From Aegilops tauschii subsp. strangulata (lineage: Eukaryota > Streptophyta > Magnoliopsida > Poales > Poaceae), in assembly GCF_002575655.3 (NCBI RefSeq), contig NC_053039.3, positions 221,483,622-221,547,621 of the forward strand: a DNA stretch of 64,000 nt, read 5' to 3'. Made by a program: the position numbers and the translations under genes. How positions within the stretch are numbered: the stretch's first letter is position 1; every line of letters begins with the position of its first letter. Positions 1 to 64,000 of the stretch are shown piece by piece. A model generated the notes under the pieces. It worked only from the letters and a program-made list of their open reading frames with translations, had not been told where the DNA came from and ran no database searches.

Positions 1-1
1 C

Positions 2-1240
2 TTCATCGTCTCCAATAGAGGAATTGAGGCAAATCCAGCCAAAATCCAAGCTTTGTCACAATTGGCTACACCAACAGACCTTAAACAGGTCCAAAAACTA
101 GCCGCATGTGTGGCAGCTTTAAGCCGCTTTATCTCCAGACTAGGAGAAAAAGCATTGCCGCTTTATCGCCTTCTCCGACGCACCGACCACTTTGAGTGGA
201 CGGATACGAAAACGGCCGGAATGGAAGAGATAAAGGCTCTTTTAGCGAGCAACCCAATCCTGGCCGCGCCGAACATTGGCGAACCCATGTTATTATACAT
301 CTCGGCAACACACCAGGTGGTGAGCGCGGTGCTCGTCGTCGAGCGAGAGGAGGACGGACACCAATTCCCACTTCAGAAACCGGTATACAACGTATCCACT
401 GTCCTCACACCATGCAAATCCCGGTGCCCTCATTACCAAAAGATAGCATACGCGGTCTTCATGGCATCCCGGAAGCTATGACACTACTTTCAAGAGTGCT
501 CAATCACGGTGGCTTCCGAAGTACCACTCAATGACATAATAAACAACCGCGGTGCCATGGGCCGGATCGCAAAGTGGGCCATTGAGCTCCTTCCATTCGA
601 CATAACATACAAACCATGCCGGGCCATTAAATCCCAAGTACTGGCCGACTTCGTCGCCGAATGGACAGAGGCCGAACTCCCTAAAGAGTACGGCACATAT
701 TCCAACTGTGTCATGCACTTCGGTGGTTCCAAAATGCTGGCGGGCTTAGGAACGGGCGTTGTCTTAATGTCCCCCACTGGAGACACAGTTCAGTACGTAC
801 TCCAGATATTATACACAGACTCCAACAATGCAGCCGAATACGAGGCCTTATTGCATGGTCTTCGGATGGCTGTCTCCATGGGCATACAACGCCTGGAGGT
901 GCGCGGGGATTCAAACCTCGGAATATCCCAAATAAATGGAGATTTTGTCGCCAAAGATCCGAAGATGGCGGCCTATCATAATGACGTTCTCAAAATGTCG
1001 GCTCGGTTCGAGGGGCTCGAGTTTCATCATGTGGCTCAAGAAAGTAATCAAGCGGCGGATGTCCTTGCTCGCATCGACGGCAAGCGCGACCCCGTCCCGC
1101 CTAACATATTCCTGGAAAGGCTCTTCAAGCCATCCGTGGTGTGGCAAGGGGAGAGCGGCAACACCAGTCCAGACCCAATTATACCCCCAGATTCCGAACA
1201 CAATACCGATATCATCGGGGCTCAGCAACCGAAATAACAC
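2..1240 (+). pseudogene. Element X RT C-terminal part and RNase H
   Basis: The first 480 bases encode the RT thumb/connection and the RNase-H-like 'RT_RNaseH' segment ('ALSRFISRLGEKALPLY', 'ISATHQVVSAVLV'). A stop at 480-482 (TGA) lies where relatives have Arg (CGA) in 'KLRHYFQ', so it is a C to T change. The reading continues to 1237 through the plant Gypsy RNase H: 'AEYEALLHGLRMA' holds the catalytic Glu, 'VRGDSNL' the second Asp and 'NQAADVLA' the last Asp. The first catalytic motif reads 'MHFGGS' where relatives have 'YFDGS', so that Asp is lost. The copy cannot be active. RNase H normally removes the RNA strand during reverse transcription. Confidence 0.85.
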
Positions 1241-1249
1241 CATCGGCCC

Positions 1250-1740
1250 ATCTTATCATGGCAGTAATTGCCCCATGGACCGAACCCTTCTTGGCCTACC
1301 TTAATAGGCGAGAGCTCCCTGAGGATCAGAATGAGGCTCGCTGCATTTGTCCGGTGCTCGAAAGCCTACAAGGTCCATGACGGAGAGCTCTACAAGAAAA
1401 GCGCTACCGGAGTACTTCAAAGATGTATCTCCGAAGAAGAGGGACGACAGCTCTTGGCCAAAATTCACGCCGGTCTCGGTGGTCACCACGCCACGGCTCG
1501 GGCCCTTGTAAGTAAGGCCTCCCGTACAGGTTTCTATTGGCTGACGGCCCGAGCAGATGCACAGGACCTTGTCCAACGTTGTGTCGGATGCCAGCTTTTC
1601 GCCAACGAAAGCCATATGCCTCCCACCACTCTACAAACAATCCCCATTACTTGGCCTTTTGCGGTCTGGGGGCTTGATATGGTCGGACCCCTTAAAGGAG
1701 GAAGCCATAAGAAAAAATATCTGCTGGTCATGGTGGCGAT
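1250..1740 (+). pseudogene. Element X integrase, N-terminal zinc-binding domain and start of core
   Basis: After a frameshift near 1240 the sequence encodes the HHCC zinc-binding domain of a Gypsy integrase ('GLGGHHATARALVSKA', then 'CVGCQLFA') and the first strand of the catalytic core, 'WGLDMVGPLKGG', whose Asp is the first of the D-D-E triad. Coding ends near 1736, before the second Asp and the Glu. Integrase would join the element cDNA to chromosomal DNA, but this copy lacks two thirds of the core. Confidence 0.85.
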
Positions 1741-2666
1741 TGGGCGTGACCTGAGCGCAGCCCCCATGTGCGGCTTTCCCGAGGGGAGGCATTGCGGTAA
1801 GGCTGGGCGTTGAGCTCTGGGCTCCTTGAGGTTGGCACGACCGTGGGGTCGCCCTCAGTTGTTTATCACCAGCGCGGAGCATAGTGCTTCCGCTTGTGCA
1901 CGGGCATAGCCGCTCCTCGGCAGTGTCGTCAGCCAGCGCCGAGCATTGTGCTTCCACTTGGGCGTGGGATGGGGGCCCCCCTCCGGAGGAGCCCCCGGGG
2001 CGTGTACAACCCCGCCCTGAAACGTGGCTTGCACGGCAGGGCTGCGAGGTGTATCCGGGCACTCGTGAGCCAGCGCGGGACTCACGAGGCCCTACCTCAA
2101 GGCGGGTTGCGCCTGGTCTTGATTCTTGGTGACTGTGTGTTCCTGCAAGGTGGTTAGATGCAAGCGCTCTACGTCCTCAGGTCCCGGCCCTCGAGCGAGC
2201 TTAGCCGTCGCTGGTATGCCAGGTCCCGATGCCGTGGTCAAGGCCAGGGGGTGAGGGCTGGAGAGCCAGTAAGATCTCCTGAGTTGCGATGCTTAGGAGC
2301 CCCCCTTTTAACATGCAAGCAGATTGCATGGGATAGACAGACCGTGGCGGGCGGCAATCGAGCGGGCGATAGCCGTTGGCAGGTTAAGCATGAAGAGCAG
2401 ATCGACTTGGATAAATGCAGGACGATACATGCCACTGGGTCTGGCCTGAGCGGCGTGGGGATGATGCAGCCCGAGGGGCGCCCCCAGCAAGGTAAGCTAA
2501 AGACTTAAGCAAAAGAGATACATGCCACATGGACGGACCCATGTGGCCTGGGAATAATGCGGCCCGAGGGCGCTCCCAGCTTAAACGAACTTGGAAGATG
2601 TCACCTGGTTCTGTAGACGAAGTAGAGTTGGTGCAGCTAAAGCCGCGCGCTGAAGGAATGGCCTCC
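1741..2666 (-). other. Element A 3' non-coding region
   Basis: GC-rich sequence without a convincing ORF on either strand. A short stretch around 1965-2012 (minus: 'acgccccgggggctcc') resembles the post-pol spacer of element B near 36430. Two diverged copies of a unit ending in 'atgcagcccgagggg' or 'atgcggcccgagggcg' occur at about 2460-2490 and 2555-2580. The minus-strand end carries a GGGGGCT tract close to 1757-1775, where the 3' LTR would have begun. Confidence 0.5.
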
Positions 2667-3002
2667 TCATGAGCCACCGGGACCCGGAGCCTCGGGAGGC
2701 TCTGGAGGTTCAGGAGGTTCCCTGAAGACCGCCTCCATCTCCTCCAGGACGGCATGGTACCTGGCCTCCTGAGCCGCCAGGATACGCCGTAGATTGCGCT
2801 GATGGGCTGACGCCACGCTCAGCAAGCCGAAGGGCATGCGAACATAGCTGTGTGGTGGGCCCTCGCAGCGGCCCACACGTGATGGCCAGAAGCGCTCCTG
2901 AGATGCGGCCCTGTTGAGCCCTGGGACATCGACGCAGGCACGCAGCCCGGCATCCTCGCCTGGATGGGGAGCTGCGCCTTGTGAGCGGCTGTGGCCGCGC
3001 AT
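2667..3002 (-). pseudogene. Element A reverse transcriptase remnant with central deletion and proline-rich tail
   Basis: The minus strand gives 'ACVDVPGLNRAASQE' (the CVDFT.LNKA..QD motif of plant Gypsy RT). It is soon followed by 'YVRMPFGL', which lies about 60 residues further on in intact enzymes such as that of element B. The first catalytic Asp region (DAFSGYHQ) is missing and no YxDD box follows. After 'RNLRRILAAQEARYH' the frame runs into a Pro-Glu repeat ('EPPEPPEPPEAPGPGG') not expected in RT. Enzymatically dead. Confidence 0.6.
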
Positions 3003-3212
3003 GGGTCTTGCTTCTTGCAGTTCCTGGGTGGCCTTGGTGATGAACTCCTGGGTGGTGGGTACTCCTTGTCATGTGCTCTCCTGAGGAAGGTGTGTCGTGA
3101 GGCACGCTTCCAAGTGGTGCCCAAGCGCCTCCCTCGTGAGGTTGGCAAGGTCTGAGGCCCTCCAGAAGAGAGCCCCCGAGCCCTGCCTGAGGAGGGCGCC
3201 GGGCGCGCCTTC

Positions 3213-4170
3213 CTATGCGATGGAGGGAGGCGCCCCTGGAGCGGGCGCTGATCCTGACGAGGCTCCTACCGTGACGCCATCCTCCTGAGGTCCTGCGCGG
3301 CGCGGCTTCTTCTTCTTGGGGATGGCCTCCGGAGGGCCTTCACTTCTGCTGTCGGGGTCGTCGATTGCTGCGGCTTGAAAGGCGCGCTCAAGGGAGCACA
3401 CCGCATCCCTCTCTTCACACGGGACCGTGATGATCCCTCCGCTTCCTGGCATCTTGAGAACGTTGTAGCCGTGATGAGTGACTGCCATGAACTTGGCCAG
3501 GGCTGGATACCCGAGGATGGCATTGTACGGCATGCGGATGTGCGCGACGTCGAAGTCGATGAGCTCGGTGCGATAGTTCTTGCGCTCCCCGAAGGTGACA
3601 GGCAGGCGGATCTGCCCTATCGGTGTGGTGGAACCGTCGGTCTCTCTTGAGAAAGGCTTGGTTGGCTGGAGCTGCTCATATGGCACTTGGAGGTTGTCGA
3701 ACGTGTCGACGGACAGGACGTTGAGCCCTGCGCCGCCGTCGATGAGAGTCTTGGTGACTTGCACATTGCTGATGACTGGGGAGCACAACATAGGGAGGGC
3801 GCTAGCGGTGGCTGCGCACTTGAGCTGATCTGCCGAGTTGAAGGTGATGGCACATTGGGACCACCTGAGCGGGCGCGTGGCCTCGAGCTTGGGGAGCACT
3901 GCGTTCACCTCGCGAGCGAACTGTTTGAAGATGCGCTGAGAGGCTGGGGCCTAGGCACCGCCCAAGATGCAGGCGATCGCACGCGGCTCCCGGAAGCCCC
4001 AGCCCCCTCGTCCTGGTGGTGGTCGTCGTTCCTCCTTGGTGGCGGCAGCGGGGGAAGACCGGCGTTGCCTTGCGGGCGATCCTCACGAGGCGGGTCCCTC
4101 CAGGCGCCCTCGCGAGGTTGGTCCTGCCAGCGGTCCTCACGAGGCCGGTCGCGCCACTCCTGGCGCAGGC
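3213..4170 (-). pseudogene. Element A aspartic protease region
   Basis: The minus-strand ORF 3908-3213 (about 231 residues) contains the retropepsin signature in its Tat/Gypsy form, 'TLIDGGAGLNVLS', and further on the hydrophobic 'YNAILGYPALAKFMA' that forms the flap-distal part of the fold. The C-terminal 60 residues are Lys/Arg- and Pro-rich ('IPKKKKPRRAG') and would lead into RT. In the intact polyprotein this protease cuts Gag-Pol. Upstream sequence to about 4170 is a gag-protease linker rich in Arg/Gly. A stop near 3951-3953 interrupts it. Confidence 0.8.
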
Positions 4171-4226
4171 CACGGTCGTCCCAGCGTCCGCCTCCGCGTC
4201 CTCCTCCGCGGCCGTAGCCCCGGTCG

Positions 4227-5680
4227 TTACGCTCGGGGCGTCGACCGTAGCGTCCTTCCTATGGCTCTGAGCTCTTGGCAGTCGCTGGTGTTGTGGGTGT
4301 TCAGGTTGTGGAAGGCACAGAACGGTCGGCCGTTCTTGGATGACTCGGGATGATCTCTGCCTCGCTTGGCGTCGGGCTCCGCTGCGAGCACCACTGCCTC
4401 TTTGCGCTTCACGTCCTGGGCCTTGGCCTTCTTCTCCTCCGCTCCTGCAGCTGGCAGCTCAAGGAGAGAAAGGCGCCCCTCCCCAGCTCTTGCGCACTTG
4501 GTCACCAGGTTGAACAGCTCCTGAGATGTGCAAAGCTCCTCGTGGATAGCGAGCTCTTCCTTCATCTTGACATCACGGACGCTGTCTGAGAACGTGGAGA
4601 TGATGGCTTCGTCCGTGACCTTGAGGATCTTGAGGCGGGTGTTGTTGAAGCACTGGATGTACTTTTGGAGGGTCTCTCCTGGCTGTTGCTTGATGCGGCG
4701 CAGATCACTCGCGGCCGATGGGCGGTCGCGAGTGCCCTGGAAGTTGGCGACGAAGCGGTCGCGCATCTCGTCCCAGGAGGAGATCGAGCCGTGCTGCAGG
4801 TTCAGGAGCCAGGAGCGGGCCCCATCCTTGAGAGCCATGGGAAACCAGTTCGCCATGACTTTTTCGTCGCCGTTGGCCGCTTCGATGCTCATCTCATAGA
4901 GCTGCAGGAACTCCGCGGGGTCGGTGGTGCCGTCGTAGCGAGGAGGTAGATCTGGCTTGAACTTGCCTGGCCAGGCGACGCTACGCAGTTCGGGGGTGAA
5001 GACGCGGCAGCCGGCCGTGGTCGCCGGGGCCCGCTTCTAAGGTGGAGCTTGGTCTTGGCGAGGTCCGCGCTGCGCCACTGCAGGCGGCACGCGGTCTTGA
5101 CGAGGTGGCGCGGGGAGCGCCAGTGCAGTTTCTCGCGGCCGCGGGATTTCTTGGCAGCTTTTTTCTTCACGCACGGGCGGCGGCGCGGTGGATCACGCCG
5201 CGGAGGCGCACGCCTTGGTGCCAAGGCACCGTCTTGGGGTTGAGGTGGTGGAGGCATGCCATGAGCCCCGTCGCCCGCGGCTGGTTGAGGGGGAGGCAGA
5301 GAGTGGGACGGCGCCGGAGAGCCCCCTGCGGCGCGGACGAGCTCGGCGATGCGGTCGAGCCACTCCTCGTAGAGGTCGTCGATGGGGCGGTAGCGCAGGA
5401 GCTCGTTCGCCGTGATGAGCGTGGCCCGTGCCTCCATGGGAGCGCGGTGCACGTGAGACGAAGAACCGGCAGGGGTAAGCGATGGAGTAGCGGTGCGGCT
5501 GTACTGCCGCACCAAAGGATGGAGCGAGGACGCCTGCTGCTCGTTCCCTGCCGGGCCAGTGGCAGCGTTGGCGGCGGGAGACGGAGAACGACGAGGTGGC
5601 CCGCCTACGGGAGCCGTCTGAGCGACGCGTGCGGAGAGGGTAGCCCGACGCTCAGCTCGAGCACGACGAGCGTCCGCCAT
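4227..5680 (-). pseudogene. Element A gag (capsid-like) with zinc-knuckle-like C-terminus
   Basis: The start is taken at the ATG at 5680 ('MADARRARAERRA'), 54 bases past the primer site. The N-terminal 200 residues are Ala/Pro/Arg-rich. One frameshift near 4900-5000 leads into the retrotransposon gag core ('KVMANWFPMALKDGARSWL', 'SSWDEMRDRFVANFQG', 'QQPGETLQKYIQCFNN'). The C-terminus holds a cysteine/histidine knuckle, C-x2-H-x4-H-x4-C ('CAFHNLNTHNTSDC'), the variant seen in Tat-type Gypsy gags in place of CCHC. The protein would package element RNA in cytoplasmic particles. Broken by the frameshift. Confidence 0.82.
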
Positions 5681-5733
5681 GGAAACGACGGAGCGATGGA
5701 GTGACGAACTGATGGAAGGGAAACTACCGCGCA

Positions 5734-5751
5734 CCCCTACCCGGCGCGCCA
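5734..5751 (-). other. Element A primer binding site
   Basis: The minus strand reads TGGCGCGCCGGGTAGGGG two bases after the LTR end. Allowing one mismatch it complements the 3' end of a plant tRNA-Arg ending in ...CCCCTACCTGGCGCGCCA, as I recall that tRNA. The same site is in element B (25593-25610), and a variant is in D (18664-18681). Confidence 0.75.
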
Positions 5752-5753
5752 AA

Positions 5754-6653
5754 TGTCGGATGTGGGGTTCCGGCAAATCCTTAAGGTTCAAACACTGGGG
5801 TGCGCGCGGAGTCTCTCCCTCCTACCGATCTACGCTCTAGCTCGCTAAGATCTCGCGGATGAACTCGACGAACTTGCAACACAGAAAGACACGGGGTTTA
5901 TACTGGTTCGGGCCACCGTTGTGGTGTAATACCCTACTCCAGTGTGGTGGTGGTGGATTGCCTCTTGGGCTGATGATGAACAGTACAAGGGAAGAACAGC
6001 CTCCTGAGGTTGAGGTGTTCTTGTGCTTGTGAACTTGTGGCGTGAGGATTCGATCTGGACTAGTGCGGGATCAGTTCAGGCTCGCTTTTCGTTGCCTCTA
6101 CTGTGGTGGCTAGCTCTACTTATATAGGCCCTGGTCCTCTTCCCAAATATCGAGCGGGAAGGGAGCCAACAACGGCGGGCAAATTTGAAGGGGGACAGCT
6201 TACAAGCTATCCTGACAAAAGCGGTCTTCGCCTGCGAAAAGCTCTGGGGTGACGCCGTCTTGGGCTCCACGATGACCTCTGCCTTGCCGTCCTCCTGGTC
6301 TTGGTCTCGTTGCACCAATATGGCAACCTTTGCCTAATGCCTCGGTATTCTTCGCCTGCGCTGGCCTCCTTAGCACCAAAGGGGAAATAAGGATGCTGCG
6401 CGCATTGGCGCCCGCCTGGTACCGTTCGTCATGGCTCACGTCACGAAAGCCTCGTGAGGTTTGCTTCGCCTTGATATTTCCGCTCCTCGTGAGCGTGCCT
6501 GGCTAGGCCACTCCAGAGGAGGTCTTGCGTTGTCCACCTCGCGAGGGTCTTGGGTGCCTTGTTGACAAAGATGGGCCGTACAGCGTGCTGCTTAGCCACG
6601 CTGTGGGCCGCAGGCAGGCAAGTCTGGGGACCCCCGTTCCCAGAACGCCGACA
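5754..6653 (-). repeat. Element A 5' LTR (about 900 bp)
   Basis: Begins tgtcgg and ends ccgaca in window orientation. Both ends match the LTR of element B read in reverse. The match at 6610-6653 to the start of B's LTR is nearly perfect. A TATA-like box (minus CTATATAAG) lies at 6118-6126. The same tgttgc-and-gcccgaaccagtataaa-like tail as B is visible near 5880-5925. Drives transcription leftwards into gag. Confidence 0.85.
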
Positions 6654-7709
6654 AGTGCCACGCTGAGGTCTTCGGGTGGTAGTGATGCGGACGACGGCGG
6701 CAACCCACGACGTGTCAAGAATGGGGACGGCCGTTTTGACGAGTCGTGTTTGCTAGTGACTCCACGTCCCCCATCTGGTCCTTCGGCAGTGTCACCATCC
6801 ACGCCTGCCCTCTGGTTTCTTCCTCCCTGTGGGGGAGCGGCACTGTTCTGATCCTGGGGAGGCACCGAATCCCAGCTGGGTACGCCACCGGCCTCCTTGA
6901 CCTCTTCCTGAAGGAGATGGACAAGGGCAAAGGCATCACGGGGCACTTAGCATTTTTCAATCTTAAACTTGCCGGTACTTTTTAATTCAAATAATGTAAT
7001 CTCTTGAGTCCATGTTTGTGTTCTGTAATGCTTGTACTTGTATTACCTGCATATTAATTAAAAAGGAACCTTGCCGGGAACCCATGCATGTATATGTACA
7101 TGCAGAGGTGGAATGCCTCCTTAGTGTAAATAAACGAGTTTTCCCCGGCAGGCTATCCTGCCGGCACCCTTTTGTTTGCCGGAGAACTGCCTCTATCGGG
7201 AAAAAGTAAAGGGACCAGCCCCCCGCCAACCCCCTTTTACCTAAGGCCACTGCGACCATTCTGATCGAAGCAACATTCAAGTCAAGGATGGGAGCACCTA
7301 AGTTTCAAAGGAGTGGCGAGGTTTTCTCATGCACAAGTTATAGCTTACAGAACACTAACTGACAAGAGGTAGAACTTATCTGTTTGGCTTGCTGGAGATC
7401 ACAACATTGGTTCATCTCCCCAATTCCTTGTAGAGGCCAAGTTCACGGCAGGAACCCGCAGCTTCATGCAAATGGGAATGATGCAAGATGCGATCCTATC
7501 TATATGCATATGCAAATGCTCATGAAATGCTTATGCAATGCTCTTGGAATGCTCATGCATGCATGCAACTTGGTCGGGGTCCCCCATAGCGCTTCGTTTA
7601 TTCTCTCATGCACAGGGTCATCGCCCTGGCTTTGTACAAGGGTTTACATGCAGCTGAGGCAAGGCCTGTACAAAAGGGTGGCTGCCGGGCAGGGCCCGAC
7701 AGCCGCGCC
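6654..7709 (-). other. Element D 3' non-coding region with an unrecognised coding-like stretch
   Basis: From 7709 down to about 7220 the sequence is non-coding and includes a run of 'gcatgcatgc'/'tgcatatgca' motifs (7480-7570) and a purine-rich tract on the minus strand at 7215-7245 (gggggttggcggggggct) that looks like a polypurine tract. From 6946 to 6654 the minus strand keeps an open frame with a sensible acidic/Pro/Ser composition ('FALVHLLQEEVKEAGG') that runs into the LTR of A at 6653. I do not recognise this protein. It could be an accessory ORF or the leader of another element. Confidence 0.4.
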
Positions 7710-8983
7710 TTACGGGTAGAACTTGCGAGATGCTCAATATTCCATGAGTTTTGCAACTGAGTGCCATCTCCGGTCTCCAGACAGACTGCGCCAGGTCTGG
7801 TGACTTGTACTACCCGGTAAGGGCCTTCCCGCTTCGGCGTCAACTTGTTTGTACCCTTAGCGAACCGAACACGCCTAAAGACAAGGTCGCCTTCCTCAAA
7901 ACACCGGGCATGAACCCTGCGGCTATGATAGCGACATAGGGCTTGCTAATAGCGTGCAACACGCGTAGCAGCCCGGAAATGGTTCTCCTCGAGTAGCACA
8001 ACATCGTCAGGCTGGTGCTGAACTTGTGCTACTTCATCATAGGCAAGCACCCGAGGCGACCCGCAAATGAGTTCCGTGGGGATAACTGCTTCTGCCACGT
8101 AGACCAGGGAGAAGGGAGTCTGCCCGGTAGCTCGGTTTGGTGTCGTTTTGAGGGACCAGAGAACTACCGGCAGCTCATCGATCCACCGCATGTTGTGCTA
8201 CTGCAGCGTATCAAAGGTTCTCGTCTTGAGTCCCCGCAGCACTTCAGCGTTTGCCCTCTCAGCTTGTCCATTGCTTCTAGGATGTGCAACAGAGGAAAAT
8301 GACATCTTGCATCTGAGGGCATGAACATATTGCATGAAGGCGCGGCTCGTGAACTGGGTGCCGTTGCCGGTAATGATCCTTGCCGGGATTCCAAAACAGC
8401 ACACCAATTCTTTCAAGAACTTGATAGCATACTGAGCAGTCACCTTTCTCACAGGAGTCACTTCTGGCCACTTTGTAAACTTGTCGATGGAAACGAATAA
8501 TAATTCAAAGCCCCCGATTGCTCGGGGGATGGGGCCGAGGATATCGAGCCCCCAGACCGAAATTGGCCATGGTAAAGGGATCGTGTGAAGAGCTTGGGCA
8601 GGTAGGTGGATGTTCTTGGAATGGAACTAGCAGGCTTCACATTTGGTGACTAGCTCGACCGCATCTTGGAGGGCCGTGGGCCAATAGAATCCTTGCCGGA
8701 ATGCTTTCCCAACTAATGCCCTTGATCCAATGTGGGATCCGCACATGCCTTTGTGTATCTCAGCCAGCAGTTCCTTTCCTTCTTCCTGGCAGATGCACTT
8801 CAATTTCACACCGTTGGGCCTCCTTCTGTATAGAGTGTCATCGACAAACTGATACATACTGGCCCTCCGGGCTACTCTTTCAGCTTCATCCTGGTCGCCG
8901 GGAAGTTCTCTGGTTTGGAGGAAGTGGACTATGTGCCTTGCCCAAGTTGGAGCCTGGCGCTCGGCAACGAGGACTAGCGGCAC
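7710..8983 (-). pseudogene. Element D integrase
   Basis: The zinc-binding domain (8983-8627) shows H-x3-H ('IHKGMCGSH') and 'CEAC'. A TAG at 8629-8627 replaces the expected CAG (Gln) right after CEAC. The core follows with 'VWGLDILGPIP' (first catalytic Asp present) and 'QAERANAEVLRGLK' (catalytic Glu present). The second Asp is lost: the motif reads 'IITGNGTQF' with a GGC codon at 8368-8366 where relatives have GAC. The C-terminal part ('GPYRVVQVTRPGAVCLE', 'NSWNIEHL') is in another frame and ends near 7710 after a one-base shift. It would insert the cDNA, but is inactive here. Confidence 0.85.
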
Positions 8984-8986
8984 CTC

Positions 8987-9943
8987 CTATTTTGCGGGGG
9001 CACATTCCTCGTTCTTCGGGACCATGGGCCCGGCTAGAGGGTGCGGTCCGGCAGGTGGCGAGGAGTTGTTTCCGGCAGGGTCTCTGCCAGGAGCGGACGG
9101 CTCTACCCGGAGATGCTTACCGGAGTCCAACTTTCTCCTTTTCTGAGCCATTGTTGCTGGGGATACGGAGGGATGAGTAAGATGGAGAACAAAAGCCCCT
9201 AGTTCCACAGGAAGCTTCTGCGAAGCACACTTTGATAGATGATCAACTATGCTGTTTTCCGCATGGGGTACATGCTCTGTTTGCAATCCGTCAAAGTACT
9301 CCTCCAATCTTCTCACTTCCTCAACGTACGCCTCCATTAGTGGGCTTTGATAATCCTTGTTGACTTGTCTCACCACAAGCTGTGAATATCCTCGGATGAC
9401 CAGCTTCTTGATTCCCAATTCTGCGGCAATCCTGAGCCCGGCAAGGAGCCCTTCATACTCTGTTGTATTGTTGGTTGCCTCTTCCCGGGAAAAATGCATC
9501 TGGACGGCGTACTTCAAGTGCCTCCCGTAGGGGGCGACAAGAAGCACGCCAGCTCCTGCACCTTGCAGGGAAAAGGCACCATCGAAATACATAATCCATT
9601 CTTGGGGTGATTCCCTGTCGGGGATAGCTGTCTCTGGCACTTCCTCATTAGGGGTTGGCGTCCATTCAGCAATAAACTCTGCCAATGCCCTGCTTTGAAT
9701 CGTTGATGTGCTCTCAAACTTCAAACCAAAACTAGATAACTTCAAAGCCCACTCCACTATCCTGCCGATAGCCTCAGGGTTTCGGAGTATCCTTTGCAAT
9801 AGGAAATGAGTGACAACCGTGATCTCATGGGCTTGGAAGTATTGGTGAAGTTTTCTTGAGGCCATGATGAGACCAAAAATCAACTTTTGCACGCCAGAGT
9901 ACCTCGATCTAGCCCCCTGCAACAAGGAGCTGACGAAGTACAT
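8987..9943 (-). pseudogene. Element D RNase H domain
   Basis: An open frame of 318 codons holds the connection segment ('FGLIMASRKLHQYFQ') and a plant Gypsy RNase H. Catalytic residues are all visible: Asp in 'IMYFDGAFS', Glu in 'TEYEGLLAGLR', and the last Asp in 'NSIVDHLSK'. The third site reads 'IRGYSQLVV' where relatives have 'GDSQL', so Asp is replaced by Tyr. A Pro-rich linker (about 90 residues) leads to integrase. Adjacent RT lies 7 bases upstream, in a different frame. Confidence 0.85.
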
Positions 9944-9949
9944 TGGGCG

Positions 9950-10932
9950 CTACACCACTTTCTTCCTTGTCGTGTCCTTGGGGTTGCTCTTGCTGCCATG
10001 CTCACTACTGTCTTGATCCTTCTCTGGCTCTGCCGGTCCTTGCTCACCTTCTGCCTCATCCACTTCCCGCTGTGCCACCAAGGCTGCACTAACCACTTGG
10101 TTGGTTGCCGCCAAGTACAGCTGCAATGGTTCTTGTTGTTTGGGAACAACCAAGATAGGCACAGAGGACAAGTAGGTATTTAACTCTTGGAAAGCTGCAT
10201 CTGCTTCCGGAGTCCACTTCATGGGCCCTGCCTTCTTCAAGATTTTGAAGAACGGCAGGGCGCGCTCGACAGACTTGGAAATGAATTTGCTTAGCGCGGC
10301 AACACACCCTATCAGACGCCTCACATCCTTGACTGTCCTTGGCGCTTGGATCTGCTCGATAGCTTTAATCTTGTCAGGGTTGGCTTCGGTCCCGTGATGG
10401 GACACAAAGAACCCAAGCAGCTTGCTGGAGGGAATGCCAAACACACACTTCTCCGGTTGAGCTTCAAGTTGATCTTGCGCAGATTAGCAAATGTTTCCTC
10501 CAAATGCTGAATAAGGGTGGCTCTATCCTTGTTCTTGACCACAATATCATCCACATAAGCTTCAATGTTTCTGTGTAGCTGTGGCTCAAAACCAATCTGG
10601 ACTGCCCTTGCAAAAGTAGACCCGACACTCTTTAATCCAAATGGCATGCGGATAAAACAGTATGTACCACATGGAGTGATGAATGATGTCTTCTCTTCGT
10701 CTTCCTTGGACATGAAGATTTGGTGATACCCAGAATATGCATCCAGAAAGGAGAGCAAATCACAACCTGAAGTGGAACCCACAATCTGATCGATACGCGG
10801 CAAGGGGAACGGGTCCTTCGGGCAAGCTTTGTTGAGATATGTGAAATCTACGCAAAGCCTCCACTTCCCGTTAGCCTTCCGGACTACCACTGGATTTGCC
10901 AACCACATGGGATGCAGTACTCCTCTGACCAA
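9950..10932 (-). pseudogene. Element D reverse transcriptase
   Basis: The first frame (10932-10440) encodes fingers and palm: 'ANPVVVRKANGKWRLCVDFT', 'LSFLDAYSGYHQI' (first catalytic Asp), 'YCFIRMPFGLKSVGSTF' and 'EAYVDDIVVK' (the YxDD box, intact). A one-base shift near 10440 moves the thumb and RNase-H-like tail into a second frame (10444-9950, 'MFGIPSSKLLGFFVSH' to 'LYLAATNQVVSAALVAQRE'). All RT active-site residues are present, so only the frameshift breaks it. Copies element RNA into cDNA in the particle. Confidence 0.9.
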
Positions 10933-11280
10933 ACCAGCTGCTTCAAGTTACTTGATCTCTTCTGTAATGAACTGTTACCTCTCCAAGGCCTGCTTCCGGA
11001 CTTTCTGCTTCACATGTTGGGCGTGTGGGCAGACAGCAAGGTGGTGCTTGATTACCTCCCTGGGAACACCGGGGATATCAGATGGTTGCCAAGCAAACAC
11101 ATCGATATTCACCTGCAGGAAGGCAACGAGCGCGCTTTCCTATTTGTCATCAAGGGTGGCATTGATAGTGAAAGTACCATCAATGCCTGCCAGCCCTGCC
11201 GGGACCTTCTTCACTTGGGGTGCAGCGACCTTGGATTTCTTGCTATTGGAGCTCTCCGGCAAGTCATCAACAGGCGCAGC

Positions 11281-11930
11281 CTACTCCGAAGAGGTACTCT
11301 TCCCGAATTCCTTGCCAGCGTCCTTGCTACCCTTCTTCTTTCCTCTATCCTCCTTGGCGGGAACCACTGCTGCTGCTGCCTCTGTCGTGACTGCGTCCCG
11401 GTACATCTTGTCCACACAAATGATTGCATCCTTCTCATCTGATGGGATGGTAAGGACTCCCATTGGCCCAAGCATCTTCAAGGTGTTGTAGGCATAGTGA
11501 TATGCCGCCATGAATTTAGCCAGGGCCAGGCGTCCAAGGATCCCATTGTATGGCAGGGGGAGGTCAACTACATCAAGCACAATCTTCGCAGTCTGGTAGT
11601 TCAGCTCTCCCCCAAACGTTACCGGCAACGTGATCTTTCCCTTAGGACGACTCCTGCCGGGATTAACTCCTTGAAACGTGTCGGTAACCTTTAACTCCTC
11701 TGCTATCTGAAGTTTGCTGATAACTGCCAGGGAAATCAGATTCAACCCGACCCCGCCGTCCACCAACATCTTTGTGACCTTGAGGTTGCGAATTGTTGGA
11801 GAGACCAACTATGGCAAACATCCTACCGCTGTAGTACGGTTAGGATGATCCTCTTCGTCAAAGATGATGGGCGTGCGTGACCATTTGAGCAGCTTCCGGG
11901 CCTCTGGCGCTGGTTCCACGACATTTACTA
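11281..11930 (-). pseudogene. Element D aspartic protease
   Basis: The frame 11808-11281 starts just after a stop or gap in the linker. It includes 'TKMLVDGGVGLNLIS' (catalytic D in the DGG form), 'GKITLPVTFGG' and 'PYNGILGRLALAKFMAAYH'. The C-terminal 50 residues are Lys/Glu-rich. Upstream, 11930-11809 encodes the expected 'KWSRTPIIFDEEDHPN' start of the domain with a TAG at the join. Processes the Gag-Pol precursor. Confidence 0.82.
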
Positions 11931-12450
11931 CCCGTGCCCATCGCTTGAGCTGACGGTGAGAGGCGTGCAAGGATGCACCCCCGTCAATGCACAGGGCGTC
12001 ACTGGTTTCCTCTTCATCCCCCCATCACTCTCATCATCACAGGCTTCCTTCTCTCGACCCTTGGCGGGTTTTCCTTGGTTCCTGAAGGGTTTGCCGAGGC
12101 GATTTACTTCACCGCCTTGGCCCTTACCGCCAGCGTCATTCTGACCCTTTTCCTTGTCGCGCTTCTCATACTCTGCTCTCTGTCTCTTGACAAGCTGCTC
12201 AACCTGATAGCACTCCTGAAGGTCGTGGACTTTGGTCCGATGAATCTTGCAATACGACCCATCACCTTTCTCGGCCTTCTCGGCAGTCGCGGCCTCCCAG
12301 CAGTCAGCTCACACGGAAGCTTCCTTGCCGGGGACCTCAGCTTTGGCCTTCTTGCCGGTACTAAGTGTACCCTATCCTTCAACAGTCATCACAGCCTTAT
12401 CCTTCCGCTTCTTACTGCGCTTCTTGCTCTTCTTCTGACTGGTTGATTCA
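11931..12450 (-). pseudogene. Element D gag C-terminus with zinc-knuckle-like motif
   Basis: Continues the gag that is broken off at 17006 by J. The minus strand encodes a Lys-rich stretch and then 'YCKIHRTKVHDLQECYQ', a C-x2-H-x4-H-x4-C nucleic-acid-binding knuckle of the Tat/Gypsy type, followed by Lys/Glu/Gly-rich sequence. At least two in-frame stops are present. J separates it from the capsid-like part. The duplicated attca is part of both flanks. Confidence 0.75.
12446..12450. other. Left target-site duplication of J (attca)
   Basis: attca directly before the TGTAACAG start of J. An identical copy follows its end at 17006-17010. It marks a clean insertion in the gag of D. Confidence 0.92.
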
Positions 12451-12639
12451 TGTAACAGCCTAGATTTTGGCCCTTTTCTTTTTCTTTTAATTTAATTGGT
12501 TTTTGCTCTGTTTTTCTTTTTGGAGTGGTTCTGTGGCCTTGTCACCTAGGAAATCATCCTCTTTTTCCCTCCCAAGTGGCTCATCATTCTCAAAACCTTG
12601 CCAAGATCATGTCACTCCACTGCTTGCCCAAACCCTAAT

Positions 12640-13570
12640 TTCTTTTTCTCAGGAATATTCCTTTTTCTATTAAAGGAATAACCCTGTCTGCCCTAGGTTG
12701 CGAAGCAACCTTTATTTCCATCACTCATAAAATTCCCAAATAATTCTCAAAAATTGTTTGGATCATATATTTCTCAAATATGGCAAAATATTTCATTTGT
12801 CATGTTTATCATCATGCTCAAATAATTCATTTCCTATTCTGCCCTAAATGGCACATTGTGAAGCAAGTGCTATTTTCCTTTTCCCAATTGATCTCCAACT
12901 CCTTGGACACCTTTTCCTGTCCATATCATTCCCACATCCCAAAATGCAACCTCATTTGCCTAGTAATTATTTAATTATGATTTTCCAAAGTTTCTTCCCA
13001 GAAAGAAGCTTTGTGAAGGAGGTGCAAGCTAGGCATATCTAAACGAGTTGCCATTTTGCATGATCCCTCATATCATCATATCATAGCCCTCCACCAAAGT
13101 AGATCTCATGTCATGCCTCCATGTGAGCTCATCTTCAATTCTTTGATTCTGCCCAAAATTTCAGTTTGTGAAGCAAGTATATTTTATCTTGCTCCATTAT
13201 GGCTGCCAATTTTTCTAGGCCTTCTATTATCCATATAACCTACCTCCACCCATTTTGGGAATGGTTCATCAAGCCATTATTCCTCTAGAATTTTTGCAAG
13301 TTTCTGGTCAGCAAGGATGTTTGTGAAGCAAGTACCATTTTGGTGAATCCAATTGGTATGAAACTTATACAGCATCTTTATATGATCAAATCATGAAGCC
13401 TTGCCAAACTTGAGCTCAAGTGGCCACACCATTTGAGTGCATCATCCAAATCTCATTTCTGGACCATTTTGGTCAGTTGCAAAGCAACTATGATTTATCT
13501 TGATCCAATTCTTCTCCAAGTTACCAGGATGAAAGTCCTTCTTTACCTCAACCTCGCAGACAACTCCATT
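12640..13570 (+). repeat. Degenerate tandem repeat, unit about 155 bp, six copies, in LTR J
   Basis: The motif 'tttgtgaagcaagta' or its variants recurs at 12702, 12860, 13015, 13170, 13325 and 13481 (position of the gaagcaa core), with steps of 158, 155, 155, 155 and 156 bases. Flanks are weakly shared too: 'ttctgcccaaaatttcag' before the core and 'ttatcttgatccaatt' after it. The units are old and diverged, but the spacing is very regular. Confidence 0.7.
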
Positions 13571-14263
13571 GGATCCAAAACCCTTCCTGTTGATCACTAG
13601 TGCTCACCCAAGTTTACTGCAGTAAACTTCAGAGGGTTCTTACCGTTTAACCAGATCACTTTTAACCAAGCTACCACCGTAGATGAGACCTACCCTGGAT
13701 GAACTTACCACTAGACATCATGTTCAAGCCTCTCTCCCCCGCTACATGCCAGTGCACGCGGTGACCGCGTTAATGGCATCACTGTGCACGCGCTTTGTGT
13801 GCAGTGGCCGCGCCCAGTGGCTGTTTGTGCTTCGGCACCTCCTCCTCTCGTCGCCTTAGCGCGCGTGACCGTGTCCATTGTCTTCCTCTCATCATCGCAG
13901 TTCCCCTGGACCCCTCTCCCCCTCCGTCCGCTTCCTCACCGACGCTCACCGCCGAACGCCCACGAGAGCACAGTGGCAGTTTGGCTCTGTTCGTCGCCGT
14001 CGTCATCCCCCCTGCGCCCCCTGGCCTCCTCTGCCCTGTGAGAGCCTCCACTGCTCCTCCTCGTCGCCTAACTCCGAGCTCATGCGCGTGGGCACGCGTC
14101 CGCAGCGCCGGACACACGTCCACGGCGGCGACAGCGCGGCACACCCCTCCCCCGCCTATACAAGGCCACCCCGACCCCGTCTTGCTTCACCACTGGCCCC
14201 CTGTACCTCCTCTAGCCTCCCCTGACCTCTTCCCCGAGCTCAAGCCGCCCTCCACGACCACCA

Positions 14264-14518
14264 TGGCAGCCATGGCCGCCGGCCATGCTCTGCTAAATTC
14301 ACTCAACGCCGTCCCCCTCCTTGCCTTCCACCACCACCACCAGAGGTCTCCACCACCACCCTCGAGCCTCCCCAGCCCCTCCACACTTCGCCGGAGCACC
14401 CGTAGCCGCGAGCCCGTCGACGCCCGCAGCTCCCTTCCACCGCGGCCAACGCTCCATCGTTTCCCGAGCTCCCCTGCAGCTGCCATGCCTGGGGACGCAT
14501 CCGTCTCGTCCCCCTGAA
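14264..14518 (+). other. Short GC-rich ORF in LTR J (about 84 codons), unlikely to be a gene
   Basis: Starts at an ATG in good context (ccaccatggc) about 100 bases after a TATA-like ctatacaagg. The product is Ala/Pro/Ser/Arg-rich with a run of His and Pro ('HHHHQRSPPPPSS'). The frame is open on several strands because the region is about 70% GC. It may be the leader of the LTR transcript. No family recognised. Confidence 0.25.
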
Positions 14519-16929
14519 TCCGTAGGTAGGCCGGGCATCGCTGGAGACGGCCGGTAGCTCCGGCCATCGCCGTCGGGCGCCGGCTCTGCCGTGGCCAGGC
14601 GCGGGCGAGCGCGATGGGGACGACGACCTGGGGCGAGCAAGGCGACCTCCAGGCAGGCCCCGCGCGTCAGCCACTCCACGTTGACCCAACCGGGTGCTGA
14701 CGTGGATAAGTGGAAGCGCCTTTTAGGTGAGTGCGCTTTCAGTTCTTTGAAAGCGTATTTCGCTTAGTACGCTTTCAAAGCGTATCTCCTTCTTCTGTTA
14801 TCGGGAGTGCGTTTTCCTGTTCAGAAAGCGCATTTCTCATTTTGCGCCTCTGCCTTATCCACTCAGGGACCTGTTTGCTGAAGAAATATTCACAGATTGG
14901 TCCTTCTTCTTCCACACCGTATAACTCCGCAACCGTAACTCCGAATCAGGTGAATCCAAAGCCCACTTCTTCGTTTCGTCGAGCCTGTTCTGATGGAACC
15001 ATTTTCACCATGTTTTGACATTCTGAAAATGACCATTTTGCCCCTGCCTTATTCAGCCCCCTCCGAGAGAGAACGTTTTCCGACGATCCTTTCCGCGAGC
15101 TTCTCGCACTTCTTTTCGGTGATTTCTTCCACCCCAGGCAAGCCACACCCTCCATTTGCATGATTGCAATGCAGTGACATGGTTTCTTTATTTAAACTTG
15201 TTTAAAATATTGTGTTAGCTAGGTATATTTGTTCATGGCATTTCTTGGAGTATTGTTTGATCTTGATATTGCCATGACATTGCTTGGAGATCTAGGATTA
15301 ATATTTTGATGATTATGTGGATGACATGTGCCTTCGGATTCTTAGTGGTTATTATGATTATTTTTCATGATGGTATCTGGTGATATTTTGGAGTATTACT
15401 TTGGATATCATGCTGCCTTTGGATTATTAGTGGTTAGTATGATTATTTTTCATGATGCTAGTTGACGTTCTGATGCTTGGAGTATTATTTTTGGAGATGA
15501 TGTTTACATGTGGATCTTAGCCGAATAGCTTTATTCTTGTTATTGGAGTAGTAGGATTATTGATTTTCGGATTCATCATGACAGTAGTGTTGTGCTACCC
15601 TTGGAGTATTTTGAGATGAGGAGATTATGCTTGGATTATTTGTTGGATATTGCTATGACTTGGATTATAGGTTGATAGATGATATTGGAGTATCAGTTAC
15701 CACAGTTATATTTTTGGGGCTAAATTCCGTCATTAAGTTGGTCAGGTGCCACCAAACCGGGCTTTTCCAGTGCAACCACATTTGCCTTTATGGGAAGGCC
15801 CTAATGCGGTCTATTGTCATGTCTCTCGCCGGTGCCTCCAACGAGGGAAGGTTATGGGCGTGCGTACCCTGGCCCGGTAAGCAGACATAACCTTGTGTGC
15901 CCGTTGTTGTTGTTATGGATCCGGTCCCCGTGAGGGACGTTTTGGCCACGACGGTGGTCGGTGTGTCTTTGGTAGACACGGGGCCACCCAGGAGTAAACC
16001 CAGAAGGGATGTTGGTCGGAGTGGCCGGGAGAGTGTCATGGCAGTAGATCGGTTTTGTCGGAACGCCGTTGGTCCACCCGAATGGGAGTACGAGGCCATG
16101 GGTTCCGTGGTGTGGGTAAAGTGCGCTACCTCTGCAGAGTGTGTGTATTAATCTATCGATAGTCGTGTCCTCGGTCATGGGCATGGGTTCGTACTAGGTC
16201 CCACCGTTCGATCAACACTCACATGACGGAATGACTTATAGGTGATTTATATGATGATATATTGTGAGCAGTAACAGTTTGGCAGGATGTTGATGATGAT
16301 GTTGGAGACCAAGTGTTGGTCGTGGTTGTGATCGCCGGAAAGATCACAGTTTGAGACCAAGTGTTGGTCATGGTAGCGATCGCTGGAAAGATCACCGTGT
16401 GGTTTTGATCATGAGTTGATCGAGATGGTATATTGCTTGGCCGGTTAGCCAAGAGATATGGTTATGGAGATCTGAGATGGTGATTTATCAGCATTGTATT
16501 AGTTTCATCTCATGCTTAGTAGTTGCTTCATCATGGTAGTTGTTAATTAATTAACCTGTTAATGCTATGTTATTGTCTTGCCTTGATGTTTATGGTTGTT
16601 GTGAGCTTGCAAGTACATTCAATGTACTGACCTGGCGTGTCATGCCAGATTGCAGGAGATGACATGATTGCTTGATTGCTTGTCGAGGTTGCCGTGCGTG
16701 CGAGCTAGATCGTGTCCCAGCCAGAGTCCATGCAGAGTGGAGTTCACCACCTTCGTCGTTGTTCTGCTGCTAGAAGTTTTCCGCTGCTATGAGTTGTTTC
16801 GCTGCTAGCATAGAGCAAGTGTAGTATCGCTGGCATAGTGTCGTCGTGCTGATGTGCTTCTTTGTAACATCAGACCCTTGTATTATTATTCTTGTAATAA
16901 GAGATGATTTGTTCTATGTCAAGCAGTGC

Positions 16930-16971
16930 CGTATTCCAGAGACTTCTCCTCGATCTCTGGGCTGGAATACG
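16930..16971 (+). repeat. Perfect 10-bp inverted repeat near the 3' end of LTR J
   Basis: cgtattccag (16930-16939) pairs with ctggaatacg (16962-16971) across a 22-base loop, 34 bases before the LTR end. The same arms occur in LTR I at 20888-20928. Confidence 0.85.
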
Positions 16972-17005
16972 GGGCGTTCCGGTTTCTCTGAGCCGGGGTG
17001 CCACA

Positions 17006-17010
17006 ATTCA
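17006..17010. other. Right target-site duplication of J (attca)
   Basis: Identical to 12446-12450 and directly follows the GTGCCACA end of J. Confidence 0.92.
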
Positions 17011-18585
17011 TCATCCTCTGAATCAAAATTGGTGCAATCTTCCTCTCCGGGCAACTTCCTTCCCTCCTCCATCCGAGCACACTTATCCACCCAGGTGTAG
17101 AGCTCCTTCACAGTCTTGGGCAACCGCATGTTCATCTTGGAAGGAATCCGGCGGTTGCGCATATTGGACTGGAAGGCTGCTATCATAGCTGCCGGATGGA
17201 TATTTGGGATGTTCCTATGGACTTTGTTGAATCTGTGTAAATACTTACGAAGGGTATCTCCTTCCTTCTGTTGGAGAAGCTGCAAGTCGCTGGGTCGGCC
17301 TGGCTCTTGATGGCCGCCGGTGAAGGCGCCAATGAACTCGTGGCACAGGTCGGCCCATGACAAAATGGAGTTCTCCGGCAGGTGCATCAGCCAAGACCTC
17401 ACATTGGACTTGAGGGCCAAAGGGAAGTAGTTGGCAAACACCTTCTCATCTGTTCCCCCGGCAGCCTGAACAGCGATGGTGTAGATGCTCAAAAAATCTG
17501 CTGGGTTCAGTCTCCCGTCGTACTTCTCGGGTATCTCTGGCTTGAACATGCAAACAGACGGCCAATGGACTTGCCGCAGCTCACAAGTGAAGGCAGGGCA
17601 CCCAACCTCGAAAGGTAGGCACCCGCCAACACCGAGCACAGTCTCGTCGACGTCGAGGCCATCGCGCCCATTGGTCTGGTAGTGGTCGTCGCGGTGTTGC
17701 TCGATGGTGATGCGCTCGTCTCCCACCTGCCTATGCTCCGGGGCTTGCCGTCGGCCTGGACATGCTCGAGGGTCAGAAGTGGCCATCGAGACGTCGTCAA
17801 GGTCTTGATTCTGCTGCGCTCGTGCTGGCTACCGTGGTGGGGACTGCACCATGGGGGTGGCCCCTTCCGTACGGCCAGCAGACGAGCCGTTGTCGTCTCT
17901 TGGGGAGGCCGTTGGCCCCCAGCCTCGGTGAAACCGGGCAAACTTTGGATGGTGGCATGCCATTCGTCCATATGCTCGTCCACCGGTGGAAACCTCAGCA
18001 ACAGCTGAGCCCTTGCCATGGCCTCCGTGGCTGTACTTGGAATGGGTGATCATGAAGTAGATCGCACCGTCGCTCGGCTCCTGAGCGTGCCGGAGGCGGG
18101 AGCACCGCGCCCGTGCTGTTGTGAAGCAGCCACCTGGATGGCAGGGTGGTGCGGCAAAGGCGCTCGAGGGCCAGCGGCTCCGTCGGGTGCAGTGACTTGG
18201 TCGACCCGTCCCGGGGAAGGCGCACGCACTGCGGTCGTACCGTAGTGGGGGTGGCCGGAGGGCGGCGATTCGCCCCGGTCCGAGCGCTGTTGCTGCGGCT
18301 GTGCCCGTCGGCGAGAGGAAGGGGCGCGGATGGAGTAAACCCTTCACCCGTACCTTGTGGAACATGGCCGTCGGGGCGTTGCTAATTTTGTTCTCCTCCG
18401 GTGCCTCCTACTTATGTGTCGACCGCGGGGGAAGTAGTGACGATGACGCCTGCTCCGACCACATCCCCAGCGGCTTCCACGTCCTCGCGTGCCTTCGCAT
18501 CCCCCGCAGCATTAGAGGTCGCGGGCGGCGGAGCCTTTGAGGTGGACGGATGAGCCGAAGCACTGGCTTTCTTCTTGGGCACCAT
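17006..18585 (-). pseudogene. Element D gag, N-terminal and capsid-like parts
   Basis: A likely start is the ATG at 18585 ('MVPKKKASASAHPST'), about 80 bases past the primer site. The first 300 codons are low-complexity Ala/Pro/Gly/His and broken by at least two frameshifts. The frame 17786-17006 gives the Retrotrans_gag core: 'FKPEIPEKYDGRLNPADFL', 'FANYFPLALKSNVRSWL', 'LSWADLCHEFIGAFTGG' and 'KEGDTLRKYLHRFNKV'. It is cut at 17006 by solo LTR J and resumes at 12450. Confidence 0.85.
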
Positions 18586-18663
18586 GGTCGATGGCGCTGT
18601 CGAAGGTGAAGACGATGATGAAGATGACGCGCTACACACGCCTTCAGGTTCGCGCAAGCGACC

Positions 18664-18681
18664 CCCCTACCTGGCGCACCA
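18664..18681 (-). other. Element D primer binding site
   Basis: Minus strand TGGTGCGCCAGGTAGGGG, four bases after the LTR end. It differs by one base from the site of element B and fits the same presumed tRNA-Arg primer. Confidence 0.7.
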
Positions 18682-18685
18682 AAGA

Positions 18686-19591
18686 TGTCGTGGGAAACCA
18701 CGGCCACCTATGGTACCAGAGGGCCCCTTGCTGGTTCGCCAGGGGGACGTTCCGTTGTACAAAGAGCAGACGAGCATGGGGCAGCAGAGCAGAGATCACG
18801 CAGGCAATTTTACTCAGGTCTGGGCCGCTGTGAGGCGTACAACCCTACTCCTGCTTTGGTGGATTGATGGTGGAAGAGTGGTGGTAGAGCATAGTACACT
18901 TGCCCGGCAGGGGCGGCAGTGGCCACGCGCGTATGGGTATGAGTTGTCCAACCTTCTAACCCTTTCTACGGTTGCCATGGGCCTCCTTTATAGATTAAGG
19001 GGTTACCACAATGGCAGAGTAGTCATTATGCACTGATAAGATAGCAAACAATGCTATCATACCTAACTCTATAGGCTGACAGGGTGCATTAAATGCACCA
19101 CTTAACGTCACGTCGTTGGTTGCCCGGCAAGCCTTGCCGGGCTATCTTGCCAGCTTCATACCTGCTCGCTTGACATGTCGCAGGACGGGTGTCGTCTGTA
19201 GGCATCTTCTGTAGAGAAAAGCTGCCATGTGGCGGATGGCTGCCACTAAGTCACCCTGCGGCTTGACACCGCACTGATTGACGACGCGGGTCATGGTGGA
19301 GTGGTTGGGTGAGGTGGTTCTTCCCTCGTGTGTCCTGGCAAGCCCTGCCGGGACGTCTTGAGTGCCTTCTTCTAGGGGTGGCCTCGCCCATGCCGGGCTT
19401 GCCTACCCGACAAGGGAGGCTCTTCTTCTGATGGTATCTCATTTCCCTGGCTTGACTCTGGTCCCCTTGATCTGCATGTTGATCCTTCGAAGCTCTTGGT
19501 CTCTTGTACTCTGACTTGGGTTGGTGCCTCGATCCTGTTCCCGTGCATGTGCACAGTCTAGGCAACAGACCCAGGGTTTGTTGCACCGACA
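18686..19591 (-). repeat. Element D 5' LTR (about 906 bp)
   Basis: Bounded by tgtcgtgg on the left and ccgaca on the right, an imperfect terminal inverted repeat. The primer site lies just outside the left edge. A minus-strand TATAAAGG box lies at 18992-18985. Repeated 'gccgggc'/'cccggcaag' motifs are also scattered in the 3' region of D (7060-7190). The right edge is set by homology of the following sequence to LTR J. No second LTR is in the window for proof. Confidence 0.68.
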
Positions 19592-20962
19592 CCGGACTTT
19601 AATTGAACTTGAACACCTGTTGGCTGAGTCATGGTGCCATCGAAGTCGAGCTGACCAGTGCAGCCACACTTGCTTTATGGGGGCTCCTAACTGGGTCTAT
19701 TGTCATGCCTCTCGCTGGTGCCTCCAACTAGGGAAGGTTATGGGCGCGCGCTACCCTGATCAGGTAGACGGACATAAGCCTTGTGTGCTTGTGTTGGTTT
19801 CAGCGCTCTTCTCCCCGTTTAGGATTGTTTGTTTTGCCACCACGGTGGCCGTTGGGTGTCACGAGGTGACATCAGGTCCACCCATGACTTAGCCCAAAGG
19901 GGAGTTGGTCGGAGTGGCCGGGAGAGTGTCATGGCAATAGATCGGTTTTGTCGGAACGCCGTTGGTCCACCCGAATAGGAGCACGAGGCCTTGGGTTCCG
20001 CAGTGTGGGTACCATGTGCTAACCTCTGCAGAGTGTTTAATCTATCGATAGTCGTGCCCGCAGATAAGGTCCTAGTTCGTAGTAGGTCACACTATGGGTC
20101 AACAACAATAATAACCTGTTTAATAACAACCCCGGTTCGATGATGAAAGAAGTGGTTGATTCTTATGTGATCGCGAGAGGCACAATGGTATCGAGGATAC
20201 CGAAGATGGTTGAGATTTATGGTGTTATGCGAGAATCAAGGGTAAAGATCAAGCTCCTTGTGGTCATGTAATGATTACTATGGTATTGTTAATACCAAGC
20301 TTGATTTGGTCCTGAGGTGATCGTGTGATGACCATGATGGTAAGTGATTCATGTGGTGGTTACGAGGTAACCCCGAACAGAGTAAGTTGGTGCATGATAT
20401 TGTTAACATGTTGCATGATAGTATCATCATATGTTCATGCCATGCTCATCTAGTATTGTTCTAGTGCTATCTTGTTCACCATGTCCATGCCATGTTGCTC
20501 TAGCTGTATCATGTTCATCCTTGCTAAGTAACCTGTAAATGCCATGCTGTTGTTTGTCTTGATTGCTTTGGTTGCTGTGAGCATGCAAGTACATTCAATG
20601 TACTGACCTGGTGTGTCATGCCAGTTTGCAGGTCATGCCTTGCCTACTTGCTTGTTTGCCGAGGATCTTGTGTTTGTGAGCTAGGATAAACGTTCCAGCC
20701 AGCGTCCCTGCGGAGTGGAGTCCATTGTCGTCATTGTTCCGCTGCTAGAATCTATCCCGCTGCTATGTGTTGTTCTACTGCTTGCATAGAGCAACCTTGG
20801 CAGGCCTAGTGTCGCCCTGCCGATGTAATCCCCTTGTATCCATATTGATTGTAATAAAGAGCTGATTTGTTCTATGCCAAGCAGTGTCGTATTCCAGAGA
20901 CATACCTCTATCACTGGGCTGGAATACGGGGCATTCCGGTCTCTCTGAGCCGGCGTGCCACA
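19592..20962 (+). mobile_element. I: 3' part of a J-type long LTR, cut by element D
   Basis: Aligns with J from about 15745 to its end: shared 'tctattgtcatg', 'ctctcgc', 'gtgcctccaac', 'ggtcggagtggccgggag', 'ccactcgtaatcg'-like stretches, the 'agtacattcaatgtactgacctgg' region (16612 in J, 20588 in I), the terminal stem-loop and the gccaca end. The left part is lost at the insertion point of D. The right end abuts the LTR of element C, where gttgt (20963-20967) would be its target duplication. Confidence 0.8.
20888..20928 (+). repeat. Perfect 10-bp inverted repeat near the 3' end of LTR I
   Basis: cgtattccag (20888-20897) and ctggaatacg (20919-20928) are conserved with J although the loop differs in sequence and by one base in length. 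Confidence 0.85.
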
Positions 20963-22245
20963 GTTGTCAATTCAACCACACCTGAAAGACTTAATATGTG
21001 CAACAAAATATTTAGTAGCAAAGTAGTATGGAAGTAACGGTAACGGTGGCAAAAGTAACAGTAGTAGTTTTGTAGCAATCGTAACAGTGGCAACGGAAAA
21101 GTAACTTAGCAAAGATCAATATGAAACGAGCTCGTAGGCAATGGATCAATGATGGATAATTATGTTGGATGGCATCCATCATGCAACAGTTATAACATAG
21201 GGTGACACAGAACTAGCTCCAATTCATCAATATAATGTAGGCATGTATTCCGAATGTAGTCATACGTGCTTATGGAAAAAGAACTTGCATGACATCTTTT
21301 GTCCTACCCTCCCATGGCAGCAAGGTCCTAATGGAAACTAAGGGATATTAAGGCCTCCTTTTAATAGAGAAACGGACCAAAGCATTAGCACTTAGTGAAT
21401 ACATGAACTCCTCAAACTACGGTCATCATCGGGAAGTGTCCCGACTATTGTCACGCCGGGGTTGCCAGATCATAACACGTAATAGGTGACTATAACTTGC
21501 AAGATAGGATCAACAACACAAATATATTCATGAAAACATAATAGGTTCAGATCTGAAATCATGACACTCGGGCCCTAGTGACAAGCATTAAGCATAGCAA
21601 AGTCATAGCAACATCATTATTAGAACATGGTGGATACTAGGGATCAAACCCTAACAAAACTAACTCGATTACATGGTAAAGCTCATCCAACCCATCACCG
21701 TCCTGCACGCCTACAATAGGATTACTCACGCACGGCCGTGAGCATCATGAAATTGGTGATGGAGGATGGTTGATGATGACGATGGCCACGATTTCCCCTC
21801 TTCGGAGCCCAAAACGGACTCCAGATCTGCCCTCCCGAGGAAGAACAGGAGGTGGCCGCGGCTCCATATCGTAAAACGGGATGAATCCTTCTATCTGATT
21901 TTTTCTCCCTGAACATGAATATATGGAGTTGGAGTTGAGGTCGGTGGAGCTTCGTGGGACCCACAAGACAGGGGCGCGCCTAGGGGGTAGGGCTTGCCCC
22001 CACCCTTGTGGATAGGTGGTGGGCCCCCCTCAGTTGATTATTTCACAAATATATTTTTATTCCAAAAATATTCTCCGTGAAGTTTCGGGTCATTCCGAGA
22101 ACTTTTATTTCTGCACAAAAATGAAACCATGGCAATTCTGCTGAAAACAGCGTCAGTCCGGGTTAGTTCCATTCAAATCATGCAAATTAGAGTCCATAAC
22201 AAGGGCAAAAGAGTTTGTAAAAGTAGATACGATGGAGACATATCA
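20963..22245 (-). repeat. Element C 3' LTR, 3' end missing
   Basis: The minus strand starts TGATATGTCTCC at 22245, directly after the poly-G tract, and runs to 20963, where LTR I was inserted. About 1.28 kb remains. The stretch around 21740-22000 (minus) has an open frame of 70-80 codons, as such LTRs often do, but no known domain. Confidence 0.75.
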
Positions 22246-22260
22246 ACCCCCCCCCCCCCA
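22246..22260 (-). other. Element C polypurine tract, 13 consecutive G on the minus strand
   Basis: Thirteen C on the + strand (22247-22259) lie immediately inside the LTR. This is the RNase-H-resistant purine tract that primes plus-strand DNA synthesis. Homopolymer length may be uncertain in an assembly. Confidence 0.85.
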
Positions 22261-24573
22261 AGCTTAACCCATTGCTTGTCGTCAATTCAGTTGACAAACT
22301 GAAAGTGATAAATAAAAACTTTTACAAACTCTCTTTGATCTTGTTGTTGCAAATATGTAAAGCCAGCATTCAAGTTTTCAGCAAAGATTATGAACTAACC
22401 ATATTCACAATAACATTTAGGTCTCACATTTACTCATATCAATGGCATAATCAACTAGCGAGCAATAACAATAAATCTCGGATGACAACACTTTTCCAAA
22501 ACAATCATGATATGATATAACAAGATGGTATCTCGCTAGCCCTTTTTGAGACCGCAAAACATAAATGCAGAGCACCCCTGAAGATCAAGGACTGACTAGA
22601 CATTGTAATTCATAGCAAAAGAGATCCAGTCACAGTCATACTCAATATCAACTAATAGAAAAGCATACAAATGACAGTGGTGCTCCCTAACCGGTGCCTT
22701 TTATAAGAGGATGATGGCTCAGAAATAAAAGTAAATAGATAGGCCCTTCGCAGAGGGAAGCAGGGATTTGCAGAGGTGCCAGAGCTCGAGTTTTTCAAAC
22801 AGAGATAAATAATATTTTGAGCGGTATGCTTTCATTGTCAACATAACAACCAAGAGATCTCGGTATCTTCCATACTAGATACATTATAGGTGGTTCCCAA
22901 ATAGAATGGTAAAGTTTATACTCCCCCACCACCAACAAGCACATTCCATGGCTGGTCCGAAACAACTGGTACCGTCCAACTAACAATAGTCCTGGGGGAG
23001 TTTTGTTTGCAATTATATTTTGATTTGATTTGAGCATGTGACTGGGCATCCTGGTTACCAGCCCTTCTCTCGTGAATGATGAGCGGAGTCCACTCATCAT
23101 GAGAATGACCCACCTAGCATGGAAGATACTGACAGCCCCCAGTCGCTACATGAGCGATTCGGGCATACAAAACAGATTATCATTTGAAGGTTTAGAGTTT
23201 GGCACATGCAAATTTACATGGAACGGCAGGTAAATACCGCATATATGTAGATATGGTGGACTCATATGGAGCAACTTTGGGTTTATGGAAGTGGATGCAC
23301 AAGCAGTATTCCCGCTTAGTACAAGTGAAGGCTAGAAAAAGACTAGGGAGCGACCAACTAGAGAGCGACAACAGTCATAAACATGCATTGAGATTAACCA
23401 ACAATGAGTGCAAGCATGAGTAGGATATAAATCACCATGAACATAAATATCTTGGAGGCTATGTTGATTTTGTTTCAACTACATGTGTGAACATGTGGCA
23501 AGTCAAGCCACTCGAATCATTCAAAGGAGGATACCATCCTATCATACTACATCACAACCATTTTAAAAGCATGTTGGCACGCAAGGTAAACCATTATAAA
23601 CTCCTAGCTAGTTAAGCATGGCATGAGTAACTATAATCTCTAATTGTCACTGCAAACATGTTTCATTCACAATGGGCTGAATCAAGAACGATGAACTAAT
23701 CATATTTACAAAAACAAGATAGGTCGTGTTCATACCAGCTTTTCCTCATCTCAATCATTTCATCATATCGTCATTATTGCCTTTCACTTGCACGACCGAA
23801 CAGTGTGGATAATAATAATAGTGCATGTGCATTGGACTAAGCTGGAATCCGCAAACATTTATTCAAAGGAGAAGACAAGGTAATATGGGCTCTTTGTTAG
23901 ATCAACAATAATGCATATGAGAGCCACTCAACATTTTCATCGTGGTCTTATCCTCTCGACCCCCAAAGAAAAGAAAAGAATTTCAAAGAAACACACTCAA
24001 ATGTTTTTGGAGTTTTTGTTTTTCTGAAGAAAGTAAAACAAGAACGAGAAAAACTATTTACACGGGAAAGCTCCCAACAAGCAAAAGAAGAATGAGAAAT
24101 CTATTTGAGTTTTCTTTAAATACTACTACTAAATGAACATGGAAAAGAAACTACACTAAAGTTTTTTGTTTTTTCTTAAGGTTTTTCAAACACACAAGAA
24201 GAAAGCAAGAAAAAGAAATAAACTAACATGGATAATACAATGAAAGAGTATGAACACCGACAACTAGAATGAGTGTGTGAACATGAATGTAATGTCGATG
24301 AGAAATTCGTACTCCCCCAAGCTTAGGCTTTTGGCCTAAGTTGGTCTAGGGCCACGACTGGCCCGGATTATATCCGAAATCATAGTTGGGGTTGTACTGT
24401 GCTATGGCACCTACCGCTTGGCGAGCTGCTTCTTGGAGACGAGCGGCCTCCGCTGCTCTCTCATACTCGTTCGCCTCCTCTCTATTTATAAAATATCTCC
24501 CATTTACCTGAAAATTAAAGAAGGCAGGAGCAGGAAGGGTAATATGGACATCACGTCGTCTGTCAAAGATTAA
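22261..24573 (-). other. Element C non-coding region between second ORF and 3' LTR
   Basis: About 2.3 kb with no ORF longer than about 100 codons and no recognised domain on either strand. AT-rich, with purine runs on the + strand ('aaagaaaagaaaagaa', 23965-24210) and an 'aagcttaggcttttggcctaag' near-palindrome at 24320-24341. Earlier coding trace: the ORF stop lies at about 24574. Confidence 0.6.
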
Positions 24574-24697
24574 TCAGTACTGGAGGGACTGTTCCTTCCT
24601 CTCAAGAAACTGGTAGCGTACCATAGCATTATAATCTAGAAAAGCAGGTGGCAACTCAATATCATTCCCTCTTATGGGTACACCAAGATAATTAGCA
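24574..24697 (-). pseudogene. Element C second ORF, C-terminal part (left of element B)
   Basis: The minus strand reads 'NYLGVPIRGNDIELPPAFLD' and 'RKEQSLQY' before a stop. Joined to 39165 (minus), after removal of element B and its duplicated five bases, the frame continues without a gap: 'GIYATSLA' then 'NYLGVPIR'. Same protein as the entry at 39165-39842. Confidence 0.75.
24693..24697. other. Left target-site duplication of B (tagca)
   Basis: tagca before the LTR. The right copy at 39165-39169 reads tagcc, one base different. Confidence 0.75.
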
Positions 24698-25590
24698 TGT
24701 CGGCGTTCTAGGATCGGGGGTCCCCAGACTTGCCTGCCTGCGGCCCGTGGTGTGGCTCCATTCACGGCCCAGTACGGCTCGTCTTCACCAACAAGTGCTC
24801 AAGACCCTCGCGAGGGGCCAAGCCTCGCGAGGCGGACGACACAAGACCTCCTCGGGAGTGGCCTCGTCAGGCTGGCTCGCGAGGGGCGGAAAGATCAAGG
24901 CGAGGCGAACCTCGCGAGGTTCCAATGACGCAAGCCATGAGGACCAAGGCCAGGCGGGCGCCAGCACGCACAGTGTCCTCGCTTCCTCTTTGGTGCTAAG
25001 GAGGCAAGCACAGGCGATGAGTACCGAGGCATCAGGCAAAGGTTTCCTTATCGGTGCAACGACACCAAGACCAGCAGGACGGCAAGACGGAGGTCACCGT
25101 GGAGCCCAAGACGGCGTCACCACCAGAGCCTTTGGCAGGCGAAGACCACCTTTAGTCAGGATAGCTTGTACTAGCTATCCCCTTTCAAATTGGCCGTTGT
25201 TGGATCCCTTCCCGCTCAATATTTGGGAAGAGGACCAGGGCCTCTATGAATAGGACTAGCCACCACAGTAGGAGACAACTCATCTTGAACTGATTCAGAT
25301 CATCCTCACACCCACCAAGCACAAGAACACCTCTCCTCAGGAGGCTGTTCTTCCCCTTGTACTGTTCATCCTTAGCCCGAGAGGCAATCCACCACACCAC
25401 ACTGGAGTAGGGTATTACACCACAACGGTGGCCCGAACCAGTATAAATCTTGTGTCTCTTGTGTTGCGAGTTTGTCGAGCTAGCCTTTGAGATCGTGGCG
25501 AGGTTGAGGGCGTGATTCGGTAGGGGGAGATCTTTGTGCGCACCCCAGTGTTCAAACCTCAAGGGTTTTGCCGGAACCCGAAATCCGACA
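24698..25590 (+). repeat. Element B 5' LTR
   Basis: Runs TGTCGGCGTT to AATCCGACA, 893 bp. The TATA box is damaged here (tatgaata, 25245-25252), while the 3' copy has tataaata. Contains several 'ctcgcgagg' palindromes (24823, 24870, 24920), some of them lost in the 3' copy by C to T or G to A change. Confidence 0.93.
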
Positions 25591-25592
25591 TT

Positions 25593-25610
25593 TGGCGCGC
25601 CAGGTAGGGG
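25593..25610 (+). other. Element B primer binding site
   Basis: TGGCGCGCCAGGTAGGGG, two bases after the LTR. Perfect complement of the 3' end I recall for plant tRNA-Arg(CCU). Same site in element A. Confidence 0.78.
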
Positions 25611-25667
25611 TGGGCCGGAGCTTTCCTTCCGTAGAACTACGCCTCTCCACCACCGCGCTTCGCCCCC

Positions 25668-26870
25668 ATGGCAGGCGCCGCGCTTCCCGCTCCGACGACT
25701 GATGCCAGCGGCGGGGCCAGGGGCCTCCGAGCCCTGGCCCCCGCCTTGCGGCAGGTATGGTGGCCGCCCAAGTTCAAGCCGGAGATGCCACCACGCTACG
25801 ACGGCGCGGCGGACCCGGTGGCCTTCCTGCTGGCGTACGAGGAGGCCGTCCTTCAGGCCGGGGGCGACGACAAGGTCATGGCCAACTGGCTTCCCATGGC
25901 CCTCACTGGCGTGCCGCGCGCCTGGCTACTCAACCTCCCCGAATCCACGATGGCATCTTGGGAGGAGCTGCGCTGCCTCTTCGTCGCGCGCTTCGCGGAA
26001 CCGGCGCCCCACGCGGTCCCAGCCCTCCTCGGCGGCTCGCAGGTGCCACCTTCGGACCGCCACGCCAAGCCGTTCTTTCGCCAGATCAGCACCGCTTTCG
26101 TGTGGCAGGGAGCTCCCCCAGGTTGGGTGGCGCCCAAGGCCGACCTGTCCTTCGATTCGAAAGATCACCCCGCCACCACCGTCGGCTCGGGCGTGCTCTC
26201 GATGCTTTGCACGCCCACCATCTGCCACGTGGCCGTCACCAAGACCCTCATTGATGGCGGCGCTGGCCTCAACATGCTCTCGGTGGAGGCCTTCAGCCTC
26301 CTTCACGTGCCAGTCGAGCGGCTCGGCCCCAACAATCCCTTCTCCGGCGTCGGAGGCGGCTCCTCCAGCCCCCTGGGGCTGATCCGTCTTCCCGTGACCT
26401 TCGGCACCCGCGACAACTACCGCACCGACCTGATCGATTTCGACGTCGCCCACATCGGCCTCCCGTACAACGCTATCCTTGGGTACCCGGCTCTAGCTCA
26501 GTTCATGGCGGTGACCCATCCGGCCTACAACCTCATGAAGATGCCTGGGAGCAAGGACGTCCTCACCATAGTGGGGGATACAAAGGAGGCTCTGGCAGCA
26601 CTCAAGCTTGCCCTCAAGACCGCCGTGGCAGCGCAACCAGCTGATATGGGAGCCTCCGGAGCTAAGGCGGCCGCACCAACCAAGAAGAAGCAGTTGTTCA
26701 CTCAAGACCAGGCAGAAACCAAGCAGGTGCCGGTCGAGGAAGACGGGTCCTCAGGGGCCACCTTCACCATAGGCGCCAACCTCGACCCCGACCAAGAGGA
26801 AGCACTGGTGAAGTTCTTGCGCGCAAACAAGGAAGTATTCGCCTGGGAGCCCGATCAGCTGGTAGGGGTC
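25668..26870 (+). pseudogene. Element B gag-protease, internally shortened
   Basis: The open frame starts at the ATG at 25668 ('MAGAALPAPTTDASGG') and runs 400 codons to the insertion of K. Residues about 25-120 are gag ('WPPKFKPEMPPRYDGAADPV', 'KVMANWLPMALTGVPRAWLL', 'SWEELRCLFVARFAEP'). The sequence then jumps straight to 'FFRQISTAFVWQG' and the protease, so the second half of the capsid and the zinc knuckle are deleted compared with element A. Protease: 'KTLIDGGAGLNMLS' and 'LPYNAILGYPALAQFMA'. The last residues ('LVKFLRANKEVFAWEPDQLVG') are the start of RT. The frame is open, but the protein lacks nucleic-acid-binding parts. Confidence 0.85.
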
Positions 26871-26871
26871 C
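26867..26871. other. Left target-site duplication of K (ggtcc)
   Basis: Perfect match to 32940-32944 on the other side of K. Confidence 0.95.
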
Positions 26872-27517
26872 TGTCGTGGAATTGTCACGGCAGATGTCCT
26901 AATGAAAGGACTTAGTCGTGAGGCCAGCGCATCTATGTAGTAGCTTGAGAGGGGTTGAGCGGAATCGAGAGACGCGGCACAAGACAGGGATTTAGACAGC
27001 TTCGGGCCCCAGGAAACATCATCCGGTAATAACCCTACATGCTGTTTGAGGCTAGATCTCATTACGCTCATGAGGGAGTCACCGATAACCGGCTCTTTGT
27101 GTCTAGCCATGGAGATTGTTTCTTCTTCCTTGCCCCTCTTTGGGGAGCCCTGCCCCTCCTTATATATGTTGAAGGGGCGGGTTACATGTGGAGTCCTATT
27201 AGGATTAGGACTAGTCTATCTCTAATACAAACCGGATACAAGTCCTGGTCTTAACTCCCTGTAAGGTAAATATTCGTCATGCCTTTCCTCTTAAACCGGC
27301 CCACCATAGTATGAACCGGCCTTCATGAACCGCCCGTTGGGCCACCGGGTCTTGTCGCTCCTTTGACCCGCCTGCCGGATTACCAATGAATCATAAACCG
27401 CCAGGTCCAAACGGGTCGCCAGTGGATCGTCAAGACTCAGTCGGGTCTCAAGTAAACTGCCAAGTCCGGCCGGGTTATACTTCCGGCCGGTTTACGCCGC
27501 GGGGTATATCCCCGACA
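26872..27517 (-). repeat. Element K 3' LTR (646 bp)
   Basis: Window orientation tgtcgtgg to cccgaca. Compared with the other copy it has about 24 extra bases near 27050 and about 16 extra near 27470. The minus-strand TATA box (atatata) lies at 27167-27161. Confidence 0.92.
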
Positions 27518-28323
27518 TTAGCCCCCAGTTTAATTTGGATTTATCCATGTTAACTGATCCTGTAAAACAAACACAAGAACAAATTTGACAGATTATGCTC
27601 CGGGTTTAAGAATTCTTGTAAACCGACATCTGATCATCCTTAAGTCCTTGTCATTTCCTCCTTCTAGAAAATCCGGGTCAACAAGCCAGCTTCATACTCA
27701 ATTTGCTGACATTGGTTTCTCACAGAGAAATATTGTGAAGAATAATCCACTTGAGTCGGCTTCCAAAGCGCAAGTTTAAGAAATATGGGTCTTGAAATAC
27801 TCATATGATATTCAACCGGTTTGAAGATGTAGAACTTGCCGGTTTATCATTGCCAAAACTGCCGGGTTATAAAAACTGATAATTCTGGGTTATGATTGTT
27901 GCCAACGCCGGTTCATGATTGTTGATGACGCCGGGTTATGATTGTTGCAGACACCGGGTCATAATGATTGGTGATGCCGGGTCAATCTGGTTTGCTCAGA
28001 ACTGAAAATCGGAAGATATTTCTCCCTTATATCCATATTACCTGTCGCCCCCAAGTCTTAAGAGGAGAACATAGTGATAACTTAAGACTTGGTCCAATAA
28101 GTGTTTTCAACCTTGAAGAAATCCGGTTTGTTCATCTCAATGATATAAACTGAATACTCCATATATGTAGCCCCCAAGTGCCGGGTTGTCATGCTTGCAG
28201 CAACCTGGGACTTGTAATTGCTTATAAAAACTTCAATCAGTGTAGCCCCCAAGGGCCGGCTTAGTAAGATAATACTGAACCGGGACTTGATATATACTTC
28301 AATGAAAATAACATCTTATAATG
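27518..28323 (-). other. Element K interior, left part
   Basis: Starts with the polypurine tract (minus ctgggggctaa). The rest is AT-rich and non-coding, with many 'ccgggtt'/'aaccgg' words and three copies of 'gcccccaag' (28047, 28169, 28244). Confidence 0.6.
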
Positions 28324-28326
28324 TAG

Positions 28327-28399
28327 CTTCCATCGTAGGGCTTGAACCCACGTCCACAAGGTTAAGAGCTTTGTGCTTTACCAACTGAGCAATGAACCT
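28327..28399 (-). tRNA. tRNA-Lys(CUU)-like sequence, degenerate, inside element K
   Basis: The minus strand aligns over 73 positions with plant tRNA-Lys(CTT). Nearly identical are the D arm and loop ('GCTCAGTTGGTAAAGC'), the anticodon loop (CTCTTAA, anticodon CTT intact), 'CCTTGTGG' and the T arm ('CGTGGGTTCAAGCCCTACG'). A-box and B-box promoter sequences are recognisable. Both halves of the acceptor stem have decayed and no longer pair, and D and anticodon stems each have a mismatch, so it is a pseudogene. The three bases after the discriminator position read CTA (28326-28324), one transition from the CCA that is added to mature tRNA and not encoded in plant nuclear genes. The primer site of the same element fits the same tRNA. 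Confidence 0.75.
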
Positions 28400-29473
28400 T
28401 TTAATATAATGGATTAAGGCTTGTATACCTTGAATGTTTGACAGGAGCAATTGGTAGCCCCCAAGGGCCGGCTCATTATGATGTGATGAGTCGGGTCTTC
28501 AATAAGGCCAAAAAAATGACTTTGCATTAGCCCCCAAGTGTCATGGTGCATGCTTGCAGCGACATGAGACTCTCATGTAATCTCAATTTGAATAATGCAG
28601 CCCCCAAGTGCCGGGTCGTAAGCCTGCAGCAACTCGGGACTATTCCTTCCATTGTAGAATAAATCATATCCTTTGATAAAATAATAGCCATTGTGCTAAA
28701 GCGACTTTGAAAACCTCAATAATACCGGTTACTAATAACCATAATAAAAATCCAGCCATGTTGGCTATTCAAGATAACATAATCCGGTATGAAAACCTTA
28801 TTCATTCAATATCATAATGAAAATTCAGCCAAGTTTGGCTATTTGAATAATATAACCCAATGATTTATAAGCGCATGATTCCAATGGCGCAATCCAAATA
28901 TATACTGGCGACTTATAGTCCAAAGCCAGGCCGGTTCAATAAACACCGGATAATTTATCATCATGCTTTATTCAACCTGTTTCTGCATACAACAAGTTTA
29001 AAGTGTCCCGGCGGTTTACCGCCGGACGGGTCATAATGCCCAACATATAATCCGGGTTTATAGCCAAGGCTGCTCTTAAGAATAATCAAATATGAAATAT
29101 ATCATACCTGTGACATTGAATCACATTGTTGGTTTTACCAACTTTTTGTAGTAAGGGTGATAATCCCAATCTTGAGTACTGATAACTCCTTCCATATCGT
29201 GCCGGTTTATGATAAAACCGTGCCGGGTTGTGATAAACACCGGATTAACCATATATAATACTGGTGACTTTGAGTCAAAACCAGACCGGGCTGATAGTCT
29301 CCGGATTATAATTTGATTGTATACTGTCAACTTGTAGTTGACGGCCTAACCGGGTTGATAAACACCGGTTTAAAAACGTCACAAATCTTATGAAAACAAA
29401 GAAAACTCAGCAAAAGGCAAATAAAAGGTCCGTTGTAGTCGAGGCTTTTCACGGGCTGACAGGCCCCAAATTT
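28400..29473 (-). other. Element K interior, spacer with dispersed short repeats
   Basis: Non-coding. 'agcccccaag' recurs at 28456, 28529 and 28599 with partly shared following sequence ('tgccgggt...tgcagcaac..gggact'). 'aaataatagccattgtgct' and 'tgaaaattcagccaagtttggct' form a second loose repeat (28680-28850). No ORF or known domain. Confidence 0.55.
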
Positions 29474-29911
29474 GATCAAGAGGTGTTGCTATGGTTCGGG
29501 TTCGACCAAGCCCCCAAGTGATGCTGTGGCATTACGCCGATCAAGAGGTGTTGCTATGGTTCGGGTTCGACCAAGCCCCCAAGTGATGTTGTGGCATTAC
29601 ACCGATCAAGAGGCGTTGCTATGGTTCGGGTTCAACCAAGCCCCCAAGTGATGCTGTGGCATTACGCCGATCAAGAGGCGTAGCTATGGTTCAGATACGA
29701 CCAAGCCCCCAAGTGATGCTGTGGCATTACGCCGATCAAGAGGCGTAGCTATGGTTCGGATACGACCAAGCCCCCAAGTGATGCTGTGGCATTGCGCCGA
29801 TCAAGAGGTGTAGCTATGGTTCGGATACGACCAAGCCCCCAAGTGATGCTGTGGCATTGCGCCGATCAAGAGGTGTAGCTATGGTTCGGATATGACCAAG
29901 CCCCCAAGTGA
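29474..29911 (-). repeat. 65-bp tandem repeat, 6.7 copies
   Basis: Units start at 29474, 29539, 29604, 29669, 29734, 29799 and 29864, always 65 bases apart. The last is cut after about 48 bases. Each begins gatcaagagg and contains 'gaccaagcccccaagtgatg'. Units differ by a few bases (tgttgct/cgtagct, attacgcc/attgcgcc), and neighbours share changes, as after stepwise duplication. Confidence 0.95.
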
Positions 29912-31222
29912 TCAATAATATGATAAGCCAATAAGGCATGATACCCATGTTTGAACTGCGCATCATGGCAGCAGGTCCTCTTTGGCACCCTTTAACTTTT
30001 TGCAAGCGATAAATCCTTCTTGAACCGGATATTGAGAGCTTCAAAGCTTTGTGGGAGAACAGATTTCCCTTAAACCGGATTGCAAACCGGAATCTTCATT
30101 TTCAGCCGGAAATTTTCTGATGGCCTTTCAACTCGAACTTGCAAGAAGTTAATTCCTTTTTGAACTGGACATTTTTAAACCGGATTTGAGCGCTTCAGTG
30201 AGACTGACTTCCCTTGAGCCGGATTTTAAACCGGAATCCTTTCTGATGACCCAGAACTTCTTCATTGAGCCGGGATTTTGTAACTGTCATATAACAGTAG
30301 CCTTCGGGACCGGGTTATCTTTCCCTCCATCGTCCTGGGATTCTTAATTTTGCTGAAACTGGACTGTTTTGCTGAGTCATGTCATCGTAGCCCCCGAGTC
30401 TCAAAGGTGACTCGAGGAGTTGGCTTGAGACTCTCCATATTTGACCGTGATATAAACCGGCATAACTTGTGTATCATTGGTGTTGATAGCATGATGTGAA
30501 TCCATGGAAGGTTGAGGTGACTGCGGTGGTTTATAAATTATCTGTATGAGCCGTGTCAACAACTTGGCCAATGGTTCCTTCCAACGGGCTATTTGAAGTT
30601 ATCCAAACTGTAGTGGCGACGACTTGCGTGCCTGCCCATTGAGCTATCCAGTGCAGACGACGGTTGATAGTATATGATAATTTGCCTCCAATTTGTTGAA
30701 AGAAAAAACTGGGCTACCCAAGCTGTGACTTGCTTTATATTCAATAAACAGCTCATGCAGATAGGTGCGGCCCGGTGTGTTGATGTAGACCAGGCCGCGA
30801 GAGACGGATGACAAAGACGACCGTGGCTTCAGAAGCGACACAGACAGATGAGTCGGCCGCGGTGTTGTAAACCAGCGTGGACGGGCGAATTAGCCACGTC
30901 ATATTGATGTAAACCTGTCTGCAGAATGGCTGTTTGCACATATATTCATCGAGCTTGATGGCATGATAAGATACTAGCGCATTTATAATGGTGGCGCGAG
31001 TTTATGACACAGCCATAGCTTTTGCAGTGAACAATTGTCCTGCATAAACAATATTGCAGACCAAGGCAAAGATAAACTATTCTTTGACAAAAACAATATG
31101 TGCTAAAAATATATTTTAGATGGATATCACCTGATGTGTTTAGGCCGAAAATAATCCGCCATGAAGTTGATGATCACTAGGTGAAACTGAAATCCCTCAC
31201 GGGTGAATCGGCCGTGGGAGCA
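29912..31222 (-). other. Element K interior, no genes seen
   Basis: Non-coding sequence rich in 'aaaccgga' words. One 37-base unit of the repeat described at 31223 ('gacagatgagtcggccgcgg...') is present near 30839-30875. No ORF of interest on either strand. Confidence 0.55.
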
Positions 31223-31400
31223 GACAGATAAACCGGCCACGGTGTTTGTGAGCCGGTGCGGACAAGCAAGTTGTCCTCTGCGTTGTAAGCCGGCGTGGAC
31301 GCGTGAACCGGGCGCGGGGGCGGACAGGCAAGTCATCCGTGGTGTTGTAAGGTGGTGCGGACGGGCGAGTCGGCCGACGAGTTGATGTAAACCGGACCGC
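31223..31400 (-). repeat. About 37-bp direct repeats, five diverged units
   Basis: Units start with gac at 31223, 31261, 31298 (shortened to 25 bases), 31323 and 31360, each with 'gccg..gttgtaagccgg.g.g'-like content. A further unit lies at 30839. Diverged, so older than the 65-bp array. Confidence 0.65.
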
Positions 31401-32313
31401 TGGGGCGATGGCTGTATATAACAACACTATAGGGCAGAGTGGTTGTTTTCAAAAAATTAATAAGTGCTGATAAAAATAAACTAGATGGATATCACCTGAT
31501 TTGTTTGGACGACGGATGATCACCATACGGCGTCCGTAGATAACCAAGATTTTTTGCGTTGACCCTTTCAAGGCGCGGCGGGGAGGCCCCATCACTGCTC
31601 AGGGCGTAGCTCAGCGGGTCAACAGCGCGGGTCAACAGAGGAGTCCGAGCCCGTGGAGAATCTGCTTCTGGGTCGTGGCCGTCCGGCCCTTTATTTTGCT
31701 TTTTTTCTTTTCTTATTTCCATGTTGGAATCAGGATCACGTCATGCCGACTGCCCTCTTCTTTCTGTACACAAGTACTAGTACCAGTACTAGTTGATCTG
31801 ATCTACTCCAATTATTCTCGGACAAGTCCAATCCCGTATCGGACTGCACTTTTTGTAAACGGCCGTACCATCAGTGTTTGACTTGACGCCAACTTATACA
31901 CTTTTTGCCATGGTCGGCACAAGCCCCCGGAGTTCCTTGCAACAAGTAGAAAATCGACCCAGTATTCGCTTCATCTAAGGATGCCTTGATGTACTGGTCG
32001 CTTCGCAGACTTGCTGATTGATTCTTACGTGGGCTGCTGCCGCTGCTATGAAATTTCCCGGGACTTGCGCGTATACACAGTTGAAGTAAGTCTATGGTGG
32101 AAACCCTTCTGCTGGTCTCGGCGACTCGCGACGACAACCAAATCGCAGCCCTAATTTTTCTTGAACCTTTTAACCTCACAAATCGTAATTCCGGACCGAT
32201 GAATTTGATGCGTATGCAAATCTTTTCAGACCGGCTCTTCTTCATCCAGATAATTGCGAGCTCCTCGGTCCCTGGGGAAGATCCCTCCAAGAACTCAACA
32301 CCACCATGCACAG
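31401..32313 (-). other. Element K leader region between primer site and repeats
   Basis: About 0.9 kb with no gag-like ORF. In a coding relative the gag would begin here on the minus strand. Includes short duplications ('ctagtaccagtactag' near 31779). Confidence 0.5.
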
Positions 32314-32331
32314 GCCCCACGGTGGGCGCCA
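32314..32331 (-). other. Element K primer binding site matching tRNA-Lys(CUU)
   Basis: Minus strand TGGCGCCCACCGTGGGGC, two bases from the 5' LTR end. It is the exact complement of GCCCCACGGTGGGCG plus CCA, the 3' end of plant tRNA-Lys(CTT) as I know it. Confidence 0.85.
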
Positions 32332-32333
32332 AC

Positions 32334-32939
32334 TGTCGTGGAATTGTCACGGCAGATGTCCTAATGAAAGGACTTAGTCGTGAGGCCAACGCATCTATGT
32401 AGTAGCTTGAGAGGGGTTGAGCGGAATCGAGAGACGCGACACAAGACAGGGATTTAGACAGCTTCGGGCCCCGGGAAACATAATCCGGTAATAACCCTAC
32501 ATGCTGTTTGAGGGAGTCGCTGGTAAACCGGCTCTTTGTGTCTAGCCCTGGAGATTGTTTCTTCTTCCTTGCCCCTCTTTGGGGAGCCGTGCCCCTCCTT
32601 ATATATGTTGAAGGGGCGGGTTACATGTGGAGTCCTATTAGGATTAGGACTAGTCTATCTCTAATACAAACCGGATACAAGTCCTGGTCTTAACTCCCTG
32701 TAAGGTAAATATTCGTCATGCCTTTCCTCTTAAACCGGTCCACCATAGTATGAACCGGCCTTCATGAACCGCCCGTTGGGCCACCGGGTCTTGTCGCTCC
32801 TCCGACCCGCCTGCCGAATTACCAATGAATCGTAAACCGCCAGGTCCAAACGGGTCGCCAGTGGATCGTGAAGACTCAGCCGGGTCTCAAGTAAACCGCC
32901 AAGTCCGGCCGGTTTACGCCACGGGGTATATCCCTGACA
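32334..32939 (-). repeat. Element K 5' LTR (606 bp)
   Basis: Same ends as the left copy. TATA box (minus atatata) at 32606-32600. Promoter for minus-strand transcription. Confidence 0.92.
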
Positions 32940-32944
32940 GGTCC
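32940..32944. other. Right target-site duplication of K (ggtcc)
   Basis: Identical to 26867-26871. Removing K and one copy restores continuity of element B. Confidence 0.95.
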
Positions 32945-33846
32945 CAAGAGGAGTGATTGAGCATCACTTGAAGGTGTACCCCAATGTACGCCCTGTGAAA
33001 CAGAGGGCGCGGTGGCAGTCCACGGAGAAGCAGACCTTCATCAACCAAGAAACCCGCAAGCTGGAGGCGGCCGACGTCATTCGCGAGGTCCGGCACCCTG
33101 AATGATTGGCAAACCCCGTCGTTGCGCCCAACAAAGGCGGGAAGGAGCGCATGTGTGTCGACTTCACCAACCTCAACAAGGCCTGCCCCCAAGATCCATT
33201 CCCGCTTCCGCGCATCGACCAGATTGTCGAATCCACCGCCGAGTGTGACCTATTGTGCTTCCTAGATGCATTCTCAGGCTACCACCAGGTCAAGATGGCA
33301 GTTGAAGACGTCGAGAAAACAGCCTTCCTGACCACGTGCGGGGTATACTGCTACACTTGCATGCCGTTCGGGCTGCGCAACGTGGGCGCGACCTTTCAAC
33401 GACTGATGCACATCGCCCTGGGCCGCCAGCTCGGGAGGAATGCTGAAGCCTACATCGACGACATTGTGGTGAAGTCTCGAGAGGCGAGAACCTTGATTCA
33501 AGACCTGGAGGAGACCTTCGAAAGCCTGGGCCAGGTAAGCTTGCGGCCTAACCCGGAGAAATGCATGTTTGGCATCCCTTCCGGCAAGCTGCTGGGTTTC
33601 CTCGTGTCCCACAGAGGGATTGAGGCGAACCCGGAGAAGGTCAAGGCAATCGAAGACATGAGTCCACCACAAACCCTCAAGGAAATGCAGAAGCTCGCCG
33701 ATCGCGTGACCGTGTTGGGGCGTTTTATCTCTAAGTTGGGAGAGCGTGCCCCGCCGTTCTTCAAGCTGATGAAGAAAAAGGGGGCCATTCGAGTGGAATT
33801 CGGAGGCCGACCAAGCATTTCAATACCTCAAGAGATACCTGACTAG
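32945..33846 (+). pseudogene. Element B reverse transcriptase
   Basis: Resumes after K with 'VIEHHLKVYPNVRPVKQ' and continues through 'ANPVVAPNKGGKERMCVDFT', 'LLCFLDAFSGYHQVKMA' (first catalytic Asp), 'YCYTCMPFGLRNVGATFQR' and 'EAYIDDIVVKSRE' (YxDD box, intact), then the thumb ('PSGKLLGFLVSHRGIEAN', 'VTVLGRFISKLGERAPP'). A TGA at about 33103-33105 ('PEW' to 'PE*') and a frameshift near 33785 break it. Confidence 0.9.
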
Positions 33847-35200
33847 CCCTCCGGTGATGGTGGCGCCCCGACCTCTCGAGCCTCTGGTGTTGTACCTTGC
33901 TGCCACCCCTTACTCCGCCAGTGCAGCTCTGGTGGCGGTCCGGGAGGAGCGCCAAGCCAAGGATGCACCGCGCCAAGCCGCTCCCTTAGCCGGAGCGGCG
34001 CAAGACCCAGAGGGCTCTGCTGGAGCTGCGGTGACGCCAGCAAAGGACCAAGCTCAACAAGACAGCGCGCTTGGGCCTGCGGAAGCCCCAACAGGCGACC
34101 AGGCTTTGGGGGCTTTGTCGCCTCAGGAGGCGCCCCAGCCCCCGGAGGCCGCGAGCCTCGTCAACGCACCTGCCCTCGTCGAGCACCCTGTGTACTTTGT
34201 CAGCACGGTGCCGCGGGACGCGAGGGCACGCTACCCCATGCCTCAGAAGCTCCTGCTCGCGCTCCTGGTGGCCTCGTGCAAGCTGCGACACTACTTTCAA
34301 GGGCACCCCATCAAGGTTGTCTCGGCCTACTTGTTGGAAAGGGTGCTCAGGAGCCCCAACTCCGCTGGGAGAGTCGTCGAGTGGAACCTCGAGCTACAGG
34401 CATTCCAGTTGGAGTTCAGCACAACCAGGGTCATCAAGGGAGCCGCACTTGCTGATTTCATGGCAGAATGGACAGACGCCCCGCAACTCGAAGAAGGCGA
34501 GGATAGATCCCTCTCGGAGTGAAGCACCAGATGGCTGGGTTATGTATTTCGATGGCGCCTTTGCGCGCTAGGGCGCGGGGGCTGGAGCAGTGCTCATCTC
34601 ACCCACTCAAGACAAGCTTTACTACGCAGTGTAGCTCTGCTTCCAGCAAGGCGAGAAGGTCTCCAACAACATAGCAGAGTACGAAGGCCTCATAGCTGGC
34701 CTCAAGGCTGCGGTGGCCCTGGGGTGAAGCGCCTCACCATCAAGGGCGATTCGCAGCTCCTCGTCAACTTCTCCAACAAGGTGTACGAGCCAAAGGACGA
34801 GCACATGGAGGCATACCTCGCGGAGGTGAGCAAGATGGAGAAGCAGTTCTTGGGCCTAGAATTGCAGCTTGTGCCCCGTGGCACCAACATGGAAGCCGAC
34901 GACATCGCCAAGAGAGCATCCAAGCATCTACCCCAAGAGCCTGGCGTCTTCGAGGAGCGGCTCTTCAAGCCATCGGCAACACCACCGCTTTCAAAAACAG
35001 TACTGCCTCGGGACGAACTCCCCCAACCACCTGCCTCGGGAGCCCCGGCCTGTGGCACGACCTCAGGAGTGCGCTTGCTCTTGGCGCTCGAGCCTCAGGA
35101 GGGGTGCTGGACCAAGGAATTCAAGGAGTACCTGACGCAAGGGACGCTGCTGGAGAAGAATGAGGATGCGGAGCGTGTGGCCCGACAAGCCACGACATAG
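33847..35200 (+). pseudogene. Element B RNase H and linker
   Basis: The RNase-H-like connection ('LVLYLAATPYSASAALVAVR', 33880-33960), an Ala/Gln-rich insert, then 'YFVSTVPRDARARYPMPQKL'. The catalytic RNase H follows in a second frame: 'VMYFDGAFAR', 'AEYEGLIAGLKAA', 'IKGDSQLLVNFSNK' and 'NMEADDIAKRAS' carry the Asp, Glu, Asp, Asp set. Stops at 34569-34571 and 34632-34634 are TAG where the relative in element F has CAG. A one-base shift lies near 34728. The linker to integrase contains 'LFKPSATPPLSK'. Confidence 0.87.
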
Positions 35201-36340
35201 TGCATCCAGGACGGTGAGTTGTACAGGAAACGGCCGAATGACGTTTCCCAGCGTTGCATCTCTAGGGAGCAGGGGAAAGAGCTGCTGGCCGACATACACG
35301 GCGGGGACTGCGGGCACCACTCGTCGTTGCGGACCCTCGTCGGCAAGGCGTTTCGCAGCGGATTCTACTGGCCTACGGCACTCAACGACGCGGCTGAGCG
35401 GGTGAAGTCCTGCGAGGCCTGCCAGTTCCACGCCAAGCAGATCCATCAGCCGGCTTAGGGCCTCCAGACCATCCCACTTTCGTGGCCATTCACGATCTGG
35501 GGGCTAGACATCTTGGGCCCGTTCCCTCGAGCGCCTGGGAGCTACCGCTACCTCTACGTCGCCATCGACAAGTTCACCAAGTGGGCGGAGGTAGAAGCCG
35601 TCCGCACCATCCCGTCCGGCTCCGCGGTCAAGTTCGTCAAGGGTCTCGTGAGCCGGTTTGGGGTCCCCAACCGCATCATCACCAACAACAGCTCACAGTT
35701 CACTAGTAACCTCTTCAAGACATATTGTGCTAACCTTGGAATCTGCTACGCTTCGGTGGAAAATCCCCGGAGCAATGGCCAGGCCGAACGCGCCAATGCA
35801 GAGGTCCTGAGAGGCCTCAAGACCAGGACCTTCAAGAAGAAGCCCGAGGCCAGCGGAAGGGGCTGGCACGACGAGCTCCAGTCCGTGTTGTGGTCCATCC
35901 GCACCACCGCCATCTAGCCAATGGGCGAGACCCCATTCTTCCTCGTCTACAGGGCTGAAGCGGTTCTCCCTCACGAGGTCAAGCATCGCTCCGCGCGGGT
36001 CCTGGCGTTGGATGAGACACAGTAGGACGCCATGCGGGGGATGGACCTCGTGCTGGGGGAGGAGCGCCGCCGTGAAGCCACGCTGCGGGCGGCAAGATAT
36101 CAGCAGGCGCTGCGACGGTACCACTGTCGCAGCATCCGCTCCAGGACGCTCGAGGTGGGTGACTTCGTCCTACGGCGGGTGCTCTCCAGGGAAGGGTTGC
36201 ATAAGCTCTCTCCCATGTGGGAGGGCCCGTTTAGGTTCGCTCACGTCTCCAGGCCTAGCGCCGCGCGCCTAGAGACGCAGGACGGGGTACCCATCCAGAA
36301 CGCCCGGAACATCCAGCACCTTCGGAAGTTCTACCCATGA
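35201..36340 (+). pseudogene. Element B integrase
   Basis: Zinc-binding domain 35219-35455 ('LLADIHGGDCGHHSSLRTLV', 'CEACQFHAKQIHQPA'), then TAG at 35456-35458 for Gln. The core starts 'IWGLDILGPFPRAPG' (first Asp) and ends its triad with 'GQAERANAEVLRGLK' (Glu). The middle Asp is replaced: 'RIITNNSSQF' with AAC at 35684-35686 in place of GAC. Further stops: one at about 35915-35917, and TAG at 36024-36026. The C-terminal module 'LEVGDFVLRRVLSREG' to 'NARNIQHLRKFYP' ends at the stop at 36338-36340. Confidence 0.9.
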
Positions 36341-37225
36341 AGAAAGACCCAGCGCCTGTGAAGAAGGCCCCGTGCCTGTGAAGGTCTCCGCTCGCGACAC
36401 TCTCACGTAATAATGAGTGGGGCTGTACACGCCCCGGAGTCTCAGGAGTGCCGCCCTCGGGCCTCTGGGGCTCCCTCCCACGTCCTAGTGGCGGCACTTA
36501 GCTCCACGCTGGTGAGAAGACACGAAGACTAGACTAGGTGCCAAACGCGGCTTTTCATTTGCTTTCCGTAATTGGCTTGCCCTTCTTTAATCGAATTTGC
36601 TTTCTTGTGTCGCTTGCTGGTCTTGTTTTGGCGACTTCTGCCTCTGTTTCTGCCTTTGGTTCTTTGTTTGACCTGTACCCTCTCTCGCGTCCCTCGCGAG
36701 GGGGCTGGACAGGTGCCCTCGTGAGCATCTTGTCTGTTTTTCGCGAGGCACCCTCGTTCAAGCCTCAAGCTGGCGCGCCTCACTCAATCCATGCCCCTCG
36801 GGTACCGCGATACGAGGCGCTGTGTCGCGGCCAGAGGCGCCTGCGACCAAGGCTCGGATATCCTAACAAATTTTCACAGTTCCTCCTCACCAGGTACCAA
36901 GAAGCGCGCACCTCGTCAGGCGGAAACTACTTCAAATGCGTCAAGCTAAGTTTTTCCTATGCGCCTATATAAAACATTGATATCGCGACGCAGCACGGGG
37001 ATGACAAACACAGCATAACAACCTGGAAATCATAGTTTGTTGCACGCCCCCACAGGGCCCCATACATGTCTCTCTCAATGCAGGAAGGAAAAGAAGAACG
37101 AAACAAAAGCGGTGCGTGCCCCCGCGGCAGCTCACGAGGACGGGCCGATGGCGCTCTCCCGAGCTCAGTCGGACCCTTCCTCACGCTTCACCGGAGCGCG
37201 GCGAAGAGACGACCCGCTGCCACCT
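36341..37225 (+). other. Element B spacer after pol
   Basis: Non-coding on the + strand. Starts with two short repeats ('agcgcctgtgaagaaggccc', 'cgtgcctgtgaaggtc'), includes 'cctcgcgag' palindromes near 36690, and merges into the 3' flank of the antisense gene. Nothing else recognised. Confidence 0.6.
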
Positions 37226-37936
37226 TCAAAGCGAGCGCGGCGGCTGGTCGTAGCCACCGCTGCTGGAGCTGTCGCCGGAGGGAGAACCGCCGTAGTTGGG
37301 CGCGAGATCGTCCTCGCCCTCATCCCGACCGTCACCAAGGCCAAGAACCTTGTCATTTTCGTTGTCCTCGGGGCAGCACCCGGCGCGGCGGCCGTCTTCT
37401 TCGAACACCCTCACGTATAGGGTCGCGTTGCCATCATACTTGAAGTGGAGAGTGCACCGCCTGCCCAAGCCGCGCGCGCGGGCAAACGTCTGCCAGCCGC
37501 GAGCTAGAGCCACGTTGCCAGCAACGGAGGTCTCGACCGCGACCCATGAAGCTTTGCTGCAACAGCCGTCCGCCTGCAACCAAAGCCCGCCTGGACCCGT
37601 GGCCAGTAGCTCACCAGCGAAGAAGCGCGGGAGCTGAAGCCAGGAGCCGGCAGGGTTCTCCGACCACACCACGAACTCCGGCAGCACCTCCGCTGAGTGG
37701 AAGCACGGCCGGGGAGGCCGCGTGACCAAGGCGCGCCTCCCTTCGTCGACGGGGCTGCTTCGACATGGGCGGCTCACACCACGCGAAGGAGCACCGCCGC
37801 GGCCGCGGGAAGCCGCGGCGGGGGTCGCCGAGTGCTTGCGAGGACGACCACGTCCACGCTTGGGCGGCGGGGAGCCGGGCCCCTCCTGGCGAGCCTTCCC
37901 CTTCTCCGCGGCCGAAAACCTCTTCAAAGGTGCCAT
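37226..37936 (-). CDS. Antisense accessory gene of element B: AT-hook and B3 DNA-binding domain protein
   Basis: An intact minus-strand ORF of 236 codons, ATG at 37936 ('MAPLKRFSAAEKGKARQEG'), TGA at 37228-37226. Residues about 20-32 are an AT-hook ('PKRGRGRPRKHS'). Residues about 80-175 match the plant B3 fold: 'WLQLPRFFAGEL', 'ASWVAVETSVAGNVALARGW', 'TFARARGL', then 'LHFKYDGNATLYVRVFEEDG'. The last 45 residues are acidic and Ser/Gly-rich ('DEGEDDLAPNYGG'). B3 domains bind DNA in plant transcription factors (ARF, VAL, REM groups). A TATA box lies 85-92 bases upstream. The gene points against pol and ends in the spacer, so it has its own transcript. No stop or frameshift, unlike the rest of B. 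Confidence 0.8.
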   Translation of the reverse strand: MAPLKRFSAAEKGKARQEGPGSPPPKRGRGRPRKHSATPAAASRGRGGAPSRGVSRPCRSSPVDEGRRALVTRPPRPCFHSAEVLPEFVVWSENPAGSWLQLPRFFAGELLATGPGGLWLQADGCCSKASWVAVETSVAGNVALARGWQTFARARGLGRRCTLHFKYDGNATLYVRVFEEDGRRAGCCPEDNENDKVLGLGDGRDEGEDDLAPNYGGSPSGDSSSSGGYDQPPRSL

Positions 37937-38020
37937 GGGAGTCACTACTAGCAATGGAGCAAGAAAGGAGAAGCGAACGAAATGGGAAGAGATGGGCGAT
38001 GGGGGCTCTGCCCCCTCCCC

Positions 38021-38028
38021 CATTTATA
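38021..38028 (-). promoter_or_regulatory. TATA box of the antisense B3 gene
   Basis: Minus-strand TATAAATG about 85 bases before the ATG at 37936, inside element B and outside its LTR. Confidence 0.55.
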
Positions 38029-38256
38029 GCAGGACAAGGCCAACCGATGATCCCCACGATCACAGGTAATGATGATATTTCTCTGCATGCACCAGGGACT
38101 CGTCAAGTCGGGCAGTTGCCGAGGCAATGTGGGGAAGTGGAGACGCCCACGTCCAATCAATCGCCACGCGTCGACCTAGGCCGCAGGCTGTTGGGGCCCG
38201 CGGCGCTCCGCACTTGCCCTTTGGCTTCGCCTCGAAGCCAAGTCCGAGCGCGCCTT

Positions 38257-38270
38257 GGGCCCGGGGGCTA
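38257..38270 (+). other. Element B polypurine tract
   Basis: gggcccgggggcta directly before the 3' LTR, the priming site for plus-strand synthesis. Confidence 0.8.
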
Positions 38271-38271
38271 C

Positions 38272-39164
38272 TGTCGGCGTTCTGGGATCGGGGGTCCCCA
38301 GACTTGCCTGCCTGCGGCCTGCAGCGTGGCTCCACTCGCGGCCCAGTACGACCCGTCTTCACCAACAAGTGCTCAAGACCCTCGCGAGGGGCCAAGCCTC
38401 ATGAGGTGGACGACACAAGACCTCCTCGGGAGTGGCCTCGTCAGGCTGGCTTACGAGGGGCGGAGAGATCAAGGCGAGGCGAACCTCGCGAGGTTCCAAT
38501 GACGCAAGCCATGACGACCAAGGCCAGGCGGGCGCCAGCGCGCACAGTGTCCTCGCTTCTTCTTTGGTGCTAAGGAGGCAAGCGTAGGCGATGAGTACCG
38601 AGGCATCAGGCAAAGGTTTCCTTATCGGTGCAACGACACCAAGACCAGCAGGACGGCAAGACGGAGGTCACCGTGGAGCCCAAGACGGCATCCCCACCAG
38701 AGCCTTTGGCAGGCGAAGACCACCTTTAGTCAGGATGGCTTGTACTAGCTGTCCCCTTTCAAATTGGCCTTTGTTGGATCCCTTCCCGCTCAATATTTGG
38801 GAAGAGGACCAGGGCCTCTATAAATAGGACTAGCCACCACAGTAGGAGGCAACTCATCTTGAACTGATTCAGATCATCCTCACACCCACCAAGCACAAGA
38901 ACACCTCTCCTCAGGGGGCTGTTCTTCCCCTTGTACTGTTCATCCTCAGCCCGAGAGGCAATCCACCACACCACACTGGAGTAGGGTATTACACCACAAC
39001 GGTGGCCCGAACCAGTATAAATCTTGTGTCTCTTGCGTTGCGAGTTCGTCGAGCTAGCCTTTGAGATCGTGGCGAGGTTGAGGGCGTGATTCGGTAGGGG
39101 GAGATCTTCGTGCGCACCCCAGTGTTCGAACCTCAAGGGTTTTGCCGGAACCCGAAATCCGACA
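38272..39164 (+). repeat. Element B 3' LTR
   Basis: 893 bp, same ends as the 5' copy. Intact TATA box tataaata at 38819-38826. Confidence 0.93.
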
Positions 39165-39842
39165 TAGCCAAACTAGTTGCATAAATCCCACCAAATAAAT
39201 CTCCATCTTTAGCATTAAGATGTAACCTCCTCGCAATAATGGCCCCCAAGTTATAACGCTTATCACCTAACAACGCACACTTGAGGACACTAAGATCTGG
39301 AACGCAAAGGTGGCTATGCTCATGCTTACCATTAATGCATCTACCTATAAAGAGAGCAAAATAATGTATGGAAGGAAAGTGAATGCTCCCTATGGTAGAT
39401 TGTGTGATATTTTTAGTTTCTCCCATAGTGATGCTAGCAAGGAAATCATTGTATTCAGCTTTGTGAGGCTCACTAAGAAGGCCCCATTGTGGGATTTTGC
39501 AAGCAGTATTGAAATCCTCAAGGTCCATGGTATATGATTCATCATAAAGATTAAACAAAACATATGGGTATTGCGCTTAGATGAAAATTCAAACCTCCGC
39601 ACAAAGGAATCGGTGAGGTGATAGTATCGTCGGCACTTCTCTAACACGAAGTCCTCAAGGTCGGCATTTCGTACGTATGCATCAAACTCATACTTGAAAC
39701 CTGCATGAACCATGAATTCATCCGACGGCCATTCACAAGGCCTCACTTGAGCTTCCCTTGGTGGTTCAAGGTCCGGCTCACGTGTCGCGAGCCTCGGTGC
39801 TTGCTTCCTCGAAGAACAACCTTGGTACATTTTCCTAGACAT
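39165..39842 (-). pseudogene. Element C second ORF, N-terminal part
   Basis: ATG at 39842 ('MSRKMYQGCSSRKQAPRL'). The frame runs to about 39560 ('DSFVRRFEFSSKRNTHMF'), shifts once, and continues 'FNLYDESYTMDLEDFNTACK', 'IHYFALFIGRCINGK', 'RYNLGAIIARRLH' to the insertion of B at 39164. It resumes at 24697. The protein is common in Triticeae Gypsy elements and resembles the gag/ORF1-type proteins of the Athila group. I cannot assign a catalytic role and see no membrane segment or zinc finger. Confidence 0.65.
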
Positions 39843-39849
39843 TCTTGTT

Positions 39850-40600
39850 CCTCTGAAAAATTTCTGAAATTTTTAGTGACTCAAAATAAAAGTGAACCAG
39901 ACTCAACGAGATTGATAGCAACTGCTCCTACAAGTGTCTAGAAGCTAAATCATGCATCAAAACTACTTTGGACCATATAAATTTGACATGCAAGCTCAAG
40001 AACAAGGTCACCACGGCAGAATTTTTTTGCAAGAAATAAAGCACTAGACCGAAAACTAATTGGACCAATGCAGGAGTCACATACCAAAGAACAATCCCCC
40101 AAAACAGTTTTGCAAATGGAGCTTTGCACAAGGAGATCGAAAATGGCAGCAAGATGAGCAAGAACACGGGTTTGAGCTACGGGATAATTTTTTCTGGAGG
40201 AAGACGAAGTGGATGGGTGCTGGAATAAGTGGAGGGGACCCACGTGGGACCCATAAGGCACGGGGCACGCCCTCCACCCTCGTGGTCCACTGGTGCACAC
40301 CCCTGGTGCAAGTTCAGTGCCGAAATTCTTAAATATTCTATAAAAAATCGTACTAAATTTTCAGGGCATTTGGAGAACTTTTATTTTTGGGACATTTTTT
40401 ATTGCACGGATAATTCAGAAAATAGACAAAAAATACTATTGTTGCTTTATTTATTCTAAATAACAGAAAGTAAAAGGTGGGTACAGAGAGTTGTGCTTTC
40501 TAAATTCATCCCTCCCATGCTCATCTAAAGGAATCCATTAACAAGGTTGACCAAGTCTTATTAACAAACTTCTACTGAGTGACATGAAACCGGAGAATTT
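39850..40600 (-). repeat. LTR-like non-coding segment inside element C, upstream of its second ORF
   Basis: The minus strand of 40450-40230 parallels the first part of C's own LTR (22120-21900): both have 'aataaaagttctc', then a Gly-codon-free AT stretch ending 'aatattt', then a block with 'gggtcccac' and 'gtggtcc/gtgggtcc' words ('cgtgggacccataag' at 40242 and 'cgtgggacccacaag' at 21953). About 390 bases of leader-like sequence separate it from the ATG at 39842. It sits where pol would be. Confidence 0.5.
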
Positions 40601-40610
40601 TCGAATAACA

Positions 40611-41315
40611 CTAGGTTACCTCAACGGGGATATGCATGTCCCCAACAATAAGAATATCATATTTCTTTTTGACAGTAGGAAGAGGGAATTCAAAACCTCC
40701 AATAGTAATAGTTGAATTTTTTCCAATAGAATTGGTACTATGAACTTGAGGTTGTTTCTTTGAAAAGTGTACTGTATGCTCATTACCATTAACATGAAAA
40801 GTGACATTGCCTTTGTTGCAACAAATAACAGCCCTTGCAGTATTCAAAAAGGGTCTACCAAGGATGATCAACATACGGTCATCCTCGGGAATATCAAGAA
40901 TAACAAAGTCTGTTAAGATAGTAACGTTTGCAACCACAACAGGCACATCCTCACAAATACCGATGGGTATAGTAGTTGATTTATCATCCATTTGCAAATA
41001 AATTTTAGTAGGTGTCAACTTATTCAATTCAAGTCTACGATACAAAGAGAAAGGCATAACACTAACACCGGCTCCAAGATCACATAAAGCAGTTTTAACA
41101 TAGTTTCTTTTAATGGGGCATGCTATAGTTGGTACTCCTGGATCTCTTAGTTTCTTTGGTATTCCGCCCTTAAAAGTATAATTAGCAAGAATGGTGGAAA
41201 TTTCAGCTTCTGGTATCTTTCTTTTATTAGAAACAATATCTTTCGTATACTTAGCATAAGGAGACATTTTCAGCATATCAGTCAAACGCATACGCAAAAA
41301 GATAGGTCTAATCAT
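40611..41315 (-). pseudogene. Element C aspartic protease
   Basis: An open frame of 234 codons. 'KRNYVKTALCDLGAGVSVMP' is the retropepsin active site in its Athila form (D-L-G-A, normally DLGA or DSGA in this group). 'MLIILGRPFLNTARAVI' is the conserved ILGRPFL block of the same group. The ORF ends at 40611 without running into RT. The start overlaps the gag C-terminus by four bases in another frame. Confidence 0.85.
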
Positions 41316-42214
41316 TTCAGCAAAGCGCTCAAAATCCTCATCTCCTGTTTCTTGGATGGTTTAGGAGGAAATGGCATGGGTTTCTGAACCCATGGTTCTC
41401 TTTCTCTACCATGTTTCCTAGCAACGAAGTCTTTCTTATCGTAACGTTGATTCTTTGATTGTGGGTTATCAAGATCAACAACAGATTCTATCTCAACATC
41501 ATTATCATTACTAGGTTGAGCATCAACATGAACATCATCATTAACATTATTACTAGGTTCATGTTCATTACCAGATTGTGTTTCAGCATCAGAAATGGAA
41601 ATACCATTGGGATTCTCAGGTGTTTCTATAATAGGTTCACTAGAAGCATGCAAAGTCATATCAGTTTTCTTTTTCTTTTTATTACTAGGACTAGGTGCAT
41701 CAGTATTAATTCTCTGAGAATCCTACTCAACTCTCTTAGGATGGCCCTCAGGATACAAAGGCTCCTTGGTCATTTTACCACCTCTAGTCATAACCCTAAC
41801 AACATTATCATTATTCTTACTATTCAACTCATTAAGGAAATCATCACGTGCCTTAAGTACTTGTTCTACTTGAGTTGTAACCATGAAAGCATGTTTACTA
41901 ATAAGCTTAAGATCATTAACATTTCTACTCATATAATCACCTAAGTGGTCAAGCATGTAAGCGTTACGTTTCAATTGTCTACTAACATAAGCATTGAAGT
42001 TTTCTTGTTTAATCTTAAAATTATCAAACTCATCCAAGCATTGACTAGCAGACTTATTATGAGGAATATCACCTTCATCAAATCTATAAAGAGAATTTAC
42101 CTCTACCACCTGTGTCGGGTTATCAAGACCATGTATTTCTTCAATAGGCGGTAGATTTTTAACATCTTCAGCTTTAATACCTTTTTCTTTCATAGATTTC
42201 TTTGCCTCTTGCAT
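41312..42214 (-). pseudogene. Element C gag C-terminal half
   Basis: Two frames. 42214-41723 is coiled-coil-like, with charged heptads ('LKLISKHAFMVTTQVEQVLK', 'LNELNSKNNDN') and the Athila-type motif 'KRNAYMLDHLGDYMSRNVND'. 41659-41312 is acidic Asn/Asp/Glu-rich ending in 'KPMPFPPKPSKKQEM', just before the protease. A stop (near 41722) and frameshifts separate them. No CCHC knuckle seen. Confidence 0.75.
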
Positions 42215-43170
42215 ATCTTCAGGATTGAGAAATAGGATACCCCTTTCTTCGGAGTTGGCTTAGGAGTTGGTTCAGGAAGATTCCAATCATTATCATTACT
42301 CAATATATTATTCAATAGCAATTCAGCTTGCTCAATAGTTCGTTCCCTGAAAACATAACCAGCACAATTATCTAGGTGGTCCCTAGAAGCATCGGTTAGT
42401 CCACTATAAAAGATATCAAGTATTTCATTTTTCTTGAGAGGATGATCAGGCAAAGCATTAAGTAGTTGGAGAAGCCTCCCCCAACCTTGTGGGAGACTCT
42501 CTTCTTCAAATTGCACAAAGTTAAACATTTCCTTTAAAGCAGCTTGTTTCTTATGAGCAGGGAAATATTTTTCAGAGAAGTAGTAAATCATATCCTGGGG
42601 ACTACGCACACAACCAGGAGCAAGAGAATTAAACCATACTTTCGCATCACCCTTTAACGAGAAAGGAAACAACTTAAGAATATAGTAATAGCAAATTTTT
42701 TCCTCATGAGCAAATAGGGTGGCTATATCATTCAATTTAGTAAGATGTGCCACAACAGTTTCAGATTCATAACCATAGAAAGGATCAGATTCAACCAAAG
42801 TAATTAACTCAGGATCGATAGAGAATTCATAATCCTTATTAGTAACAAAGATAGGTGAAGTAGCAAACTTAGGATCATGTTGCATTCTAGCATTCAAAGA
42901 TTTTTCTTTAAGCTTAGCTAACAGTTTCTTAAGATCATCTCTATCATTGCAAAAAAAGTCTCTAGCAGTTTCTTCATCCATAATATAACCCTTAGGTACA
43001 ATAGGCAATTCATATCTAGGGGGAGAATCATAATCTTCAGTATCAATAATATCATCAGTTTATGTTATTTCATTTTCTCTAACCCTAGCAAGTTGTTCAT
43101 CAAGAAATTCACCTAGTGGCACAGTATTATCAAGCAAAGAAGTAGTATCATCATAAGCATCATTCATAGT
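42190..43170 (-). pseudogene. Element C gag N-terminal half (capsid-like), cut by element F
   Basis: The 43166-43062 part ('NDAYDDTTSLLDNTVPLGEF') ends in a TAA where relatives read on. The frame resumes 'MPIVPKGYIMDEETARDFFC' and includes the Athila gag core 'FPFSLKGDAKVWFNSLAPGC', 'MIYYFSEKYFPAHKKQA' and 'LPQGWGRLLQLLNALPDHPL'. Would form the particle shell. The true start lies beyond the insertion of F. Confidence 0.85.
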
Positions 43171-43797
43171 TGTCGGATTTCGGGTTCTGCAAACCCTTGA
43201 GAGGTTCAAACTCTGGGGTGCGTGCGAAGAACTCGACCTCTGCAGTCTGTCTACTCGCCAATCTCTCGGCCTAGCTCGATGAACTGGAAGGAAACGGGAC
43301 ACAACAGTTTACCCAGGTTCGGGCCACCTTGTTGTGTAAAACCCTACTCCTGCTTTGTGGTGGATTGGCCTCGAGGGGCTGAGGATGAACTAGTACAGTA
43401 GGAGAACAACCTCAGGAGGAGGCGTGTTCTTGTGCTGGTGGGAGAGGATGATCTCCAGGACCTGGAACCCCCTCTATGGTGCTCACTAGCCCTATTTATA
43501 GTGGCCTTGGTCCTCTCCCCAAATGTAAGGTGGGAAGGGATCCCACAATGGCCAAATTCGAAGGAAGACAACTAGTACATGCTATCCTGACAAAAGTAGT
43601 CTTCGCTTGCAAAAGCCTCTGGTCGTGACATCGTGGTGGGCTCGGTGATGACCTCCGTCCTGCCGTCCTGGCGGTCTTGGTCTCATTGCACCGTAATGGA
43701 AACCTTTGGCTGATTCCTCAGGACTCCGCGCCTGTGCTTGCTCTTTAGCACCGAAGAGGAAACTAGTACACTGCGCCCACTGGCGCCCGCACTCCCC
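43171..43797 (-). repeat. Element F 3' LTR, 5' part deleted
   Basis: Window start tgtcggatttcggg matches the reversed end of B's LTR. Homology continues to about 43790 ('actggcgcccgc'), then breaks off into integrase sequence. TATA box on the minus strand (tataaatag) at 43500-43492. About 270 bases of the LTR start are missing. Confidence 0.8.
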
Positions 43798-44868
43798 ACC
43801 ATGTTTGTCGGCCAACATCTCACATCCTTGCTCCCTGGAATTGCATCACAGAGAAACATCGTTTGGCCATTTCCGATAGAGCTCACCACCATGAATGAAG
43901 TAGGCAGTGGCCTGTCGAGCCACGCGCTCCGCGTCTTCCTCATTCTCCGGCAGGGTCCCCTGAAGCAGGTACGCCTTGAACTCTTCGGTCCAGCACCCCT
44001 CCTGAGGTTCAAGTGCGAGGAGTAGACGTGCTCCCAAGGTTGGGCCACAAGCGGGGGCTCCCGAGAGGGGTGCTGGGGGGAGCTCCTCCTGAGGCGATGT
44101 TGGTGCCGCAACTGGAGGGGCTGCTGACGGCCTGAAGAGCCGCTCTTCAAAGACGCCAGGCTCCTGAGGCAGGCGCCGGGACGCCCTCTTGGCGATATCG
44201 TCTACTTCCTTGTTCGTGCCGCGGGGCACGTGCTGCAGTTCTAGGCCCAAGAATTGTTTTTCAATTTTGCGTACCTCCACAAGGTATGCCTCCATGTGTT
44301 CGTCCTTCGGCTCGTATACTTTGTTGGAGAAGTTGAACAGGAGCTGGGAGTCGCCCTTGATGGTGAGGCGCTTCACTACCAAGGCTGCCGTAGCCTTGAG
44401 ACCGGCGATCAAGGCTTCGTACTCCGCGATGTTGTTGGAGACCTTCTCACCCTCCTGGAAGCAGAGCTGCATGGCGTAGTAGAGCTTGTCCTGGGTGGGC
44501 GAGATTAGCACGGCTCCAGCCCCCGCGCCCTGGCACGCGAATGCGCCGTCGAAGTACATGACCCAGCCGTCCGGTGCCTCGCTTCCCGGCGAGAGGGGTC
44601 GATCCTCGCCCACTTCTGGGCTGGGAACTTTGGTCCATTCTGCCACGAAGTCGGCGAGCGCCGCACCCTTGATGACTCTGGTGGTGCTGAACTCCAACTG
44701 GAATGCCAGCAGTTTGATGTTCCACTCTGCGACCCTTCCCGCGACCTTGGGGCTCCGGAGCACCCTTTCCAGTGGGTAAGCTGAGACGGGCTTGATGGGG
44801 TGGCCTTGGAAGTAATGGTGCAGCTTGCGGGAGGCGATGAGGAGCGCGAGCCAGAGCTTTTGCGGCAT
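43798..44868 (-). pseudogene. Element F RNase H and start of integrase
   Basis: The 340-codon open frame 44868-43846 begins 'MPQKLWLALLIASRKLHHYF' and contains a complete RNase H: 'VMYFDGAFACQGAGAG', 'AEYEALIAGLKATAA', 'IKGDSQLLFNFSNK' and 'NKEVDDIAKRAS'. All four catalytic acidic residues are kept. The tail leads to the integrase zinc domain, which stops at 'LADKHGGECG' where the deletion to the LTR begins. Confidence 0.87.
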
Positions 44869-45305
44869 GGGTAACGTGCCTGCGCATCGCGCAGCACCGT
44901 GCTGATGAAGTACACCGGGTGCTCGACGAGGGCGGAAGTGTTGGTGGGGTCTTGTACCTCCTGAGACCAGAGGACCTCAGGAGCTCGGCCGTTCTGAGGA
45001 GCTTGGTCTTCTGTTGGGGCAGCCGAGGCCTCAGGAGCGCCGTCCTGAAGCTGTGGCGTCTTGACCGGGTGAGCGGAGGCGCTTGGTGGGCCCTTGGTCT
45101 GGCGCTCCTCCCGGACAGCCACCAGCGCTGCGCTGGCAGAGTGAGGCGTGGCGGCCAGGTAGAGCACCAGGGGCTCAAGGGGACGTGGCGCTACATTCAC
45201 CGGTGGGCTAGTGAGGTATCTCTTGAGGTCTTGGAATGCCGCGTCAGCCTCCGGAGTCCACTCGAACGTCCCCTTCTTTTTCGTTAGCTTGAAGAACGGG
45301 AGGGT
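44869..45305 (-). pseudogene. Element F RT/RNase H connection
   Basis: Minus strand 'VNVAPRPLEPLVLYLAATPH' and 'SASAALVAVREERQTKG' followed by an Ala/Gln/Pro-rich insert and 'VYFISTVLRDAQARYP'; frameshift near 44870. Upstream it runs to 'FFKLTKKKGTFEWTPEAD' and is cut at 45305 by E; 54530-54484 supplies the preceding residues. Confidence 0.82.
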
Positions 45306-45776
45306 TGAGGGTGTCCTGGATTAAGGGGTCCTCGGGCATCCGGGCTATGTAACATGGGCCGGACTAACGGGCTGCGAAGATACAAGATAGAAGGCTTCCC
45401 CCCGTGTCCGGATGGGACTCTCCTTGGCATGGAAGGCAAGCTTGGCGTGCGGATATGAAGATTCCTTTCTCTGTAAACTGACTCTATACAACCCTAGCCT
45501 CCTCCGGTGTCTATATAAACCGGAGGGTTTAGACCGTAGAGGCGGTCATAATCATACAGGCTAGACATCTAGGGTTTAGCCATTACGATCTCAAGGTAGA
45601 TCAACTCTTGTAACCCCTATACTCATCAAAGTCAATCAAGCATGAAGTAGGGTATTACCTCCATTAAGAGGGCCCGAACCTGGGTAAACATTGTGTCCCC
45701 TGCCTCCTGTTACCCTCGATCCTTGATGCACAGTTCGGGACCCCCTACCCGAGATCTGCCGGTTTTGACACCGACA
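45306..45776 (+). repeat. Element E 5' LTR (471 bp)
   Basis: TGAGGGTGTCCTGG to TTTTGACACCGACA. The TATA box ctatataaa (45511-45519) lies between the perfect inverted repeats cctccggt (45501-45508) and accggagg (45519-45526). Confidence 0.88.
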
Positions 45777-45823
45777 TTGGTGCTTTCATTGAGAGTTCCA
45801 CTGTGCCGTCATCGAAAGGCTCG

Positions 45824-48340
45824 ATGGCTCCATCAATCATCTACAACAACACTGCCACGAAGGAGATTTGCCTCCCCGGACAGGTCTTTGTATTCGGCGG
45901 CTTCGCACTGCATGCCAACTCGGTTGGCCACCTAGAGCAGATCGACAGCTATGCCCCTGGTCACTAGATCAGTTTTGGAAATCTGAACTATGTCGCTGAT
46001 ATCCGAGGAGACTTGATCTTCCAAGGGTTCGTGTCCCCAACCACCACTCCGGCCTTAGTTCCGGAGCGCGTCACCAGGTCCGAAGACGGGAGTCTAGAGC
46101 CCGCCGGACTCTCTGTGGCCTTAGAGCTCAACACCGGAAAACCGGACAGAATAGCGTCTCCGGCAGTCATCACAAAGCCGGACTCTTCTCCGGACAATAA
46201 CTCCGAACCCTGGAAGTCTGCGTCATGCGAGCTCGGCCCGGAAACTTCTGTCCCCGTCCAAACCTCACTCTTAAACGAGGCTTTGGACTTAATGCGACCC
46301 CTCACCATCACAGAGGAACCGCTTCCGAATTGCGCCCAGCCCGGACTAGGGGCTGAAAATAGGGAATTTTACTTCCCACCCACCACCCACTTTATAGCCA
46401 CTGTCGAGGATCTTACCGACATGCTTGACTACGCCTCCGAAGACATCGACGGTATGGACGACGATGCCAGAGAGGAGCAGGCCCCAAATCCGCCGTTCAC
46501 CGTACGCTGGACGGCCACTTCCTCACACGACGTGTACATGGTGGACACACCTAAAGAAGGTGACGGCGATGAGGAGAAGGACCTAGTCGAGGATAAACCT
46601 CCGGAGATACCACCAAAACATCAACGTCAGCGGCGCCGCTCTAAATCGCACCAGAAACAATGATACTCCGGAGAACGCCGAAGACCAAGAAGACCCCATC
46701 GAACCAACATCCGAACAGGATGATCGGGAGGACGGGCAAGTCGACCCTGATGAGCAAGCAGGGAATGAATACTCGGAGGATAGAAACTATCTACCACTCT
46801 CCGAGGATGATGTGAGCCTCGGCGACGAAGACTTTATCGTGCCAGAGGAACCCCTCGAACAAGAGCGCTTTAAGCGCCGACTAATAGCCACGGCAAGAAG
46901 CCTAAAAAGAAACAGCAGAAGCTTCAAGCTGACCAAGATCTGCTCAACGACAGAGGGACTAATGTCCTAGCAACCGAAGAATACGGCCACGAACGCCCAA
47001 CAAAGAGTTACCCGAAGCATAAGCTGCTACCCCAATTTGACGAAGTGGCGCTGGAGCCTATACCACCCACACGTAACGCGGCTAACGGACCTGACCGACC
47101 ACCACGTGGCCGGGATAGAACGGCAACTCAAGCCGAACACCAGCCCGCACCACCTCGCTGTAAAAGCAGAGAAACAACAACTCGGGGATACACATATGAC
47201 CTACGACAGGACCTGGAAAATAGAATAGGTCAGACCAGATCAATCTACGGATCACGGGGGCGTGCCCCGATGCTAGAAGACGGCTATCAAGCCTAGCACG
47301 ACAAGCATAACCACGCCCGGGCCGAAAACCGCATACGGACTTCATTCGAACTGCATCATGACATGGCCCGATACAGAGGCGCCGCACACCCCCTATGCTT
47401 CACCGATGAGGTAATGGAGCACCAATTCCCAGAAGGGTTTAAACCCGTGAACATTGAATCATACGACAACACAACAGATCCCGCAATATGGATTGAAGAT
47501 TTTCTTCTCCACATTCACATGGCTCTCGGTGATGATCTACACGCCATCAAATACCTTCCCCTAAAACTTAAGGGGCCAGCTCGGCAATGGTTAAACAGCC
47601 TCCCAGAAAACTCTATTGGAAGCTGGGAAGACTTGGAAGATGCCTTTAGAGACAACTTCCAAGGCACTTATATCCGGCCTCCGGATGCCGATGACCTTAG
47701 TCATATAGTCCAACAGCCCGGAGAGTCGGCCAGGAAATTCTGGACCAGGTTCCTAATTAAAAAGAACCAGATTGTTGACTATCCGGACGCCGAAGCCCTA
47801 GCGGCCTTTAAACACAGAATACGCGATGAATGGCTCGCCCGACACCTCGGCCAAGAAAAGCCGAAGTGCATGGCAGCCCTTACAGCACTATTGACCCGCT
47901 TTTGCGCGGGCGAAGATATCTGGCTAGCCCGTAGCACCAACAGTACCAGCGACCCTGGCACTTCCGAAGCTAGAAACAGCAACGGAAGGCCCTGATGCAA
48001 CAAACATAAGCGTCGAAGCAACAATGATAATACAGAGGATACGGTGGTCAACGCTGGATTTGGTGGCTCCGAATCCAGTCAACGGAAGAAGCCATTCAAG
48101 CGAAGCAAAGACGGTTCATCAAGCCTGGACCGAATACTTGATCGACCTTGCCAGATCGACGACACTCCTGACAAACCTGCCAACCACACCAACAGAAGTT
48201 GTTGGGTCTTCAAACAGGCCGGCAAGTTAAATGCCGAACATAAGGAGAAAGGGCCACCCAGCGAGGATGACGACGAAGGAACCTCGCGCACCGAAAACAG
48301 GGGGACAGAAGAAATTTCCCCCTGAAGTCAAAACGGTGAA
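45824..48340 (+). pseudogene. Element E gag
   Basis: The first ATG at 45824 ('MAPSIIYNNTATKEICLPG') opens 47 codons to a TAG at 45967-45969. After it, 46013-46663 and further frames encode a long acidic Pro/Glu/Asp-rich N-terminus. 47363-47995 is the Retrotrans_gag core: 'INIESYDNTTDPAIWIEDFL'-type start, 'PLKLKGPARQWLNSLPENSI', 'SWEDLEDAFRDNFQGTYIRP' and 'QQPGESARKFWTRFL'. The C-terminus (48044-48325) contains a Cys/His-poor 'SCWVFKQAGKLNAEHKEKG' block typical of this family. At least four frameshifts or stops. Confidence 0.82.
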
Positions 48341-48399
48341 TATGATATACGTCATTCATATCCCCTAGAGGGAGCGCAAGCGCGCGCTAAGGGACGTCT

Positions 48400-48992
48400 A
48401 TGCGATAGAGCCAGTCGCCCCAAAATTCAACCCATGGTCGGCCTACCCGATCACCTTCGATCGCAGGGACCATCCGACCAGTATCCGTCACGGAGGTTCG
48501 GCCGCGTTAGTCCTCGATCCAATCATCGATGGATTCCACCTTACGCGAGTCCTCGTGGACGGCGGCAGTAGCCTTAACCTGCTCTATCAGGACACAGTCC
48601 ACAAGATGGGTATTGATCCGTCAAGAATCAAGCCCACTAAAACTACCTTTAAAGGAGTAATACCTGGTGTAGAGGTCCGCTGCACGGGCTCAATCACATT
48701 GGAGGTCGTCTTCGGCCCGCCGGACAACTTCCGCAGCGAAGACTTGATCTTCGACATCGTCCCCTTCCGCCGTGGCTACCATGCACTGCTCGGACGAACC
48801 GCGTTCGCTCGCTTCAATGCAGTCCCGCACTATGCCTATCTCAAACTAAAGATGCCCGGACCACGCGGTGTTATAACAGTCAATGGAAACATGGAACACT
48901 CCCTCCGTACTGAGGAGCACACCGCGGCCCTGGCAGCGGAAGTACAGGGTCGCCTTATCAAGCCAACTATTACATCGGCTGCCAAGTCCTAG
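48400..48992 (+). pseudogene. Element E aspartic protease
   Basis: Starts about 'YPITFDRRDHPTSIRHGG' and keeps an open frame to 48990: 'TRVLVDGGSSLNLLYQDTVH' (active-site DGG), 'IKPTKTTFKGVIPG' and 'GYHALLGRTAFARFNAVPHY'. It ends 'LAAEVQGRLIKP' and a stop. The RT that should follow in an autonomous relative is missing; the next bases are non-coding. Confidence 0.87.
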
Positions 48993-50322
48993 GACACCGT
49001 CAAACGAGTCCGGACTACCCCACAGTACGACAGTCCAGCTCGTCAGGAGCTCGATTAGCAATTCGGCCTCCATCTCAGCCCCTACAAAATTGTGGCATAT
49101 GTACCACGCGTACATAATTATGCACTAAAAATACCATGGGAAAGGATGGAGGCATAATAAAGATAAGGTCCACAATACGGCTAGACCCTATCAGGACACT
49201 CATATTTCCTTTTTCTCTTCGTTTTATTTTTCCAGGTTCCCTACAACCCACATCACCTTTTCGACGGTACCAAGGCCTCTTTTCGAGGCCTATTATGAAA
49301 ACACCGATCGATGATCCTCTCGAAGGACAATACACCAAGGAGAAAAGAAGCATAGACGCATGACAGAGTACCTAGCGGATCTTTAAAGATCACCTCGTCT
49401 GTTTTCAGGACACATACACAGCTTTCCCTTGTGTTCGGCATGTAAAAAAGCCTTGTCGCTTATTGCACTATTTGTACCAATACATTTTGACGTACCAATC
49501 AGACTATAACGGAAACAGTTTTTAGCCCAACCTATGCGGCGTTGGCTTATCTCTTAATATGTGTTTCCCTGTTTTTGTCCGATTGTCATGTACACCTCGG
49601 TACGACTTAAATCGCCAGGGGCTCTTAAGCCACGTACATTTTTAAAAAAATACTAAAACAGAGTCCAAACACTTTCATAGTGCAATTCGGCGTCCCAAAT
49701 ATGGCATTATATGCATTGGCTCTGTATCATGTCTTTGGTCAATAGTTGGGTTGCCATGCTCCTGTGGTTGCTACCTTACGTTCCGCTTGATCGGCTAAGG
49801 TAGTAAAGGGAGAACTACTGCAATTGTGTTTCCGGTTCATCCGGACAAACACCTCAGTAGAGAAAGCCGAAAACTGACTGTCATGATGCGGCGAGAGCTA
49901 GTCAGCTATTCGGTGACCAAGTATAAATCTCTCGCAATTTTTTCCGCATTATGCGATATGCCGGCCTCCACCCGGCCAGGCATTCACATCACCCAAGTTC
50001 GGATAATCGAACAATACTAGGGGCTGCGCCGACACTCCCATTGTAAAATTCCTATGGCTAAGTGAGAGCAATAAAGCCACATAGTCCGATTGCCTGGTTC
50101 GCCACACTAACACCTCCTTCACGGACAAAGACGTTGGGTCAAGTGTGTTTAGGTGCTATCCCGAACACCCCCGTACTACCTACGTGGGGGTTGAAGCCAA
50201 TGACTGGCCAACTCTCAGATGTCGTAAATAGCCGCACAGGAGGAGATATTTTAAAGTAAAACAAGCAACATATCATACACAAGCCTTGTTTCATAATACA
50301 GGATTGGACATCTTAGATACAT
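48993..50322 (+). other. Element E non-coding region after protease
   Basis: About 1.3 kb without a gene on the + strand. A short relic 'YKIVAYVPRVHNYALKIPWE' (about 49081-49143) is followed by stops. The rest is AT-rich with no recognised feature, and contains the 3' flank of the antisense gene. Confidence 0.6.
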
Positions 50323-53300
50323 TCATTCAAAAATGACGTCTTTCGAACACTGGCCCTCTACAATGCGGGATCCTTTCAGGACATCATCGAAATACCGCTT
50401 CGGCGTGCGGTTCTCTTTGCCTGCGGGTGGTCCTTTGGTTGCGAGCTTGACGGCGTCCATCTTCGCCCACTGCACCTTGACACGGGCGAAGGCCATCCGC
50501 GCACCTTCGATGCAGACCGACCGCTTCACGGCATCAAGCCGAGGGCAGGCACTGACCAGACGCCTCACGAGACCGAAGTAGCTACTGGGCATGGTTCGGC
50601 GGGCCAAAGACGGATTATCAAATCCCTCATGGCCAATTCGGCTACCCTATGCAGTTCGGTCAACTGCTTCAGCTGATCGCTGAGGGGCACGGGATGTTCT
50701 GCCGCAAGGTACTGCAACAAGAATAGCTTCTCCGTTGAGCTCCCTCTTCGGCCTGGAAGAACTCCACAACATTAGCAATACTCCGGGGCAGGTCCGCAAA
50801 GGCTCCTGGAGAACTCCAAATCCGGGTTAGCAAGATATACCTTTTCCTCACAAATTTGCTATGCATGTTAAAGGCCTTACCCGCTGCAATCTGCTTTCCC
50901 TCTTGGATCTCCCGGACAGTGCTTTGGGCTTCAGTCCGGGCCTCCTATGCACTTTGGAGGGCCTTAGAAAGTTCGGAATTTTGATCCGAAATCTTGCGCT
51001 CTAAGGACTCAGATTTGTTTATCGCATCCTTGAGCTCTTGCTGGACTTCCTCCACCCATGCTTCATGTTTCAGGCGGGAGGCTCGCTCCTCCTCCGCCTC
51101 CTTCTTGGCTTCGGCCAATGCGTTCTTGAGGGTCTCGACCTCCGCTGCGTCAGCTATGAGCATTATTATAAAAGCTCATTAAGATAACAATTCAGAGCTG
51201 ATTTCATTTCAGACATGTTTTTGGTGTCACATACCTTGTTTTTCCTCTAACTTCTGCCTAGCTCGGACACTTCAGTGGCATGGGAAGCTGACGCTTGCAT
51301 TACAGCCTGTTTTTCAAACAGATATGTATGTTAATACCCCGGATGAATTACTAGATCCCATGTTCGGCTTTTCTTTGTGAACACCGCACAACGTCTCAGG
51401 GGCTACTATCTATACACAGGCATTCGTCTTATACATAGCTAAAAGGCATTGTAAAGCACATACCTCAAAGCCTCTTAAAAGGCTAGTGTAGGCTTCGTTC
51501 AATCCGCTTTTCATGGACTGAACCTTTTCAGTCACCGTACCCATAAGGGTATGATGTTCTTCCACAATGGTGGTGCTCTGAAGCGCCCCCATCAGAGTGT
51601 CTGGCACCTCCGCATTGACAGAAGTCGCCGATGGGGTGATCGTGCCCCCTTTTTTCGAAGGAGGCTGCTCATTTAACTCCGGAGCCGTGTGGGTCTCCGG
51701 AATGACATTTGGTTGGGGGCCAAACTGGACATGGCCCCCGTCTCCAGTCTCCATGGGGGTCGGTTCCCCCATGTTCTCGGTCGCAGGGGTATCACCCTTT
51801 GGCGCCGTCTTGGCAGCCTCCTGCACCTCTCCCTATCTTGGAAGGGTCCTTCGGGACAGCACCTTGGTGTTATCCGCAGCAGTGGGGGAGGAGGCTGGTG
51901 GAGGTGATTCGCTCTCCATCATGTTTGGACCCAGCGAGTTCCCAGAAGATGAAGATCGCTGGGGGGGGGACATGAACCGGACTGCAGCATACAATTTAAA
52001 CATGTTACAACCACAAGGCAAAAAGCCAGACATATATAGTACCTCTGAATACTTACGATCCGGCCAGGGGCTTCGGCTTGGGGCGCCATTCATTGGCGTC
52101 AGACTCGGAGTCATCTGTAAGGGAAGTTCTCCCTTTCTTGGACGCCTCCGCCTCTAGATCAGCGGAGGCTGCCCTCTTCTTCTTCTCCCCCTTGGGGGGG
52201 ATGGCTCTCTTCCTCCTCCTCTTCCTCTTCGTCAGGGGAGGAGAGGGTTTTGGTGTCCTCGGACACTACGTCTGAAGCACCTTTACGGCGGAGGCCACTC
52301 TTGGCCTCCTTGCCCTTCTTCTTGGCCTTCTTTTCCGGCACCTGGTACGGCGTCGGGACCAGCATCCTCGTCAACAGTGGAATAGCTGGGTCTTCGGGCA
52401 GCAGAGCCGAAAAGTGAATCCGTTCCGCTTTCTTCGTCCAGCCCTGCGGAAAGAATGGGGAGTTTAGTATGCTCCGTGGACTTGCAAGGTAAGGTTATCA
52501 AAGAACTTACGGGGGTCACAGCATGGGTGCAGTCGTAGCCGAGGTCTTCGGTTGTCTCCGGCCACGACTTCTGGGTCTTGAAAAGCAGCTTCCACATGTC
52601 TTCGTGCTTTGTGCCGAAGAACCGCTGCAAGGTCCGAGGACCGGCCGGGTTGAACTCCCACATGAACTCTTGACGCGCCTGATAGGGGAGAATCGATCCG
52701 GCGGAAGAGCATCACCTGGATCACGCTGGCGAGGCTGGTATTCTTGTCTACCATGCTCTTGATACGCTTCTGCATTATCATCACCTCGTCCGATGACACC
52801 CAGTCCAGGCCCTTGTTGAGCCAGGATGCCAGCCGCATTGGAGGTCCGGACTTGAACTCAGTAGGAGCGGCCCATGTGGAGTCACGGGGCTCTGTGACAT
52901 AGAACCACTCCTGCTGCCATCCCTTCACGGTCTCCACGAAGGTGCCCTTGGGCCAAGTGACATTGGAAGCTTTCTCACCATACTGCCTCCGCAATCCGCG
53001 TGCTGGCGGTCCACCACTTTCGGCTTCACGTTGAATACTTTGAGCCATAGGCCGAAGGGGGGGGGGAATGCGGAGGAATGCCTCACATACGACGATAAAC
53101 ACCGAAATGTTGAGGAAGGAATTCGGGGCTAGATCATGAAAATCTAGCCCGTAGTAAAACCTGAGGCCGCGGACGAAAGGATGAAGGGGAAACCCCAGTC
53201 CGCGGAGGAAATGAGGGATAAATACTACCCTCTCATTGGGCTTTGGTGTGGGGATGATCTACTTTTTGGCCGGGAGCCGGTGGGCGATCTCCTTGGCCAG

Positions 53301-53384
53301 GTACCCCGCTTCCCGGAGTTCCTTGACGTTTCTCTCCGCGACGGAGGAAGCCATCCACTTGCCCTGCGCTCCGGATCCGGACAT
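50323..53384 (-). pseudogene. Antisense five-exon accessory gene of element E (PF04195-like domain plus coiled coil)
   Basis: ATG at 53384 ('MSGSGAQGKWMASSVAE'), stop at 50325-50323. Exons (minus): 53384-52511, 52443-52057, 51981-51464, 51306-51235, 51144-50323. Introns of 67, 75, 157 and 90 bases begin GTAAGT or GTATGT and end CAG. Removing intron 1 restores the family reading 'GWTKKAERIHFSALLPEDPA', which the unspliced frame lacks. Exon 1 encodes a domain I recognise as 'Putative gypsy type transposon' (PF04195): 'FIPHFLRGLGFPLHPFVRGL', 'FIVVCEAFLRIPP', 'WPKGTFVETVKGWQQEWFYV' and 'GPPMRLASWLNKGLDW'. Exon 2 is Lys/Glu-rich, exon 5 a coiled coil ('EVETLKNALAEAKKEAEEER') and a tail ending 'KRYFDDVLKGSRIVEG'. 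Damage: TAG at 53261-53259 and frameshifts in C-runs (53060, 52190, 51965). Confidence 0.78.
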
Positions 53385-53494
53385 GGCTGGAGTACTTTCT
53401 GGGAACGGAGAGGATTGATGCTCGGGCACTGGAGCTTGAGGGCGGATGGGCCGAGGAAGAGGAAGGCGTGGGGTAAAAGGGGGAACCTTATCTC

Positions 53495-53505
53495 CTTATA
53501 AAGGC
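53495..53505 (-). promoter_or_regulatory. TATA box of the antisense gene of element E
   Basis: ccttataaagg (self-complementary at its ends) lies about 110 bases upstream of the ATG at 53384 and outside the LTR. The minus strand reads CTTTATAAGG. Confidence 0.55.
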
Positions 53506-53925
53506 AGTGAATATCATGCGTCCCCCACGAGCCTTAAAGCTCGCCTATTCCCAAGGGGTCGTGCGAAACGGCACAGTTGGGTTTCCCAAACCCGTATTGA
53601 TGAGAATCCCGTAATAAGGGGGCACGATCTCTGCTTTGACAAGACGTGTCGCCGGAGGCTACGTCTCGAAACACGAAACGGGAGGCTGAAAAATGGTTTG
53701 AAATAATAAAATGGTCGGACGTAACGTCTCACCAGTAGAATAGTCAGGAGACAGAACTTATTTGTATTTTGCCCTTGTGATTCAGGGTTGTGACTATTGT
53801 ACAGAGCCGGATATAGTACTGGTGATCAACTACTTTGAAGTGTTCGGAGGAGGAACACGCCTTGCAATGCCGAAGACAATCTGTGTACCGGATACATCGT
53901 CATTGAAGCCTGGTTCAGGGGCTAC

Positions 53926-54483
53926 TAAGGGGGTCCTGGATTAAGGGGTCCTCGGGCGTCTGGGCTATGTAACATGGGCCGGACTAATGGGCTGCGAAGA
54001 TACAAGATAGAAGGCTTCCCCCCGAGTCTGGATGGGACTCTCCTTGGCGTGGAAGGCAAGCTTGGCGTGCGGATACAAGATACAAGTTACAAGATAGAAG
54101 GCTTCCCCCCGTGTCTGGATGGAACTCTCCTTGGAGTGGAAGGCAAGCTTGGCGTGCGGATATGAAGATTCCTTTCTCTATAAACCGACTCTGTACAACC
54201 CTAGCCCCCTCCGATGTCTATATAAACTGGAGGGTTTAGTCCATAGAGGGGATCATAATCATATAGGCTAGACATCTAGGGTTTAGCAATTACGATCTCG
54301 AGGTAGATCAACTCTTGTAACCCCTATACTCATCAAAGTCAATCAAGCAGGAAGTAGGGTATTACCTCCATTAAGAGGGCCCGAACCTGGGTAAACATGT
54401 GTCCCCTGCCTCCTGTTACCCTCGATCCTTAGACGCACAGTTCGGGACCCCCTACCCGAGATCTGCCGGTTTTGACACCGACA
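53926..54483 (+). repeat. Element E 3' LTR (558 bp) with an internal 87-bp tandem duplication
   Basis: Starts taagggggtcctgg (TG changed to TA) and ends gacaccgaca. Positions 54001-54087 and 54088-54174 are an 87-bp direct duplication with a few differences, absent from the 5' LTR, which explains the length difference. The inverted repeats around its TATA box read cctccgat and actggagg, one change in each arm. Confidence 0.88.
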
Positions 54484-54530
54484 AGGGCGCGTTCGCCCAG
54501 CTTGGAGATGAAGCGCCCAAGCGAGGTCAC

Positions 54531-54709
54531 TGTGACGCCCCCGATTCAATTGTACACTAATCGTGCACGCAAATGTGTACGATCAAGATCAGGGACTCAC
54601 GGGAAGATATCACAACACAACTCTACAACATAAATAAGTCATACAACCATCATAATACAAGCCAGGGGCCTCGAGGGCTCGAATACAAGTGCTCGATCAT
54701 AGACGAGTC
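54531..54709. mobile_element. G: end fragment of another LTR
   Basis: Begins tgtgacgcccccgattc after gtcac (54526-54530, presumed target duplication in F). 'tgtgacgccc' style starts are typical of long Triticeae Gypsy LTRs. Only 179 bases are visible before Angela. Orientation and full length unknown. Confidence 0.6.
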
Positions 54710-56459
54710 TGTTGGAAATATGCCCTAGAGGAAATAATAAACTGGTTATTATTGTATTTCCTTGTTCATGATAATTGTCTATTGTTCATGCTATAATTGT
54801 ATTAACTGGAAACCGTAATACATGTGTGAATACATAGACCACAACATGTCCCTAGTAAGCCTCTAGTTGACTAGCTCGTTGATCAATAGATGGTTATGGT
54901 TTCCTGACCATGGACATTGGATGTCATTGATAACGGGATCACATCATTAGGAGAATGATGTGATGGACAAGACCCAATCCTAAGCATAGCACAAGATCGT
55001 GTAGTTCGTTTGCTAGAGCTTTTCTAATGTCAAGTATCGTTTCCTTAGACCATGAGATTGTGCAACTCCCGGATACTGTAGGAATGCTTTGGGTGTACCA
55101 AACGTCACAACGTAACTGGGTGGCTATAAAGGTGCACTACATGTATCTCCGAAAGTGTTTGTTGGGTTGGCACTAATCGAGACTGGGATTTGTCACTCCG
55201 TATGACGGAGAGGTATCTCTGGGCCCACTCGGTAATGCATCATCATAATGAGCTCAATGTGACTAATGAGTTAGCCACGGGATCATGCGTTACGGAACGA
55301 GTAAAGAGACTTGCCGATAACGAGATTGAACAAGGTATTGGGATACCGACGATCGAATCTCGGGCAAGTAACATACCGATAGACAAAGGGAATTGTATAC
55401 GGGATTGATTGAATCCCTGACATTGTGGTTCATCCGATGAGATCATCGTGGAACATGTGGGAGCCAATATGGGTATCCAGATCCCGCTATTGGTTATTGG
55501 CTGGAGAGGTGTCTCGGTCATGTCTGCATGGTTCCCGAACCCGTAGGGTCTACACACTTAAGGTTCGGTGACGCTAGAGTTGTTATGGGAAATAGTATGT
55601 GGTTACCGAAGGTTGTTCGGAGTCCCGGATGAGATCCCGGACATCACGAGGAGTTCCGAAATGGTCCGGCAGTGAAGATCGATATATTGGACGAAGGGTA
55701 TTGGAGTCCGGAAGTGTTCCGGGGGTACCAGGCTATGGCCAGCATGACCGAAAGGTATTTCGGGAGCCCCGGCAAGTGTTGGAGGGTCTCATGGGCCAAA
55801 GGGGAAGGGGCAAACCAGCCCACTAAGGGGTGGTGCGCCCCCCACACCGTTTCCCACGTTACTTGGGGAGGTGGGGCGCCTCCACCTGGCTTGGGAAGCA
55901 AGCCTCCACCTGCTTGGCTTGGGGGGCAAGTCTCCCTAGGATTTTCCCTAGGGAGATCCAATCTGCTTGGCCGCCGCCCCCTAGGGGAAACCCTAGGGCT
56001 CCTCCCCTCTCCCCTTGCCCCTATATATAGTGGAGGGGTGGGAGGTCAGTTGCACCTCTTCCCTGGCGCAGCCCTCCCTCCTCATACACCTCCTCCTTCT
56101 CCTCTGTAGTGCTTAGCGAAGCTCTGCCGGAGAACCACGAGCTCCATCGCCACCATGTCGTCGTGCTACTGGAGTTCTCCCTCAACTTCTCCTCTCCCCT
56201 TGCTGGATCAATAAGGAGGAGACTTCCCCGGGCTGTACGTGTGTTGAACGCGGAGGCGCCGTCCGTTCGGCGCTAGATCGGATCTTCCACGATTTGAATT
56301 GCTGCGAGTACGACTCCATCAACCGTGTTCTTGTAACGCTTCCGCTTAGCGATCTTCAAGGGTATGAAGATGCACTTCCTCTCTCTCGTTGCTAGCATCT
56401 CCTAGATTGGTCTTGGTGACACGTCGGAAAATTTTGAATTATTGCTACGTTCCCCAACA
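54710..56459 (+). repeat. Angela 5' LTR (1750 bp)
   Basis: TGTTGG to CCAACA, a 6-bp terminal inverted repeat. TATA box tatatata (56022-56029) in a C/T-rich context, followed by a GC-rich leader. Length and sequence as known for BARE-1/Angela LTRs of about 1.7-1.8 kb. Confidence 0.93.
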
Positions 56460-56460
56460 G

Positions 56461-56477
56461 TGGCATCATGAGCTAGG
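56461..56477 (+). other. Angela primer binding site, tRNA-iMet type
   Basis: tggcatcatgagctagg, one base after the LTR. Derived from TGGTATCA, the complement of initiator tRNA-Met used by this family; one transition within the first eight bases. Confidence 0.8.
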
Positions 56478-57760
56478 TCTATGCGTAGATTCTATGCACG
56501 AGTAGAACACAAAGTAGTTGTGGGCGATGATTTGTTCAATTTGCTTGCCATTACTAGTCTTATCTTGATTCGGCGGCATTGTGGGATGAAGCGGCCCGGA
56601 CCGACCTTACACGTACTCTTACGTGAGACAGGTTCCACCGACTGACATGCACTTGATGCATAAGGTGGCTAGCGGGTGTCTGTCTCTCCCACTTTAGTCG
56701 GATCGGATTCGATGAAGAGGGTCCTTATGAAGGGTAAATAGAAATTGGCATATCACCGTTGTGGCTTTTGCGTTGGTAAGAAACATTCTTGCTAGAAACC
56801 CATAGCAGCCACGTAAAACATGCAACAACAATTAGAGGACGTCTAACTTGTTTTTGCAGGGTATATATGTGATGTGATATGGCCAAAAGGATGTGATGAA
56901 TTATATATATGTGATGTATGAGATTGATCATGTTCTTGTAATAGGAATCACGACTTGCATGTCGATGAGTATGACAACCGGCAGGAGCCATAGGAGTTGT
57001 CTTAATTTATTATATGACCTGCGTGTCAATGAAAAACGCCATGTAATTACTTTACTTTATTGCTAACCGTTAGCCATAGTAGTAGAAGTAATAGTTGGCG
57101 AGACAACTTCATGAAGACACGATGATGGAGATCATGGTGTCATGCCGGTGACGAAGGTGATCATGCTGCGCCTCAAAGATGGAGATCAAAAGGCGCAAGA
57201 TGATATTGGCCATATCATGTCACTTTATGATTTGCATGTGATGTTTGTCATGTTTACATCTTATTTGCTTAGAACAATGGTAGCATAAATAAGATGATCC
57301 CTCACTAAAATTTCAAGAGATGTGTTCCCCCTAACTGTGCACCGTTGCAAAGGTTCGTTGTTTCGAAGCACCACGTGATGATCGGGTGTGATAGATTCTA
57401 ACGTTCACATACAACGGGTGTAAGCCAGATTTACACATGCGAAACACTTAGGTTGACTTGACGAGCCTAGCATGTACAGACATGGCCTCGGAACACAAGA
57501 GACCGAAAGGTCGAACATGAGTCGTATAGTAGATACGATCAACATGGAGATGTTCACCGTTGATGACTAGTCCGTCTCACGTGATGATCGGACACGGTCT
57601 AGTCGTTTCGGATCATGTATCACTTAGATGACTAGAGGGATGTCTATCTAAGTGGGAGTTCATTAAATAATTAGATGAACTTAATTATCATGAACATAGT
57701 CAAAAGGTCTTTGCAAATTATGTCGTAGCTTACGCTTTGGTTCAACTGTTTAAGATATGT
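56478..57760 (+). other. Angela untranslated leader
   Basis: About 1.3 kb without an ORF, as in BARE-1, where a long leader precedes gag. Two near copies of 'cacgtgatgatcgg' lie at 57373 and 57579. Nothing else seen. Confidence 0.7.
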
Positions 57761-58500
57761 TCCTAGAGAAAATTTAGTTGAAAGTTGATAGTAGAAATTA
57801 TGCGGACTGGGTCCGTAAACTGAGGATTATCCTCATTGCTGCGCAGAAGGCTTATGTCCTTAATGCACCGCTCGGTGTGTGAACCTCGAGCGTCGTCTGT
57901 GGATGTTGCGAACATCTGACATACATGTTTCGATGACTACGTGATAGTTCAGTGCGTAATGCTAACGGTTTAGAATTGAGGCACCAAAGACGTTTTTGAA
58001 ACGTCGCAGAACATATGAGATGTTCCAAAGACTGAAATTGGGATTTCAGACTAGTGCCCACATCAAGAGGTATGAGACCTCTGACAAGTTTCTTAACCTG
58101 CAAACTAAGGGAGAAAAGCTCAATTGTTGAGCATGTGCTCAGATTGTCTGAGTACTACAATCGCTTGAATCGAGTGGGAGTTAATCTTCCAGATGAGATA
58201 GTGATGGTTCTCCATAGTCACTGCCACCAAGCTATTAGAGCTTCGTGATGAACTATAACATATCAGGGATAGACATGATGATCCTTGAGCGACTCGCGAC
58301 GTTTGACACCGCGAAAGTAGAAATCAAGTAGGAGCATCAATTGTTGATGGTTAGTAAAACCACTAGTTTCAAGAAGGGCAAGGGAAAGAAGGGATACTTC
58401 ATGAAACAGCAAATCAGTTGCTGCTCTAGTAAAGAAACCCAAGGTTGAACCCAAACCCAAGACTAAGTGCTTCTGTAATGAGGGGAACGGTCACTGAAGC
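57761..58500 (+). pseudogene. Angela gag
   Basis: Fragments of the Copia gag in changing frames: 'YADWVRKLRIILIAAQKAYV' (about 57797-57860), 'SIVEHVLRLSEYYNRLNRVG' (58118-58180) and 'FKKGKGKKGYF' (58369-58400). A degenerate CCHC zinc knuckle lies around 58467-58500 ('CFCNEGNGH'). Numerous stops and indels. Confidence 0.75.
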
Positions 58501-59215
58501 AGAACTACCCTAGATACTTAGTAGATGAGAAGGCAGGCAAGGTCGACAGAAGTATATTGGATATACATTATATTAATGTGTACTTTACTAGTACTCCTAG
58601 TAGCACCAGGGTATTAGATATCGGTTCGGTTGTAAGTGTTGGTAACTCGAAATAAAAGGCTATGGAATAAACGGAGACTAGCTAAAGGTGAGATGACGAT
58701 ATGTGTTGGAAGTGTTTCCAAGGTTGATGTAATCAAACATCATACGCTCCCTCTACCATCGGGATTGGTATTAAACCTAAATAATTGTTATTTTGTGTTT
58801 GCGTTGAGCATAGACATGATTGGATTATGTTTATCGCAATACAGTTATTCATTTAAGGAGAATAATGGTTACTCTGTTTATTTGAATAATACCTTCAATG
58901 GTCTTGCACCTAAAATGAATGGTTTATTGAATCTCGATCGTAGTGATACACATGTTCATGCCAAAAGATATAAAATAGTAATGATAGTACCACATACTTG
59001 TGGCACTGCCATTTGAGTCATATTGGTATAAAACGCATGAAGAAGCTCCATGTTGATGGATCTTTGGACTCACTCGTTTTTGAAAAGATTGAGACATGCG
59101 AACCATGTCTATTGGTAGATATGCATGAAGAAACTCCATACAGATGGATCGTTTGGACTTACTTGATTTTGAATCACTTGAGACATGCAAATCATAACAC
59201 ATGGGCAAGATGACT
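58501..59215 (+). pseudogene. Angela protease and GAG-pre-integrase domain
   Basis: Near 58610 'VLDIGSVVSV' corresponds to the family's protease active site, with Ile in place of the usual Thr after the Asp. 58636-58900 encodes 'LPSGLVLNLNNCYFVFALSI' of the protease-integrase linker. 58998-59110 is the pre-integrase zinc motif 'WHCHLSHIGIKRMKKLH' and 'CEPCLL' (H-x3-H, C-x2-C). A partial direct duplication ('gaagctccatgttgatgg' 59041, 'gaaactccatacagatgg' 59129) follows. Confidence 0.72.
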
Positions 59216-60180
59216 GAAAGGCCTCGTTTTCAGTAAGATCGAACAAGAAAGCAACTTGTTGGAAGTAATACATTTTGATGTGTGCAGTCCAATGAGTGCT
59301 GAGGCACGCAGTGGATATCGTTATGTTCTTACTTCACAGATGCTTTGAGTAGATGCTGAGTATATTTACTTGATGAAACACAAGTCTGAATTATTGAAAG
59401 GTTCAAGTAATTTCAGAGTGAAGTTGAAGATCGTCGTGACAAGAGGATAAATGTCTGTGATATGATCATAGAGATGAATATCTGAGTTACGAGTTTGGCA
59501 CACAATTAAGACATTGTGGAAATTGTTTCACAACTAATACCGCCTGGAACACCATAGTGTGATGGTGTGTCCGAACATCATAACTGCACCTATTGGATAT
59601 GGTGCATACCATGATATCTCTTATCGAATTACCGCTATCGTTTATGGGCTAGGCATTAGAGACAACCGCATTCACTTTAAATAGGGCACCACGCAATTCC
59701 GTTGAGACGACACCATATGAACTATGGTTTAGAGAAACATAAGTTGTCGTTTCTTAAAAGTTTGGGGCTGCGACGCTTATGTGAAAAAGTTTTAGGCTGA
59801 TAAGCTCGAACCCAAAGCGGATAAATGCATCTTCATAGAATACCCAAAACAGTTGGGTATACCTCCTATTTCAGATCTGGAAGCAAAAGTGATTGTTTCT
59901 AGAAACGGGTCCTTTCTCGAGGAAAAGTTTCTCTCAAAAGAATTGAGTGGGAGGATGGTGGAGACTTGATGAGGTTATTGAACCATGACTTCAACTAGTG
60001 TGTAGCAGGGCACAGGAAGTTGTTCCTGTGGCACCTACACCAATTGAAGTGGAAGCTTATGATAGTGATCATGAAACTTCGGATCAAGTCACTACCAAAC
60101 CTCGTAGGTCGACAAGGATGCGTACTACTTCAGAGTGGTACATAATCCTGTCTTGGAAGTCATGTTGCTAGATAACAATG
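59216..60180 (+). pseudogene. Angela integrase core and linker
   Basis: Short stretches match the Copia integrase: 'VIHFDVCSPMSAEARSGYRY' (59268-59325) with the first Asp, and 'NTPWNTI' near 59540 in place of the TPQQNG region. The C-terminal 'KVWGCDAYVKK' lies near 59760, and 'DKLEPKADKCIFIEYPK' near 59803. The second Asp region cannot be read. Dead through many frameshifts. Confidence 0.7.
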
Positions 60181-60990
60181 AACCTACGAGCTATGGAGAA
60201 GCGATGGTGGGCCCGGATTCCGACGAATGGCTTGAGGCCATAAAACCGAGAGGATCCATGTATGAAAACAAAGTATAGACTTTGGAAGAACTACTTGATG
60301 GTCGTAAGGCTGTTGGGTGCAGATGGATTTTAAAAGGGAAGACAGGCAATGATGGTAAGTATCACTATTAAGAAAGCTCGACTTGTCGTTAAGATGTTTT
60401 CCGACAAGTTCAAGGAGTTGACTACGATGAGATTTTCTCACTCGTAGCGATGCTAAGAGTCTGTTGGAACTATATTAGCAGTTACTGCATTATTTATGAA
60501 ATCTTGCAGATAGGATGTCAAAACATTGTTTCCTCGACGATTTTCTTGAGGAAAGGTTGTATGTGATACAACCAGATGGTTTTGTCAATCCTGAAAGATG
60601 CTAACAAGTATGCAAAGCTCCAGCAATCCTTCTAAGGACTGGAGTAAGCATCTCGGAGTTGGAATGCACGCTTTGATGAGATGATCAAAGATTTTGGGTT
60701 TTTACAAAGTTTATGAGAAACTTGTATTTCCAAAGAAGTGAGTGGGAGCACTATAGAATTTTTGATGAGTATATGTTGTTAACATATTGTTGATCAGAAA
60801 TGATGTAGAATTTCTGGAAAGCATACAGGGTTATTTGAAAAGTGTTTTTCAATGGAAAACCTGGATTAAGCTACTTGAACATTGAGCATCAAGATCTATA
60901 AGGATAGATCAAAAACGCTTAATAGTACTTTCAAATGAATACATACCGTGACAAGATTTTGAAGGAGTTCAAAATAGATCAGCAAAGAAG
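60181..60990 (+). pseudogene. Angela reverse transcriptase
   Basis: 'DSDEWLEAIKPRGSMYEN' (60215-60270), 'GCRWILKGK', 'VDYDEIFSLVAMLRVC' (60416-60465) and 'MVLSILKDANKYAKL'. 'YGLKQASRSWNIRF' is reduced to 'GLE*ASRSWNARFDEMIKDF' (about 60637-60695). No intact YVDD box: the place near 60760-60800 is scrambled. Inactive. Confidence 0.72.
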
Positions 60991-61625
60991 GAGTTCTTGG
61001 CTGTGTTACAGGGTGTGAGTATTGAGTAAGACTCAAGACCTGACCACAGCAGAAGAGAGATAAAGGACGAAGGTCGTCCCCTATGCTTTAGACGTAGGCT
61101 CTACAATATGCTATGCTGTGTACCGCACCTGAAGTGTGCCTTGCCATGAGTTAGTCAAGGGGTACAATAGTGATCCAGGAATGGATCACATGACAGCGGT
61201 CGAACTTATCCTTAGTAACTAGTGGACTAAGGAATTTTCTCGATTATGGAGGTGGTAAAAGAGTTAGTCGTAAAGGGTTACGACGATGCAAACTTTGAGA
61301 CTAATCCGGATGACTCTGAGTAGTAAACCGGATTCGTATAGTAGAGCAGTTATTTGGAATAGCTCCAAGTAGCGCGTGGTAGCTGCATCTACAAGATGAC
61401 ATAGAGATTTGTAAAGCACACACGGATCTGAATGTTGCAGACTCGTTGACTAAAACCTCTCTCGTAAGCATAACATGATCAAACCCTAGAACTCATTGAG
61501 TGTTAATCACATGGCGATGTGAACTAGATTATTGACTCTAGTAAACTCTTGGGTATTAGTCACATGGCGATGTGAACTTTGAGTGTTAATCACATGGTGA
61601 TGTGAACTAGATTATTGACTCTAGT
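60991..61625 (+). pseudogene. Angela RNase H and 3' non-coding end
   Basis: About 61085-61150 and 61240-61490 show remnants ('YAMLCTAPEVC', 'TDLNVADSLTKTS') of the RNase H end, including the ADSLTK box. Three partial copies of a 35-50-base unit ('gtgttaatcacatggcgatgtgaact') lie at 61500-61625, directly before the polypurine tract. Confidence 0.65.
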
Positions 61626-61638
61626 GCAAGTGGGAGAC

Positions 61639-61762
61639 TGTTGGAAATATGCCCTAGAGGCAATAATAAAATGGTTATTATTGTATTTCCTTGTTCATGA
61701 TAATTGTCTGTTGTTCATGCTATAATTGTATTAACTGGAAACCGTAATACATGTGTGAATAC
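61639..61762 (+). repeat. Angela 3' LTR, first 124 bases
   Basis: Repeats 54710-54833 almost exactly (gaggcaat/gaggaaat, aaatgg/aactgg, gtctg/gtcta differences) and is cut after 'gtgtgaatac' by element H. aatac (61758-61762) is the presumed target duplication. Confidence 0.92.
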
Positions 61763-64000
61763 TGTCACATCCCTAGCTTCTGACATTGCACTAGGCTAAC
61801 TTCATGTGTGCATCATGTTTAAACTTTGAAAGAAACTTGAAATGGGGATTGCCTAAACCCTAGCATTAAAGGAATTCACTAGGTTCAACCAAAATATTTC
61901 CAGTAAATCCAAATGGCTTTAAAAAATGTTCATCATTCTTGGAAAATGCTGGAAACAGTAACCAGAGGTGATGCACATTTTTCCATGACATATTTGGGCT
62001 CTGGATTAAATCATACTCTATTTGCATTTGGGCATTTAAATGTTATTAAATATTTTAAATGCTCAAATAATCATAAACTAAAATGTTTACTGTAGGATAT
62101 ATTCCCAACAGTGATCATGAGTAGTTTCATGATTTTTGGAAGTGTCTAAGTATTTTTAATAAAGCCCTAAAGACTACAGAATATTAGAAAACAGAAACAA
62201 ATAAAAAAAGAGAGAAAGGAAACCTACCTGGCCTCACCTGTCGCAGCCCAGCTGGCCAGCCCACCTGGCCGGCCCAGCCCAGCGCCGCTGCCAGTCATCT
62301 CCCACCTCTCGCCAGTAGGACGAGAGGCGTGTGGCTGCCGTGCGCGCCCACGCGCCCCGGCCACCTCCTGCTTGCCGCTTCTCCCTGGACGTCCCCGGAG
62401 ACGCCACGCGCTCCCCTCGACCCCTCCCGCTCTCCCCCGTGCTCATTCCCTCCCCTGGACCTCTCTCTCTCACCCACCCGAACGGGTTCGTCGCCGCCGC
62501 TCGCCACCACCGCGGCCATCGCCTCCCCCTCGCCTCTCCGACATGCCCAGGAGCTCCGCCACCGTCGCCTATGTCTCTCTGTCGACTCACGCGACGCCAA
62601 ACGCCCCGAAGCGCCGCCCCCGACCTCGTCTTCATCGTTCGGCCGCCGAGATCGCCGGCGACCTCCCGTCTTCATCAGCTCCTCCCCGACCTCGCCGACC
62701 CGCTCGTCGTGACCGTGGTGAGCTGCTGGCCGTTTCCCCCCTCTCCGTTCTCTTCCTCGCATGCCGTAGCGACCGCACCAAGCTCGACCGCACCCGCCGC
62801 CGCTTGCGCCCGCCGCCGACGCGGCCCCGGCAACCAAACAGCCCAGGCGTCGTGTCCAACATGCTCGCCGCCTCGCGTAGTTGTTGTAGGTGCCATGAAC
62901 GCGCTGCCACGGCCACTGCAGCCCCGTAGACACAAACACCCGAACGCCAGCGCCGCCCCGAGCTCGTTTCCGGCGAGCTCCATCCGTCCCCGCTGCTGCC
63001 GCATGCCGCTCTGGATGCGGGCGAGCCCCAGCTCCCCGCGCGTGCCCTCCTCTGCTCGATTGGGCGCCGGAGAAGCAATCCCGAGCCCTTCCGCCGTGTC
63101 TGCTGCCGCCAGCGGCTAAACGCCGGTGGTTTAGCCCCGGTTGACCAGGGATTTGACCCCCCTTGGGTCATTGACATGTGGGCCCCGGCCCCACTGACAT
63201 TTTGGTTAGGTTTAACTTAAGGCTAATTAACTATATTAATTAGCTGAGTCGATGACATATGGGTCCCACTGTCAGGTTTGACTCTGGTTAGGCGCTGTTG
63301 ACCAGCTGACGTCACGGTGACGCAGTGCTGACGCAATAACTCATTTCTGGATTTATTTTTTATATAGGAAATTCCAGAAAATGTAGCAAACTTCTAAAAA
63401 TCATAGAAAATAATCTATAACTCAGATTGAAAAGATTTATATATGAAAAATGATCAGAAAAATCCAATCTATCCATCTGTACTGGTTTCATGCATGTCTA
63501 AACAAGTTAACCTTGCTGTTTAGTTCAAAACATGATAAGGCACTATTTAAATTCATAATTTGAGTTTGGGATTGAACCTTTGGTTCAAAATGACCCAAAC
63601 CCATCTGTTTGTAGTTGCATTAGCCAAAACACATTCATACTGCCATGTCTTAGCATGCATCATAATTGTTGCATTGCATTGATTGTGTTTCCTTCTCTGT
63701 TGCCGGTAATTGTCCCCTCTCGATAGCCGTGATTCCGACGATGAGTTCGATGACACCGATGAAGAACTATAATATCTTCAGAAGTGCCAGGCAAGCAAAA
63801 ACCCCTTGTTCAATCCGATACAATCCCATTCTCTCGCTCCTGCTCTCTTCTACTGCATTAGGACAATCGATTCAACTGTTACATGCTGCGGTAGTTGAAC
63901 CCCTTTTCCTCTGCATGACCTGTCATTGCCACAGTAAATAGATGAAACCCACTAGCATGAGTAGGAGTTGTTTGAGCCCTGATGTGCCTACTCATTCATG
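61763..64000 (+). mobile_element. H: left part of a long LTR, running out of the window
   Basis: Begins tgtcacatccctagc. Like J it has an AT-rich start, a GC-rich block (about 62220-63120) and an AT-rich continuation ('ttgttgcattgcattgattg', 63666). No gag-pol found in 2.2 kb. Long open frames in the GC block (for example 62331-63119) exist on several strands and have the Pro/Ala/Arg/Ser composition of GC-rich non-coding DNA. Probably a 5' or solo LTR of a long-LTR Gypsy family distinct from J. Confidence 0.65.

Follow-up and report, generated by a model that had tools for sequence, protein, structure and literature searches.

The window analysed here, a stretch of 64,000 nucleotides of Aegilops tauschii subsp. 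strangulata DNA, contains an LTR retrotransposon, element B, with an open reading frame on its opposite strand. The locus raises the question of whether this frame is a gene and, if so, what its product does. Our preferred reading, to which we give a probability of roughly 0.6, is that it represents a conserved antisense accessory gene of a high-copy Tat-type Gypsy family, whose product, with an AT-hook, a REM-like B3 domain and an acidic tail, would regulate the LTRs of the element.

Element B and its antisense reading frame

Element B is bounded by two LTRs and interrupted within pol by a second LTR element. Its main features are as follows.

24698-25590, plus strand: 5' LTR, 96.3% identical to the 3' LTR (the match is one base longer), with ends TGTCGG...CCGACA
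25635-26871, plus strand: gag/protease coding part, interrupted by the nested insertion (stop-to-stop ORF 25635-26912; weak Retrotrans_gag match, E 0.028, below cut-off)
26872-32939, no strand assigned: nested LTR element inside pol of element B, no part of the accessory gene (own LTRs 90.6% identical; GGTCC flanks)
33106-33843, plus strand: reverse transcriptase (Pfam RVT_1, E 2.3e-23)
33773-34519, plus strand: first RNase H (Pfam RT_RNaseH_2, E 1.6e-14; RT_RNaseH, E 1.4e-10)
34523-35197, plus strand: second RNase H, of aRH type, which separates the first from integrase (Pfam RVT_3, E 4.2e-8)
35201-36337, plus strand: integrase, broken by stops and frame changes into a zinc-binding, a core and a C-terminal piece (Pfam matches rve, E 9.5e-10, and Integrase_H2C2, E 4.8e-7)
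37226-37936, minus strand: antisense accessory gene, 236 codons in the window copy (ORF scan; homologues; dN/dS)
38272-39164, plus strand: 3' LTR (pair match with the 5' LTR; flanking sequence)

The outer LTRs are flanked by TAGCA (24693-24697) and TAGCC (39165-39169), a target-site duplication that agrees at four of five bases, and GGTCC stands on both sides of the nested element (26867-26871 and 32940-32944), which itself holds, at 29474-29912, a 65-bp unit repeated 6.8 times in tandem. From the divergence of its LTRs (Jukes-Cantor 0.038), at a rate of 1.3e-8 per site per year, element B is dated to an insertion about 1.5 million years ago. Plus-strand Pfam matches run in the order reverse transcriptase, RNase H, RVT_3 and integrase, and the position of RVT_3 between RT_RNaseH and Integrase_H2C2 provides the second RNase H characteristic of the Tat clade; the relevant section of PMC6317226 describes an aRH at this place for two Tat subclades, Ogre and Retand. 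The sense pol of this copy, originally predicted to contain many stops, is indeed split into several pieces by stops and frame changes, and the last integrase piece (36026-36337), which has no Pfam integrase match, is named C-terminal from its place. Relatives of element B are also present in the window at 5714-6653 and at 43171-45299 (minus strand), with LTR stretches 80% and 76-77% alike. In the latter, pol homology extends to about 35319 and is followed directly by the inner part of an LTR, so the accessory-gene region is absent there.

The antisense frame lies where the original prediction placed it, between integrase, whose last piece ends at 36337, and the 3' LTR, which begins at 38272; this pol-3' LTR region (36338-38271) is 1.93 kb long. 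The frame had been called undamaged, and its 236 codons are free of stops, but its C-terminal tail is cut short relative to most homologues: the window copy ends at residue 236, but a longer tail with a final VK..E motif is present in 23 of the 33 rows of alignment A1. Database homologues from the same start are about 247-261 residues long, and a start-motif scan of 66 other genome copies found an uninterrupted ORF in 23, of which 15 have 251-268 residues and eight have 147-230. A longer ATG frame, from 38023, begins within the TATA box discussed below, and the ATG at 37936, retained in 66 of 67 aligned copies, was therefore taken as the start.

The length of the ORF alone is weak evidence for a gene, since an ATG ORF that reaches 236 codons or more arose in 3.9% of the 1000 sequences simulated for this 1.9-kb region under a first-order Markov model, a frequency that would suit a chance ORF in GC-rich DNA. 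We judge the ORF to be real because of its homologues, its predicted fold and its codon-level selection; together with the fewest stop cells of any of the six frames (42, against 109-392 in the others, over 67 copies), these refute a chance origin. A protein search with the window ORF returned 199 homologues at E <= 1e-3, and at least 347, among 7985 candidates, were found with a 33-sequence alignment as the query. No relatives were confirmed in genome_contigs, or in viral_contigs, where the reverse transcriptase was also used as a query.

Searching the genome of origin with the ORF produced 23,072 first-look candidates, of which the best-scoring 150 were scored; all 150, the window included, match the ORF at 79-100% identity. 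Twenty of these, taken at intervals down the list, were viewed in context with about 4.6 kb on either side. All were found via the ORF itself, and the counts thus cover ORF-carrying members of the family. The original prediction had proposed checking whether the ORF sits antisense at the same place in family members, and it is antisense to the adjoining element sequence in 20 of 20 context copies. Integrase C-terminal sequence is present upstream on the sense strand in 18 (not L012 or L014), LTR sequence on the other side of the gene in 18 (not L009 or L022), and both together in 16.

Predicted domains and constraint on the protein

At full length the protein would have about 250-268 residues and carry an AT-hook block near its N terminus, followed by a REM-like B3 domain and then by a tail that is acidic and rich in serine. 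In the window copy these correspond to the following segments.

37835-37861, minus strand: AT-hook block, residues 26-34 (covered by 26 rows; Pfam AT_hook below cut-off)
37391-37687, minus strand: B3 domain, residues 84-182 (Pfam PF02362, structure model, Foldseek and VIA-align to B3 structures)
37229-37390, minus strand: acidic serine-rich tail, residues 183-236, shortened in the window copy (12 D+E versus 5 K+R; longer in most aligned homologues)

The AT-hook first proposed is seen as a motif. The RGRP core expected in the basic context of an AT-hook is present in the window ORF, and among the 26 covering rows (window ORF included) all nine window residues are found in 16 and the exact core in 19; the Pfam AT_hook score of the window ORF is 14.5 bits (E 0.032) against a cut-off of 17.4, and five of the 33 members match at E<=1. 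The proposed B3-like domain was examined by profile and by predicted structure. Pfam B3 (PF02362) matches the window ORF at E 2.4e-4 with 21.4 bits, below the curated cut-off of 30.1, and at E<=1 the profile is matched by 32 of 33 members, counting the window ORF among them. The B3 part is the confident region of the predicted model and has eight strands and two helices, in the open beta-barrel with two short helices that typifies the B3 fold. Foldseek and VIA-align give VRN1 (4i1k) and At1g16640 (1yel), which we take to be REM-type B3 proteins, as the nearest solved folds. Identity to these is only 24% and 21%, respectively, and the product of element B differs in joining one B3 domain to an AT-hook and an acidic tail, inside a retrotransposon. 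A search of solved structures with the single ORF found nothing at E<0.2, with 1yel at E 0.57. The B3 part of the window copy has 9 K+R and 9 D+E, with no net positive charge, and the composition of the tail is acidic, as had been predicted.

Selection was examined in a codon alignment of 67 distinct copies, comprising the window and 66 of the 150 scored, mostly from the upper list with 19 spaced down it; with the 66 drawn from the 150 best-scoring of the 23,072 candidates, this sample favours well-kept copies. In three divergence bins, pooled dN/dS is 0.35, 0.29 and 0.28 for the whole ORF, 0.31, 0.26 and 0.23 for B3, 0.40, 0.25 and 0.22 for the N-terminal part, which includes the AT-hook, 0.47, 0.43 and 0.43 for the linker, and 0.31, 0.29 and 0.31 for the tail. 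The original prediction would have been contradicted by the lack of a significant B3 match, or by an ORF absent or frameshifted in nearly all relatives with dN/dS near 1; there is a B3 match, the ratio is about 0.3, and 34 of the 67 copies have no stop in the window frame, though at least one is present in each of the other 33. Values of 0.85-1.83 are given by four of the five other frames (two shifted, two reverse). The plus-strand mirror frame, which shares third positions with the ORF, gives 0.28-0.39, slightly above the ORF, and we rejected coding in it because there are four columns at which over half of the copies carry a stop. Among the 42 stop cells of the ORF frame 32 are TAG, and 23 are CAG>TAG or TGG>TAG relative to the window codon, a bias of the kind expected in decayed copies from cytosine deamination in methylated DNA. 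The context copies, with the window in each set, give 0.21 (17 sequences), 0.31 (18) and 0.17 (16) for parts of integrase versus 0.30 (21) for the ORF, and the ORF is constrained about as strictly as the integrase of the element.

A folded frequency test, in which singleton and common variants were compared in the context of the window codons, shows that the ratio of nonsynonymous to synonymous changes in B3 falls from 120:41 (2.93) among singletons to 24:42 (0.57) among common variants (p 1.3e-7), with the same fall in the N part (p 0.001) and the tail (p 2e-5) and, weakly, in the linker (p 0.048). Our reading is that spreading lineages conserved the protein, and that each inserted copy then decays. 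Among common variants this ratio did not differ significantly between B3 and linker plus tail (p 0.24), and a conservative-versus-radical test on distinct single-step changes gave no signal in any region (p 0.09-0.35), probably because the private decay of single copies swamps it. At the protein level, common variants are fewer in B3, both in 21 sequences (OR 0.49, p 0.003) and in 98 (OR 0.59, p 0.043); common B3 changes in the 21-sequence test are no more conservative than singletons (p 0.18), and a BLOSUM contrast is seen in the 98-sequence set only. The free decay of single copies, 33 of 67 with stops, is what would be seen if the ORF had no function and were merely the passively transmitted remnant of a single capture of a host B3 fragment. 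We consider this very improbable, as it conflicts with the selection results provided that the alignment is right: the ORF occupies one site in every context copy, its constraint is about that of integrase, and its common variants are depleted in nonsynonymous changes.

A candidate promoter and the possible role of the product

Two short motifs upstream of the ORF bear on its transcription.

38022-38028, minus strand: TATA box assigned to a likely antisense promoter (58 of 66 copies have an exact TATAAA)
38153-38157, minus strand: ATTGG (59 of 65 copies have it unchanged, against a median of 0.70 for comparable windows)

A TATA box 85 bases upstream had been predicted, and a TATAAA is present, starting at 38028, but its distance to the ATG is 92 nt. 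The longer TATAAAT is exact in 55 of 65 copies, against a median of 0.40 for windows with the same CpG count, and the ATTGG at 38157-38153 is presumably a reverse CCAAT box. Other short blocks 5' of the gene are kept as well as the TATA box, and with several blocks equally well kept conservation alone is no proof of a promoter. Transcription of the accessory gene is probably driven by a TATA-containing promoter of its own, situated on the side of the gene that faces the 3' LTR. An RY motif, TGCATGCA, at 38091-38084 was considered as a binding site and rejected as too undistinctive, being kept in 47 of 66 copies (rank 51 of 327).

A kept TATA box would also suit a locus at which the antisense transcript, rather than a protein, matters, as double-stranded RNA, a small-RNA trigger or a decoy, a possibility raised in the discussion of such ORFs in PMC7264820. 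The contrast between a dN/dS near 0.3 and the far higher values of four of the five other frames, together with the fall in the B3 ratio from singleton to common variants, has already weakened this explanation, and we regard it as improbable.

AT-hooks bind the minor groove of AT-rich DNA and B3 domains bind the major groove. In the regulatory reading that we prefer, an antisense transcript from the gene's own TATA promoter would be translated into the accessory protein, which would enter the nucleus, bind element DNA through its AT-hook and B3 domain, and regulate in trans the transcription or silencing of element LTRs. We infer the LTRs as its target, where it may activate, repress or protect from silencing. 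With codon selection about as strict as that on integrase, element B probably encodes a gene regulator of its own, and for a putative nuclear DNA-binding protein expressed from its own antisense promoter regulation of the element is the best fit. Counting against a regulator are the B3 domain without net positive charge, the Pfam scores below cut-off and the restriction of AT_hook matches to 5 of 33 members, as well as the bias of the sample to well-kept copies, the stops in 33 of 67 copies, the low dN/dS of the mirror frame, the null B3 contrasts (p 0.24 and p 0.18) and conservative-versus-radical test, and the equally well kept upstream blocks.

The same predicted DNA-binding architecture could serve integration, with the protein joining the integration complex or marking chromatin for chosen insertion sites instead of regulating transcription. 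Chromodomains steer the insertion of chromoviruses, and the pol pieces of element B that were scanned have no chromodomain match at E<=0.1, which leaves room for such a targeting or tethering role; an antisense gene with a kept TATA box would place the product outside the gag-pol polyprotein, and we think this rather unlikely. It is also unlikely, in our estimation, that host genes are the main targets of the protein, which might for instance mimic a REM factor in reproductive tissue and so favour germline transposition, although its closest solved folds are VRN1 and At1g16640 and some Aegilops tauschii members bear host-type B3 names in nr (P0119 and, from a second family described below, P0238, P0239 and P0251).

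Known antisense genes and a second B3 family

Additional ORFs that lie antisense in the interval from pol to the 3' LTR, or aORF-3R, include Grande gene23, RIRE2 and Retand ORF4, which share the place and orientation of the element B gene and are present in most copies of a family, according to the section on them in PMC7264820. Among copies found through the ORF, the element B gene likewise is antisense, lies between integrase and the 3' LTR, and is conserved like the element proteins. Grande gene23 is the nearest precedent for both an antisense promoter of its own and a nuclear product; B3 is unmentioned for these three in the sections that treat them (PMC7264820), whereas the element B product has a predicted B3 fold, an AT-hook and an acidic tail. 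Transposase_28 (PF04195) ORFs of the Retand lineage are also antisense in the pol-3' LTR region, with predicted DNA binding and a suggested regulatory role, but that region is 2.9-6.6 kb long in the account given in PMC11963269, compared with 1.93 kb in element B. Neither the accessory ORF nor any of the 13 other stop-to-stop pieces scanned matches PF04195 at E<=0.1; given this and the shorter region, we do not assign element B to the Retand lineage.

The class of antisense accessory ORFs in Tat-type elements is known. For a B3 version, the portions of the literature examined give neither its placement, fold and likely promoter nor the selection on it and its copies across the genome. The original prediction left open whether such a gene had been described. 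A single sentence from 2022 (PMC9289625) notes that, of the LTR-retrotransposon consensuses, those from Aegilops tauschii alone have a B3 domain, so this much had been; the section that contains it is without the orientation, position, selection, promoter, fold or copies given here for element B. These consensuses plausibly belong to the same or a sister family, and the homologues found here include Aegilops tauschii proteins. In the open-licence texts examined for a B3/AT-hook retroelement gene, a coding link between B3 and retrotransposons was found only in PMC9289625; a 'B3 domain' match in PMC7602945 was discarded, as the matching passage concerns a pine host gene near repeats. A further likeness is to the VANC anti-silencing proteins of VANDAL DNA transposons, which are also element-encoded, accessory and sequence-specific in action and which show that element-specific anti-silencing exists in plants (a passage of PMC11728184; see also PMC5735166). 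VANDALs are a different class of element, and the comparison is an analogy only. We know of no domain shared by VANC and the element B protein. The roles of antisense accessory genes in plant Gypsy elements are described as undetermined in the sections concerned of PMC7264820 and PMC11963269, and within this class the accessory gene of element B offers a specific, testable DNA-binding domain; given that predicted domain, an integrase-like codon constraint and a likely promoter, its DNA targets are directly measurable.

REM B3 genes are reported as amplified in Triticum urartu, Ae. tauschii and bread wheat, with a speculated link to vernalization, in the relevant part of the T. urartu genome paper (PMC6784869). 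This amplification may partly reflect element-borne B3 genes, some with host-type names in nr, which may be the simpler explanation. A broader proposal, which we put forward tentatively and hold to be possible though doubtful, is that Triticeae retrotransposons took up B3 in at least two divergent repeated families, the AT-hook one and one of about 149 residues, whose products would regulate their own LTRs in trans as activators or anti-silencing factors, and that these explain most of the reported amplification. Repeated element-borne B3 genes may also matter to gene annotation.

The second, divergent B3 family was observed at L022:7644-8084 (plus strand), where the product shares 34% identity with the first family over residues 106-188 of the latter and has an acidic serine-rich tail. 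Its predicted fold has a mean pLDDT of 36.8 and is unusable, and its profile matched no solved structure at E<=1. At E <= 1e-3 it has 398 homologues, some of them named 'B3 domain-containing protein Os03g0212300-like [Aegilops tauschii]'. One member, P0238, scores 38.5 bits against Pfam B3, over the cut-off of 30.1, and the first and second families are joined by a profile match at E 2.8e-18.
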